In this document: positions 1 through 64,000 of the stretch, one piece after another
How positions within the stretch are numbered: the first letter of the stretch is position 1
Layout: each line of letters starts with the position of its first letter
From: Cinnamomum chago
Lineage: Eukaryota; Streptophyta; Magnoliopsida; Laurales; Lauraceae
Reading direction: 5' to 3'
DNA: 64,000 bases
Assembly: GCA_038049695.1 (NCBI GenBank)
Contig: CP142451.1
Span: forward strand, 8,802,001-8,866,000
Made by a program: the position numbers and the translations under genes
Notes under the pieces: model-generated
Told to the model about the DNA's origin: nothing
Seen by the model: only the letters and a program-made list of their open reading frames with translations
The model's database searches: none

Positions 1-287
1 TGGAGCGTACATCATTGGAGATCCCTGGAGGATCTCCCCATCCGTTGGAGAAAGAGTATAAAAGGAGGAGTCCTAGCAAAGGAAAGGGGGATCTCTTGAA
101 TTCTACACATCATTATTGTATCTGACTACTTTGTAATCTCCTCCCCAGAGTAATAAAGCGATCACTTGAAGTGGACGTAGGTCATCCAGACCGAACCACT
201 ATAAACTCTCTCTCTCTTCATTAATTTTCACATTTATTATATATCACTTGACCGGTGGTGCCCGAAAGCCACTTTTTGGCATCATCA
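1..287 (+). repeat. 5' LTR of the TR-GAG element (3' part only)
   Basis: This stretch matches 4239-4525 with two differences. It contains a TATA box (GTATAAAAGG, near 56-65) and an AATAAAG polyadenylation-like signal near 152, so the U3/R promoter and the terminator regions are visible. It ends in CATCA, the complement of the TGATG that opens the other LTR. Confidence 0.88.
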
Positions 288-338
288 GTTTGGCGCCGTC
301 TGTGGGAAACGAAAAGAATTTCCTTTTTTCAAAAAGTC

Positions 339-1653
339 ATGCCGATCACCAGATCAACAAGGCGACAAGATGGTAACCCCTTGCGCGAGGGCGAGGGTAA
401 TCCTCCACCGACCAACCCCGCACCGAATGCTCCCGCTCCCTCTCCTCAGCAGATGCTGGAGACCATGCAGCAGTTGGTAACCCAAAACCAACAAATACTG
501 CAGCTCATGCTGGCGAGTCAGGGAGGAGCACTAGGTGCAGGGCCGCAGGAAGCACCACACTCGGAGCAACTGGTCGCTCCACGCAGAGGGGCACCTCACC
601 CGGGCGCCCGTCAACACGGTGCCCGGGGCCGAGGCGCCAACCGAGGCCGCCTTCCCATGGGCGCCCAACCCCTGGGCGCCCAGGGTGGAGGACCACAGCT
701 GGGCGCCCAAGCCCTGGGCGCCCAACCCCTGGGCACCCATCCTCATGGCGCCCTGGGCGCCCGTCATCATGGCGCCCACGCCCAGGGGACGTCTGCTGGA
801 GCTCCGCTGGTCGTCCCGCACGGAAGACTCTTGGTCGATCCTGAAGGCCGCGCTCACCTCGACGTACCTCCTCCCCCTGGAGGAGTCGCAGGCGGGTCGA
901 ACCATGGTGGACTTCCACCTCCTCCCTCTGCTTCCAATCATGAGGATCCTGATTTCCAGGAGGAGGGAAGTGGAAATTACAACCTGGAAGACGAGAGCCA
1001 GTTCCAAGGTCAATCCAGAGAAGCTCCCAACCTTTGGGACGAGAAGATCAAAGAGATGCAAAATCAGATCGGCAACGTCTTCAATGCCATGAGGGCACAG
1101 GTACCAGAATCCATGAAAATTCAAAATGCCAACCATGGAGACCTTTGATGGGACCAAGGACCCGTTGGATCACTTGGAAACATACAAAACCCTATTGCAA
1201 CTACACAACATCTCTGACGAGATCATGTGTAGAGCATTTCCAACCACCCTGAAGGGCTCCGCACGGCAATGGTTCTCCAGTCTGGCCCCAGCCTCAATCT
1301 CCACCTTTGCAGAGCTAAGCAAGTCCTTCGTGTCGCACTTCATTGGAGGACGCCGCCCCCAGAAGCCTGCCACCCACCTGCTCAGCATAAAACAGGACCG
1401 AGATGAGAGTCTGAGGAGTTACCTCACTCGTTTTAATGAGGAGGTCCTCCAAGTAGAGGAGCCCAGTGACAAAGTCGCCATGACTGCCTTTCTGGGAGGC
1501 CTCCGTTCATCCAGATTCCTCTTTTCAGTAATGAAGCGACCACCAAAGAGCATGACAGAACTATTGGCAAAAGCTCAAAAATATATGAACGCTGAGGAAA
1601 TCAACAGGTCTAGGCGAGGTGAATCATCTCGTGGGTCGCCCAAAAAAGCTTGA
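339..1653 (+). mobile_element. gag-like region of the TR-GAG element
   Basis: The coding signal opens at an ATG at 339 (MPITRSTRRQDGNP). It runs through a Pro/Gln-rich and then Ala/Gly/His-rich section with repeated LGAQ motifs. The Retrotrans_gag domain lies in 1126-1653; typical motifs are LKGSARQWFSSL, FVSHFIGGRRPQ and ESLRSYLTRFNEE. The LGAQ section comes from repeated GGGCGCCC octamers, unlike the less GC-biased core. It is part of a fossil element and no host function is implied. Confidence 0.75.
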
Positions 1654-2005
1654 CCTGCCTCTGCACTGTTCTCAAACAGGCAGCCTATCTCCAGCTTAGC
1701 GGCTCTCTTGTGGGTCGCCAAAAAGCTTGGCCTACCTCTGCACTGTTCTCAAACAGGCAGCCTATCTCCAGCTTAGCGGCTCTCTCGCGGGTCGCCAAAA
1801 AAGCTTGGCCTACCTCTGCACTGTTCTCAAACAGGCAGCCTATCCCCAGCTTAGCGGCTCTCTCGCGGGTCGCCAAAAAAGCTTGGCCTACCTCTGCACT
1901 GTTCTCAAACAGGCAGCCTATCTCCAGCTTAGCGGCTCTCTCACGGGTCGCTCAAAAAATCTTAGCCTACCTCTGCTCTGTTCTCAAACAGGTCATCTGC
2001 AACCC
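1633..2005 (+). repeat. Tandem repeat array, five units of 77-79 bp, inside the TR-GAG element
   Basis: Units begin at about 1633, 1712, 1789, 1867 and 1945, each opening with GGGTCGCC and carrying an A run, GCTTGGCCTACCTCTGC and CTCAAACAGGCAGCC. The last unit is diverged and partial. The first unit begins inside the 3' end of the gag-like region, so the array seems to have grown from the gag terminus. Tandem repeats at this place are common in Tat/Ogre-type elements. Confidence 0.9.
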
Positions 2006-2179
2006 GGGGACTACATTAAATTAGCGTACCCAACTGTCTGGCCGCCCAAATGAGCCAAACCAGTTGGAACTGCGCCTATAAGGGCACCTGACACGGTCTG
2101 CTCGCCCAAAATAGTTTTCCTTTTGCTCGCCTGGATCAGCATCCCTTGGTGCCTAATGGACTAGAGTAGCCTGCTCACC

Positions 2180-3400
2180 CGCGTGCTCGCCCACATTGGC
2201 ACACACCACCTTGGCGCCCAGTTCCTCCTCTGCGTAGACCACGGGTACCACCCATCCGTGGCTCATCGCAGGAAGTGCTCCTTCCATCGCTTGTTGCAGC
2301 CTCGCCCGCGCCCAAGGGGGCGCCCCGGCTAGCAGCCTCACCTGCGCCAGCAGCAGCGGGCGCCCAACACCAGCGCCCAGCATCCAGCAGCGGGCGCCCA
2401 GCACCAGGCGCCCAGTAGTGGGCGCCCAGCAGCACCAGCGCCCACTTCTTCGTCGCCCACCAATAAAAAAAAAAAGAAAAGAAAAAGCACCACCACATGG
2501 GCGCCCCTGCACATGTGGTCCCCACTCGTTGTTTTGTTTAGAGGCTTTTCTATTGATTTACAGGGGAATGTGGATATGGGTCGAGCTACTTTAATGTTAT
2601 TCTCCCAATCATCTCTCATCAGCACCAAGTCGTCTCCATATCCTACTTTGTAGCAATCCTCTGCATCTGCATCGTTGTGGGCCACCTCCTTGAAAAGAAC
2701 ATATGGGTGAACGAATCCATCATCGCCAGCGCCCAGCACCTACACCCGCAGCAGCGCCCAGCAGCTGGGCGCCCCATGTCTCCACCGCAGCGACTGTAGC
2801 AGCAAGTCAGCAGGTGCAGCAGCAAGGGGGCCCACCTGGATGCCCCAACTCTCCGTGGCAGTCAACGAAGCATCAGGAGTGACCTCGCCACCCGCAGCAA
2901 GGGCGCCCCCACCTGGGGCGCCCGTGGCCTGTAGCCCCATCGCCTGCACGCCCGCGCCAAGGGGGCTGGTCGCCCGCACGCCTGCGCTCAGGGGGGCGCT
3001 CGCCTGATCGTCCGCAACGCGCAGCAGCGCCTGGCCGCCGTTTGGGGCGTCCCCGCCTGGGGCGCCCGCCGCTTGGGGCGTCTGGCCACCCACGCCTGCG
3101 GGAGACTCGCCTGCCTGGCGCTCGCCTGATGCCACCACGCCCACGGCGCCCAGTGGCCTCTCGCCCACCTTCGTCACCTCGCCCGCTGTAGGGGCGCCCC
3201 AACCAACCTTCGTCGCCTCGCGTGCAGCACGGGCGCCCCTGCCTGGGGCGCCCCGACTGGGCGCAGCTGTCTCGCCAGCATCGCGGGCGCCCCGAGTCTC
3301 CATCACAGCCGACGCAGCAAGGGCTGCCTCGCCGCCCGCAGCAGGGGCGCCCCCACCTGGGGTGCCCAGTCCGGCAGCAGTCGTCTCGCCAGCAGCCTCC
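2180..3400. repeat. GC-rich segment with dispersed GGGCGCCC palindromes (TR-GAG interior)
   Basis: The palindromic octamer GGGCGCCC and close variants recur throughout, mixed with CAGCAG and CCTGGGGCGCCC blocks. The same octamer is dense in the 5' part of gag (about 640-780). The composition is unlike the flanking AT-rich plant DNA. Open frames on both strands here partly reflect this composition. Confidence 0.8.
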
Positions 3401-3468
3401 CCGACAATTGCAGCAACCCGTTTTTCCTTGCTACTAGTCAACATTTTCTCCTTTCCCTGATTGTCCAT
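2740..3468 (-). mobile_element. Antisense reading frame (242 aa) of the TR-GAG element
   Basis: On the minus strand an ATG at 3468 in a strong context (ACCACCATGG) opens a 242-aa frame beginning MDNQGKEKMLTSSKEKR. It continues as an Ala/Gly/Pro-rich low-complexity protein with GGGAP repeats. Upstream on the same strand are a 43-nt T run (plus-strand A run at 3593-3635) and a TATA-like box (TATAAAT, plus-strand 3671-3676). Antisense frames near the 3' LTR are known in Tat-lineage elements. The protein matches no domain I recognise, and its length may partly come from GC-rich composition. Confidence 0.45.
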
Positions 3469-3591
3469 GGTGGTAGAGAAGAAGCTGGTTTTTCTCTCTT
3501 CTTGAAGAAAAGTAGCAGATGGCTGCCCCAATAGTTGCAGATTCTTTTCTCAAAGAAAAATAGCAGATGTCTGCCCTCTTTGTTGGAACAA

Positions 3592-3637
<46 letters not shown>

Positions 3638-3983
3638 AAGTGAAAAACAAAAGGGGTAAAAGCCTTTCAATTTATAGACTCCTACTCTAGGGTTGTCAAG
3701 GAGAAGAAACCCTAGGTCAAGAGAACAAAGGAGAAGAGCCCTGAGCCACAAGAACACTCCTAGATTTTTTGGTCCGAGGGCGCTGCCCCCTGGACCCCCG
3801 CGAGCTGACCGGTCAGCTCGACCACCGCCGGGGGACACCCCCGGACCCCCTCTGCGGAGGGCATATATTAAAAAGAGGGTTCAGTGTTCAGAAAAGTTAC
3901 AAATTGCTTGACATGAAGAAGCTTTGATTGTACTAATGTCTCCCTTTCAAACCCTTCTTTGGCGCGAGACATTGAGGGGCAAA

Positions 3984-4525
3984 TGATGGGTCAGGCCCAA
4001 ATGACTCGGTCCATAGTGGCAGGTTAGGCCCAAGTGGCCCGGTCCACGATAACTGGTCAGGGCAAACTGACCTTAGTCCATGGTGAGCCCGGGTCGTCAT
4101 CTACTCGTTAAGGGCCGGGTTCGGATCCACTGAAGGAAGAAGTCATCATGTCGTTTCACCTACTTGCTTTTACCAATTCCCGCGGAGGAAATCTTATATG
4201 CTCATCTGTTGAGGAGAGTTCGGAAGACTCCACCAGACTGGAGCGTACATCATTAGAGATCCCTGGAGGATCTCCCCATCCGTTGGAGAAAGAGTATAAA
4301 AGGAGGAGTCCTAGCAAAGGAAAGGGGGATCTCTTGAATTCTACACATCATTATTGTATCTGACTACTTTGTAATCTCCTCCCCAGAGTAATAAAGCGAT
4401 CACTTGAAGTGGACGTAGGTCATCCAGACCGAACCACTATAAACTCTCTCTCTCTTCATTAATTTTCACATTTATTACATATCACTTGACCGGTGGTGCC
4501 CGAAAGCCACTTTTTGGCATCATCA
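3984..4525 (+). repeat. 3' LTR of the TR-GAG element (542 bp)
   Basis: It opens TGATGGGTCAGG and closes GGCATCATCA, so TGATG/CATCA are the inverted termini. The last 287 bp match the window start. It contains the same TATA box (about 4294) and polyadenylation-like signal (about 4390). Flanking DNA from 4526 is ordinary AT-rich sequence. The target-site duplication cannot be tested because the 5' flank is outside the window. Confidence 0.9.
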
Positions 4526-6318
4526 GGTACTATTTAATGTGATTTGATTTTCCTGTCTGCACTATGGTTTGAAGTATGAACCATATAATGTTGTATACTC
4601 CAAATGGGCAATTTTGATATGGAAAATTTTATTTGAGAAGTTTGTCACATAAATTTTATGAGAACTAGTTTGTGGGGGTCATATGGACCAACCTATGATC
4701 AATCTATCTCACTCATATGGAAGCTCATCCCTGTTTAACACTGATCAAAGCCTTACACATTTTTGGATCGAAATGCTCATTTTTCTTTTACATATGTTTT
4801 CACCATCGGTCATTGGATCATTGAAATCTTTATCTTTAAATGATTTGATTATGTTGATTTTTGGGGCACACATGCATAATTCATGCATATACAGGTGGGC
4901 CCCTACGTGTTTCTTATGTGAGTCCAGATCCCCTGCTTTGCTAAAACGGGGAGATACTGTTTCGACCTAGCAAATCATGCCAACTATATAAAATCTCATG
5001 CCAACTAATCCACCCTCCTTGGAATAAAAAATGAAAATAAAAGATTTTATACCGTTGGCATGATTTGATATCATGATTCAAGTATCATGATATCATATGT
5101 ATGGGCGGACTCTTCTCATATTGGTAGGGTGAGGTGAGGTGAGGACCTTGTGTATTATATTCATAATTCAAGTATCATGATATCATATGTATGGGAGAAT
5201 TATTTTTATGGCACCCACCTGCATGCCCAATCATGGAGGACCACTATTGATTGATGTGTTTTGAGTGAGCTGCAGTTCATGGTGCTTTCATTTGATAATT
5301 ATAGTTGGTTCATAGCAAACTTTTATTCAGTAGAACTTGCTTTCTTCACAAAAATATAAAATGTTAGGTGTCACTCATCAAACACAATATTATTTCATTA
5401 TTGCCTGGATTTAGGTCCATAGTCTCGTGATCAATGGCGTGCATCTTTAGTTCAAATTTTCTATGGACTCGTGCAATAATCATGCAGGATGGGGACTCTA
5501 TCCCACCACTCAATCTAAAAGGCAGGTTAAAAGCTGGAATTTATTTTTGCGATTGACATCCATGTGGACATTCTCAGGAAAAAATCTTACGTTTATAAGT
5601 GAATGACGCTGCTTCGATCAATCATCCATTCTTTTAATATGATTGCTTCGGTGCTGGCCCTTTGGCCTTTGGGAGGACTGAGGAGTCACACAATCCTCCA
5701 CTTCTCACTTGATCAGTTGATCCGTAAGAGTGCTCATTTTTCACCTCTCTTTTAACTCGTGCCTGTGACGAGCAACAAAAGGCAGATGAACAAAAGTTGA
5801 CTAATAAAAAAATTCAAAGGTTGGGGGAAGAGGATCCCTGTTTGGACGAATCAGGGGCCGCCACATGCAGGGGCGGAAGGGGGCGGAGGAAGGGATCCGG
5901 ATTGACTTGGGGAGTGTGAAAATATTACTGAACCGAATGAAAAGGGCTAGGGGTGGTTGGGAGGGTCATCTAGGGCTCATCCAAAGAACAGGTTATCCTT
6001 TTTTGAAGCTCTTGCATGGTGCAATTAAGAAACGTTGAAAGGGACACTTGAAAGAAAATATTGAAAAGGGGCTTCTTACTACCTTGAAAGAGAATCAATG
6101 TCTATCTATATATATTATTGCAAACTGATGAATCCAGACCCTCATAAGCAAACACGAATTCTTAACCCAAGGTAAGAGTTTGTTTAGGCCATCTAACCGA
6201 AGGTAATGTCAAGCCACCCTAGTCCACATTACTCTGCTCAAGCCTCTCTTACACTCTTTCCATGAGTGGGATATTTGGAACTCCAATTTCGTGTCCATAT
6301 AATTATAATGTGAATCAT
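4526..6318. other. Intergenic DNA without a recognisable gene
   Basis: AT-rich sequence with no open frame that resembles a protein I know. The only clear structure is a pair of 35-bp direct repeats (listed separately). Short open frames here have no domain or codon signal. Confidence 0.6.
5071..5195. repeat. Pair of 35-bp direct repeats, 90 bp apart
   Basis: 5071-5105 and 5161-5195 are the same 35 bases with one mismatch. Each contains the palindrome-rich motif ATCATGATATCATATG. Between them is a short GGTGA run. This is a local duplication of unknown origin. Confidence 0.8.
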
Positions 6319-6321
6319 TTA

Positions 6322-6685
6322 CCCTCTGTTTGGGAAGGGGGGGAAATGGGGGGAGGCAAAATATGGGGGGAAAGTGGAGGGAAAATGATTTTGGAGGGTG
6401 TTTGGGAAGGGGAGGGGGAAATGAAGGAAAAAATGATGCGCTTTCCCTCAAAAAAAAATTCCCAAAACAGGGGGGAAAATGAGGGGAAAGTTTTGGAAAT
6501 GACTAAACTGTCCTTTTATTTTAATTAATTTTTTTCAAAAATAAAGATAAAATGGTCTTTATCTCTGTACCTCACAAATAAATAAACACTTTTCTTCCCC
6601 CAAACAAGAGGAGGGAAAGCTCTTCTTCATTTTCCTTTCCCTCAAATTTTCCCTCCCCTCCCCTCCTCCCTTCCCAAAAGGAGGG
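6322..6685. mobile_element. Tourist-like MITE, copy 1 (PIF/Harbinger type)
   Basis: The element starts CCCTCTGTTTGGGAAGG and ends CCTTCCCAAAAGGAGGG, imperfect inverted termini, flanked by TTA on both sides (6319-6321 and 6686-6688). The left arm is G-rich and the right arm C-rich, so the whole element could fold back. It is 364 bp and codes for nothing. Two relatives lie at 24643 and 59477. A 3-bp TTA/TAA target duplication is the mark of PIF/Harbinger MITEs. Confidence 0.85.
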
Positions 6686-6688
6686 TTA

Positions 6689-7255
6689 AGATGAATATCA
6701 CTACTTCTAATGACATTTTCATATTTCACTTCAACAGGAGTCGGCCCTGTTATAAAATTGCACACACGATTGATAGTGGAATTAATGGGATGAATTCGTA
6801 TTGAGCTGAAATTTGAGGATGGAAAGGCTTTCATCTTCAAGATTCTCCAAACATATCTCTCTCTCTCTCTCTGGATGAATCCAGACTCTACACCGCCCCA
6901 ATCGGACCTTCCCCTACTTGTGAACCTACATTACAGGATCCTATTCCGCTATCAAAAGCGGCTCATTTGCTCAGACAAACAAGAAAATTGTAACACGTAC
7001 CCTTCCCCTTTTTTGGGGAAAAAGTCCATTGGTGGGCCCCAAGCTCGCCTGAATGGGACCTACCTCTATCTTCTGGCAATTATTAAAATAATAACTCCGC
7101 CTTGGACCTCAAGAAAAGGAAAGGCAAGAAAGAAACAAAGTGCAGAAATCGATTGGATTTCTCCCAATACATCTCATCTCATCTAATCCAATCCAATCCT
7201 CCATTTCGCTTCTCTTGCAATTACGAAAGAAGAACGGAAGTAGAGAAATAAAGAA
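6689..7255 (+). promoter_or_regulatory. Upstream region and 5' UTR of the alpha/beta-hydrolase gene
   Basis: This is the gap between MITE copy 1 and the start codon at 7256. It has a short CT repeat near 6855-6872 and a pyrimidine-rich leader (repeats of CATCTCATCT and AATCCAATCC around 7170-7200). I see no convincing TATA box. The transcription start is not determinable. Confidence 0.4.
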
Positions 7256-9158
7256 ATGCTCCAAGCAGATGTTCGTTCGGCCCTGCATTTTGCAGCGGCC
7301 GTCTGCTATCTGAATCCGGGCCTTCCACCACCACCACCACCACTAGGAGGAGGAGCTTCTTCTTCTTCAACTGCAATCTGGAAAAGGATGAGGACGAAGA
7401 AGAACTCCATCTCCATATCCATGTCCCCTTTCTTCACACGTGCCGCTTCCTCCTTGAGGCCTGTTCCGTCCACACGTGTGGAGGAGGACGAGGAGGCGGT
7501 GGAGAAGAAGGCATCATCAAAGAAGAAGAATCCGTCGATCTGCACGGCGGACGAATTCCACTACGTTCCCGTCCCCGGCACCGACTGGAGGCTCGCTCTC
7601 TGGCGCTATCTCCCTCATCCAAACGTCCGTTTCTTTCTTTCTCCCTTGCTTTCATCCCTCTCTCTCTCTCTCTCTCTCTCTCTAGATGTTTCTTTGGTTG
7701 ATTCTTTGAAAAATCTGATTAGGGCTTTGTGTTTTGTGTTTTGGTAAATATTTGCAGGCACCAGTGAGGAATCATCCTCTGCTGCTTCTCTCCGGGGTTG
7801 GAACCAACGCTATTGGCTACGATCTCTCTCCCGAGGTAACTTCCTCAAGATCAGGATTAGAAAATCAGGATTCTTATAGATTGTCTTCTTTTTCTTCGAT
7901 GAATCGTAGTGTTTATTCATTGTTGGTAACATATTTGGTCCATTTTCAGTCTTCGTTTGCACGTTACATGTCTAGCCAAGGATTTGATACCTGGATTCTT
8001 GAAGTACGGGGTGCTGGATTGAGCACGCGAGAGGGGGAGTCTGAAGCGATGGATCAGTCTGCTGATGATCGCGTCGTCGCAGCTGAGCTGATGAAATCAG
8101 TTGAGAAGGGTGTCACAAATGGCGTTTTTCCCACAGGAAAGTCACCCACGAAAGCTATTGCTTCACCTGAAGGAAACAGGACAGAGGCAATGGCGACGGA
8201 CGAATCACAATTAGCAACAAAGCTGACAGAAACGCTGTTGCGTTTGGCGGAGAGAGTCTCGGGATTTCTCAGTGAAGGTCAATCAAAGATTATGTCAGCT
8301 AGATTTTTTGATCAGATGTCAAAACTTTTTGAAGATACCCAGTTATCTGAGCGCTTTAATGAGATCAGAAGGAAACTTTCAGGTTTGTTAGAAGCAAGGC
8401 AAAACTCTGCCATTGCCAATCAAATTAGAGATCTGAGTCAAAGGCTTGTAAATATTGTTGGGGAAGGTCAGCTATCTGTTTCACCTCAATTCTTCGACGT
8501 GCAAGAGCGTCTTTACAAAACCATTGAGGATTTTCAGAAGCAACTTGATCTGATTGTGAAGTACGACTGGGACTTTGATAACTACCTGGAAGAGGATGTG
8601 CCTGCTGCGGTGAGGTGACACTTCCTCATACAAAAAAAAAAAAAAAAAAAAAAAAATTCTGTTCATTCGCTAGACTTGCTTTAATTGAGTTCTCATTTGG
8701 TTCGCCATAACTTGTAATGTGCTTTGCTTTATTTTATGAGATGATTTTCTCCTGTGCTCCTGCACTGTGCACTCCATTCGGATCGGTAGATGAACACGAA
8801 TCTCCCACAGAGTGCTGCACACAGGAGAAAATTTTCCTAACTTAATACTGGCCCATATCATCTATCTGGTTGTCCATTTGGCTAAGACCATTCTTTGAGA
8901 AGATCCCACCCATATGATCAATGTTGATGTTTCAGATTATGTTTATTTAAAGGTTTCCTCTGAATTTGAGTTGGACCAAATGCAGGGCCCACACCAATGA
9001 CACAGATTCTGCATGTGTCCAAATATAACTACTTTAGGCCCTTTAGTGACTAATACTCTAAAATGATACTGTATTCTTGTCAAGAGTTTTGTAGCATATG
9101 AGGCCAATGGGAGGATGAGAAAATCCTCTAACAAAATCATAAATGTGAACATAGGAAC

Positions 9159-9199
<41 letters not shown>

Positions 9200-12100
9200 A
9201 CCAAAAAATAGGTGGGATGCAATTCCTAATTAGGATTACAAAGAGAACTGTTCCTTTTACAATATAAAGAAAAAAAAAAAGGAGGGACAGTAGTAGCTCA
9301 TAAAGTTTCTTTCCTCTGTGAATATTTTGTTATTATGCAAGTCATAATGCACGGATGCACTGGAGCACTGTTTGCTTCCAAATTCCAGTTTAGTTGCTTT
9401 GCCCTGTTTGACTATATTTTGTTTAATTTTTATTGGATGTCTTTGAAGAGACATCCCATTCTCTTTTTTATGTATTTTAGTTTTGTTGTTTTTTCAATAA
9501 TAAGACACGATGACCATTCAATAGGAAAAAACAAAGAGTACTTTTTGTTCTAGTTACTCTGTTATATTACAACTGCCTCTGTTAGTGCAATTATTAAATC
9601 TGCATGTTATAACAACTTCAGTGTGATAACGTAGATGGAATATATAAGGACTCAGTGCAAGCCAAAGGACGGCAAGTTGTTAGCAATTGGTCACTCCATG
9701 GGTGGGATTTTGCTGTATGCTATGCTGTCAAGATATGGTAAGATGCTGTGTTTTCATATTCGTCCATGCACATACTTTTTCCTTCTCTTTTTCAAATGAT
9801 GGTTTTAAATTAATAAAAGGTACGGTACAAACATTACAAATTGGGCCCAAAAAAGAGTGGCACCTGAGTAGAAGAAATTAGATACTGCCACAAAATTGGA
9901 TAATAATCTCCAAAGATTAGCTTCTACTCACGAACCCTTTAGTGATATGGGCAAGGGTTCAACGTGAGGCCTTGATTGCAATTATGGTCTGCCCAACCTG
10001 AACTCATCACTTGAATGAACCTTTGAACAAACCTGATCCAACATTGCATAATTGATCATATCATCATGCAAAAACTGTCAATGTATCATGACCAGTTTTT
10101 GAAACGGTCACAGACGGTGAATCAACTAATCTAAGCCACTTTTATGACTTTTCATTGTCTAGTCTCAACATCCTTTTAAAGTTTATGAATGAGGCTAGAT
10201 CCAAGCCAATTGTATGGCTTCTCTCAGTCATGTGATGAATTTAATTAAGAATTGTGTTTCCTGACACTTTTTTTTTATTTACTCGTTTCTTAAAGGCTTT
10301 GAAGGGAAAACACCTGGATTGGTGGGAGTAGTTACTTTAGCATCATCTCTTGACTACACATCTTCAAACTCTTCGCTTAAACTTCTGTTACCCATTGTAA
10401 GTGGAAAAAAAAAAAACCATACGAACTCTTGTTTGCCAATCTTGTTTTTGAGAAGCTAATCATAATTAATTGGTATGTAGGCTGATCCAGCACAGGCACT
10501 TAATGTTCCTGTTGTACCACTAGGGGCATTACTGGCAGCTGTTTATCCTCTTTCATCTCGTCCTCCATATATTTTGGCTTGGCTTAATTCTCAGATTTCA
10601 GCTGAGGGCATGATGCATCCTGAGATGTTTGAAAAACTTGTTTTGAACAATTTCTGTAAGAGCTAATTTCCATTACCCATTGATTTCTAATTGTATATTG
10701 AATGTTTCCCATTGGTCTCTTTCTTGGGGCTAACACTACGTCATCTTCTCTTTGGAAATTATTTAAATGTTGAAGAAAAGATTTAGGCATTAGCATCTTG
10801 CGAAAATGTTTTCTTTTGGAGGAGGATCACTCTTTTCAAGTTTAATTTTACAAACGTTTTGTGTATGGTTTGTCTCTTATTTCGGATTCCAAAATGTGGG
10901 ACTACTAAACTAGAAAAAAATTTCAAAAGATTTTCTGTCGGAGGTCATCATTAGCTGAGCCTTATCAATTTGGGGTCGGCTACAAGAGCTCTGCAAATGA
11001 ATTCTATTTAAGCTGAAAAAACCATTTATGTAACTCTAGGACCTGAGAGAATGGTCTCCCTATGTGTGTGAAGGAACACATATAAGACCTAATAGTGACA
11101 GGAGGAATCTTTTGTTCAGGCAAAACACATACCTCACTCTGCAGTGGGATTCCAAAGTCCTCCCACATGACCGCTATACGAACATATTTTAGATATGGGG
11201 CGATACTCTTAGCTACTATCTACCAAGTGTTGGTTATGTTACCCAGAATTAATTAATTCTGTATCATAAATCCATTTTCTGTTAGAAGTTGCTGGTAGGA
11301 AAAAATCCCTCTTTTTTTTGTTCTTAGAAAAAATCCCTCTTATTAGTTGGTAACAGTGAAAATGAAAGTTGATTGTGGATTGGGTTTCAGAGTATTGTGG
11401 AAACAAAATGGGTGTGAAGATTTGGGAAGAAAAAGGAATCATTTTGGTCAAAGGTAATTGTGTTGAAATATGATAAAAAGGATGGGTGGGGACGTGGGTG
11501 GGATGGGGCAACTAGGTTTGGGTGGGGTTGCAGAATATAATGGAAGTGGAGGAGTGGTGCTGGTAACTTGTAATTTGTAACGTTGGGAGACTATAGGCAA
11601 AGAATCTTCTCTTCTTTTTTTTTTTTTTAAACTTGGGACATTGCTTATACTTGCAACCTCAGGGCCATGACAATCAGCATCTCCCAACTGCGTTGTCAGA
11701 ATTCTATACTCTTTGGCAGGGATGGTAGCAGAATGTTTTCTAAAAGATGCATGTGTGGTGTGGATGATGTGATGCTCTCAAATTTCAAAAAATTGTCATC
11801 AAATGCATAGGGAAGTTAACTAAAGATTATATAGGGGAAGTTGGGAGAGCAGCAAGTGCAGAATGCTTGTTTTTTAAGAAATGTGCTGGATTTTGAAATT
11901 CAGATGATCTTCTTCATTGGGTGGGGTTCATAGTAAGACTTGACGAGTCCCTTGGTTTCTTCTATGCATTTTCCTCCAAGAGTTGTTGGAATTCTTTGGC
12001 CTTTTCTATGGTAAAGTTTTTTGTTGGACTGCTTGTTCCAACAAACACTTAACCTTTAGATAATCTCGAGCACTACCAATTTGCCCTTCCTAATTTTTGC

Positions 12101-13995
12101 TTTATGTTTATGGTTTCAGATAATCTTTTTGTTCATTGTTGTTCTGCTCATGTTATCTGGTGCTATTTCCTTTGTTTGGTCATTCCTTTTTTTCCATGTT
12201 CCTTTCATGCTCTCATTGAAAGGTGGTTTGCAGCTCCTTTTCCAACAAGGGGTCACATGTTATTGAAATTATTGGCAATGGGTGGGGTGTCTGGAAGGAA
12301 AGGAATGTGAGGTGCCTGGAAGGAGAGTGTTGTTCTCTAAACTTTTGAGTGATTATAAGGAACTTATGGGCCTTCTGGTGAGAAAGAGTTAAGGAGAGCC
12401 TTTTTATTACATGTGGAAGGAGACACGAATAGTAATCAATGAATATGCACCGCCTAGGAGAGAGGCGGTCAGAATCTGTCCCATTCCCAGAACAGGCTAA
12501 TAGAAAATTAATATGATTTATAGTCCTCTTGGGACTCAGTTACTGCATTGTGCATATTACTATATGGTTCTCTTGGACACATTTGCTTTTGTGTAGCTTC
12601 GTTTGTTTATGCTCATGAGTGTTTGTATAGGATATTATGGTGACATTATCTATTTTAACATGGTTGGTACATTCAAAATTTGCAGGCACTGTACCCTTTA
12701 AACTTCTCTTGCAGCTTACAACAGTTTTTCGAAATGGACTACGTGACAGGAGTGGGACTTTTTGTTACAAGGATCATTTGCACAAAAGTAATGTTCCTAT
12801 CTTGGCAGTTGCTGGGGACCAAGATTTGATCTGCCCACCTGAAGCTGTTTTTGGTATGCCAGATAGTGAGGACAGTGCATTTCTTAAAAGTGGAAATATT
12901 TTTTGTTGAGATTGTCCAGGCATGTTGATCACCTAAACATTCACCTTGTGGGCCTCATGGAGGATGGGAGATGCGCAGACTCTCTCCTGTCTAGGTGCAC
13001 TTTCATAGTGGTCCATTTTCATCAGATCACTAGCATCATGGATATGATGGATATTTAGAAGAGTTATCTTCCATACTTGGGCCCTTAAATTCAATGCTTC
13101 ACATGGCAGAAGTTTTGCCCACCTCTACTATTGTGGAGCCATACAAAATTGCGGTTTCTTTCACTGAAGCATCGTAGCATCCAAATCACTCTCTCGGTGT
13201 TGGGATCTGCCTACTTAGATATTAGGAAAGAGGAAGTTTCATACAGTTTGAAGACATTGGGATCCTTTGAACTCTCTGGGGAACTTTGAACCTGGATAGT
13301 TGTATATTCTGCTGTTTGGCTTGTCTGGAGAATTATCTTTGGAGAGCCCTCAAATTCCCAGATGAGCCCTTAATCCCCTTTTCTTCTTGCTCTTGAGAAT
13401 GGGCAGTTAACAAAAATGACTGCTGATTTCTTGATCCGGGAAATGAATGTCCATTGGAGTTGTCCCAAAGGGAGATTCAAAGGATCCAGATGGGCACTTC
13501 ATCATCCAATTACATGTTTTTTTCTGGTTTGGATATATTTTAGTTATTTCTCTCTAAGTTCTGTGAAATAAGATTCAAATGAGTTCTATATGTATGTTCC
13601 TGTTAGCATCTGCATTTGAACACTCAACTTTATGGTTGTCACTGAATATCCTTATACATTCACATATAGAGTTTACGGAACAAAACTCCATACTCAACTG
13701 ACTTATCTTAATTTGTTGATGGCAGAAACTGTCAAAATCATCCCTCGACATTTAGTCACATATAAACTCTTGGGACAACCAAACGGACCACATTATGGTC
13801 ACTATGATTTAGTCGGTGGGCGTTTGGTATGTTTTTCCTTTTAATCCATTCTAATTATAGACATTGAATTTATTCTGCATTTTATTATATGATTTGTGAA
13901 TGGAATGCATTGTAACCTTACCCTTTTTGTATGTCTAGGCAATTGAAGAAGTGTATCCGCCTATAATTGAGTTCCTCAGCCAGCATGACCAATGA
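7256..13995 (+). CDS. Alpha/beta-hydrolase family protein, UCP031088 / At1g15060 type (603 aa, 9 exons)
   Basis: Exons: 7256-7624, 7758-7835, 7950-8609, 9635-9737, 10296-10396, 10481-10655, 12686-12853, 13726-13826, 13939-13995. All introns are GT-AG and all phases close. The fold is split: an N-terminal strand/loop part (LLLLSGVGTNAIGYDLSPE, then DTWILEVRGAG), a ~200-residue mostly helical insert (about 150-365), then the nucleophile elbow GHSMGG with Ser390, an acid in GDQDLICPP (Asp542 likely) and His577 in GPHYGHYD. This completes a Ser-Asp-His triad. The last exons closely resemble my recollection of Arabidopsis At1g15060, including KPKDGKL, MMHPEM, LVLNNFC and LVGGRL. The N-terminus is Ser/Arg-rich with a run of six prolines and could be a plastid transit peptide, which is inference. 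The substrate is unknown. Intron 6 (10656-12685) carries LINE debris. The next gene is convergent. Confidence 0.93.
7650..7684. repeat. (CT)n microsatellite in intron 1 of the hydrolase gene
   Basis: An uninterrupted CT run lies shortly after the first splice donor (7625) and ends in TAGATG, which mimics a splice acceptor. The real acceptor is at 7756-7757, supported by the reading frame that follows. Confidence 0.85.
8743..8836. repeat. Small fold-back repeat in intron 3 of the hydrolase gene
   Basis: GATTTTCTCCTGTG at the left is answered by CACAGGAGAAAATTTTCC at the right, with further complementary pieces inside. This could be a small MITE remnant or a diverged inverted duplication. No clear target duplication was found. 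Confidence 0.4.
9161..9195. repeat. (CT)n microsatellite in intron 3 of the hydrolase gene
   Basis: A CT dinucleotide run of about 30 nt in the large third intron, far from both splice sites. Confidence 0.85.
10943..11010 (-). mobile_element. RTE-clade LINE 3'-end remnant
   Basis: Read on the minus strand it gives GTAGCCGACCCCAAATTGAT followed by AAGGCTCAGCTAATGATGA. This resembles the conserved 3' tail of plant RTE LINEs (CCGACCCCA...AAGGCTT...GATGATG). It lies in intron 6 of the hydrolase gene and is only a short, old fragment. Confidence 0.45.
11935..12400 (+). mobile_element. L1-type LINE fragment (zf-RVT / C-terminal region)
   Basis: The translated pieces DNLFVHCCSAHVIWCYF and LIERWFAAPF, followed by a Trp-Lys-Glu-Arg-Asn motif near 12285, match the zf-RVT region downstream of the reverse transcriptase in plant L1 LINEs. 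Reading frames are interrupted, with no RT or endonuclease nearby. It is a 5'-truncated dead copy in intron 6 of the hydrolase gene, on the same strand. Confidence 0.6.
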
Positions 13996-15584
13996 AATCT
14001 TTTGCACAAGGAGAAACACAGGTGTCTCACTGTGTCTCATCTCACATGTCTGCCCAAGAATCGATCCCTGGGTGGGTAGGTTATTAAAGTAGTATTGTAC
14101 AACTGTCAACAAAAAAAGGATCCACTTCAGAGAAGGTTTTTTTTTTTTTTTTTTTGGGCGCACACAAATGGTTGGTAGAGGTTCAAGTCTAACAGTGTAT
14201 TACTGGGTTAATACAATCGAAATTTATCTGCCTGCACATGGTCCTAATGGTAGGAAGTCTCTTTTGAGGGAAAGGGTTGGATGTTGGAGGACTACAAGTT
14301 GCAGTCTGCAGTAACTGAAACATTGCCAGGATCCCAGTTTAGAGGATTATCAATTGGAGTCTACAGTTACACCATCTCCCTAATGGTAAGACATTGTATT
14401 AGTTGATCCCCTGCTTGGTTGCTGTGAGAATCAATTAAAAAAAAAAATAAGAGAGAATTTCATCTCTTTCAAAGATCTAACGCTGTTGTCTGTGTATTTT
14501 CACCAGTGTTATGTTTTTTTAGGTGATTGGCAATGAAGAAAAAGTTTGGCATGATGTTGACTATAGATCATGTGATGTATTTTTCATGAAAATTGTCATT
14601 TCAAATTTAGGAAAATGATACCGTAACAGCTGGCTGCATATGATCTTTTTTCCGGTCTAAATTTGATTCTAATTGAAGTGATTACTTCATTTACCCACTT
14701 GGGAGTTGGAGGAGTGGCAATGAGGCATGGGTTTGCGCCCTGCCCCCACCCCATATTTGAAACCTGCACCAGATCTGGCCGCCTATTGGGTCTGAAAAAA
14801 AAAAGTTGGGCTTTTTTTTGGTCAAGCTTTGTCCCTGGTGGGCCCTTACCATCTATCTTATGCCTTGGTTTTAGTACTCAGTCCAGGCTGGATCCATAGA
14901 TTGGTTCTGTTAGATATCTGGATTCTGGGCTTTGATTATGTGGCAAAAGGGCCAAAAACCCAGTACAATGCAGCCTGAACGATTGGCACCTGTATTTAGG
15001 AGCATTAATGGGCCGACCTGCGGCTTATCCATGCCAGGCCCAATTTTTGAACACTCTTTAGCCTACATCTAACATGAGCCATGATGTTAGACTCAAGCCC
15101 GCCCTTTAGTCAACCAGGCTTGGGCCGGATGGGCCTTTTTTTTTTTTTTTTTAGTTGTATGGGTAACAACTGTTGAGACAAACTATCACTAATTATACAG
15201 CACTATTTATTCAGCTGGGCCAGACTTTGGGCTTTCAAACACTAAATCAAAGTCAGGCCCAAATACTAAATGTGGCTGAATTAAATCTCCGAGCCGAACC
15301 CAAATTCGTCTGGGACCGGATTGTTACGGCCCATGGGCACCGAGCCAACACTGCTGATATTGTGGCTGATTGGTCCATATAAACGATGAAAAGCCCAGTC
15401 AGGCCAGCCCGATATTCAAAACAAAAAGTCTACTTGGACAAACTTTTTGGCCAGAATTTTGGCCAACCCCCATGGTTTGCATTGAATATCGTCCATGTAG
15501 CATTACTCAAAACAAGGCAACCACCCCCCACCCAAATCCACCAAAGATCAGTTTTTGGGCCAATTGTCATTCATCATTCTACGC

Positions 15585-15959
15585 TAGGGGTGCTCATGGG
15601 CTGGGACTATGTTTGGTTTGAATTCTAAAATAAAGGTCCAGTCCCAACCCAAGTGACCGAATCGGGCCTTAAGTGGCTGGTCCAAGCCCGAACCATCCGA
15701 AAATGAGTTAGTCCAAGAGTTTGTTTTATAAAAATAAAAAGAGGTCTTACTCTTATTTGCATAGATCCAAGTTGTAGCTCAAGTGGTGACAGCAGTCACA
15801 CGTGGGAGATGCAGGGAGGGCTTGAGCTCTCTACAACTGAATACAGGCCCAGACCATCTATTAAATAGGCATAAACAAGACATCTGAGCCCAGCCCAAGT
15901 AGAAATATCAACGGCTCAAGCCCAGCCCAGCCCAGTCCATGTAGAACTTATCACCTCTA
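15585..15959. mobile_element. hAT-like MITE with GGGCTGGG-type interior
   Basis: The left end is TAGGGGTGCTCATGGGCTGG; the right end, read in reverse complement, is TAGAGGTGATAAGTTCTACA. The terminal TAGRGGTG is shared with the better-preserved copy at 57296. No matching 8-bp target duplication remains, so the call rests on termini and composition. A SINE head seems to be inserted in it. Confidence 0.4.
15766..15850 (+). mobile_element. SINE head fragment (tRNA-derived)
   Basis: The motif GTAGCTCAAGTGG resembles an internal Pol III A box, and AGGGCTTGAGCTCTC about 45 nt later resembles a B box. The 3' part and tail are missing. It is probably a truncated relative of the SINE at 32206. Confidence 0.35.
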
Positions 15960-16403
15960 TCGCAATGTCTCACACCATGTTTTTTTCGTTTTCATTTTAA
16001 ACGTTGGCTAGCCATCATTTCATCGAACAAAAGGATAATCTCATGATCAGACCCTTTCGATCCGACTACTCCTGCCCGTTGGATATTAATCCAAATATTT
16101 GATATTGCATTCAAGAAAGAGAGAGAGAGAGCCGTGAGCCCGTGACCGACCTCTCTGATACATATATCCCTGAAAACTCATTATTATTATTATTAGCCTG
16201 GGTTCCAAAGGGAATGGCCTATACTTTTAAAAAGACAAATGAATGTGAGAAAAATAAAAACAATAATAGCAAACATTTTCTGTCCTAATCTATGGGGGGG
16301 TACCTGAGCCAAAAACCATCTTCCTCTATGCCCTTCCTAAAAAATAATAATAATTAAAGATATAAAACAGAAAACATGGAAATTAGATGTCCTTTTCCTA
16401 AAA

Positions 16404-19400
16404 CTATTTGGGAGGGGGGCTTTCATCTTGTGCCTTGACTTTACCTCGCAGCAGCACGTCCCCAAAGTTGCCCCTCATGATTCGCCTGAACCGAGTGTCC
16501 TCTGAAGGAGCTTGAGGAGTGGGGGGCTGCGACGTAACAACCGGTGGTTCTGTGAAATCTGTACTTTCCTTCTTACCCAGCAGTCCACTCTCACCAAAGA
16601 AACTGCTCACTGATGATGCAATGCCAACGCCCATCACCTTACTAATAGTCTCGAATGTTCCACCGGACCGTTCTTTCAATATGACCTCAAGAGCTTCTTT
16701 ATGCGCTGGATCAAGGGAATCATAGTCTTTTAGTAAATTCTGGATTGCTGGCAAGAGGAAATCTCGCACACTAGTTGCTGGAATATCTGCAGCAGCCAAG
16801 AGACAGAGGGTGCCTTAGATAAAAAAAAAAAGTAAATTTGTGTGCATACACACACATGCATAGAATGTAGGTTTTTCCACCTAATAGGGGTGTTATTATG
16901 AACACCTCTAAAACCCCTCATGGACTATTGTACTATTGATTGACGCGAAAACTCCATGACAAAACAGATTTTCAGGAGGCAATCAAGTTCCACGCATCAA
17001 TGTAGCACTTTACACCATACAGAGGAACATGGGCTCCATTTGCAGGGTATCCTCCCTAGAAATGACCCAGCTGTGATTTTTATAAGAAAAAATTATCCAC
17101 TCATCAAGAGAGGTAGTGATATTTTCCCCTTTTTAAGTATCATCCGGTAAAATGTAAAAAACAGATGAGAATCTGCCCAACCAGGTGAGTTTTACTTTCC
17201 TCTCCTATGTCTCCATGTTTCCCCGCATGGTATTTTGATGGGGATTTTCCCTATCTCTCTGTCACCACATCCAACTTGCTTCTTCAAGTAAGATTTCATA
17301 ATTTTAACAAAAAAAGATAGAAAAATAATAGTGTGACAAAATATTAAGAATAATTAATCACAAAGATGATCCAAATAAGAACCAAACCTGTAGCATCCAA
17401 AGCACGAATAGATTCACAGAATGCATTAGCCCTATCACGGCGTCGCATCACATCATTTCCATGTGGAGGCATGTTCGTAAGTTGGAAAATCTTCGACAAA
17501 AGATGTGCATGAAGTCAAAGAAACAGAAGAGCATTACTAGAAGAGACCAAAATGAGTTAAGACAGTCATTTATTAAGAACTATTTTAAAAAAATGCAAGC
17601 TATTCTTCTTAAGCCTTTTAATAAGGTTGAGGATATAATCTCGCAATCTCTCTGTTGTATGAGGAACAGCCACCACTAATGCACGAATAACAGCAATGGT
17701 GGCCTCATGGGATCCATCTTCCAAGAAAGCATCCATTTGAACACGTATCTTCTCAACAATCTGAAATAAGTAAATTTCTATCAGCCATGCCTATGAAAAA
17801 AAGACAATACTAAAAAAATTCCACGTAAACTTAATGTCAACATTGGTCACCGTATCATTTTTGAAATGCTGGGCAACAGCTCCAAATGCATCTATGCTTG
17901 CGTACTTTACATTCAAGTTTTGATCAGAACCAAGAGTGACAAGGGCAGGTAACACATGCGACGAAGCAACTTTCACATCAACGTATGGAACCTAACAACA
18001 GGAAGTACAAGAGTAAGCTACAATATACACATCAATGTTATTGCTCACAATGACATTTTTTGAAAGTAGAAATGCGTACTAGGACTTTCAACATATTGGC
18101 AGCACTGATCTTCATATTAAGATTGGAGCTGACAACCATTTCCCACAAAATATTAAAAATGATCCCATGATGCTCCTCAAATGTGCTGCAGTAAGCGAGA
18201 CTTAAGCTGTTACTTTCTTGCAAGCAAACAAATTTAATTTTGAGGAATATTGCAAGCACCTAACTACCGAAAATTGCTCTTGAACCGAAGAAATATGCCA
18301 GGTTTTTACACAGCACAAGATACCAACCTAAGGAAGCGAACTGCATCAATGATCTCTGCAGTACGATATGTTGACCAAGAACCATCCCTCAATGTATTTT
18401 GAAGCAACAGTTTTCTCAAGTAATCTGCTAGCTTCTCATGCCTACTTGGAACACCCAAAATGCCAGCCAATAGAAGAGGAAGGACACACATAATAGCAAG
18501 TTTCTCAGCCAAAACAGTTTTAGGGCGCAAGCCTGTACTTAAACAAGAGAGGAAATAGTGATATACAGTAGTATTAAGTGATATAGAGTAGCATTAAAAA
18601 CATATTATAGGTTTGAAACGTTTTACCTTTGATTCTTGACTGCATGGCAGCAGGGAAAAGTGACAAATCACCATCATCCCCTACTGCCACCAAGAAAACA
18701 GGCAGCATTATGTGTGTACGGTACTCATCCCCAAATAGTTCAGAAACAGACAGCAGAAACTGCATTAACAACATTCAAATTACAAATTGCTTGTCAGAAA
18801 GAATTGCACTCTTCTCAATACACCAGCAAGAATATTACAAAGAATTCCAAAATTAAAACTTAAATGACTCACATACCTTTGTAGTTTGAGTTCTTAGATT
18901 ATCTTCTTTTTGAGGCAACAGACAAGCAAGTTGAATCAAATCAGGAAAACAGTCCATGTGCATCCATTCAAATGCAGGCCACTCGACATGTCCCCTATTC
19001 AAAGCACCAAAAGGAGGGAAGAAAAGTACAAGCAACAGATAAAAATGCTGTAAGATTTTGCAAGCAATCTTCCCGTGACTATGAAGATCCCCACCCCAAC
19101 AAAGAATAGAAGTGTTTCAGAAAATCGAGCATACCCTGCATACATTTCAAGCATAGAAAGAGACAATATGAATTTCCCTGATTCTGAGGTTGCAACAGAA
19201 GTAAATGGACAGGTTTCAATTGCTTTCCGGTGTACAAAAGGAAACAATTCTGTCAGCATCCGCAGCAGAACCTCAATGTTCCAGCGCTCTCGTTCACCTA
19301 GAACACGAAGATGAGAATCTACAGAATCTTCAACTCCTGAAAGAGGGGGACAGCGCTGACAAATTATGACAGCATCAGCAACAAGGAGTAAGTTCCAAAT

Positions 19401-22400
19401 GAATCCAACAGTAGAAAACATCCCATTAGAAGCACATATACCTGAGCAGAGCCCAAAATATGGGAAAGTACAACTCTTAGGATGTGGTCCAATTTGTTCC
19501 CCCAACTTAAGACAGCAGGGACTAGTTTTTTGAGTGAAGTTTCAACAACCGCTCCTGAGGGGTCGCACACCAATTGGAACATCAACTCCTCGACCTATTC
19601 AACAAAGAGAAAGGTGTATTTGGAAAATCTCTTTTCTTTTCTTTTTCTAATGACATAATTTTATGATTAGGGGAAAAAGCCTCCTGGCTATTCCCAAAAC
19701 CATGCACTTCTGCCTGTTCTAGAGCTTACATTGCAGCCAATTCTGTCAATTCAGTTTTCTGCTCCATGAGTGCCTCTGAGCATATATAGTGAGGCTGAGG
19801 CTGACCTTGAAATATTTGTCCATATTTGGGAAGAGAGGAAGCAGCAACGCCAGGTTATGAGCAGCAGCCTCTCGCACAACTGTTGCCGAATCCTCTATCA
19901 GTTGTTGCACAATGGATAAAATGAGAGAATCACGGATCTCAAGTCGAACAAATTCTGCAAGCTCTCCACAAGATTGAGCTACAAGCAGCCTTCGCTCCTC
20001 AATTTGGTGATTTATCTACAGTTCAATAAATTGTTATTATGCAACTATTCTTGTCCAGGTAAACATTTTTTGGGATAAACAAAGCATCTTCCTCAAGAAT
20101 GACAATAGCATATCACCTGTTCCCAACACTGCGGAAGCAATTCTGATTCAGTTCTCATCTCCCCAATATTCTTAGCAAGACTAACACACGCCTGAAATGA
20201 GAACGGATAGAGTTCAGCAACAGATTTCTTCCATAAATATATCTGAAGTGAATATCATGGCTCAGATAAAAGAGAGGATGATGTCTGTGTTTGGGTGCTG
20301 TAGATGGTAACTTACATCCATTATAACCCGTCTCTGCTTCTCATCTGGCCGTTTGATTAAGTTAAATAATGTGTGTGTTAAAGAATCCCGTATGTTGCTA
20401 TCTGGATGACGCTCGATGGCACACATTATTAGAGGAATAAGCTCCTGCGAGCATTTAGCATCATGTCAATGAAAGATTAATCTTCATTTCATAAAACCAG
20501 AGAGAGGTATAAGAAGTGAACCTCACGATGGTTGATCAGAACATATGGAACAATCTTTGGCAAAGCATCAGAAAGGATCTGAATAGTTTCCAAACCCTGA
20601 AACATAAATCTTTTCTTTAATTGATATAGTAAGGAAATTTAGCTTGTTTTTTAGTACAAGAACTAAATCATACCATCTTTACAGAAACTCCCTTCAGACT
20701 GTCAACCTGCTCCTTATGTTCCAATGTATGTACAGAGTCATGTTTGTTGACACTTGTCACACTTCCATTGTTTTCAATAGCAGCATTGCCATTGAGAGAA
20801 CTTACAACAGGCCGAGGTGCACTGTCTTTGGGCACAATTGTGTCATTCTCCAAGGTCTGACAATTAGCATCTTCATTATCTGGGGTTCCAGATACAAAGT
20901 CTTTGGAGTGAGATGCCACGCCTTTATCTTCATGTATCTCAACAACTTCTTCGATCTGTGTAACCTCATTCTCACGACTGATAGGCTCTACACTACTCGT
21001 GATGGTGGATGTATTAAGTTTTAGACGTTCTATTTCCATTTGCAAAGATTTTATTTCTTCCTTGTAGCTGTCAATGTATGATGCTTGCAACTTTTCAGTA
21101 TCTGCACCAGCCCATGCTCGACTTGCTTGAGATCCTTCAATATGCATTTTCAGTGAAGTGATTTCTGCCCTACAGTCATTAAGGTCTTTTCTCTGAAGTT
21201 CCAGTGATTGCTTTAAATCTTGCACCTACAAGATATAATGCATTCTGCTTCACAAATATCATCAGAATATGACTTGTTAAATGTAACAATTCAATAAACA
21301 AGAAGTACCAGAATCTCCCTGTCTTTGAGGTCCTTCTGGACAGCTTCTAAGGACTTCATTAATGCAATTATTTGACCATCAGCCAACTCCGTGCTTTTAA
21401 GCAATGACTCTTTTTCATGATTAAGCATTTCATTTGCTTTCAGTAATGACTCTCTTTCTCGAAGAAGGGCAATCTTCTCCTGGAGTATGACAACCATGAT
21501 AAAAGGATGCATCATTTGAAGTTAGCTAAAACCTTCATTACGGAAATCATGGGAAAAAAAAGATGCATCATGCAAAACAAATTCAATTCAGTCTAGAGTA
21601 ACATATTAAAACTTCAAACCTGCATTATGGAAATTAGCTCCTAAAAGATGAATCACACTCATGCATTAAGAGGGGTGCTAGAAAACCCAGCTTTGCTTTT
21701 TAAAGTATGCTTAAGTTTGTGTGGGAACCACCTGGATGCATGTCAATCATAAGGATAGGAGGATGAGAGGGTTGGCCAAATATCACTTTGATTAGATCAT
21801 CCTGACCCACCTTACTTTAGGGCCTCAGAATTTAAGAGACTTATAATGCATTTTCATCGAGATTCAATTCAAAGGTGGATGATGGTTGGATCGACATCGA
21901 ATTGAGGCAAGTGGCAATTCAACAGAGATAGACGTGTGTTTGTGTGGGGACTTCGATTGATCATAGGCGAGTCCCGTTGTAAGAAGTAGAAACAGGGTTT
22001 AAAAGCAAACCCCTTTTTTTTAATTTTATCCATGAATAAAATTAGCACTAGTCATCAATGGAAGAAACTTTGATTTCTAAAGGAGCTTCCTACAATGTAC
22101 TTTTCAGTTTTCCCCTCTTAAGAAATCTACATCATTGCAAGAAACCAACTCCAGGAAAGGTTCAAGGACTACCTCAGCAGCCTCAGCCGTGGATGAAAGG
22201 TACTCATAATAATAGTGACGCAAAGCATCTGGTACACAAGCAGGTGTGTTCTGCCAAACATCAAGGTCTTGGTCTGTAACCTGCATGACAGGAAGCTTCC
22301 TTAATATTAAATCACTATCAATAAATTGATAAATGTAGGTACAAAATACATTCAATAGTCACAATGAAAATATATTTTAACATTCCAATAACCAAAATTG

Positions 22401-25247
22401 CTTCATTATGTGGTTCAAAGGAGTTCATAGTGTCCTTGTACTTGATCATGATTTACACTTAATAACACGTATAGTGTGTGCGATATGATATGCATGTTAT
22501 GTGTGTAAAGGTGGTTCCAGAGGTTGACCTTGCTATAGGGTTTCATATGGTAGAGTCAGATTTGCACATGCAAGGCCCAAATTTTAAAAAATCAAAATGT
22601 TCACCTGACGCGCTTGTGCATTTTGAACCTTGGGGGGTCAAATCCGCTTTCATGTTAGCAACACCATCGGATTGAAAATGAAATGTGATCAAACCATAAT
22701 AAACAAATTGATTAACAAATCACAATATTCTCCAAAAATGATGCCTCCTTCCATTGATCTGGACTGTTGGTGTGATGCACAATATGCTCCTCCATTGATG
22801 ATTAAAGTTCATAATTGTCAATTTTATTTCAGACCTTGTTTCGGTTTATTTCTAGACTGAAATGTTTCAGACGACTCAGCATTATGGTATTTCATTTTGG
22901 AAAGGGCTGGGTATGTAGTGGTATATACATCCCACATCAGAAACATGCTAGTCCTGATCTTGGGTATATGTGTGTGACCTGACCTTAACTCCACATGAGG
23001 CCTTTTAAAACTATACGGCAAGATTGGGTTGAAATTCCATGAGCCAAAGGGGTCAATATCATGAAGATACTAGGCCCAGGGTCGTTACAGTAAATAAAAA
23101 AGAAGTGAAATTAACATATATGTTATATATTTTTAATTCATTCTACTAAATCAGCAATATAATATGTTGCTCCTACATGTCAAATAAATGATTGTCAGAC
23201 ATGACTGTGACTGTGGAATTATGACATCCATTCTCAACTCGTCTCTAATAATCAATATTAGACTAAACTAACATAAATTAGAACAAATTCACTTAATTGT
23301 TACATCACAGTGGGGCGTATTAGTACCTCAATCAAAATTAAAAGCCTTTTTTCACTATTTTCCTTGTTCAGCTGGAACCTGGCCATTTTGACCTCTTCAA
23401 CAAGGCCGAAATAGTCAGAAATCCTGACCAAAATTTTGTATAACATTGGTTGGTTCAATCACCTGAACTGAATAGTTTTGGCTGTTTGGCTGAAACGAAC
23501 CGAAGTTGACTATTGAACTCAAGTTTCACTTCAATAAGAGAAAATATCACCAAGGATTGCTCAAAAATGATTTGACAACAATTTTTAAATAGGCGTATTC
23601 AACAATCATTATTTCTTTTAATAAAGAATATTTTGGGCTTCTAACTTGTGGACAGCAATTTGAATGAATGGTTTGGATATCAGGTAGTTCAATTGAATAT
23701 AAAATTCAATTTATCAAAAGATTGTTATGCATATGGGACTAAATCACATCTTTAACGATCTGTTTAATCTGTCAGTGATGATTACACTGAAAACTGGACC
23801 CATGTGGGTAAATATGGATGGGGGGGCAACTTTTGAATGGCTTGGAACTTCATGGGTCGGGGCCATACTTACGAATTTGACTCAACCTTATGGTAAGGTA
23901 AAGCATAACTCAGGTTTCTGTGTGTGTGAATGTGGCGACATGATGTAATTACATATCGCTGCAAGTTACACTTGAGGCCTTTAGGTAAAGTGGTAAGCTA
24001 CTAGCCTTTGGCCATGCAGAGGCAAGAGAATTAAGCATGCTAAGAAAAGATAAGGTCTACGTCCTTAGTGTCTTTTAGACCTTTTAAGACTAGACAGGAA
24101 GACGTAAATAAAGCTGGAGAGAGAGAGAGAGAGGTCTACATGACGCCCGGGTGTTTTCAAAAGTTAAAACGGCACTATTTGTAACGAATAAGAGGAGTCC
24201 ACGTAATCATATCACTTACGAAGCTTAAATGCCCATTCATAACTTCCATTACCTCTTCCTTGAAACTAGCTACAACTCTGCATTCAAAATCCCAACTTTC
24301 TCTTGAAAAAGCAACTAATCCTTTCCTAGTTTTTCTCTCTTTTTTAACAAATCATTAAAGATTCACTTCCCTATTTTCCTCCTTGTCAATCAAGCCTCTT
24401 ATTTGTGATTGAATTTGGGAGTCTCTTATTTGTGATTATTTTTAGGCTTACATTCATATAGACTATTCGCCAGAGATCATTGGTGGGGTCTGCTTATGAA
24501 AAATCCATACTGATCAAAATAAATGGCCCCCTCATTTTTTTTAGTCATCAATTGATTTTAATCAAATATGAATTGGGCCCACCATCAGATTGAACAGTAT
24601 TGATGGGACACATATCTAACTTTTGTGCAAATTTGTCTTTAAGGGTCCGTTTGGGAAGGGAGGAGGGGAGGGAAAATTTGAGGGGGAAGTAAAATGAAGG
24701 GGAGGGGAGGAAAAATTAATTTTCCCTCCTCTTGTTTGGGAAGTAAAAAAGTAAGGGGAAGGAAAGTGAAAAAGTATAATTTTGTTTTTAGTGAGGTACA
24801 GAAAAAAAACTATTTTACCCTTGCTCTTAAAAAAATTCAAATAAAGTAAAAGGGCATTTTAGTCATTTCTTCCCTCTCTCCTCACTTTCCCCTCATTTTC
24901 CCTCTTGTTTTGGGGGGAAAATTTTTGAGGCAAAAAGGTGTTTTTTTCCTTCCATTTTCCTCCCCCCCATTTTCCCTCCCCCCTTCCCAAACACCCCCCA
25001 AAAGCACTTTCCCTCCACTTTCCCCCCTTTTTTTCCTCCCCCCCATTTTCCCCCCCTTCCCAAACAGACCCTAAGTAATTATTTTCTACTAAATGCACCA
25101 TGGAAAGTGGGAGAGGGGCACAATTTCTCTTCTCCCATCTTATCTCCCTTCCACTTTAAAAGAATCCCTAAAATATTAGTGTACATGTTGAATGGCTCTT
25201 TCTTTCTTGCATTTATTACAAACCAGATGGATGCGGCATTTTGTAGA

Positions 25248-25305
<58 letters not shown>

Positions 25306-26949
25306 ATATATAAATATATATATCAACAAAGAGAAAAACTACAACACAGAAAAGACAGCCAAACTACAAAGAAAGAACAAAAAATGGGGAGGATCCATCC
25401 ACCCATAGCTTAGCCAGCAAGTCGGCAAAGCCATTCGCCAGTCCCTTCACAATTGAAGCTAATTCAACACAATTATTTCAATGCCTGGAGCAAAGGATTG
25501 TGCTAACTCTTATGTGAAGAAGACATTACAAAAGAGAGTATTCTTGGATCTCACGTATGATGAAAAGGCCAATAGTTCTGTGATTAGGGTAATCTAGTTG
25601 GTCAGATTTTCACAATGACTTATGAAAGGTGGCTGGATTTGTTGGATAGTCCAGATAGGTAACTTCATGCCCATGCGAATAGAAAACAATTAGAGGTCAT
25701 TTGCCTTTTACGCAAGTGATAGGAAAATGGGTTTTACATATGCAAATGTTACATAGTGCTACACATGTGAAACACATTACCATGTTTGTCAAAATCATCA
25801 TTTTCACAAGTAAATGAGCATATACGGTGGTTTTAGATTTATTTGGAACTTTTTCACAAATTTATCAAAATTCATTTAGATTTAAGATATGAAACTTTCC
25901 ATCTTGATGTGTTCCATTAATAGAAGAATATTAGACATTTCAAATAATGAATTGAGGCCCACATATGTCCAGAAAATTAGATCTACAAGTTGGGACATTT
26001 TCACAAATTACTCAAAATCTATGAAGATTTAAAGATAATCAGATTCAAGATCCTGGGGATTCACAAATATGCGGTCCACAGGAATGAAAAAGTAAAGGTC
26101 TTTGATGGCCCCACAAGTAAAACTACCATGTGGAGACTGTACTAGCACCTTTTGCGAAGAGAGGTGTGAATCGCTTTACCACTTATCCAGGTAAGTAAAT
26201 TTTGGTGTGTAAATGGACTCATTGATTGAAAAAAAAAAAGAAAGGTAAGTGAAAAAAATACTGTGTGGAGACTGTACTAGCGCATTTTTGCAAAGAGGTG
26301 TGAATCGCTTTTCCAGGTAAGTAAATTTTGGTGTGTAAATGGCCTCATTTACGCACAATTTTCACAACTCATTTATGCATCACGTGTAAATGAGTGCAAC
26401 GCAATGATGCGCATCCATTACACATAGGAATCACTTACATGTGTAAATGACTGCAAACAAACGAAAGGAATTTGCATAGTCTGATGCGCAGTACTTTTCT
26501 AGTAGAATTTGCCTTTATAAAAATGCAACGGTTACCTTGGTGATATAGGTTATATTACTCACTGTTTCTTTGCTCTTAAGGGTGATATACTGACAATACT
26601 TAGTCATTTTTTAGCTCTTTAAGGCTTGTGTCATACTCTTCATGGCCACGTCCCACGTGATATAACCAAATCCAGCATCTAGTGCAGGCATGAATAATGG
26701 AACACTTTTTTCTCATTTTTGGGGGTCACTGGTATGCATAACTGAACACTCACAGATTCCACTTACCTCCTCATAAAATGTCATAGCAGTAAGCCGATAT
26801 CCCGCAAAAAGCAAATATTCCTTTATAGCACAGTTTAGATCCCTACGCTCTGAATCTTTTAAAGGGCCCAAATCAGAAAATAAACCTTCCCTCTTTCTTT
26901 GTTGACGGTTGGGACCTTCACTAATGGAAACAGCTTCTTGAGAGCCTGT

Positions 26950-26988
<39 letters not shown>

Positions 26989-29641
26989 CAATTTAAAAAA
27001 CAATAGTTCTGAAGCCCTTCTGGAAGTAAACATTGTCCTGGAAACATCAAAGCATTATGGAAGTACATTGTTCGGCTAATTTTCCTTTTTCAATGGTTAA
27101 ACTTGCTACAATACCTCCATAAAAATAAATAATATGGTTTTGACTGTAACTTGGACACGGTATCAAAGTATCTGAAACAAAACAATATGAACACCTTAAT
27201 ATGAATATCTAGCTTGAATCCTTTAGATGTAGGCCATGACTCGTCGGTGTCTAGGTTAACCAGAAGCCCCCATTGATCGACCAAGGGGCATAATCATTGA
27301 TATTAAAAGTTGCTGCAAAATTTTAAAATTCAAAACAATGGTTACAATAACAAGAAATGGATAAAGAGAAGGGAAAATTGATACTCCTTAATCTGCTACA
27401 TCAAATTGTGAAAAGGAAGGTATTTGAAACCGGTCCTTCCTTCAGAGTACCATAATAGGTTTAGAAGGCATTATCAAATTCTACACCTCAGAATAGCAGG
27501 TTATATCTTATCTGTGTGACTTGCAAATCTCTTAAAAACACTGTTACGATTGCAATTGTCCAAATTAAGATCAGATTAAACTTTAAATCTAATTAGGACT
27601 ATGACCCGAAAGTGTGCATTAAATAGACATGCGGTCCCTGTTGTAGAGGACACAAAAAATCAGTGTAGATATGGCCACCAACCAAGATCATTTTTGTAAT
27701 TAGTTTAGGACTGTTGACATAAGCCTTGGCATATTGGACAGAGATCAGTGTCGCAACAGGGTTGTGGTCTGTGGGCTTGAGTGATGTCACCATTCAAAAA
27801 AAAAAAAAAAAAAAGAATTTGATTAGGACTGTAACCCTGCAAAGTGTACATAAGAGCATAGAGTCTTCAAACATACAGAATTTAACATGGTAGACAAAGT
27901 AAGCATCTTGATTTATGTGGGCAAGCAACAACTAGACATTCCAATATTAGAGAAACATACTGATATAGATTAGACCATAATTTCATATGCATCCATATAA
28001 AGGCAGAGCATGAACAGATGAAACATATGCTATTAAAGTATAGTCTACGCATGTAATGAAGTTGCCAATTCTATCCTCTCCTTTTCTTCAATAGAGTTCA
28101 CTAATTACCATGACCGTCTTCTTTTCTTTTTTTAATGGCAATTACCATGTATAACATGAAAGACTTTCATAACTACAGGAAATTATTTCATATGATTAGA
28201 TAAAACTAAAAATAAGATACATGTTTGTATGTGATTTCTGATAATAAAAAAAAGGCAAGTACCTACCACTTGATTCTTCAGGAGGGCATTCAACTCGTTT
28301 TTGTAGCTCTGCCTTCAGCCTCAACGTGTCCTCTTGGGCTAAGCGGAGCTCATATTGGCTGATTGCCAACTTTTCTTCCACTGTTTCTTTCTCTTCTACT
28401 AAACTCTGAGGATCAGCCACTGATACACAAAATTATATAAGTCACAAAAATGGAAATATTTCAAGTATATGCCAGCATATTCTGGAAACAAAAAAAAAAA
28501 ATCTAAAGGCATAGAAGTGTCAAGGTAGCTATAATTTATCTCTTCACAAGAAAGAAAAGTAAAGAACAGAACATGAGATAAACCACATTTTATTCAAATT
28601 TTCCGTGATTACACCAAATAAAACTGTGAAAGTCCTTGTTTACTTGGTGGAGTGCTCAACCAAGTTCCAAATATACCAACACACGGTCGCATCAAATCCA
28701 TTTATCACACTATTGCAAAGAGTTTTGGCCAATTGATAGCATTGAAGATCATAAACATACAATATCTCTTCTATGGCAGCACCCAGTGGTGATTGGACTA
28801 CATTCTGCATTTTCACAGAAATTTTCATCGTTTATATCCGATTTGCATTACTTAGTTAAGCAGTATCAGCAGGAAGTCCATCTACTAAGAGTGTTGGATA
28901 TGATTAGAAAAGGTGTCATGGCTATTAAAATGCAATCGATTTAAAGAAATGCAAAGGGAACTTCAACCAGTTCCAATTACTTCTCTCTTTCAAAGATTAG
29001 AAGGCCACTGTTCCTGAAATTACCAGTCTCATTGATTCACTTTCTAAACCATGTCAAAGACTTTGTTTTTGCATCAAACCAATATGGAACAGATACAATG
29101 AAACTTCAAAATGGAGGCAGCGACCAAGAAGTTGCAGGAACTATGAACCTCGATGTTATCAGCTTACAAATGCACCACACGGACACCGCGATGGAGTGCG
29201 ATCTGTCGGCGGCCGCCGACACAGATAGTTCCCAACAATGGAATCCAATAGGAATCCGTTCTTCTTACATTCTAAATTTCCCGACACTAGTTATGCAATT
29301 TCTATAGATCACGCGATCCAATACATATACAACTCTGCAAATTCAATACTTAACAGAGCTAAGATAATAAAAAAAATCAGAAACTACGCACAATCAAATC
29401 AGAAATCGCACAAACAGATGAGAATTGAGTGATTTGATTTACATCGAAGGTTGTTGAAGCGGGCGATCTGATCGGGCGGGAATTGGGCGGGATCGGAGAA
29501 GAACTCCTTGAGGCGAATGGCGTGGACGTCGCGTCCATCTTCGAGGAGCTCGTGGAGGAGTTCGAAGGCCGTGAGCAAGTAGTTCTCCTGGAGAAGGAAA
29601 TTCACGACGCAGTTGCAGAGAGACGATTTCTCCACATCCAT
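16404..29641 (-). CDS. LisH and HEAT-repeat protein, plant RELCH/KIAA1468 homologue (1183 aa, 20 exons)
   Basis: Exons in coding order: 29641-29443, 28419-28267, 26945-26767, 22280-22173, 21479-21309, 21225-20674, 20596-20522, 20444-20316, 20191-20117, 20015-19806, 19594-19442, 19355-19135, 18994-18877, 18759-18627, 18532-18328, 18185-18080, 17991-17851, 17760-17637, 17504-17388, 16786-16404. The phases close to 1183 codons plus stop, near the ~1180 aa I recall for At5g16210. Domains: LisH (1-35, SSLCNCVVNFLLQENYLLTA), coiled coil (~70-115), second LisH-like segment (153-180), longer coiled coil (~214-330), then HEAT repeats to about 1110. The start at 29641 (MDVEKSS) is preferred over an in-frame ATG five codons upstream because relatives begin MDVE. 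Human RELCH links recycling endosomes to the trans-Golgi with RAB11 and OSBP; the plant role is inferred only. Intron 18 is AT-AC. Confidence 0.95.
17505..17636 (-). other. AT-AC, U12-type intron (132 nt) in the RELCH-like gene
   Basis: Exon 18 must join exon 19 to give the conserved Asp-Tyr-Leu-Leu-Ser-Lys-Ile. Only removal of 17636-17505 (minus strand) does this in frame. The intron begins ATATCCTC, close to the U12 AT-AC donor consensus ATATCCTT, and ends in CAC. A branch-site match TTTCTTTGACT places the branch adenosine (17515) 10 nt before the end, as U12 introns require. No GT-AG pair gives the same join. Confidence 0.85.
24643..25071. mobile_element. Tourist-like MITE, copy 2, in an intron of the RELCH-like gene
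   Basis: It starts GGGTCCGTTTGGGAAGGG and ends CCCTTCCCAAACAGACCC, nearly perfect inverted termini, with TAA on both sides (24640-24642 and 25072-25074). It is 429 bp, with a G-rich left arm and C-rich right arm. It sits in the 4.5-kb intron between exons 3 and 4. Its clean termini suggest it is younger than the copies at 6322 and 59477. Confidence 0.9.
25251..25303. repeat. (CT)n microsatellite, about 53 nt
   Basis: An uninterrupted CT dinucleotide run followed by an AT-rich TATATAAATATATATAT stretch. It lies in the intron between exons 3 and 4 of the RELCH-like gene and is long enough to be length-variable. Confidence 0.95.
26129..26349. repeat. Local direct duplication, about 90 bp, two copies
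   Basis: 26129-26222 and 26262-26349 both run from TGTGGAGACTGTACTAGC through GGTGTGAATCGCTTT to GGTAAGTAAATTTTGGTGTG, with small indels. They lie in the intron between exons 3 and 4 of the RELCH-like gene, in DNA rich in GTGTAAATG motifs. Confidence 0.85.
26951..26986. repeat. (GA)18 microsatellite that forms the polypyrimidine tract before exon 3 of the RELCH-like gene
   Basis: On the minus strand this is (CT)18 followed by CGACAG and exon 3 (from 26945). The repeat occupies exactly the position of the polypyrimidine tract of that acceptor. Confidence 0.9.
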
Positions 29642-29656
29642 CGATCGATCCACCAT

Positions 29657-30480
29657 TCCCGATCGCCTCCTTTTCTCTCACTCTCTCTCTCTCTCTCTCT
29701 ATGATCGATCTAAGAAAGAAGAAAATTGGAAGGAAGCATGAAAGATTCTTCAAAACCCTAGTTCAGTTCGCTTGGATTCTTCTGTTGCAGATCTGGGAGA
29801 CCAGCCAGATCTGAAAGAGAGAAGAAAAAAAGGAGAGAGAGGGAGGGCAGTCAAGGAATTTCAGTCCAAAATTTTAGTATTGAAGAGATCCGATCTAACG
29901 TGCGCTTCATTGTGTACAGTTGGTAACGTGCGCCATGACAGGTGGCATAAATTTTTACTTACTGCCAGGTTGATCATTCTTTGTGGGGCCCAGTAAGGTC
30001 ATCTATGACAAGTCCAAATTTGGTGAGGTTGAGCCCTACGCAGTGTCTGAGTGGACTATTCATAGTCTGCCATGTCACCGTTGGCAGCCTGTCATACATT
30101 TAGACAGGGATTGCCTACAGTGACTCATAGTCATCGTGCGGTGACTCACTCAGAAGATCCTGATTCATCTATGATAATTTTGTGAGGGCCAATGAAGTCA
30201 TCTATGAAAATGATTGATGGATGAGAAGGATTGCTTATGAATTGATCATCACCATTCACTACAATGGCCTCATAAGGTTTGTTTGTAGTGTCGCAGGGTG
30301 CTTACCGTAATCTATCCTCACCTATTGTTTGAGATCTCCATCAATACATTTTTGAGTAAAAAAAAAAAGTAATAGTTTAATTTCATTTCACTTTTTGTTT
30401 ATTCTATTACATGGTAAAGCCCATTTGATTAATGGTATTTTAGACGGTGTTTCTATTACATGGTATTGCCTGGTGTTGTC
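29657..30480. promoter_or_regulatory. 5' flank of the RELCH-like gene and adjoining intergenic DNA
   Basis: Upstream of the start, on the minus strand, a CT-rich repeat (plus-strand 29675-29700) falls in the probable 5' UTR, with GA-rich DNA at 29810-29850. I see no clear TATA box. Beyond about 29900 the sequence has no recognisable feature up to the LINE fragment. Confidence 0.4.
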
Positions 30481-30499
30481 CGCAGAATATAACGGAAGC

Positions 30500-31300
30500 G
30501 ACAAATGCTTGGGGTGGTGGGTGCTTCATTGGTTGTGAGCGTTTCTTACGGAGAATGATTCATTTTGCTATTTTATGGTCTATTTGAAAGGGAAGAAATG
30601 AGAGGATATTTAGAGGTTCATCATCTTTGATAATTGATTTGATTTCTAAGGTTGCTTTTAAGATTGCGAAATGGGCTTTAATTCGGAATGAATTTGCAAA
30701 TATAAACTTAAATGATATTATTTATAATTGGGAAGCTTGTATAAAGTGTCTCCCTTTTAAAGAGTGAAGATATGTGCTTTGGTCTCCCTCTCCTTTTGAG
30801 GTTTTAAAGTTTAATGTGAATTGGAGGTGTGTTGCGTAATTGTAAGGGTGAGGTGCTCCTTATATTCACTAAGAATGTCGGCATTTGTGACTCAAACGAA
30901 GCGGATCAGTTAGCTATTTTGGAAGGTCTTAAGATGTTTGCAAGGAGATATATTGGTGCTCTTGTGGTCGAAAGTAACTCTTCATATGCGATCACTTGGG
31001 TATCTAATCAGAAAGATTTCCCTCAAAAATTTCAATTCCATTTTAATGAAATTAGGGAGCTATCGGCCACTCTAAATGTCTATGTTTATCATGAGGTTAG
31101 ATCATCCAACTCGATCGCGGGTGCACTAGCCAAGCAAAGGTTTGAGAGGTTGTATCAATGGTTAGGTGTGATTATGTTATTGGATTGGAGCTGGTATAAT
31201 ACTCTTGTACATTCTCTATAGCTTTTATCTCTTTTACTTTCTACTTTGTATCCGTCTCCTCTTTTTAATAAAGTCTGGTTACCGTTTAAGAAAAAAAAAG
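30500..31300 (+). mobile_element. L1-type LINE 3' fragment with RNase H remnant
   Basis: The first part reads as the tail after the zf-RVT domain (FAILWSIWKGRNERIFRG). It is followed by an RNase H-like segment (30829-31221: NEADQLAILEGLKMFARRY, VVESNSSYAITWVSNQ, EVRSSNSIAGALAKQ). The copy ends with AATAAAG and an A tail near 31291-31299. The N-terminal RNase H block, including the first catalytic Asp, is missing at about 30820 and the 5' end is truncated, so it is dead. RNase H after RT is a feature of plant L1 lineages. Confidence 0.75.
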
Positions 31301-32205
31301 CAATGTTTCTTGTCCCCTCAGCGTTCCAAGTGGGACTTATGAAACCCACCCATGCAAAATTCAAGTCGTTCAAAATAGATTTCCTTTAAGATTTGAGACA
31401 TTACCAAAATTTTATTCCAACAAGAGTTGGTCCATCATGAAATTTCTCATTTTATAAAACACGTAATTAATATAATCTTATGTGTATTCATTAATCATTT
31501 TTTTCTTTTGGCAAACGATCAATCTTATAGTGATCGATCTTCGTTTTTCCTGCAAAAATCTATTGTTCTTTTGAAGTCAAATTGACTTGGCCCTCAGTCA
31601 AAATTCAAGGTAAGGTATTAGAATCTTTCACTACATGCAGACGAGTTTTGAACTTCTTAACTCGGTGAATTTCAACTAAATCTCTAAATTGACTTCATCC
31701 AGGTAGGTTTGGGGCTCAGCTATAAATATGATTAGATAGGAGCTTGGGCTGACCTGCGCCCTTGACCCACATTGGAAAGTGGTGCAGTCAATTTGGTGGG
31801 CCTCCATTTATATCTGATGCGAGAGCTTCATTCAGTTTTGATCACCAGCCAAAAAATCAGTTATGCTGCATTTCTGTCCATCCAGTAAATAAAGATTTCT
31901 ATTTTTGGACCCTTGCCAATGAAACAAACAATGAAAGGTGGGATTTTCTTCTCATGGGTACATACATCCAAAACTACTCCACGTATTTTGTGCAGCAGTG
32001 GCCCCAAATTTTCCATCACACAGATCCTCTGGGGCTGGAGAAATTGTATCATCAAGGAATGGAATTTTACAGTGGAATTCACCTATTAAAAATCATATTC
32101 ACTAAAACTAAAATTTCTTTCACTACATAGAATGTCTCCAAATTTTAATTTTTTATAGGAGTTGGTTCCACTATGAGATTAGTTATTTAATAAGAAATGC
32201 GGTAA
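31301..32205. other. Intergenic DNA between the LINE fragment and the SINE
   Basis: AT-rich sequence. A 122-codon open frame at 31762-32130 has no domain, no family resemblance and no splice context, so I do not call it a gene. The 12 bases before 32206 are the left target duplication of the SINE. Confidence 0.5.
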
Positions 32206-32400
32206 TCCCAAGGAGTAGCTCAGTTGGCCTAGGGCCACGGTTTACACTCGAAGGTTGTGGATTCAAAATTGCACTACCACACTGGGGCTATATGGGAGTT
32301 TACCCGGCTTCCCTCTGGGCCCGTAGGGATTAGTCCAGCCCAAAGGGTTGGAACCCTCTAATAGCCAAAAAAAAAGAAAAAAGGAAAAAAAAAAGAAATT
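32206..32400 (+). mobile_element. tRNA-derived SINE with target-site duplications, copy 1
   Basis: A-box-like GTAGCTCAGTTGG (32214-32226) and B-box-like GGTTGTGGATTCAAAAT lie at tRNA spacing. They are followed by a body ending GGGTTGGAACCCTCTAATAG and an A-rich tail. Flanking GAAATGCGGTAA (32194-32205) and GAAATGTGGTAA (32401-32412) are a 12-bp target duplication with one mismatch. A relative with the same 3' module lies on the minus strand at 60436-60629. Confidence 0.88.
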
Positions 32401-32412
32401 GAAATGTGGTAA

Positions 32413-32910
32413 GGAGCAATGCATAAATTTTAATCATTCTTTTAACAAAATGGTCAATTTTATGATATAATTATCTTTAATTGAAGTAAAATTTAGGATA
32501 CCCAAATTGAATTTTATTTTAAGCTGCTCGAATTATTAGGTCCCCACTGTAGAGTGCCACTCCTTCATGTCAAGGTTGCTCTGTGTCAAAGCCGCGGAGG
32601 ATCCGGAGTCATGTGGTGCTACTAAAGCCACTGTATACTAAAGAAGCGGAACTGTGTCAGTGGCAATAATGCTGCTACCTCCTTCAACCAAGACTTTCCC
32701 TTTCTCTTGGATCTCAAGTTCTCATCCTCTCACCCACTCTGTTTTTCGTTGTGCATTTCCAACAGTCTTCTGCAACTCTTACAGCACAAGAACTTCACCT
32801 GGAGAGCTAAGTTGAAATCCCATGTAAACATCTTTTTTTTTTTTTTTGCTGTATTTGCTTTTTTCCTCTTTTTTTTTCTCTACTGATGATTTCCTTTCAA
32901 AACCTAGGCA
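32413..32910 (+). promoter_or_regulatory. Upstream region and 5' UTR of the LRR receptor kinase gene
   Basis: The DNA changes from AT-rich to a pyrimidine-rich leader (about 32680-32905). Long T runs precede AACCTAGGCA and the start codon at 32911. The T-rich stretch followed by CCTAG could be a 5' UTR intron acceptor, but no donor can be chosen with confidence. No clear TATA box. Confidence 0.4.
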
Positions 32911-34621
32911 ATGGTTGCACATCTCTGTTGGGTGCTTTTTCTTCTCTGCAACTGCTACTCCTTTGTGGGTTCTTTGAATGATGAAGGAATTGCACTTCTA
33001 TCATTCAAACAGTCCATCCAACAAGACCCAGGTGGATCTCTAAGCAATTGGGACTACTCTGATGAAAACCCATGCTCATGGAGTGGGATTACATGCTCGT
33101 CTGCAAAAGTAATTTCTGTTAGCATTCCTGAAAGTGGACTTGTGGGTATTGTTCCTTCAGTTCTTGGGTCCCTTTCTTCCCTTAAAGACATTGATCTTAG
33201 AGATAACAGGCTCCATGGAACCTTGCCTGTTGAGCTCTTTGATGCTTCAAGCCTCCAAAGCTTGGTTCTTTTTGGGAATTCCTTGTCTGGGTCTCTTCCA
33301 TCTGCGGTTGGAAAGCTTAAGGATCTCCAGACTTTAGATCTATCGGAGAATTTGTTCAATGGGTCAATACCTATTTCAATTCTGCAATGCAACAGACTAA
33401 AAACCCTTGATTTAGGCCACAACAACTTCACAGGTTCTCTGCCTGTTGGGTTTGGGAGTAGCTTGATAATGTTAGAGAAGCTCAACCTTTCTTATAATCA
33501 GTTCAGTGGTGCTATTCCTAGTGATGTTGGCAATCTCTCCGGACTTCAAGAAACTGCGGATTTTTCGCATAATGACTTCTCTGGTCCAATCCCACCAAGC
33601 CTTGGGAACCTTCCAGAGAAGGTATATATTGATCTTACCTACAACAATCTCAGCGGGCCAATACCGCTGAGTGATGCTTTGGTGAATAGAGGACCGACTG
33701 CGTTTATAGGGAATCCCGGGCTCTGTGGTCCTCCATTGAGGAATGCATGTTCTAATTCAAGCATTCCAGCCACATTACCTTATTTACCTGTAACTGCAGT
33801 CTACTCGCCTCCAACATTGGATGTTAAAAACATGGGTAGGAGTAACAAGAGAAAGAGCTTGAATAGAGCGACAGTGATTGCAATTGTGGTAGGTGACATT
33901 GTTGGAATTAGTCTTATAGGTTTGGTGCTTTTTTACTACTATTCCAAGGTGGTTTCTTGTAAGAGTGAAGCTGAAGGAGGTAGTCTGGAGAGAGCATTGA
34001 AAGGAGATGAATGCCTGTGTTTTAGGAAAGATGGGTCTGAAGCTCCATCAGAAATTGGAGAAGGGTTTGGATTTGTGCCATTAGATTTGCAGGTTGATTT
34101 CAACATTGACAAGCTTTTGAAGTCATCTGCTTATGTTTTGGGCAAGAGTGGGATAGGGATTGTGTACAAAGTCGTGCTTGAAGACGGGGTCACCCTGGCT
34201 GTGAGAAGATTAGGTGATGGAGATTTACAGAGGTTCAAAGAGTTCCGGACAGAGATAGAGGCAATTGGGAAGCTCAAGCACCCGAATATTGTTACTCTAA
34301 GAGCTTATTACTGGTCTCTCGCTGAGAAGCTGCTGATCTATGACTACATTCCCAATGGTGATCTTTTTGCTGCAATCCATGGTAAATGCTCCCTAAACCA
34401 TAATTTTTCCATAGAAATTGATGATCAGAATGATTGTCATTACTGTTAGCAACAACTTACTCTAAAAGCTTGAGCTGATAGAGAACGATGTAACAATGTA
34501 TATCAAGGTTACAATACCGCCTTCGGCCAACACAAACCTAAAAAAATGCCTATTAGGCCTATATGGGCTGGTTGGCCCAGCCCCCATGGAACAAAGGTCA
34601 TCAGCCCCCATGGAACAAAAC

Positions 34622-34661
<40 letters not shown>

Positions 34662-37600
34662 GAAATCCCAAAATCAGTGACAGATAACCCCCTCTGGTTT
34701 CGTTGCTCACCGCAGTCTCTCTCCTCTCCGTATTGGTACTAACTAATTTTTAGGTGTTGCAGGGTGTTGTTTTAGTAGAGATGCTTTCTCTCAAAAATAT
34801 TTTTTAGAAACGATGATGTTAAAAATGGGGAATTTCTGAAAACCCTCCATCTTCTTAAAACCCCCATTTTTTAAATGGGTTCTCTTGATTCATGAAAGAT
34901 TTTTAAGAAATGGGGGATTTTCTTTAAATCCTCATTATTGAAATGGGTTCTCTTAATGGAGTTGGATTTGATTTCAACAATAAAAAATTAAGAAGATATT
35001 CAGATTAAAGATGGGGAGGATAGATGCTTCTAATCCGTCATTATTGTTTTTTAGATATTGATGTATGTTATTAATTGTTAGCTAATTTTATTTAATTTGT
35101 TGCAATATTTAGTTGTTTGTACTTGTAATTTGTGTTAGTGTTTTAGGAAGAAGTTTTAGATTGAGTTTTAGGAAGTTGTTTTGGTTTTGATTTGAACAAA
35201 CAAATGAATGAAGATCAAAGGATATTTTGGTTCAAAGTTTGTTTTCAACTAAAGTGCCCTCAGGAGTGTCCTTACTCAATTGAAACATATATCCTCTTTC
35301 CAGAGGAATTTTCGTTAATCAGGATTTACCCTGAAATTCAGGATCTAATCATCATAACACCTGATGATATTAAGACAATGGAGACTTATACAAAAAAATG
35401 AAATCTCCAGGCAGAGAGCCCTTACAATTGAAGAAATTAGCTATCAATTGGGAAAGAAGGGAACAGAATGGTACACTCTGTACTATTCATAAAGTTTGGT
35501 GATCCAACCTTCAGAAGTAATTGGATTAGGCACAGTTGAGAAGGTAAAGAAGGGGCATGCTCCATTAAAAATATCCTTTCCTTGTTCTCTACCTGAGGTA
35601 TATCCGAGCTTCGGGTCTTCGAAATAGCCCAGAGGATTGCCCCAGGAATAGCACTGGACCATCAAGCCGGCTCGTCTACCGACAAGTCCAGCATCGCCTC
35701 AGAAGCATGCAGCACAGTCTCCGAAGCAATAAAGAAAAGCTGAAGACAACATCTCTCTCTTTCGGCTAAGGCAATTAATGGCCTTCTTGAGATTCGGAAA
35801 ATGAATGCAGTATCCAAGGCTGTTCCCTGCAGAGTTGTAAAATATTTTATCAGAAAGAAATATCAGAAGTATGGCAGAAAATCTTAGAGATGACACCCTC
35901 CAAAACTTTGATAGAAGATGCCTGTGCAACAATTTTGTTAGAAGTTCAACCAGTTAAAGAACTCCCTAACAAAATATTAAGAAATATTCTCCACTATCAT
36001 AACATCCAATGTACACTGATAAAGGAGATGCACAGTAAGATTGATGCTGTTCACACACAGCTTGAAGTGGTAGAAAAAACTACCAAAGCACAGGGAGAAA
36101 AGATCAATGATTTGATCACATCTCCAGTACAGCCCAGGACTACTAAACGTGTCCAATTAAGACCTGTACAAAATCCTTTGGGAAGAGTGGATTCAAACAT
36201 GATCCACATACAGAATTTTGGGAGAGCTCTCAAGAAGAAATGCTCTAAACAAAAACCCAAAATGAACTGGAACAAGTTTGGGGAGAATGAATGGCAAATC
36301 ATAGAAAAGGCTATGGAAGAACAAAAGCTCCCTCCAGTTCGTAATGAAGACCTCTTCCTCTTTGCCAAAAGGCCCGTAGGAAGAAATCACGAAATCACCA
36401 AATGGGGTGATCTAAACAAGGTAGACAAGGAACAACAAAAGTTCCAAGTCTTCCATCTAGCATGGATACAGATGGCTAAAAAGAAAAAATTCTCTTATGT
36501 ATCTCTAGCCCTCTTTCAGTGTAGAATCCAAGGTCTACACAGTCCAGATCCTAATGTTAGGATATGTGTCATCTTGGCCGATGAAAGAGCCAAAGACTTC
36601 AGGACCAGTATTGTAGGAATAGGACAATTGGATTTATTCCAAAATATCGCCTATTTCAATGTCATTCCAGGATATGTGATCCCAATTGAAGCGGTTGATT
36701 GAAGTCCTGTGCTTCTTCAACAGTTATCATGTTGGAGAAAATACCACCTTCGGATTGCAAGCTGGCAGATGAATTAGACCTGAGTAATTTGATTATTGGT
36801 CTCTTTGTGCTTGAGGCTTTATCCAAAGATCTTCGATGGTGGCTTTCTTCAGCTGCCTTTGGTATGGAGAATGAGAGCTGGGTAGGAGTCTTAAAGTTTT
36901 CCTCAAGCTCTTCATTACTCAATTGCTTAACCGTTGTAGGTTTAGCGAACTTTATGGAAACTGAGTTTCCTTCTTGGCGCACAAAGTCAAGAGCACTGTA
37001 TTTTTTCTTCTCTGTTTTTAGCAGTAGTTCTGGCAAATTCCATATCCCCAAATCATTTATCATTCCTATAGTAGGAATCTAAACCCTATTACATCCTAGA
37101 GAGACGCCCCTCCAGCTATCTGGAAAGGGCCTTAACCAATCATACCTTAATAGGAGACAAGCTTCTACTACAAGTTTCTCTACCACCAATCTCCCTTGCT
37201 TACTTAATCAACAAGAGTCCTTATATAGGCAACAGGTTGCCGGACTTCAAATGATTCAAAGCTAAAATGGAATAAAAGATAAAATATTTTACAACTCTGC
37301 GGGGAACAGCCTTGGATACTGCGTTCCTTTTTCGAATCTCAAGAAGGCCATTATTTGCCTTAGCCGAAAGAGAGAGATGCTGTCTTCAGCTTTTCTTTAT
37401 TGCTTTGGAGACTGTGCTGCATGCTTCTGAGGCGATGCTGGACTTGTCAGTAGTCGAGCCGGCTTGATGGTCCAGCGCAATTCTTGGGGCAATCCTCTGG
37501 GTTATTTCGAAGACCCGAGGCTCGGATATACCTAAGGCTGTAACCTCAGGTAGAGAACAAGGAAGGGATATTTTTAATGGAGCATGCCCCTTCTTTACCT

Positions 37601-40600
37601 TCTCAACTGTGCCTGATCAGCCACCTATAATGGTAAATACCATTAGCATAGATGGCGATCAAGATAGGGAAAATATTGAAAAGCCCAACATAGCTTTCAA
37701 GGTTCCCATTTACCACCAACAGGATAAGTATGTCACAAAGAAAGGAAACTTCTTTGAAGGAAAGACATTCATGCCTGTTCAGCCTATGGAATCCACAGGC
37801 ATAAAGCTTAATCTCGATACAGTTAGAGATAAGAAGAAAGCTTTGGAAGATTGGAAAAAGCAAATGGAAATTTGCTTTACCATGAAACCAGAATGGGATG
37901 CGGCAAGTTGCCACATCTATGCAGAGCTATCCTTCGACGGAATGGTGAAGGATCATATAGAGACCCTAAGAAAGGGACTCATTCCAGAACATGTTGCTCT
38001 TCTCCGAACTTTTAAAGAAGAATACATGAATCAAAGAAACGAAGATGGATACATCTACCTCTTGACCAAAGAGTTCATCGGGCAAACTGACTCGTTAACT
38101 CATAACCAGAAATTAGAACAAGCAAAATTTAAGCTTGCCCAACTTAAGATATGCAATCTTAAGTATATAGAACAATATAGCAATAATTTTAATGCTATAT
38201 GCTAAATATCATCAGGTGTTATGATGATTAGATCCTGAATTTCAGGGTAAATCCTAATTAACGAAAATTCCTCTGGGAAAAGGATATATGTCTCAATTGA
38301 GTAAGGGTACTCCTGAATTGTTCTTGAGAGATCTTTCTTGATTTCTACAGGGAGAATTTGCAGATTTTCTTCATTATGGATGTCAATAAATCTGACAAAC
38401 CCTATACTGAAGAGCGTTTCTTTCTGCTCTTCCCAAAATTCCTGGTGTACAGGCCTTGTGAGCCAAACCAGAGGACTTGATTCAGAGCTTCCTGGGATGA
38501 GCTCCATTCCTTCTTTATGGTCGCCATGGATTAACTGAGTCATTATGGCGAGCTGAGGTGTATACCAATTTGAGAGGCTTTCTAGTTCTTCTTCTCCATC
38601 TGTTGGGACAGAAAGGGAGAAAGAAAAACTGTGCTTCTTATAGGTTAATTTCTTTGCTTCTCCTACTGCTTCAGCGTAGGAGATGATGCCTGTGCTGTTA
38701 ATCAATTCTTTAACATATAGATTAACATGGTCCCTTTCCTGTGCAATGAGGTTTCTGGAATCCCTCATGACTCTGATTGCAGCAATAATAGCCTGCTTGA
38801 TTTCTATATGCTGATTTTTTGCTATATGAGATTTCCATATGTTATTAGCAATGAGGAGTTCTTCTTTAACAAACTCTCTCCTTAAACAGCCAATAGGGAA
38901 TTGCTCTGTAAAACTGCAATTCCTGAGAAACACTTTTCCCACCATATTTTTCTGGGAATAGGCTTCTTTAACAAACCCAGGGGGATAGAGGATTTGGTCT
39001 ATATGCTCCAATATTTTGGCCGGTCCTCTATTCTTTCTGGGTTTTCCCTTTCACTTGGGTCCAAAATACTTCTGTGCTTTCATCTTCTGTCTTGATGATT
39101 TTATGAGGAGGGGTATCACTGGATGTACCCTCACTGTCCTCCTTGATAGCTAGCTGGTTGAGTTGCTTAAATTCCAGAAATTGTTGGAATTGTTCTGGAT
39201 CTATCATAGCTGGAATAGTCCTGCCTCTTCCCCTTTCGGGAGTTCTTCCTCTGCCTCTTATCATCTGGAACACAAAGCATTGGGTCATGTCAGGATAAGA
39301 ATTATCTTGATTAGAGAATATCTTTTCCCTGGACAAAATATCAGAAGTTCATTACTCTTGCTGGATACATGTTTGACTTCATAATCAAACTCATTCAGAA
39401 AATGATGCCAATTAATAAGCCTCCTTTGGGAGAACTTAGTAAGCTGTGCATCCTAAAGAATTGTACAAATTTTGAATCAGTCTCAATTAGGAATTTTTTT
39501 GGTCTTAGGAAGATGGCATATTTTTCTATTCCTAAGACAACTGCCAGTAGCTCTTTTTCATGAGCATGGTAGTTTATCTGTGCTGAAGTGAAGGTTCCTG
39601 ATTTGTAGCAACATATCCTTCTCTTCCTTTCTTTATCTTCGGGTTTTATTGCCATATAAATGGCTCCCCATTGATACTCAGAAGCATCTGTTTTTAGGAC
39701 GAATGAGTCCTTTGTGCTTGGTAGAGCTAAAGGAGGAATAGTTTTAACTCTCTCTCTTAATTCTCTAACAATTTCTTTGTCCCTTTCTGTCCAAGTGAAA
39801 GGGTTGGTTTCTTCTGTCTTTTTCAACTTGCAAGACAAACTTCCTCTATATTTTGCTAGATTTTTTATGAAATCACTAGCACAATTCAAGATACCTAGGT
39901 AGCTTGAGAGCTGCTTCCTATTTGACATGGTATCTGGGAATTCAAGGATTTTCTTTACAATATGGTCTTGTAAAGTAATATTTCTTTGCTTGATATGTAC
40001 TCCTAGGAAATCAATTTCCTTTTTGCAGAGTTCATACTTGGTCTCTGAAATGACTATCCCATGTTTGATGAATTCATTGAGAATAGCCTTGACATGTTTT
40101 ATAAGGATAGGCGTGCTGTGCTGAAGCTAGTTCGCTTCTTATCCCTAGAATTTTTTGTTCTATTTGGGATAATCCATAAGCAGTTTTGTCAGAGATGTTG
40201 TTTAGACAATCTCTTAAGTTAGCTGCTTCTTGACTGCTCTGATTTAGAGCCAACTGTGCCGCCAAAGCTTTCATATCTTGGCTAACAGTATGTTGGTACT
40301 CAGAGAAAATTTCAAAGAACCTTTGGAGTCCTTTTCTTAAATTTTCTTGATTGTGACCAATATGGGAATGTATTTCTTCCCTTAGCTGTATGAGACCAGA
40401 TACTACAAAATTCTGGGAATTTGCAATAGCATGGTTCAGCGGAAGGCTTGTCATACTCTCAAGCTGTGACTTTTGAATGAGGAAATGATGTCCTCCTGTT
40501 GTCACTATATTTTGAATTCATTGCAGGAATTCATCTAATGAAGTAGCTGCTACTTCCTGTGCTTTTAAGGGGTTCTCATATGGTTCAATATTCATGATGA

Positions 40601-43600
40601 AGAACTTCCTAAATCTGAACCGGTAGCCTTTTTGACTGCCTTTAGCCTTTTGGAGATGTCCTGTATCTCTTGGGCTGATTGCTCTATTAGTAAGAGCATT
40701 TTCTCAATTGCTTTCTCATTACTTACTGAGGCATTATACATTTGTGTAAATGCAGTGCCAAAGTTAAGTGGAAGCTCTGTGCTAATTTCATCTAAGAAAT
40801 TATTGGCTAAGTCTAGCTTTAGACTTACTTCATTGGCTATCTCTGATTGTGTTAGGCTGATTTTGCCTAAAACTTCAAATAGCCAGTTGATTCTATCACT
40901 CAGGGTATTTCCTAGTGCAGCTAGGTCCCTAGTGGTAGGTTCTCTGCTAGATATGTGAGATGCATGAGGAGCAAATTCTTCATTCTCATGCCAACATTCA
41001 GATCTGGGCCTACACTCCCTTCTTAATGGAATGTAATTGTTTTCTCTAAAATTGTTGATTCCGTATGACCAAGTAATTATACTGGAGATGATCGTTGGTC
41101 TTCGATTACTCATTAAGACCAGAGGAAGATTCTTCATTGGACAAGGATAACCTGTCCATTCTGTGGCATAAGGCAAATTCAATGATTCCCTGCTGAATAG
41201 CGGCCTCATAGTTTGCCTTGTAGTTCTTCAGCCGATTATAGGCTTGCAAGAAGAACTCTTGATGAGACATTCCATACATGTCTCTGAATTGAATCCATAG
41301 GAAATTTCTATGGAAACTCTGGATGTCTAGCATGTTTCTGTAGACTTGTCTGAGTAACCTTCTTTGCTCAGTTTAAATTTCATACAATGTAGGATTCATT
41401 GTCTTGAAGAATTCCTCCATTGTGAAATACTCCAGTCCTGTCTTTATGTCTTGGGTAAATGACAGGATATATTCAACAGTCCAGTAGTGTACTGGAAACT
41501 CATACAAGTAGGCTCGTATCCAATCTAATTGATCCCTAATGTAGGGTTCCATGATAAGGGTCAATCTTCCCCTTGTGACAGTATCCCTCAGAGTGCTGAT
41601 AGTTTTTATCCGTTCTGCTTCGGTATAATTTATCAGATTGATCACTCTGTGGTCTGGGAATTCGTATTCCTGGTCTAACCTTAGATGGGGCCAGATTAGT
41701 TCAGGAATCAAATCCTTTTGATCTGCATGGGTTACTGCAGTTTGCCATAATTCTCTATGTGAGTCTAAGGTATGTACAAAATTATTGTACGCCTTACAGT
41801 AGTCCACAGAGATTTCATAAACAAGAGATGAATGAGGTCCAGCTCGTCTAGGAAGATGAGTGTATCCTCTCTTTACTCTTATTACTGAATGCAGGAATGT
41901 GGTTACATACCGCCTGTGCCTGAGGAAAGAAGCATCTTGTGCTGGATTCACTCCTCTTATATAAAGGATGTCTTCTAAAAGGATCATCCTTCTTCTATCT
42001 CGGACTATCTGGAGGGCAACTTCCAGGTGTGGAAGGCTATAGGTTAGCCTCATATTGTAATAGATCAGGTTCTGAATGTCCTTAATACCTTGATCTAAGG
42101 ATTCTAAATAAAGGACTGAGCGTCCTTCAACATATAACCCATAGATTGTGTTCTGAAGGGAGACTTCGTAGTATGGAAGCTCCTTAAAAATTGGTAGCTC
42201 TTTGGATGAGCTGCCCGACTGTGCATGTCCAGATGTCCCCAGAACATCACTCATTCTTAATTCAAGTCAACCAAGGTCGGCTGGCTCTGATACCACGCTG
42301 ACTGTTTACTGATAATATACTAACTGTCCACTGATAATTTACTAACAATTCGCAGAACAATTAGCAAAAAAGAAACAGGTAAGAACAAGAAGAGTAGAAG
42401 GAGAGCGGAATGCTGGTACCAAGTATGATAAAAGGGTAACTGTTAGGGTGCTCTTCTTCTCTTCAGGTCAAAAGTAGCGTTGAAAAAACCCTACAAAAAT
42501 TTACATTATCAGTCCTTGGCAAAGACCCTATTGCCAGATGGAATAAAGATAAGTACGAATGCATACTTAATCTCAAAGATCCCGAAAGGACCATCAAGGG
42601 CAAGGCCTTCCCTGCCAGTGCAGAAGAGATCAAAGAATTCTCTATTCAGAGAAGAGCTACTCAATCAGAAGCTCATTCGGCCCTCAAACAACCCTCATAA
42701 CAGCCCAGCCTTTTTTGTTTACAAACATTCTGAACAAAAAAGATGGAAAGCTAGAAAGGTTATTGATTACAGAGCTTTAAACAATAACCTTGTTGAAGAT
42801 GCCTATAAGATCCTGGATAAAAACAATCTTATCCAGCTTATAGACAAAAGAGTCTATTTCAGCAAATTCGACTGCAAATCAGGATTCTGGCAGATTCGAA
42901 TGCATCAAGACTCAATACCATGGACTGCTTTCAGCGTCCCTAGAGGCAAGTATGAATGGCTTGTCATGCCTTTTGGGCTTAGCATAGCCCCTCAAGTCTT
43001 CCAAAGAAGAATGGATGACATCTTTAGAGACCATCTTGATTACTGTATGGTCTATATAGACGATGTTTTGGTTGCTTCAGTGCCCAAACAACAACGGGTC
43101 AAATCCATGAAATGCTTTGTTAGCTATTCTTTTCAACAAACTGCATGGATTTGTTTTTAACAAACTTTTCAGAGTACTAAAAAACTTTTCGAAGCGCCCA
43201 ATCTCCAATTTTTCTAGACTTACAGACTTTCTTTAAAAAAATTACAAAAATAGAGGTATATTGTACATTGGCACCTCTTGCAATAGAATTGCTATACATA
43301 CAATTTGACTTAGAAAGAAAAAAGTATTGAATATCATTTTATTCAGGCTAGATACTAAAGAGGAGTCAATTAACAAATGGGGTTTCATCATCTATGAGTC
43401 TCCAACCTCTAAGTTCGTCTTACTTTTGATTAGACTCTAGATTCCCTTAGGATTACTCTCGTATTACGGGAATGAGCAGAAATACATAATTTACTTGTTT
43501 TCTCTTTTCACATATGTAATGTGAAGAAAGTACAATAAGATAATGATTGACTTTTTAGTTGACCGTGGTCAGCCCGCCCCCCCCCCCCCCCACCCCACCC

Positions 43601-45258
43601 CACCCCACCCCACCCCACGTGCGGGCTAACAACACCCTTCGTGGGAAAATGCAAGGGCTCCGCATGGGAATTGCACCCTCCGTGTGAGAATACAACAAAC
43701 TTGACCTCGTGCTCTAATACCATGATGTAATGTGCGTGCCCGGGGGCGGGAGGCAGGGGGGGTTCTGTATATATTGTTACACCATTCTCTATCAGTTTAA
43801 TCTTTTAGAGTAAGTGGTTGTCAACAATTACTCATTTCAGCCAATACATTGTGAAATCTTTTGAAGCTAGTTTTCTCGAGATCTGGTTGATTCTTTGTTC
43901 GAGGTTTATGGTATCCCAGGTTTTGTAGTTTAGTAAATCATGATAATGGTGCCATCTGTGGAATGTGGATGTACCCCTCATTTTATTAGCTTGGATATTT
44001 TAGCAGAACAATCCTGTATCTGTTACGTATCAGGAAAAAAAAAAAGGAGTTCTGTTCTGCTTTCCTTTTGGAAGCATATGAAATGGAAGTCGCAAGTGGG
44101 ATACTATTTTCTGAACATTTTCTAAGCAATAATATTGAAGCCATTCGTGTTACTCATAAATGTAGCAGAAAAGTGGAATTTTTTTTATCTCACCTAAAAT
44201 GGCTTCTTATTTCCATTCTACAACAAATGTGTTAAGATGGATAACCAATAACCAACCTTTCTGCTAATTTGATTAAAAACAGTTGTAGTCAGAAGTACAG
44301 CCAGTCGCACCTTTCTGCTGTTTAGAATTGAGCATGCAACACTAAATTCTGATGCTCTGTAGGATACGTATATAGATTCTTCTCAAACTGATCCTTTTAT
44401 ATGATTATGATATGAATACTAAACAATGTTGTTTCACTTGTCATTTCCTCATTATTTCCCATAAACATTGCAAATCAATTTAGTAAAGCTTTTAACTTTT
44501 GCCTTATTGGTTTTTGTTCTAATTATGCACTGATCTTGTTCCAACTGATTTTTGTTTTTACATTCTAATTTCTTCCCATTTGGTTATGGATCGACCTGAT
44601 TTCAGGGAATGTTGGAACTTCAACATCATTTTCACCCATGCCATGGCCTGTCCGCCTGAAGATCATGAAGGGTATGGCAAGAGGCTTGGTTTACATACAT
44701 GAATTTAGCCCAAAAAAGTATGTCCATGGAAATTTAAAACCCAATAATATACTATTGGGACTAGACATGGAACCGTATATATCTGATTTTGGACTTGGGC
44801 GCCTCACAAACGTAACTGGAGTTTTACCAAGTTCTCAATCCAGTCAGATGGCTGCCGAAATTCAACCGGATCAACCATCAGATGTCTCAGCTACTCTTAA
44901 TGGAAATCCTGGATCTATTTATCAGGCTCCAGAAGCCCCAAAATTTCGAAAACCATCACAAAAATGGGATGTTTACTCATACGGGGTAATTTTACTAGAA
45001 ATGATAACAGGTAAGTCTCCAATTGTTCTAGTGGGTGTATCAGAAATGGATTTGGTTAGATGGGTCCGGCTTAGTATCGAGGAGAAGAAGCCACTCTCAG
45101 ATGTTTTTGACCCATTTTTAGCTGAAGAGCCTGAGAGGAAAGAAGAGATGATAGCTGTGCTGAAAATTGCTTTAGCATGTGTTCAGACCAATGCAGAAAG
45201 AAGACCTCCCATGCGGCATGTGTTGGAAGCTTTGGACAGGTTAGCCACCACTACCTGA
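32911..45258 (+). CDS. LRR receptor-like kinase, LRR-III, At1g25320/At1g67510 type (707 aa, 2 exons)
   Basis: Exons 32911-34381 and 44606-45258 are joined by a GT-AG intron of 10,224 bp in phase 1. Order: signal peptide (1-21), LRR N-terminal cap ([21 protein letters not shown]), about six LRRs (residues 65-255), a Ser/Pro-rich juxtamembrane stretch, a transmembrane helix (~320-344), then an intracellular kinase (~400-700). The Gly loop is [11 protein letters not shown]. The beta-3 motif is AVRRL, with Arg432 where active kinases have Lys. The catalytic loop is VHGNLKPNN, with Asn533 in place of Asp. DFG is intact (Asp551). The protein is therefore probably a pseudokinase or weak kinase acting as a membrane scaffold; this is inference. 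The intron sits in the N-lobe/C-lobe linker and is filled with caulimovirid and TRIM debris, yet both exons are open and conserved. Ligand unknown. Confidence 0.95.
34444..34503 (+). mobile_element. TRIM LTR fragment
   Basis: TGTTAGCAACAACTTACTCT and the following CTGATAGAGAACGATGTAAC match, in opposite orientation, the LTR at 43723-43826. Only the first ~60 bp of the LTR can be recognised. It is an old fossil in the receptor-kinase intron. Confidence 0.6.
34624..34660. repeat. (CT)n microsatellite in the receptor-kinase intron
   Basis: An uninterrupted CT run just after two copies of AGCCCCCATGGAACAAA (near 34579 and 34603). It has no link to a splice site. Confidence 0.9.
35190..38205 (+). 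mobile_element. Endogenous caulimovirid pieces, mostly plus-strand part of the cluster
   Basis: This part of the receptor-kinase intron holds several virus-derived coding pieces (for example 35890-36702 and 37609-38205) separated by segments that recur in inverted orientation elsewhere in the cluster. The piece at 37609-38205 is Lys/Glu-rich, like the capsid-side region of plant pararetroviruses, but I recognise no exact domain. Assignment to Caulimoviridae rests on linkage to the clear RT/RNase H pieces further on. It is a broken, rearranged fossil with several breaks. Genus unresolved. Confidence 0.6.
35261..38317. repeat. Inverted repeat pair A/A' of the caulimovirid cluster
   Basis: About 110 bp at 35261-35371 recur as reverse complement at 38206-38317, with roughly nine in ten bases alike. 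In each the same coding sense ([16 protein letters not shown]) is visible, so A' is the end of the minus-strand copy and A is a detached piece. Confidence 0.85.
35528..37614. repeat. Inverted repeat pair B/B' of the caulimovirid cluster
   Basis: 35528-35852 recurs as reverse complement at about 37277-37614, with a few small differences. Landmarks are AGGCACAGTTGAGAAGG at one end and AACTCTGC next to a TTTTATC-type AT-rich stretch at the other. With A/A' it shows that the region was built by joining pieces in opposite orientation. Confidence 0.85.
38202..42300 (-). mobile_element. Endogenous caulimovirid copy, minus strand
   Basis: Reading down the minus strand from a tRNA-iMet primer-binding site (TGGTATCAGAGCC, plus-strand 42280-42292) come four things: a ~290-aa first frame (41373-42254), smaller helical/coiled-coil-like frames (40592-41209 and 40074-40505), an RT/RNase H part (39395-39928, with [15 protein letters not shown] and [12 protein letters not shown]), and a last frame (38202-39011) of unknown role. 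The PBS, several small frames, and RT with RNase H but no integrase mark a plant pararetrovirus (Caulimoviridae). It is incomplete and broken in several places and was probably fixed in the intron long ago. Confidence 0.75.
42480..43470 (+). mobile_element. Endogenous caulimovirid reverse-transcriptase piece, plus strand
   Basis: 42480-43160 encodes a caulimovirid-type RT. Clear blocks are [38 protein letters not shown] and the catalytic YIDD box. The sequence to about 43470 looks like degraded continuation. Its orientation is opposite to the copy at 38202-42300, so it is from another copy or a rearranged end. It is a fossil piece, not a whole virus. Confidence 0.8.
43520..43826 (-). mobile_element. 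TRIM element piece: short LTR, primer-binding site and internal start
   Basis: On the minus strand a ~104-bp LTR (43826-43723) opens TGTTGACAACCACTTACTCT and closes TTACATCA. It is followed immediately by a PBS-like TGGTATTAGAGC (43722-43711) and a short internal region. Such short LTRs with a tRNA-Met-type PBS and no coding capacity define TRIM elements. A second LTR was not found downstream, so the copy is partial. Confidence 0.7.
43577..43617. repeat. C-run and CCCCA repeat (G4-capable on the minus strand)
   Basis: A run of about 15 C is followed by repeated CACCC units. The minus strand has six or more G4 runs separated by single T. It lies within the TRIM internal region, in the receptor-kinase intron. 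Confidence 0.9.
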
Positions 45259-47950
45259 AGAGAATTAGCTAAATCTTCTGATCTTGAAATTGGTGGCGAA
45301 CTTGCATCTCATTTCAACTAGAATGACAGTTTGACACACACGAGTTTCTAATGCTGATGTGAGAAAAAAAGGGTTCCTAATGCCAGCCTGCCAATGTGAA
45401 AGAGCATCCAATATATCTGCATTTTCGTTCTGCACAAGGCCTGGTGGGATACCATTGTATTGATGGCATACTCATCTACTTGTTGCATTCACAAACTAAA
45501 TATTGTTGTATTTCCGTAGTGCTATTTGATTCAATTGCAATGTAGTTGTTTGGTTTTCATGGAGCATATTTTCTTCCCCAATGCAAGTTGTATATTGTAA
45601 TAAATGTATTATTGCTTTTGGTTGCTGTAGCTATGTAGACAATATTTTTAATTCAACCTATAAAGTTGTGGGGAATATAATGTCCCTTGCAGTCATTTTG
45701 AAATGATCTCATCCATTCTGCTTGATTTCTTGGTGAACTTCAGGAAATATACAACATTTGTTAAAATTGCTTGCTGTTATATTTATTGCTTGGTAAATAT
45801 AGTTTTTGTTTTGTTACATGGTAGAAACATTTCAACCCCATCTCAGATATAGATGGAATACAACTAAAATGATGGTGACTCGTTTGCTATTTGTAGGCAT
45901 TCTTGTGGGGTAGTCCTGTCTTCAATAAAGGTGGTCTTTTTTGAGCTCTTAGTAGGATTGTTTTGTCATTACTATTGGAACTGTTAGGTGTGGACAAAAG
46001 GACGTCATGATTCACAAATCACAACAGAAGATGATGTAGGCTATGTTTGGGCAAAGGGCAGAATACTCTTGCCAGATATGAGTATTTCAGATACTGCAAT
46101 GTTTAAGTGTAAACATCAGTTGATCTTGCAGTAGTTTTTATTTAGAAAAGGATTCAATACTTAAATTGAAGTGCATATGCACCTTTGGGTCCACTTCTCA
46201 TCAATGTAAATCATGGACAAACCCTTTTCCCTATCACTGATGGGTCTGAGTATCAATCTGATCAATGCAATGATCACTGTCAGATTGAATCAATGTAGAT
46301 GACATTAACTCACATCACATGATTCAATGTAGAGCTGATACTCCCATTAGGCCTTTATTAATCACAGGGAGGCAAGATTTTATCTTGATGAAAAGTGAGC
46401 CAACAGGACAATGGGCATTCATCAGCCACACACCTGGCCAATCAAAGGGACAGGATATTTTTTGGCTTTTGACCATCCACTGTGTAGGGCCTCAGGTCAA
46501 TCATCTTTACTTGTCCTGAGAGCTCCACATGTACAACTGAAGGTTCAAACTTGTAGGGTCATATGATCTGTCCTGGGTTGTTGATTTTCTCCAATGATGG
46601 TGACCTTCTAGTTGCATAGAGATGCTAAGAGATTGCCCCTGATCACTATCTTCTCATGCTTGCCCCTGAATATGATTAAATAATAGCTCATCAGAGTAGC
46701 AGGTAAAAAAAATTGAAATGAGCTTGGCTTGGCATTGGTCAACTCAAACATGAATTTAAGCTTGCCCACACCCTCAAACAATATGCAGGAAAAATATATT
46801 CGTGACATGTGGGAATCAGAAACAAGAAATGGCTCTAATTTAGTTTTGCCTCTGCAACTGAACAAGCTAGCAGAGAATTTGGTATTTTATCACAGGTAGC
46901 AAGTCTACAGGTGAAATTAATGAGCTGATAGATTTATCAGGATTCGGTGCTTCAAGGACCTGCACACCCTTTAGGCAGAACATTGTGCATTCAAAAATAG
47001 GGGTGGCAAATCCTGACCTGCCCTGCTTGTCAACCCAACTTGAACCTGACCTGGTAATTCAGGGTTCTGGTTGACATCTTTTTCTTTAAAAAAAAAAAAA
47101 AGAGGTTGGGTTTGGCTTAAATCCTACCTGAAGAAATGGGCTGATTCATGCTAAGTCCATTCTTGCTAGCTATAACACATTACTCACTGACTCAGCTAAT
47201 TGCATTATGACTTGCCGACCCAAGTCTAGATTGAGGTGCTCAGCGGCTCCTGGCCAAACAGAGCTGGAGCCGAGATTATTTGAAGTTTTGAACCCTTTCC
47301 ATTGGGATCGCATCACTATTAGGATGTGTTTATTCTTACTAACCTCTTAGAACTCAACATTTTCAGCGGAACAGGAATTAAGTTCAGTTGATTCTCAGAT
47401 AAATTATCTGTAACAAAAAAAATAATCAACATGTTTTGATTCAGAATCAACAGCCAAGTTATTTCTATTGATTGCATCATTAGATGGGTGGGTCACCGGA
47501 AAAAAAAAATTGATGTAACCATTGAAGGCGCAATGCATGTAATACTGATATTAGGGATATTCCCCCTAACATAACAGTTAAAGTTTAAGTAAGTATTTCC
47601 CATAGAATTGTTCATTGGATATCACATGCATGTGTGATATCCTAAAGCTGTGTCTAAACCCCATGATATCATGACAATAAAGTAATCACAGTGGGCCCCA
47701 CCTTCAGATGTGATCTAATCACCCATGAAATGGTGGAGTATTGGAATTGGGATACTGAAAAGAAAGATGTAATTACGGTGGCTCCAATCAAACAAAACAA
47801 TGAAATCAAGTGTCCACAACCGTCCATTAGATACAATTAAGTGGGCCCAACCCACAATGGGACCCTTGTATTTTGAACGTGGGACATGTTTACCAGATCC
47901 AAGCCATAGATCAGGTGGGCCTACATGTAACACATGCATTTCATCCATGA
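45259..47950. other. 3' flank of the receptor kinase gene and intergenic DNA
   Basis: The 3' UTR of the kinase is probably within the first ~350 bp (AATAAATG near 45599). The rest is AT-rich. TAGGGGTGGCAAATCCTGAC at about 46992 looks like the left end of a further hAT-type MITE whose right end I cannot place. No coding gene is supported. Confidence 0.5.
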
Positions 47951-47957
47951 AGGGCAG

Positions 47958-47982
47958 TGACGTCATATAAAACCTATATAAT
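47958..47982 (+). promoter_or_regulatory. Core-promoter-like TGACGTCA and TATA motifs upstream of the V-ATPase G gene
   Basis: A perfect palindromic bZIP (CRE/C-box type) site TGACGTCA at 47958-47965 is followed by TATAAAA (47966-47972) and CTATATAAT (47974-47982). A pyrimidine-rich leader (CCTCTCTTCCACCTCTTATC) starts about 20 nt later. Its distance from the start codon (2.9 kb) implies a leader intron, for which GAG|GTAG near 48066 and TTCAG|CTTC at about 50830 are possible splice sites. All links to the gene are inference. Confidence 0.4.
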
Positions 47983-50845
47983 GATCCCCAACCTTTTCCT
48001 CTCTTCCACCTCTTATCTCTCAACAGAATCTCATCTCCCACAGTCACATCGTTTGCAATTTGCAGGAGGTAGAAAAAGGTCCCTTCTTTCTTCTTAAATC
48101 ATATCTGCTTTTGATATATCTGTCTGCTTTTGATATCTCTACTAAATCTCAAGATTTCTTGCCATTAAGTGATGATGATTCAAATCTCTTTAATTTGTTG
48201 TTTATTATTCAGGGATTTCTTCACAAAAGAAATCAGATGTATCTAGATAGAGAGAAATGAAGGAGGATTTGTCTTTGGATCTTGGTTTTATAAACATATA
48301 TTTCTTTATTATTGGGAATTTTTTTATTGTTCTCATTATTATTATTATTTTTTTGTTGAAAATAATCAAGCCCTCCTAATAATAATAGAATCTTGATGAA
48401 GTGAAATATGCATGTAGGGAACTGGAAATTGTGGATATGATTAAGGGAAATGAATGGCTTTCTTGCACATGATCAACCCCACATTTTGATGTGATTCATT
48501 GGTCCCACTAAACAATTGAGGGGGTTTATGGATTTGTCATCTTAAAAAAATAAAAATTCAGCCTCATTAGATTTCATTAGTTGCCTGATCAAAGGTGATG
48601 ATTGCCATCCTTTATCTAGTTTATTCTTTGGCTGTACCTTTGTTTACCTGTCCTTTTCATTGATTTTGATCTCTTTGATTAGTATCAACATCATCATCAA
48701 TGCCTTTTCCCATTAATCTGGGATCAGCTTGAAGGGTTCTGTTAATTATTTTTTAAGAGTAAGTTATTCAATTTCTCAAATAAAAATACAAAATGGAAGT
48801 CTATTAGAAGCTTCGGAAGCTTCGGGCATACCCCTTCAAATACAAGGAAAAAAGAAATCAAATGACGACCATTATAGGTTCGGTTAATTCTGCCAAGCCA
48901 GATGCTCCTCTTGTATCTGGTGGGATCCACATGTAATTCATGGCTCTTTGGAGAATGCACCAAAAAGATGGCATTTGAGAATGTTGATTTGACTATAAAT
49001 TTAGTCGGTCTTCATGTGGGTGAACTTTATTTGGATTCAATGTGATTAAATCAGGAAAATACTCACAACATCCTGCAAGTGCGTGGTGTGGGATTTTCAA
49101 TCATGTCCGTCCACAAAAGCGGGATCCCCAAAACTAAAGGTGCTCGCAAAAAAAACTCATAGGAGAATCTCGTCCAATCAAATTATCTTTCTCATGTGAG
49201 AGGATGAAGGAAGAATTGAGAAAAAAACTGAAAAAAGAAAAGAAAATGCAATGCTCCATGTTCAAAACTCTTGTAGACACAAACTCATAGCTGTTAGATG
49301 GTTATGGTAATCTAATCAAGTGAATATTTTGACCATTTCATAAATAAATCTGAGGCCCATCATTGGTTAATCCAGACTATTGATCTGACAGGCTCTACCA
49401 TGGAGGGAAAATGCTCAAAAAATCCCAAACTAGAAGATCCCAAGTCTTCATTTTTTTTTCCTTTTCCTGTGGAAATGGGGATTGCAGTATTGTTGCAATT
49501 GGCAGCCTCTATTTGTAGGCTACCAGTTGAAGGGTTATCTCCCAAAATGAGAATATTATAAGCATTCCCTACCCCTGGTGGGAACTATCATAAGAATGAT
49601 CTATAATTCTATATCACTTACTGAACCATTTGCTTTACAGTGTTTACTAGATTCAAATTCTGAGCTGTTCAATAGAAATCTGTGAGACTGCTATATCAGA
49701 TGATCCATCGGCAAGCATCATATTACTCCTCTAAATCTTGTATACTTTTAAAAAATATACAGTTACTTAAATTATTTTAAGTCACTTGTGAGTTGGGAAA
49801 AACTTTTACGTTTATTTTTTTGTTTTTATAATTTCTAAGACTATTTCATAAGCTAGTCAATGATGACCCTCCATAGATTCATTCATCTATATAACCGACT
49901 GTTTGAGTTTCAAAAAGAAACCATCAATGGTATTCTATTTTCTTATTTAAATTTTATGGGGTTATCTTGACTTGAACGCAAGCCTTGCTGCTTCGAAATA
50001 AAAGGACGTCTTGAGATTGTCTCAAATTGCAATACTTATTTTGCAACCAAGAGGAAGTTACTATATTTTTCTCTATCATAAATGTTTGTTGTTTCCTTAT
50101 GTTTTTACAACCATAACACTTGAATTATTTTAAGCCACTTGTGACTTGGGGAAAACTTTTATTTACTTATTTGTTTGGTTTTTTAATAATTTCTAAGACT
50201 ATTTCAGAAGCTACTCAATGATGTTCCTCCATATATTCATTAATGGTTATTTTAAGCCATGGTTTGAGTTGCAAAAAGGAAGCGTCAATGTTATTCTATT
50301 TTCTAATTTATTTGTATAGGGTTATCTTCAATTTTTTAGCTAATTTTTTTACGTAAAGATGCGGTTATCTTCAATTGAATGCAAGCCTTGCTGCTTCGAA
50401 ATAAAATGATGTCTTTAAGATAAACTCTAATTGCAATACTCATGTTGCAACCAAGAGGAAGTTACTGTATTTTGTTCTGTAATAAATGCTTTGAGTTTCC
50501 TAATGTTTTTGTAACCAGTTATGGCTTATGTTTTAAATCCAACTTAAAAATTAAAAATATCACAACTTGAGACTGATTTTTCATTTGAAATAAAGGAGAA
50601 ACTATAACATGCGGCAATTGAACTTGTCTGTCATAATCGATTGTCATCTGAATGACAACACAACATGATGATGAACATGCAAAATCATGTTTCTACTTAT
50701 AACTTCAAAGTTCTCTATGATGGCTTGATTTTTTTTCTCCTTTGAACTTTTTAGTGATGATTCTTGTAGATCCTTATTGTGAGTATTTAGCAATGGCTTG
50801 AGGAAGCTAATTTGGTTATTCCATTGTTCAGCTTCTGTTATTGCC
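47983..50845 (+). other. Probable leader exon and leader intron of the V-ATPase G gene, with a tandem duplication
   Basis: No coding sequence was found. The first ~90 bp are pyrimidine-rich, like a 5' UTR. The remainder is AT-rich and includes the duplicated block at 49765-50520. Confidence 0.4.
49765..50520. repeat. Tandem duplication, two units of about 353 and 403 bp
   Basis: Unit 1 (49765-50117) and unit 2 (50118-50520) share blocks in the same order. Blocks include TTATTTTAAG, AATTTCTAAGACTATTTCA, GCAAGCCTTGCTGCTTCGAA and GCAACCAAGAGGAAGTTACT. Unit 2 has an extra ~45 bp in which GGTTATCTTCAATT is itself repeated. Divergence is moderate, so the duplication is not recent. Confidence 0.9.
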
Positions 50846-51644
50846 ATGGACTCAAGTAAGGGGCAAGGAGGAATTCAGATGCTGCTGACAGCAGAACAAG
50901 AGGCCCAGCAGATAGTATCAAGTGCAAGGAACAGTAAAATCTATTTACTCTTCTCTAAGGCCCAAATCCTTTTTATGTAGTATTGTGATTCTATGCATAA
51001 TCAATCTAAGAAAATAACACCGGCATTAATCATTTTCTTGTTTTATTGCAAGATAATTAAACTTGTGGATTGAGTAGTTTGAAGTTTGAATGTAACGTGG
51101 TTATTAACTATCTTCAATTTCATATGCTATTGTAGCATATTAGCGCCCAAGTTCTTATTGACTATATGATATCTTCCATCTATTTCTGTAGATGGGTACA
51201 ATCTTTTCTTCTGTGAGTACCTTCAGGTCACTTTTGGTTTCTTTTCTGTAGTGAAAATGAAGAGACTGAAGCAGGCAAAAGATGAAGCCGAGAAGGAAGC
51301 TGCCAATTATCGTTCGTCTTTGGAGACAGAATATCAAAGAAAAGTTTCAGATGTGGGTTTATTCAATTGTTCTTTTGCCATTTTGTATCCTCACCAACAA
51401 AAGACCTTATTCATTTTATGTCTTCTTTTTTGTAATTTTATGTAGACATATAGGATTTCATATATTAATTTGGGCTTTGAGTTTAATGTTGTCATTGCAG
51501 AGTAGTGGTTTTTCCGGTTCGAACTTAAAACGGCTCGAGGAGGAAACCGAAAAGAAGATAAACAACTTGAAAACTGCAAGTAATAGTGTGTCTCCTGATG
51601 TGGTTGGATTGCTTTTGAAGTGTGTCAAGACTATTAGAACTTGA
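50846..51644 (+). CDS. VHA-G: V-type proton ATPase subunit G (110 aa, 3 exons)
   Basis: Exons 50846-50933, 51252-51352 and 51501-51644, GT-AG introns, phases closing exactly. The protein opens [20 protein letters not shown], the family signature, and continues with a charged helix ([25 protein letters not shown]) and the C-terminal [17 protein letters not shown]. Length 110 aa is normal. Subunit G pairs with subunit E in the peripheral stalk of V1 and holds the catalytic head against rotation during proton pumping at the tonoplast and endomembranes. The start codon is in a CCATGG context. Five bases after the stop a donor (AAAG|GTCAGT, 51650) and a strong acceptor (TTTCAG, to 52764) suggest a 3' UTR intron; an AATAAA lies at 52898. 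Confidence 0.95.
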
Positions 51645-52903
51645 TAAAGGTCAGTTGTCATCCCTTTAAATCTCTGCTCTATTTTGTGTTGTTTCTACCA
51701 TACTCATTTATATGCATGTGCCCCATTCCCCTGCTTGGGTTCAATGCCTGTATCTCCTGGCCCTCAGCTTTAATTGTCATGTTCCAAAGTATTCCACTGA
51801 TATTTAATAGCTTAAAGAAACCTGTTTCTAATAGGCTTGCTTTAGCCTGTTATGCGTTTTTGGTAAAGACTAGGATAATTCAAGAAAGACAATTCCTTTT
51901 TTCAATTATCACACTTTGCCACCTTTCACTTTAACTCAATTTCTAATAACCCTTGATTAAAGTTGAGAAAACCTCCATCAAAATGACCTAAACTGTTACA
52001 TTTTGATATTGGTGGGCCATATAGAAATGCACCAGGCATTAGACCTCGTGAATTGGCATCAATTAATGTCGTTCTCTTCTAAAAAAAAAAAACACATTGC
52101 TCTCTGTTCAAATGCAAACATCCAATGATGCAATCATTATTGTCTATCAGTTCACAATGTTCAATGGCGTCATTCTACAAAATCATCTAATTTTATGCAA
52201 GCTTGCCCTGAAATAGGGTGTGAAGGATGTACTACATTGTTCTTATTCATCGACTAATCATTAGATAGTGTATATTTGTAGCAAGTCAAATAGTCTTTAT
52301 ATCATAGGTGCAGGTATTACATATAACGGTGTGTCTCACTCTCACATGGCAGATAAAGCTCATTTAATTAAGATCTTTAATGTAGGCCATGAAGGATCTG
52401 GATTCAGATTGTTCATCTATTTGAATCCCTATGAGTTCCATAGCAGATGAAGCTTTGTTCTATTTATAAAGCTTGTTGCTACTGGAAAAACTTTATTGGA
52501 GAAAAGGTCATCGATCAGATTATGCAAACCATTTTGGTCTTTTGCCTCAAGAATGTCGGTCATTATTATATATAACAATTCTTATTTTCAAGCTTAGGCT
52601 TCCAAGAAAGCATTATGATTAATAGGTTCATGTATTTTAGTTATATTTTTGTTGGCTTTCATTAGACCCTATATTTTTTGGAGAGAAAGTACCAGAAACA
52701 AGAATTATTCAACTTATAATTTTAAGATTTCTTCTTTTTTTGTTTTCTTTTCTTGGTGTTTCAGATGGCTGATGATCTGGCAATAATTTGAAGATGAACT
52801 CCACTTTTCAGCTACGTGTCTTTTGGTTATGTTTCTTGTTCTTTATTTTCGTTTTTTCCCCTTGTAGAGCTGAATGGCTGTAATTGAAGAGTGAAACAAT
52901 AAA
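51645..52903 (+). other. Likely 3' UTR of the V-ATPase G gene with an intron (51650-52764)
   Basis: The donor GTCAGT directly after the stop region and the acceptor preceded by a long T-rich tract frame a 1115-bp stretch with no coding sequence. The final exon would run from 52765 to a polyadenylation signal AATAAA at 52898-52903. The junction would be only 5 nt after the stop, so it should not provoke nonsense-mediated decay. Confidence 0.5.
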
Positions 52904-53689
52904 TGTTGTCCAGAGTAAATGGATCTACAAATTGGTCCTATTGACAATTCTTGCTTTATTAGTTTCCATCTAAATATTGAACTATCAGGTTTATTGGAAA
53001 TGGGTGCTAGATGTTCTCTCTTGAATGAAACATTAGCTGATTGTCTTCTCATAACTGTTTCTATGAAAAAGGCGAAAAGTTAAAACTTTTAAAAAGTAGA
53101 TCTTACTTTAGATAACAACTTGCTCTATTTAGAAAATATGGATTACTGTGAAAACTTCCATCATAATTACAAAATTTTCTCTCTTTTAATGGATGTATAG
53201 AACTATTTTTCTTTCTTATATTATGCATGCATGTGCATTTCAGTGATAATTGTCATTGATGAAAGTGTCCTAAATCTTTCAATTTCATAAATGGGCTACT
53301 AGAACCCACATGAATCACTAAACAAACAGATACTCTTTTCCATTACTATTTGAGGAAAGTGTCAATTTATGGATTATTATGTGGTAAAAAAGGTATTTAT
53401 CCGTGTTTACTAAGCATGAGGTTAAGTGTTTTTTTGGGTAACCTAACCTTTCCTCCAGTGATACTGTATCAGCCTGTCTTTTCATTGGCACCAACTAGAT
53501 GATACCTCCCTGTTCCAACTGAGGCTTGAATCTAGCTACCCTGCCTCACCCTAGAGGACATTAATGTCCCTTTCCAGGTGTCGGTTAAACGTTATAAAAT
53601 GAGAAATGGTTGTAATAATTGTTCAATTTCACTAATCATTTTACCAGAAGGTAAAAAATTCAAATTCAGAAACTATATATAATTTTGTC

Positions 53690-53775
53690 GTCATCATCAT
53701 TATTGTTGTCATTGAAGCCTTATCCCATCTATATAGGGTCTCTGTGAAGGCAATAGAGTTTCACATTCCATTGGC
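53690..53775 (-). mobile_element. RTE-clade LINE 3'-end remnant
   Basis: The minus strand reads GATGGGATAAGGCTTCAATG followed by ACAACAATAATGATGATGAC. This is the characteristic AAGGCTT plus trinucleotide tail of plant RTE LINEs. Only the end is kept. Confidence 0.5.
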
Positions 53776-55119
53776 AAGCAACAAGCTTGTAAATATCCCC
53801 ATTTTCCTTCTTATGGAAATATACCTTTAACAAAAATGGAGCTGAGCAATCATGTAACACTCCCACTAACTCGTATCTGTGTAGATTGAAATTTCAACCA
53901 GCTTGTCTCAACAATCACTAAATTAGTGCTTAAGATAATCTAAACAATATAATTCTACTGCATTGTACAACCAAGCAATACAATAAACACAAGAAATGTA
54001 GGCAGCATAATGACAGCTAAGAAAGGCAAAACCATGAGCAAGAAAGTTAAGATTTGCCCTTTTCGCTTACCTGATGAATTTAAAACTTTTTTTTTTTTTA
54101 ATGGAAGGTTAAGGTTGTTGACTAATAATGTACTTGACAGGGCCCTATGTGGTCTCCACACCAAACATCCTGCTCCAATGTGCTTTACATATTTCTTCGA
54201 TGTTTTCTTTTGTGCTTTACATTACCATTATAATTCTTTAGCCCCATATCTCTTCTCCTGTGGCCTTTTAAAACTGAGATACTCTCCAAGTGAGAGGCTC
54301 AGTATTTTACTATACTTCTGCTGCACCTATCAAGTGATGAGGAAACTAACTGTGTTCGATATCCGTCTAAGCGCAATATTAATCAGGCAGTAGGGTGGTC
54401 TGGACCATTAGAGGTGATCTAATATCCTGCTGACTAAAATAAACCATAACAAGCATCTGTCTACTAAACTGACAATTCTTTTCTTCAGAGAAGGGAGAAT
54501 TATGAATACTAGAGCATCAAGATGAGGAGGCGTTCAATTCCATGATGTATTGGGCGTTGAAGATGGCTATATTGTGCCAGTCAGTTCTTCTGCTCAATCT
54601 ATTTCTACAGAAGCAAAAATAATAGAGAATAAGTGAAAAGGATGCAAGGATCTATTCATCAAGCAGACTCATGTGAGACAAATTTTCCAAGGATCGCTGA
54701 GGGCTTTCATCATTGAGTAGAACTTGAGACCTTGCAATTAAAGATTCTAAGGTTAAGCATTAATTTTCTAGAATTACAGTGATGGTAAATAAATGAGAAG
54801 CTATGGTGAAAAGTCACAGATTAAGGGTTGTTGAGAAAACTTTTATCAACCTCTATTTAAACATTCTAACAATCTAGTTCACAATGCAAACAAACCTAGT
54901 TATTGTGGGGATGAACTAAATGAGTCTTGTCCATGCATTTCTTATTTTCTTATGTTTGTTGGGATGATAAATTCATTTCCCATCTTGTAAGAACAGGGCA
55001 TATGGCCATAGGAGCACTTGTACAAGTACTTGTACAAATTTAGGCACTGTATACATCTAGTACATCATAAAACTTGGATTTTCAAATGATGTAAGTTCAT
55101 TTTTTCACCCAAAATAATT

Positions 55120-55330
55120 CATACTGTCCTCATCAAACTTTATCCCAACTGGGGTTGGGCTTCATGAGTTCTACTTTCCCACTCAACCCTATTTACGACC
55201 ATATTTCCATCAACTCCACAATCCCATCTTTTCTATCCTTGCCACTTCATTTAAGCTCTATATTAGTAGTTCTATATATGCATGCCTAAACCATCTCAAA
55301 TAACATTTGATTTTTCTGTTTTATTGGAGC
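55120..55330 (-). mobile_element. RTE-clade LINE 3'-region remnant
   Basis: The minus strand contains GAGATGGTTTAGGCATGC, similar to the RTE C-terminal WFGH coding block. Further on comes GAAGCCCAACCCCAGTTGGG then ATAAAGTTTGATGAGGAC, similar to the RTE 3' end. It is strongly decayed, with no intact frame. Confidence 0.45.
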
Positions 55331-55584
55331 TACCAGAAAGGCAGTCAAATTTTGTGTAAAATAAAGAGTAAAAAATCTGACACTTTTGGGTAATACTCAT
55401 CCCACATATAATGTGAATGAGTCACCACAATGTTTTGTATTCTGAAGACTAATCACACAAATCTTTCTTTCATATGTAACTAGTCTTATTTTCCAATCCA
55501 GTAATCCTTGACATATATGAGTCAAAGTATAAGCTCCATAACTCGATTGCTTGGATTGGATATGATTCTCTTTCAAGTCCTAAA

Positions 55585-55800
55585 TTTTTTTATTTTTTAT
55601 TTTTTATTTTTTATTTTTATTATTTTTTATAACATGGGAATCCGCCGACCCTCCTTTGGGAGATCATTGGTAAACTCACGGATACATAGAACCACCCACA
55701 AGCCCTATGTATCGGGTAAGGCCTTAAGAATTCGAAGGCAGGACCTCCAGGTTAAAACTGGACTTCCTAACCACACGAACATTTTAAGTGTGAGTTTTGA
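55585..55800 (-). mobile_element. SINE-like element, minus strand
   Basis: On the minus strand a GTGTGGTTAGGAAGTCC head and a B-box-like CCTTCGAATTCTTAAGG are followed by a body and an A-rich tail with repeated TAAAAAA units (plus-strand 55588-55631). A 10-bp direct repeat AAGTCCTAAA occurs at 55575-55584 and 55848-55857 and may be the target duplication, but the upper copy is about 50 bp beyond the apparent head. Confidence 0.45.
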
Positions 55801-56213
55801 TTTAAGTGTGGGTAAAATGGAAAGGAAAGAATAATGGGTTTTGATTTAAGTCCTAAAATATTCCTTCCAAGCATAGGAAACATCTTCCGTTTTGTACACG
55901 ATGAGTGCTTAAAACTCAGATTAGTTTAGTAAAAAAAAACACTTTCCAAATGCTTTTGCAACTTCCCTAAAAATTCTAGGACTTTACAAAGAAATGATTA
56001 GCTTACATACTAAGGAAACATTGTATAGCAATTACCCAATACCTTCTTATAGGACTCTTTTATAACATACTTTGACCTGCCCTAGTCAGGGTGAGTGGAC
56101 GCGATGGGTGAATGAGTCCGTGAGTTGATAGAGTCTGACTGACTAATTATTTAGTCAGCCTCTTCTGAGTTACTCAACTTTTTTTTTTTTACTCCACCCA
56201 AAAGGATTTGAAC

Positions 56214-56610
56214 TAGAGATGTAAATGGGTATCCAATTTTTCGATTATCCGGAGGTTCCGACCCGCTAAAAACCGGGTCTAGGTCTTTATTTAGGCCCCA
56301 ATAAGTTAATGGGTGCGGGTCCGATTTTTACACCTTGGTTCGGACCCGTAGACCCGAGATCCGACATATTATCTCAATTTTCGAAAATCTCTCTTAAAAA
56401 TCATGTTTTTTTTAATATCATTATCTACCTAAACCTGGACCCGGATCCAGACTTGTCCCATATATGGTTCTGGTTCCAGTTCCAGAGCTAAGAAACCGGT
56501 TCCGAAATGGTTTCGGATCCAAATCCGGTTCCACCTTCTCCTTAACGGTTCCGGTTCCGGTTCCGGGTCCACCATGGACCCAGATCGGAACCGACCTATT
56601 TACAACCCTA
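56214..56610. mobile_element. hAT-type MITE, copy with GGTTCC interior
   Basis: Left end TAGAGATGTAAATGGGTATC; right end in reverse complement TAGGGTTGTAAATAGGTCGG. Flanks ATTTGAAC and GTTTGGAC agree at 6 of 8 positions, as expected for an old 8-bp hAT target duplication. The interior has repeated GGTTCCGGTTCC. 397 bp, no coding capacity. Confidence 0.6.
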
Positions 56611-57295
56611 GTTTGGACCCATGAAAGAGCATGCACACGTGGAAAGAAAGCCCATATAAATGAGAAGAAAGCCTATACACGCAAGAAGATGGTTCGAATC
56701 TTGGACAGGGTGAGAATTACCGCTCCTTACCCAAGGAGCCATTATCGAGTTACTCAACTTAATGACCTTTGGGGTCTAGTTTTGGAGGTTTTTTCTTAAA
56801 CTTCAGTTAATGTAAATATGATAGTTTTAAGATGTCAAAGTTGAGGGGTAGGGTTCCAAATGGATATCTGATTACCTGTTTGCTTAACGTTTTGAATTGT
56901 AAAAAACAGGCTAGGAACCTACCTAATTTTGGTTCCTATAAAAGCTCGGATCCGAATTAGGAACATATTATAGGATCAGGTAAGAAATTGGGTCTAGTTT
57001 TAGATCCATACAAATTTTGACCCGAGGATTGGGTCCAGACCTATTACTGAAAAATTTGTTTTAAGCTTCAATTATCAAACTGTATTCCAATCCAAAGGTG
57101 GAATGGATACAACATGGTTCCGTTCTAGACCCGACCCATATGCAGTCCAATAGTGGGGCCATTTCAGTCCCACCATATATTGATGATCAGATCAGAAATT
57201 GTCCACATGGATTGTATTTAGTTCAAGATGTCATCCAAATTTGATGATACAGAGCATGAGAGAGAGAGAGAGAGATAAAACTTGGGCTCTATACG

Positions 57296-57803
57296 TAGGG
57301 GTGAGTATTCGGTCGGATTGGTCAGTTTGGTCGAAATTTTGCCGACCGAATTATGAATTGTAACCGAATTCGACCGAACCGAAAATATTTCGGTTAAATT
57401 TCCGTCAATTCGGTCGAAAGGCTATATGTTGGGCTTTGTTTATGGGGCCCAAATTTGTTGGGAATATTTCTATAATAAAAAAACCCAAAGTATAGAAAAC
57501 TAGCAAATTCTAAATATCCAAAATAAAAAAGATATTAAAACCAAGTATTCAACAGTTTATCAGCCTTAAGAGTTTATATATTTTATATATCTAAAATATA
57601 AACTTTTATATGTATATTAATAAATTCGGTTAATTCAGTTAATTTGGTGAAAAAAAATCCAAAACCGAACCGAACTATATTATCCAAATTTGTTGTAAAT
57701 CTTAACCGAATCTAACCAATTTAACCGTATAACCGAACCAAATAAAAAATTTCGGTTCGGTTCGGTTCGAAACTTCGGTTCGTTAGACAGACGCTCACCC
57801 CTA
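57296..57803. mobile_element. hAT-type MITE with CGGTTCGGTT interior and 8-bp target duplication
   Basis: Ends TAGGGGTGAGTATTCGGTCG and (reverse complement) TAGGGGTGAGCGTCTGTCTA form inverted termini. Flanks TCTATACG (57288-57295) and TCTATATG (57804-57811) match at 7 of 8. The interior has repeats of AACCGAA / TTCGGTT near both ends and an AT-rich middle. 508 bp, non-coding. Confidence 0.8.
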
Positions 57804-57811
57804 TCTATATG

Positions 57812-58771
57812 GTCCATGATAGGTGGACGATTTGGACTCATGTTAAGAACGTTCAATGCGTTTACTTGCAAGTCTTCCAACTCAAGTCGGTTGAACGTTT
57901 GATTGGTTGTTTGTGGAGAAAGTATTTTCCCAATAACACTTTGTTCTTAAGAGGAATATGAAGAAACCAGGTGATTGTTCAGTCCGTTGAATGCTTGTCT
58001 ATTTTTTCCTCTTCTGCAGATTTTCTTTTCCCAAATCCACCATAGGAAAAGCTTTTCCATAAAATCGTGAAAATTTTAATTTATTTTTACATTTTTCTAT
58101 GTAGAAAAGCGGCTACATCAAATATAGATTTTACTCCGGCAGAGAAAAGCATTTATTAAGTGAGATGGAGATCAAAATTAGAAATTTATCCAGATTCTTC
58201 CTGAGTCAGCCAAGTCTAACTCAGGTAGGGGCGCGCCGAGTCAACCAAGTCTTCCCCAATCTATAAGATAACGTGGTCAGTTTGGGGTGGTCTATTCTAC
58301 ACGATCAATGCCCTTCTTATTCACGCTGGCCAATCTTTAACTTGTGATCTTAATTGGGCACCTCACTTTCATGTAGGCCCAGTTCTCTTTGGGCAGATTT
58401 GGACCTTCGATTTTAGTATTATGGAAAGGCCTATATTTAAGATTTGGGCTTGTTTATAATTTGGGCTGGACTTGGGTTAAGTGATAGAAAGCCTGAAGCT
58501 CGGCTGGAACATGTAATGCTTGCAGTTTAGTGGCCGATTCGCCTGATTAAGTGATATATAAGCCCAACAGTGATAGAAAAACTGACGCGAAACTTTTGGC
58601 TAAATGGGCGGGCTCGAGCTTGTATCGTTTTATGTGGGCGGGACTTGGGCCAGACACTTACTGCCCTTGTCATGCTTGAGCAGAATTTGGGCCTATGTTT
58701 CTAAAGTTCAAGCTGGATCTGGATATGCCTGAGGCCCGGCTAAACCACGGCCATGTCTTGAACACCTTTAT

Positions 58772-58803
<32 letters not shown>

Positions 58804-59473
58804 TGTGTTATTGGTTTGAGTTTGTGTAGAATTTGCTAGTAAAATCCTAGCCATGTTTAATCCTAAAACGAACCCTTGATTGTGGCCTTTCACCTCGACG
58901 TGTGTTTTTGCCACATACCGTCCACAATAGTAGAAATTCTCTCCCAAGATACTGTATGTATGTGGTCCAACTCATAGATGAAAGAAATGCTAGTCTTAGA
59001 TGGGTTGTTGGAACCAAACTCGCCGATAGCCTTTGTGTGTTTCGATGTGAGATACATCCTATGAACTTACAACGAATCCTCTCAGATCTATTGGATGATC
59101 AACTAATATTTCCATCTCCCTTATATAGAGCAATTTTTAGGAGCCACGATTACTATGGACACTACCCCTCCTTGAATCCCACATCTTTTGACCAACTTTG
59201 GAATTCTGCCAAACCGAGAGTCTAAACCTGATTCAAATTCTACCACCAAGAGTTTGACCCTTATTTAACTCTAGCAGATAAAGACTTGTTGAGAGTTTAT
59301 TTGCGGCACATCGTAGGGCTTGATCTGGCGTAAGCCTCATGGCAGTCGGGCCATACAAATTTTTAACAATAGAGCCTACCTATCTAGATGCATACCTGCC
59401 ATTTGTGATAGAGTGTCTCCTTCAAGAAAAAAAAATGATCGATTAAAATATCATAGCCATTGATTTAACAGTT
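57812..59473. other. Intergenic DNA, repeat-rich
   Basis: At about 58430-58770 GGGCTTG/GGCCCGG-type DNA resembles a degraded hAT-type MITE. A GA repeat (58772-58801) follows. The open frame at 58902-59225 has no recognisable domain. No gene supported. Confidence 0.5.
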
Positions 59474-59476
59474 TTA

Positions 59477-59910
59477 TCCTCTGTTTGAGAAGGGGGTAAA
59501 ATGAGGGGAAGGAAAAAAAAGAGGGAAAAATGGAGGGAAAGTGAAAATTTGAGGGTGTTTGGGAAGGGGGGGGGGGAGGAAACGGAGGGAGGGAAAGTGG
59601 GGGTGAAATTTGTGTGGGCCCCACCTTAAAACTTTCCCTTCAAAAATGGGGGGGAAAAGTGGAGAGGAAAATAGGGGAATGTTTAAACTTTTACTAAACT
59701 GCTACTTTCACTTTTTCACAAAGTAATAATAAATTGGTAATTTTCTCTATACCTAATAAATAAATAAAACCCTACTTTTTCATTTTTCCTTTCCCTACTT
59801 TTTGACATCCAAACAAGAGGAGGTAAAATTAATTTTCTCTCCCCTCCCCTTCATTTTCATTCCCCCTCAAATTTTCCCTCCCCTCCACTCCCCCCTTCCC
59901 AAACATAGGG
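59477..59910. mobile_element. Tourist-like MITE, copy 3
   Basis: It starts TCCTCTGTTTGAGAAGG; the reverse complement of its end is CCCTATGTTTGGGAAGG. Left flank TTA (59474-59476), right flank TTG, a decayed target duplication. It is 434 bp with the same G-rich/C-rich arms as copies 1 and 2. Confidence 0.8.
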
Positions 59911-59913
59911 TTG

Positions 59914-60435
59914 AAGTTTAATGGTCTTTTAACTATTAATTCTTTTAAAATTTGTGAACTTGGACCTTATTTCAGATAATTGGGGAATAATTAGTGTGAA
60001 AGGGTATACTTATCAGAGGTAAGCTCAATAGCCCATAAGAGGTTGACTATAGGCACAACAAAATCTGCTTGTACATAGGAAGACGTTTTTCCGTGATTGT
60101 AGTGCTACGGTCCAATGCATTGTCCAAATTCGTCGCCCCCACAGTGGAAATAGATAGACAGAGGGTACAAATCAAGTGGGTCTCTAGTTGTATTTAATTG
60201 CCTTTGGTCTTCCTTCGGGACCTCAACTGAAAGTTTAGGTTTCTGTCACTTTCCCGGGATAATGTACTTTCCGAGAAGAGAGACAGACAGACAGACAGAC
60301 ACGTCCACATAAAAATCAATCTGATATCATTCAAACCATATGGCTGATTCTAGGATTGTTGAACAACTCGAAATCATCCTAATTAAATAAGTTGGCTTCT
60401 TTATTTAATATCAAATAACTGATCTCTTTCTCATT
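59914..60435. other. Intergenic DNA
   Basis: No gene seen. A short CAGA repeat lies at about 60280-60300; another occurs at about 61001-61014. Confidence 0.5.
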
Positions 60436-60629
60436 CATTTTATTTTTTACTATCGGGGTTTCCAACTCTTTGGATTGAACTAATTCCTGCGGGCTCAGAG
60501 GGGCCCCAAGGTACTAGTTGATTCAACTTTCGATTATTGAAGAAAGAGGAACCGGAGGTTGATACTAAGACCTGTAGCTCCAGAAGAGGGAGGAACCATG
60601 GTCCTGACCACTCGGCCAACTCCTTGCGG
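60436..60629 (-). mobile_element. tRNA-derived SINE, copy 2 (same family as 32206)
   Basis: On the minus strand the head GCAAGGAGTTGGCCGAGTGG contains an A-box-like stretch. The 3' module GGAATTAGTTCAATCCAAAG and GAGTTGGAAACCCCGATAG matches the 3' module of the SINE at 32206. An A-rich tail follows (plus-strand 60436-60449). The middle parts differ between the copies. No clear target duplication. Confidence 0.65.
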
Positions 60630-63600
60630 TTCTATTTTAGTTTTTTGTTTAATGATGACCATCCTTGTGATATTGTAACCAGCTTTTCATTTAATTGTTT
60701 GACCTTTTTGTATTTTAGTCTTTTGTTTTTAAGGTAAGAATTTTTTTTATTATGTTCATTAGTTTAATAATTTCTTTTAGAAGCCTTAATTTTTTTTATA
60801 TTTTTATCCTTGAAAAAAATATTCTTTATTTGAAAGTGAGTCCCTTTTTTGGTGGTTATACTTTTTCAGATTTTACCATTTCAAGCCGACTCACCAAATT
60901 TACTCTCATTTGAGTCTTGATCCAATGCAGGTCCAAGGTTTTTTTTTTTTTTTTTCCTGGACAATGCGCTGGATTGTCAACATTGGCCACAATTTTGAAA
61001 CAGACAGACAGACAGATTTGCGGATCCCACCTCAGTGGACCATTCATGATTAATCCAACTCTCTCACAGAATGATTTATTGGAGTTGATATTTTGCGCAC
61101 CACTAGCTAGTTTTTGTTGATATCTTTCCATCTCACATTTCTCCAAGATTGGCAATGTAGGTCCCTATAAGTTGTCGCTCACAGTCTTCTTCTGCAAGAT
61201 CACAGCTCATCAAACTAAGGAGCTTGAGAACTTTGAGCATAATGGAAGAGTTGTGTAAACTACATATTACAGAAAATGCATATGGCATGTATTTAAGATT
61301 TTATTTTATTACGTCAGGAGCAACATAGTTTTCTGATCTCCAGTCTTAACTCAAACGTAGAGACCACTGCACAGAGGAATTCTTTTTGTCACAATAAGGT
61401 GATGTATGTAGGGACAAATTCAATCAACCAAGTGTTGGGGTTTTAAATTTCTAAAGAAGAAGTTTGCAAAATTGAAGTGGAATCTTCCCAAGTTGTGGAA
61501 AGTGTTTCCAACATTTTTAAATAAGAAGTGAAAATTAAAACAAGTCATGACATGCAGCCAAGTTTCAGCCAATGACAGAATCGACTTGGGAATTGGGATA
61601 CTCGGCGTCAAACAGACTCGAGCTTTGAATGAGAAAGACTCGAATTGAAGAAAACAAGGACTCACATGAAGACTAATTTGGAGACCATGCATTATGATAA
61701 TTTATGGACAAGTTGTCCAATATGATTTATTCCCACCTTATTTAACATCCCTTTTCTTTTATAAAGGAGAGAGTTTGACTATGATAAATGCAGTCCCTTA
61801 ATATATCTATGTAGGTAAATTAGCATCTATCTCAATTAGACATTAGCTTTATCACTCTTCAGTGTTGGATTTAATTACAAAAAACAACAATATATTAAGC
61901 TGACAAAGTTGAGGCTCTTAAATTAGTAAAATGTTCTCCTACGAGCCACAATTGCATCTGCAGTCCTGCTCTATAGGGCTCACTTGGGCCTAACTTTCAT
62001 CAATCCAGCCCATTTCATACTTTTATCATTTCATGATCCGGCATTAGACTTAATTTTACACTTGGTTGAACATTCACTCATTATTGGATTGAATCTAAAA
62101 GTTATTTACAGTTAAGATGACATTAAATCTTAACACTATTAAGTCAAGGGTTGGGATAATCCAGTCGGGTTGATCTTTCTCACTTCCCCTTATCCATAAA
62201 AAGACCTTTCCATCTGCCATTCTCCTATAGATAGACATTCGTCTAAGTGGGCCTCATGAGTTAGACTGCATAAATGCAATATGCAATCTGCTCATAGAAC
62301 ATTCTCCCTTAAAATAAGGTTCGGATCATTTAGTTGGATAGATGTTGGGCCAACTTTTATTCACATCCAAATTGATCTCCTTCAACCTACTCTCTTGGTT
62401 ATCAAACATCAAGATAGGCCCCCTTAGAAGGGTGCTCTTTTTTATTTCAGCAAAAAAAGGTGCATCATGTAGTCAGCCTCAACATATTAGAGTAAAAGAA
62501 TTGAAAAGAAGTAACCAAGTCCCTACTATACTGAGTTTACTTGTGATTATATGATCCATTTACACTCACTACCCCATGAATTGACACATATACCCTTATT
62601 TGGTTTATATATATCTCTATTGATTGATCATGTGGAAAGCACAAAAAAATTGCACTAGGGCCTCTTTGTTTGTATAGAATATATAGAAATTGAATAGATA
62701 TGAATTCAAGTCATAAGTGGTTAAAAGTGAAGATCTAAGGTGAAACTACAAAAATGACCAAGAAATAACCTCCCCTCTAACAAAAAAAAGTGAATAAAAA
62801 AATATGGGAAATAAATAATCAGCATCACCCTAATGATTCAAATCTTAGAAAAGTCAAGCTTCCATCTATATTCTTACCTTATATCCTATACTCATCACTT
62901 CATATCGTTCACACTTCATCTCTAGCTAATTGGATCATTCTATTTCTAATGCAAGCAAACACGCTCTAATAGTTAAAAATTGTTGCATTTTTAGGGTTTA
63001 AGTCAAAGGGTTAAGACACTGAATGGTCCCATGTTTTGCACACCCTAAGTCATACATTGGTATTTTCACTCCTTTCTCCCGTATATAATTGACATGCATT
63101 TAAGTGGGCCCATTGTACTAATGTTTTTTTTGGTATAACCAGTGGACTTATGTTGGTTGCTAGAAAAATTCCTCAAGAAACGAAGTAATATCTACAGTAA
63201 ACTTGCAGGGCTGTACGATTTAGATGATATAGGCCCCCACTTACAATGGACCATCAAGAGGAGGCAAATAGACCAATTCATTTATAGAGGCATGTGATCA
63301 AATCAAGAAAGATATTATTTCATGTTTGAATTCTTTTTATCCCTTGAGTCCCATGTAGACTGATGTCGTCGTCATTGAGAAAATCTTATGATGATATCAT
63401 GGTAATGTGAATATATCATCCATACCTATGAACTGAATGCGGTTTAGTCAATCGAAACAATGGACTGTTAAAAAGAATGTAGGCCGAGTTCAGACTATGT
63501 GAAAACTTAAAATCCAATAAAAACCATCAGAATTGCTTCAAAACCATTAGTAAGGTCAGAGATTCAATTGGACCTATGATTTTCTCCAACTTCTTAAAGC

Positions 63601-64000
63601 TTACTTTGGAGGTTGTAGCTTTTGCAGAAGCACGGATATATAGGAGTTGGCTACTGCAAGCGTGATAAAAATAACATCGGATTGAATTAGGCACTAGTGT
63701 GGAGATCTGTGACTGTCTACAAGAGATCGGTCACATATGATTCACTCTTCAAGATCCAAGAATAAGGATGGACACCCTAAATGTAAAAGATGATGCTAAA
63801 TAATTGTAGATCTAGTGGAATGAAGATTTATTGTTGAAAGCGGTGTCAACTTTTATTCTCATGTCTATAGCCCTTTGGCTAATGGGTGATAAGATATATG
63901 TTCAAATTCGAATTGGGAATAAAAGTCAGGTTATTTTTATCCATATCACAATGAGATTCCTTATGAGGGGTGTATCTTTGTTAGTGGGGTCCACCCACAT
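60630..64000. other. Intergenic DNA to the window end
   Basis: AT-rich sequence with stop codons in all frames at short intervals. It has a T run at 60939-60955. Nothing here resembles a gene, RNA gene or intact transposon that I can name. Confidence 0.55.

Follow-up and report, generated by a model that had tools for sequence, protein, structure and literature searches.

A probable U12-dependent AT-AC intron in a RELCH-like gene of Cinnamomum chago

The closest described counterparts of the intron reported here are the AT-AC introns of the minor, U12-dependent class. In plants, AT-AC termini make up 0.06% of splice sites overall (PMC6310983), but their share of U12 introns is 26% for Arabidopsis, 23% for soybean, 22% for rice, and 13% for maize (Table 2 of PMC7367187); they are therefore rare overall yet not exotic within their class. 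Another count, quoted in PMC5932401, puts the share at 4.8%. A preliminary description of the locus treated here had called such introns a small minority of the U12 class, a statement that agrees with the lower count and is tempered by the 13 to 26% given for four plants. One plant example, the AT-AC U12 intron after exon 4 of CBP20, is reported by PMC5932401 from ten of the ten plants that it examined. Two protein factors bear on introns of this kind: among the minor introns of human cells, CENATAC depletion affected 92% of the A-type and 24% of the G-type (PMC8280824), and AT-AC introns are affected in Arabidopsis mutants of DROL1, the plant TXNL4B (PMC11039992, citing Suzuki 2022). The gene to be described has its own putative counterpart in human RELCH, which is composed of a LisH motif, a coiled coil, and HEAT repeats (PMC5940305).

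This work presents a candidate AT-AC intron from a 64-kb window (the whole stretch of C. chago DNA that was analyzed, 64,000 nucleotides of contig CP142451.1). On the evidence set out below, the interval 17636-17505 is very probably a U12-dependent AT-AC intron in a single-copy RELCH-like gene, single copy here meaning that no second copy was found. The features involved are collected in Table 1.

Table 1. Coordinates of the RELCH-like gene and of the signals of its intron 18, as positions in the window
Feature	Position	Strand	Details
RELCH-like gene, coding span	16404..29656	minus	20 exons; CDS 3567 nt including stop; 1188 aa
Exon 18	17637..17760	minus	124 nt; ends ...ERLRD plus T
Intron 18	17505..17636	minus	AT-AC, 132 nt, phase 1
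U12-type 5' splice site ATATCCTC	17629..17636	minus	7/8 to RTATCCTT; C at +8, A at +9
U12-type branch motif TTCTTTGAC	17514..17522	minus	8/9 to TTCCTTRAY; presumed branch A 17515
3' splice site AC	17505..17506	minus	10 nt after presumed branch A
Exon 19	17388..17504	minus	117 nt; starts AT CTT TTG TCG AAG

The gene model was built by hand on the minus strand, with exons running from 29656 down to 16404. All 20 exons are open, and the 1188-residue product is uninterrupted. GT-AG termini were found in 18 of the 19 introns, the exception being intron 18, which thus sits among U2 introns as first described. Exons 18 and 19 were each matched in the plant's own genome, and a search of that genome for a second copy or paralogue (30 candidates scored) found none, with 20 of 20 matched stretches lying at the locus itself. 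HEAT repeats in the C-terminal half of the product were detected by PF02985 in Pfam (1.6e-10) and by the PP2A scaffold chains in the PDB (1.9e-11); matches in these two databases were to generic HEAT relatives only, apart from weaker matches. The LisH motif gave only a subthreshold match to ARMC9_LisH at residues 158-183. The overall layout is a LisH-like start, a coiled-coil-like middle, and HEAT repeats, the LisH and coiled-coil parts having been judged by eye. We take the gene to be RELCH-like from this architecture, and AT5G16210 is presumably its Arabidopsis identifier. Human RELCH (KIAA1468) shares the HEAT repeats and a similar length, the human fragments in PMC5940305 extending to residue 1216. 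A RELCH-like pattern search of prokaryotic and viral contig collections returned 21 and 6 matches, respectively, none of which was confirmed as an orthologue. Elsewhere in the model, intron 17 (17850-17761 of the window, minus strand) has a weak-looking U2 donor, GTGACC, that was chosen by frame; it scores 3.1 bits, and three of the 18 leave-one-out donors score lower. Exon 17 may end elsewhere.

Intron 18 starts with ATATCCTCAACC and ends with TTTCTTTGACTTCATGCAC, its last three bases being CAC. The 3' end of exon 18 reads ...GCGAGATT and the 5' end of exon 19 reads ATCTTTTGTCG, so the predicted spliced junction joins ...GCGAGATT to ATCTTTTGTC (17637 to 17504). Translation in phase 1 gives ...TTERLRD-Y-LLSKIFQLT. 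The coordinates, length, AT donor, and CAC end proposed in the preliminary description are confirmed on the minus strand, as is its right-phase join through Asp-Tyr-Leu-Leu-Ser-Lys-Ile. Its branch site also lies where it was placed, 10 nt before the end, but the 9/10 match claimed for it, to a consensus left unstated, becomes 8/9 against TTCCTTRAY.

Several properties of intron 18 can be set beside those of the minor class. Its branch motif lies 10 nt from the last base, which is near the optimal branch-to-acceptor distance of 11-13 nt given for minor introns (PMC3584512) and appears to fit the class. Minor introns avoid phase 0 (PMC10639083), with which the predicted phase 1 is consistent. 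Under the strict form of the RTATCCTT rule, a change is tolerated only at +5 or +6 (PMC2846911), and the intron 18 donor falls outside it owing to the C at +8. Its place about 86% of the way along the CDS speaks against the class, as U12 introns show a 5' bias in location (PMC2426677). Its AT content is 69.7%. None of the gene's other 18 introns equaled it in donor and branch scores together. Intron 6 came nearest, with a donor of 6/8, a branch motif of 8/9 that lies 32 nt from the end, and GT-AG termini. The predicted RNA structure of intron 18 was not unusual (z 0.79), and no Rfam family reached its gathering score in the 64-kb window.

Short motifs of this kind are expected by chance, and we therefore did not use them by themselves as proof. 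To count as a motif pair, an AT donor (one mismatch to ATATCCTT allowed) had to be followed at a distance of 60-1000 nt by an AC acceptor whose branch motif scored 8/9 or better. Counting the window on both strands gave 24 such pairs (5 plus, 19 minus), whereas 200 dinucleotide-shuffled versions averaged 24.6, and the motifs alone are thus at chance level. The exon context gave a different result. Replacing the 132 nt between exons 18 and 19 with random introns from a first-order Markov model trained on the gene's introns yielded a comparable AT-AC solution in 2 of 300,000 cases, or in 3 if U12-like GT-AG solutions were allowed. A solution counted as comparable if it was frame keeping and stop free, with a donor of 7/8 or better, a branch motif of 8/9 or better, and ends at most 9 nt from the boundaries. 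It is the exon context, not the motifs, that carries the case for an AT-AC intron, and this context exceeds chance.

Three other accounts of the interval were weighed. In the first of these, cryptic GT-AG sites join exons 18 and 19, and the resemblance to an AT-AC intron is accidental. The region does offer frame-keeping, stop-free pairs for introns of 60 nt or longer: 9 GT-AG, 9 GC-AG, 61 AT-AC, 21 AT-AG, and 41 AT-AA. The AT-AC pair 17636/17505 loses no coding sequence, although losses were counted against the proposed exon ends and the comparison is in that respect partly circular. The least damaging GT-AG pair, 17580/17491, removes 14 nt of exon 19 while bringing in 56 nt. Its site sum of 2.0 is lower than that of every GT-AG intron in the gene; the site matrices were trained on these 18 introns only (leave-one-out sums, 5.7-17.1). 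The 56 nt that the pair would retain are 75% AT, a value reached by 0 of 3,511 CDS windows of the same size. The other eight GT-AG pairs add nothing and lose 45 to 225 nt (15 or more codons), again as counted against the proposed ends. They comprise 17667/17491 (45 nt lost; sum, 1.4), 17673/17491 (51 nt lost; sum, 5.8, barely within the range of the gene's GT-AG introns), 17684/17388 and 17744/17388, and four with sums between -2.3 and 2.7. The pairs 17684/17388 and 17744/17388 delete exon 19 entirely, and they reach sums of 7.1 and 8.5 because a strong acceptor follows that exon. Alignment to HEAT relatives also separates the products. Importin beta-3 in the PDB aligns with the AT-AC product at 22.2 bits over query residues 79-209, crossing the junction, and with the 17580/17491 product at 17.7 bits over residues 79-193, stopping short of it; for the PP2A scaffold, the scores are 47 and 45.2 bits. 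The differences are small but one-directional and would favor the AT-AC junction. We consider splicing through cryptic GT-AG sites very unlikely.

About equally improbable is the view that the AT-AC boundary is real but the intron is removed by the U2 spliceosome, in the manner of class I AT-AC introns. The 3' end of intron 18 is fairly pyrimidine rich (17 of 22 positions, a stretch that includes part of the branch motif), whereas U12-type introns have no distinct polypyrimidine tract. U2-type AT-AC introns have a U1-complementary donor form, ATAAGT, whereas ATATCCTC agrees with the U12 form of the donor, and a U12-type branch motif is present at about U12 spacing. Plants do have U2-type AT-AC introns; across the four species of PMC7367187 (Table 2), they are 0 to 0.05% of the U2 class. 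The third account, in which the interval is not removed at all and the gene has decayed or is misassembled here, seems to us still less credible: the 20 exons have consistent splice sites and stay open through all 3567 nt, the genome search pointed to this locus throughout, and read-through runs into a TGA after 23 codons, which encode Tyr and 22 foreign residues. Of the readings tested, only a U12-type AT-AC intron keeps the whole frame. The preliminary description had favored this reading, which is further supported by the minor-spliceosome genes and the CBP20 AT-AC intron of the same genome.

The machinery was searched for in the full assembly (1.06 Gb, 14 contigs). A U12 gene (92.5 bits) and a U11 gene (71.5 bits) scored over their Rfam cutoffs, as did five U6atac matches, the best at 102.9 bits. 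Plant snRNA genes carry an upstream element with the consensus RTCCCACATCG, which was matched at 10, 11, and 11 of 11 positions at U12, U11, and the best U6atac, respectively. The four weaker U6atac copies (C12:37736946, C6:26111695, C7:53391357, and C4:21030370) score 44.7-62.2 bits, match the upstream element at 6-8 of 11 positions, and are possible pseudogenes. U4atac was not found among the candidates scored (49 of 49,739), in a search whose control was silent. For the protein factors, a CENATAC-family gene (PF14968) was detected as two pieces (113 and 90 bits) at C1:115556733-115561125, and an exon of a DIM1-family gene on C2 matches human TXNL4B at 2.2e-13 versus U5-15K/DIM1 at 4.6e-4. 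Both are putative orthologues, of CENATAC and of TXNL4B/DROL1, assigned by best match only.

Additional matches to both families were seen. N-terminal CENATAC-model matches (positions 1-73 and 81-123) occur at about ten dispersed places with 28-40 bits, several within open frames of about 200 codons; these places include C11:16651408, C3:81199013, C9:23252121, C5:35076189, C1:57698817, C1:34438003, C11:38251409, C4:48147939, and C12:50955144, and they may be fragments of captured genes or belong to a related family. Besides the TXNL4B-like gene on C2, there is a DIM1 copy on C9. Two partial DIM1-family stretches, C8:10760317-10760421 and C8:10792458-10792562, both cover model positions 58-92 about 32 kb apart and may reflect a local duplication.

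CBP20 provided a control from the same genome. Its exon 4 ends ...GACTACGATCCCG and is followed directly by ATATCCTTTT, a fully consensus donor (8/8), at the position known from the ten plants of PMC5932401. Intron 4 is 2370 nt long and ends ...CACCTTAACCGCTATATAC; exon 5 then reads GRGGYGKLVQKEIE, with DYDPGRGGYGKL kept. The CBP20 branch motif, CACCTTAAC, lies 11 nt before the AC end and scores 7/9 by the rule that gives the RELCH-like intron 8/9. Both are phase 1 introns of plant genes with AT-AC termini, and both have a donor and a branch motif of the U12 type; they differ in that the CBP20 intron is long with a consensus donor, whereas the RELCH-like intron is short with +8C and +9A. Thus, an accepted AT-AC intron of this genome is no better at the branch site than the RELCH-like intron and is better at the donor.

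The observed sequence and frame, the lack of any GT-AG alternative without loss, the pairings open to the snRNAs, and the machinery genes lead us to infer that intron 18 is removed by the minor spliceosome. In the predicted course of events, U11 would pair with donor positions +3 to +7 and U12 with the branch motif, and U6atac would then replace U11 at +4 to +7. The A at 17515 would attack the 5' splice site, and the exons would join as GATT followed by ATCTTTTG, restoring the predicted heptapeptide. As an AT-AC intron, intron 18 should need the plant counterparts of CENATAC and TXNL4B (DROL1). It resembles the CENATAC-dependent A-type (AT-AN) introns of humans and the DROL1-dependent AT-AC introns of Arabidopsis in its AT-AC termini and U12-type signals, and both factor families are present in the genome; dependence was shown for the human and Arabidopsis introns (PMC8280824 and PMC11039992) and would be predicted for intron 18.

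How efficiently such an intron would be spliced can be gauged from the strength of its sites. With the snRNAs of the same genome, the longest pairing run of the intron 18 donor is 5 with U11 and 4 with U6atac, compared to 7 and 6 for a consensus donor; two pairs are lost in each case because of the C at +8 and the A at +9. Pairing of U12 with the branch motif would involve two wobbles, against none for the consensus. The branch-site purine is G, and A at this position favors plant U12 splicing according to PMC5932401 (citing Lewandowska 2004). GT-AG sites won over AT-AC sites in a human minor-intron reporter (PMC8280824). The AT richness of the intron, on the other hand, would be expected to favor its splicing. 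In all, the splice site looks weak, and from its strength we infer that removal is probably inefficient.

If intron 18 were retained, the product would have 1045 residues instead of 1188 and would lose the C-terminal 165. The retention stop lies upstream of two later exon junctions, the last being 19/20, when only intron 18 is left in. RNA decay is expected when a stop precedes later exon junctions, and the retained RNA is therefore probably marked for decay. The OSBP-binding part of human RELCH comprises residues 904-1142 (PMC5940305), and part of the region that corresponds to it by position would be lost from the truncated product. The fewer snRNA pairs, the branch-site G, and the AT-AC termini could be imagined as weak on purpose, creating a rate-limiting, CENATAC/DROL1-dependent step that sets the level of full-length RELCH, but we regard this as doubtful. 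Were it true, retained transcripts would either lack the C-terminal HEAT region or be degraded.

Intron 18 looks genuine but is an ordinary example of a known intron type, in an ordinary membrane-traffic gene, and it leaves the knowledge of minor splicing unchanged. No published account of an AT-AC intron in a RELCH-like gene was found in the literature covered, the main texts of mostly nonsubscription papers, searched in part under the presumed Arabidopsis identifier. For annotation, gene prediction limited to GT-AG introns would probably misannotate this gene, and a gene for which no second copy was found would depend on the minor spliceosome. The locus also adds one case, with an unusual +8C/+9A donor, for testing AT-AC-specific factors in plants.

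A genome-wide survey by AT-AC pattern returned 122 matches (44 forward and 78 reverse, several of them overlapping) versus 34 and 33 in a reversed control, and it gave no usable donor statistics. Among the matches listed (C1-C9), most belong to a dispersed repeat that imitates the pattern. This repeat, ATATCCTAGGGATGTAGGAT...TTTTTCCTTGACTGTGGGAC (e.g., C1:122183529-122183620 and C6:22303170-22303242), mimics a U12 donor, a branch motif, and an AC end at intron-like spacing and would mislead pattern-based surveys of AT-AC introns.
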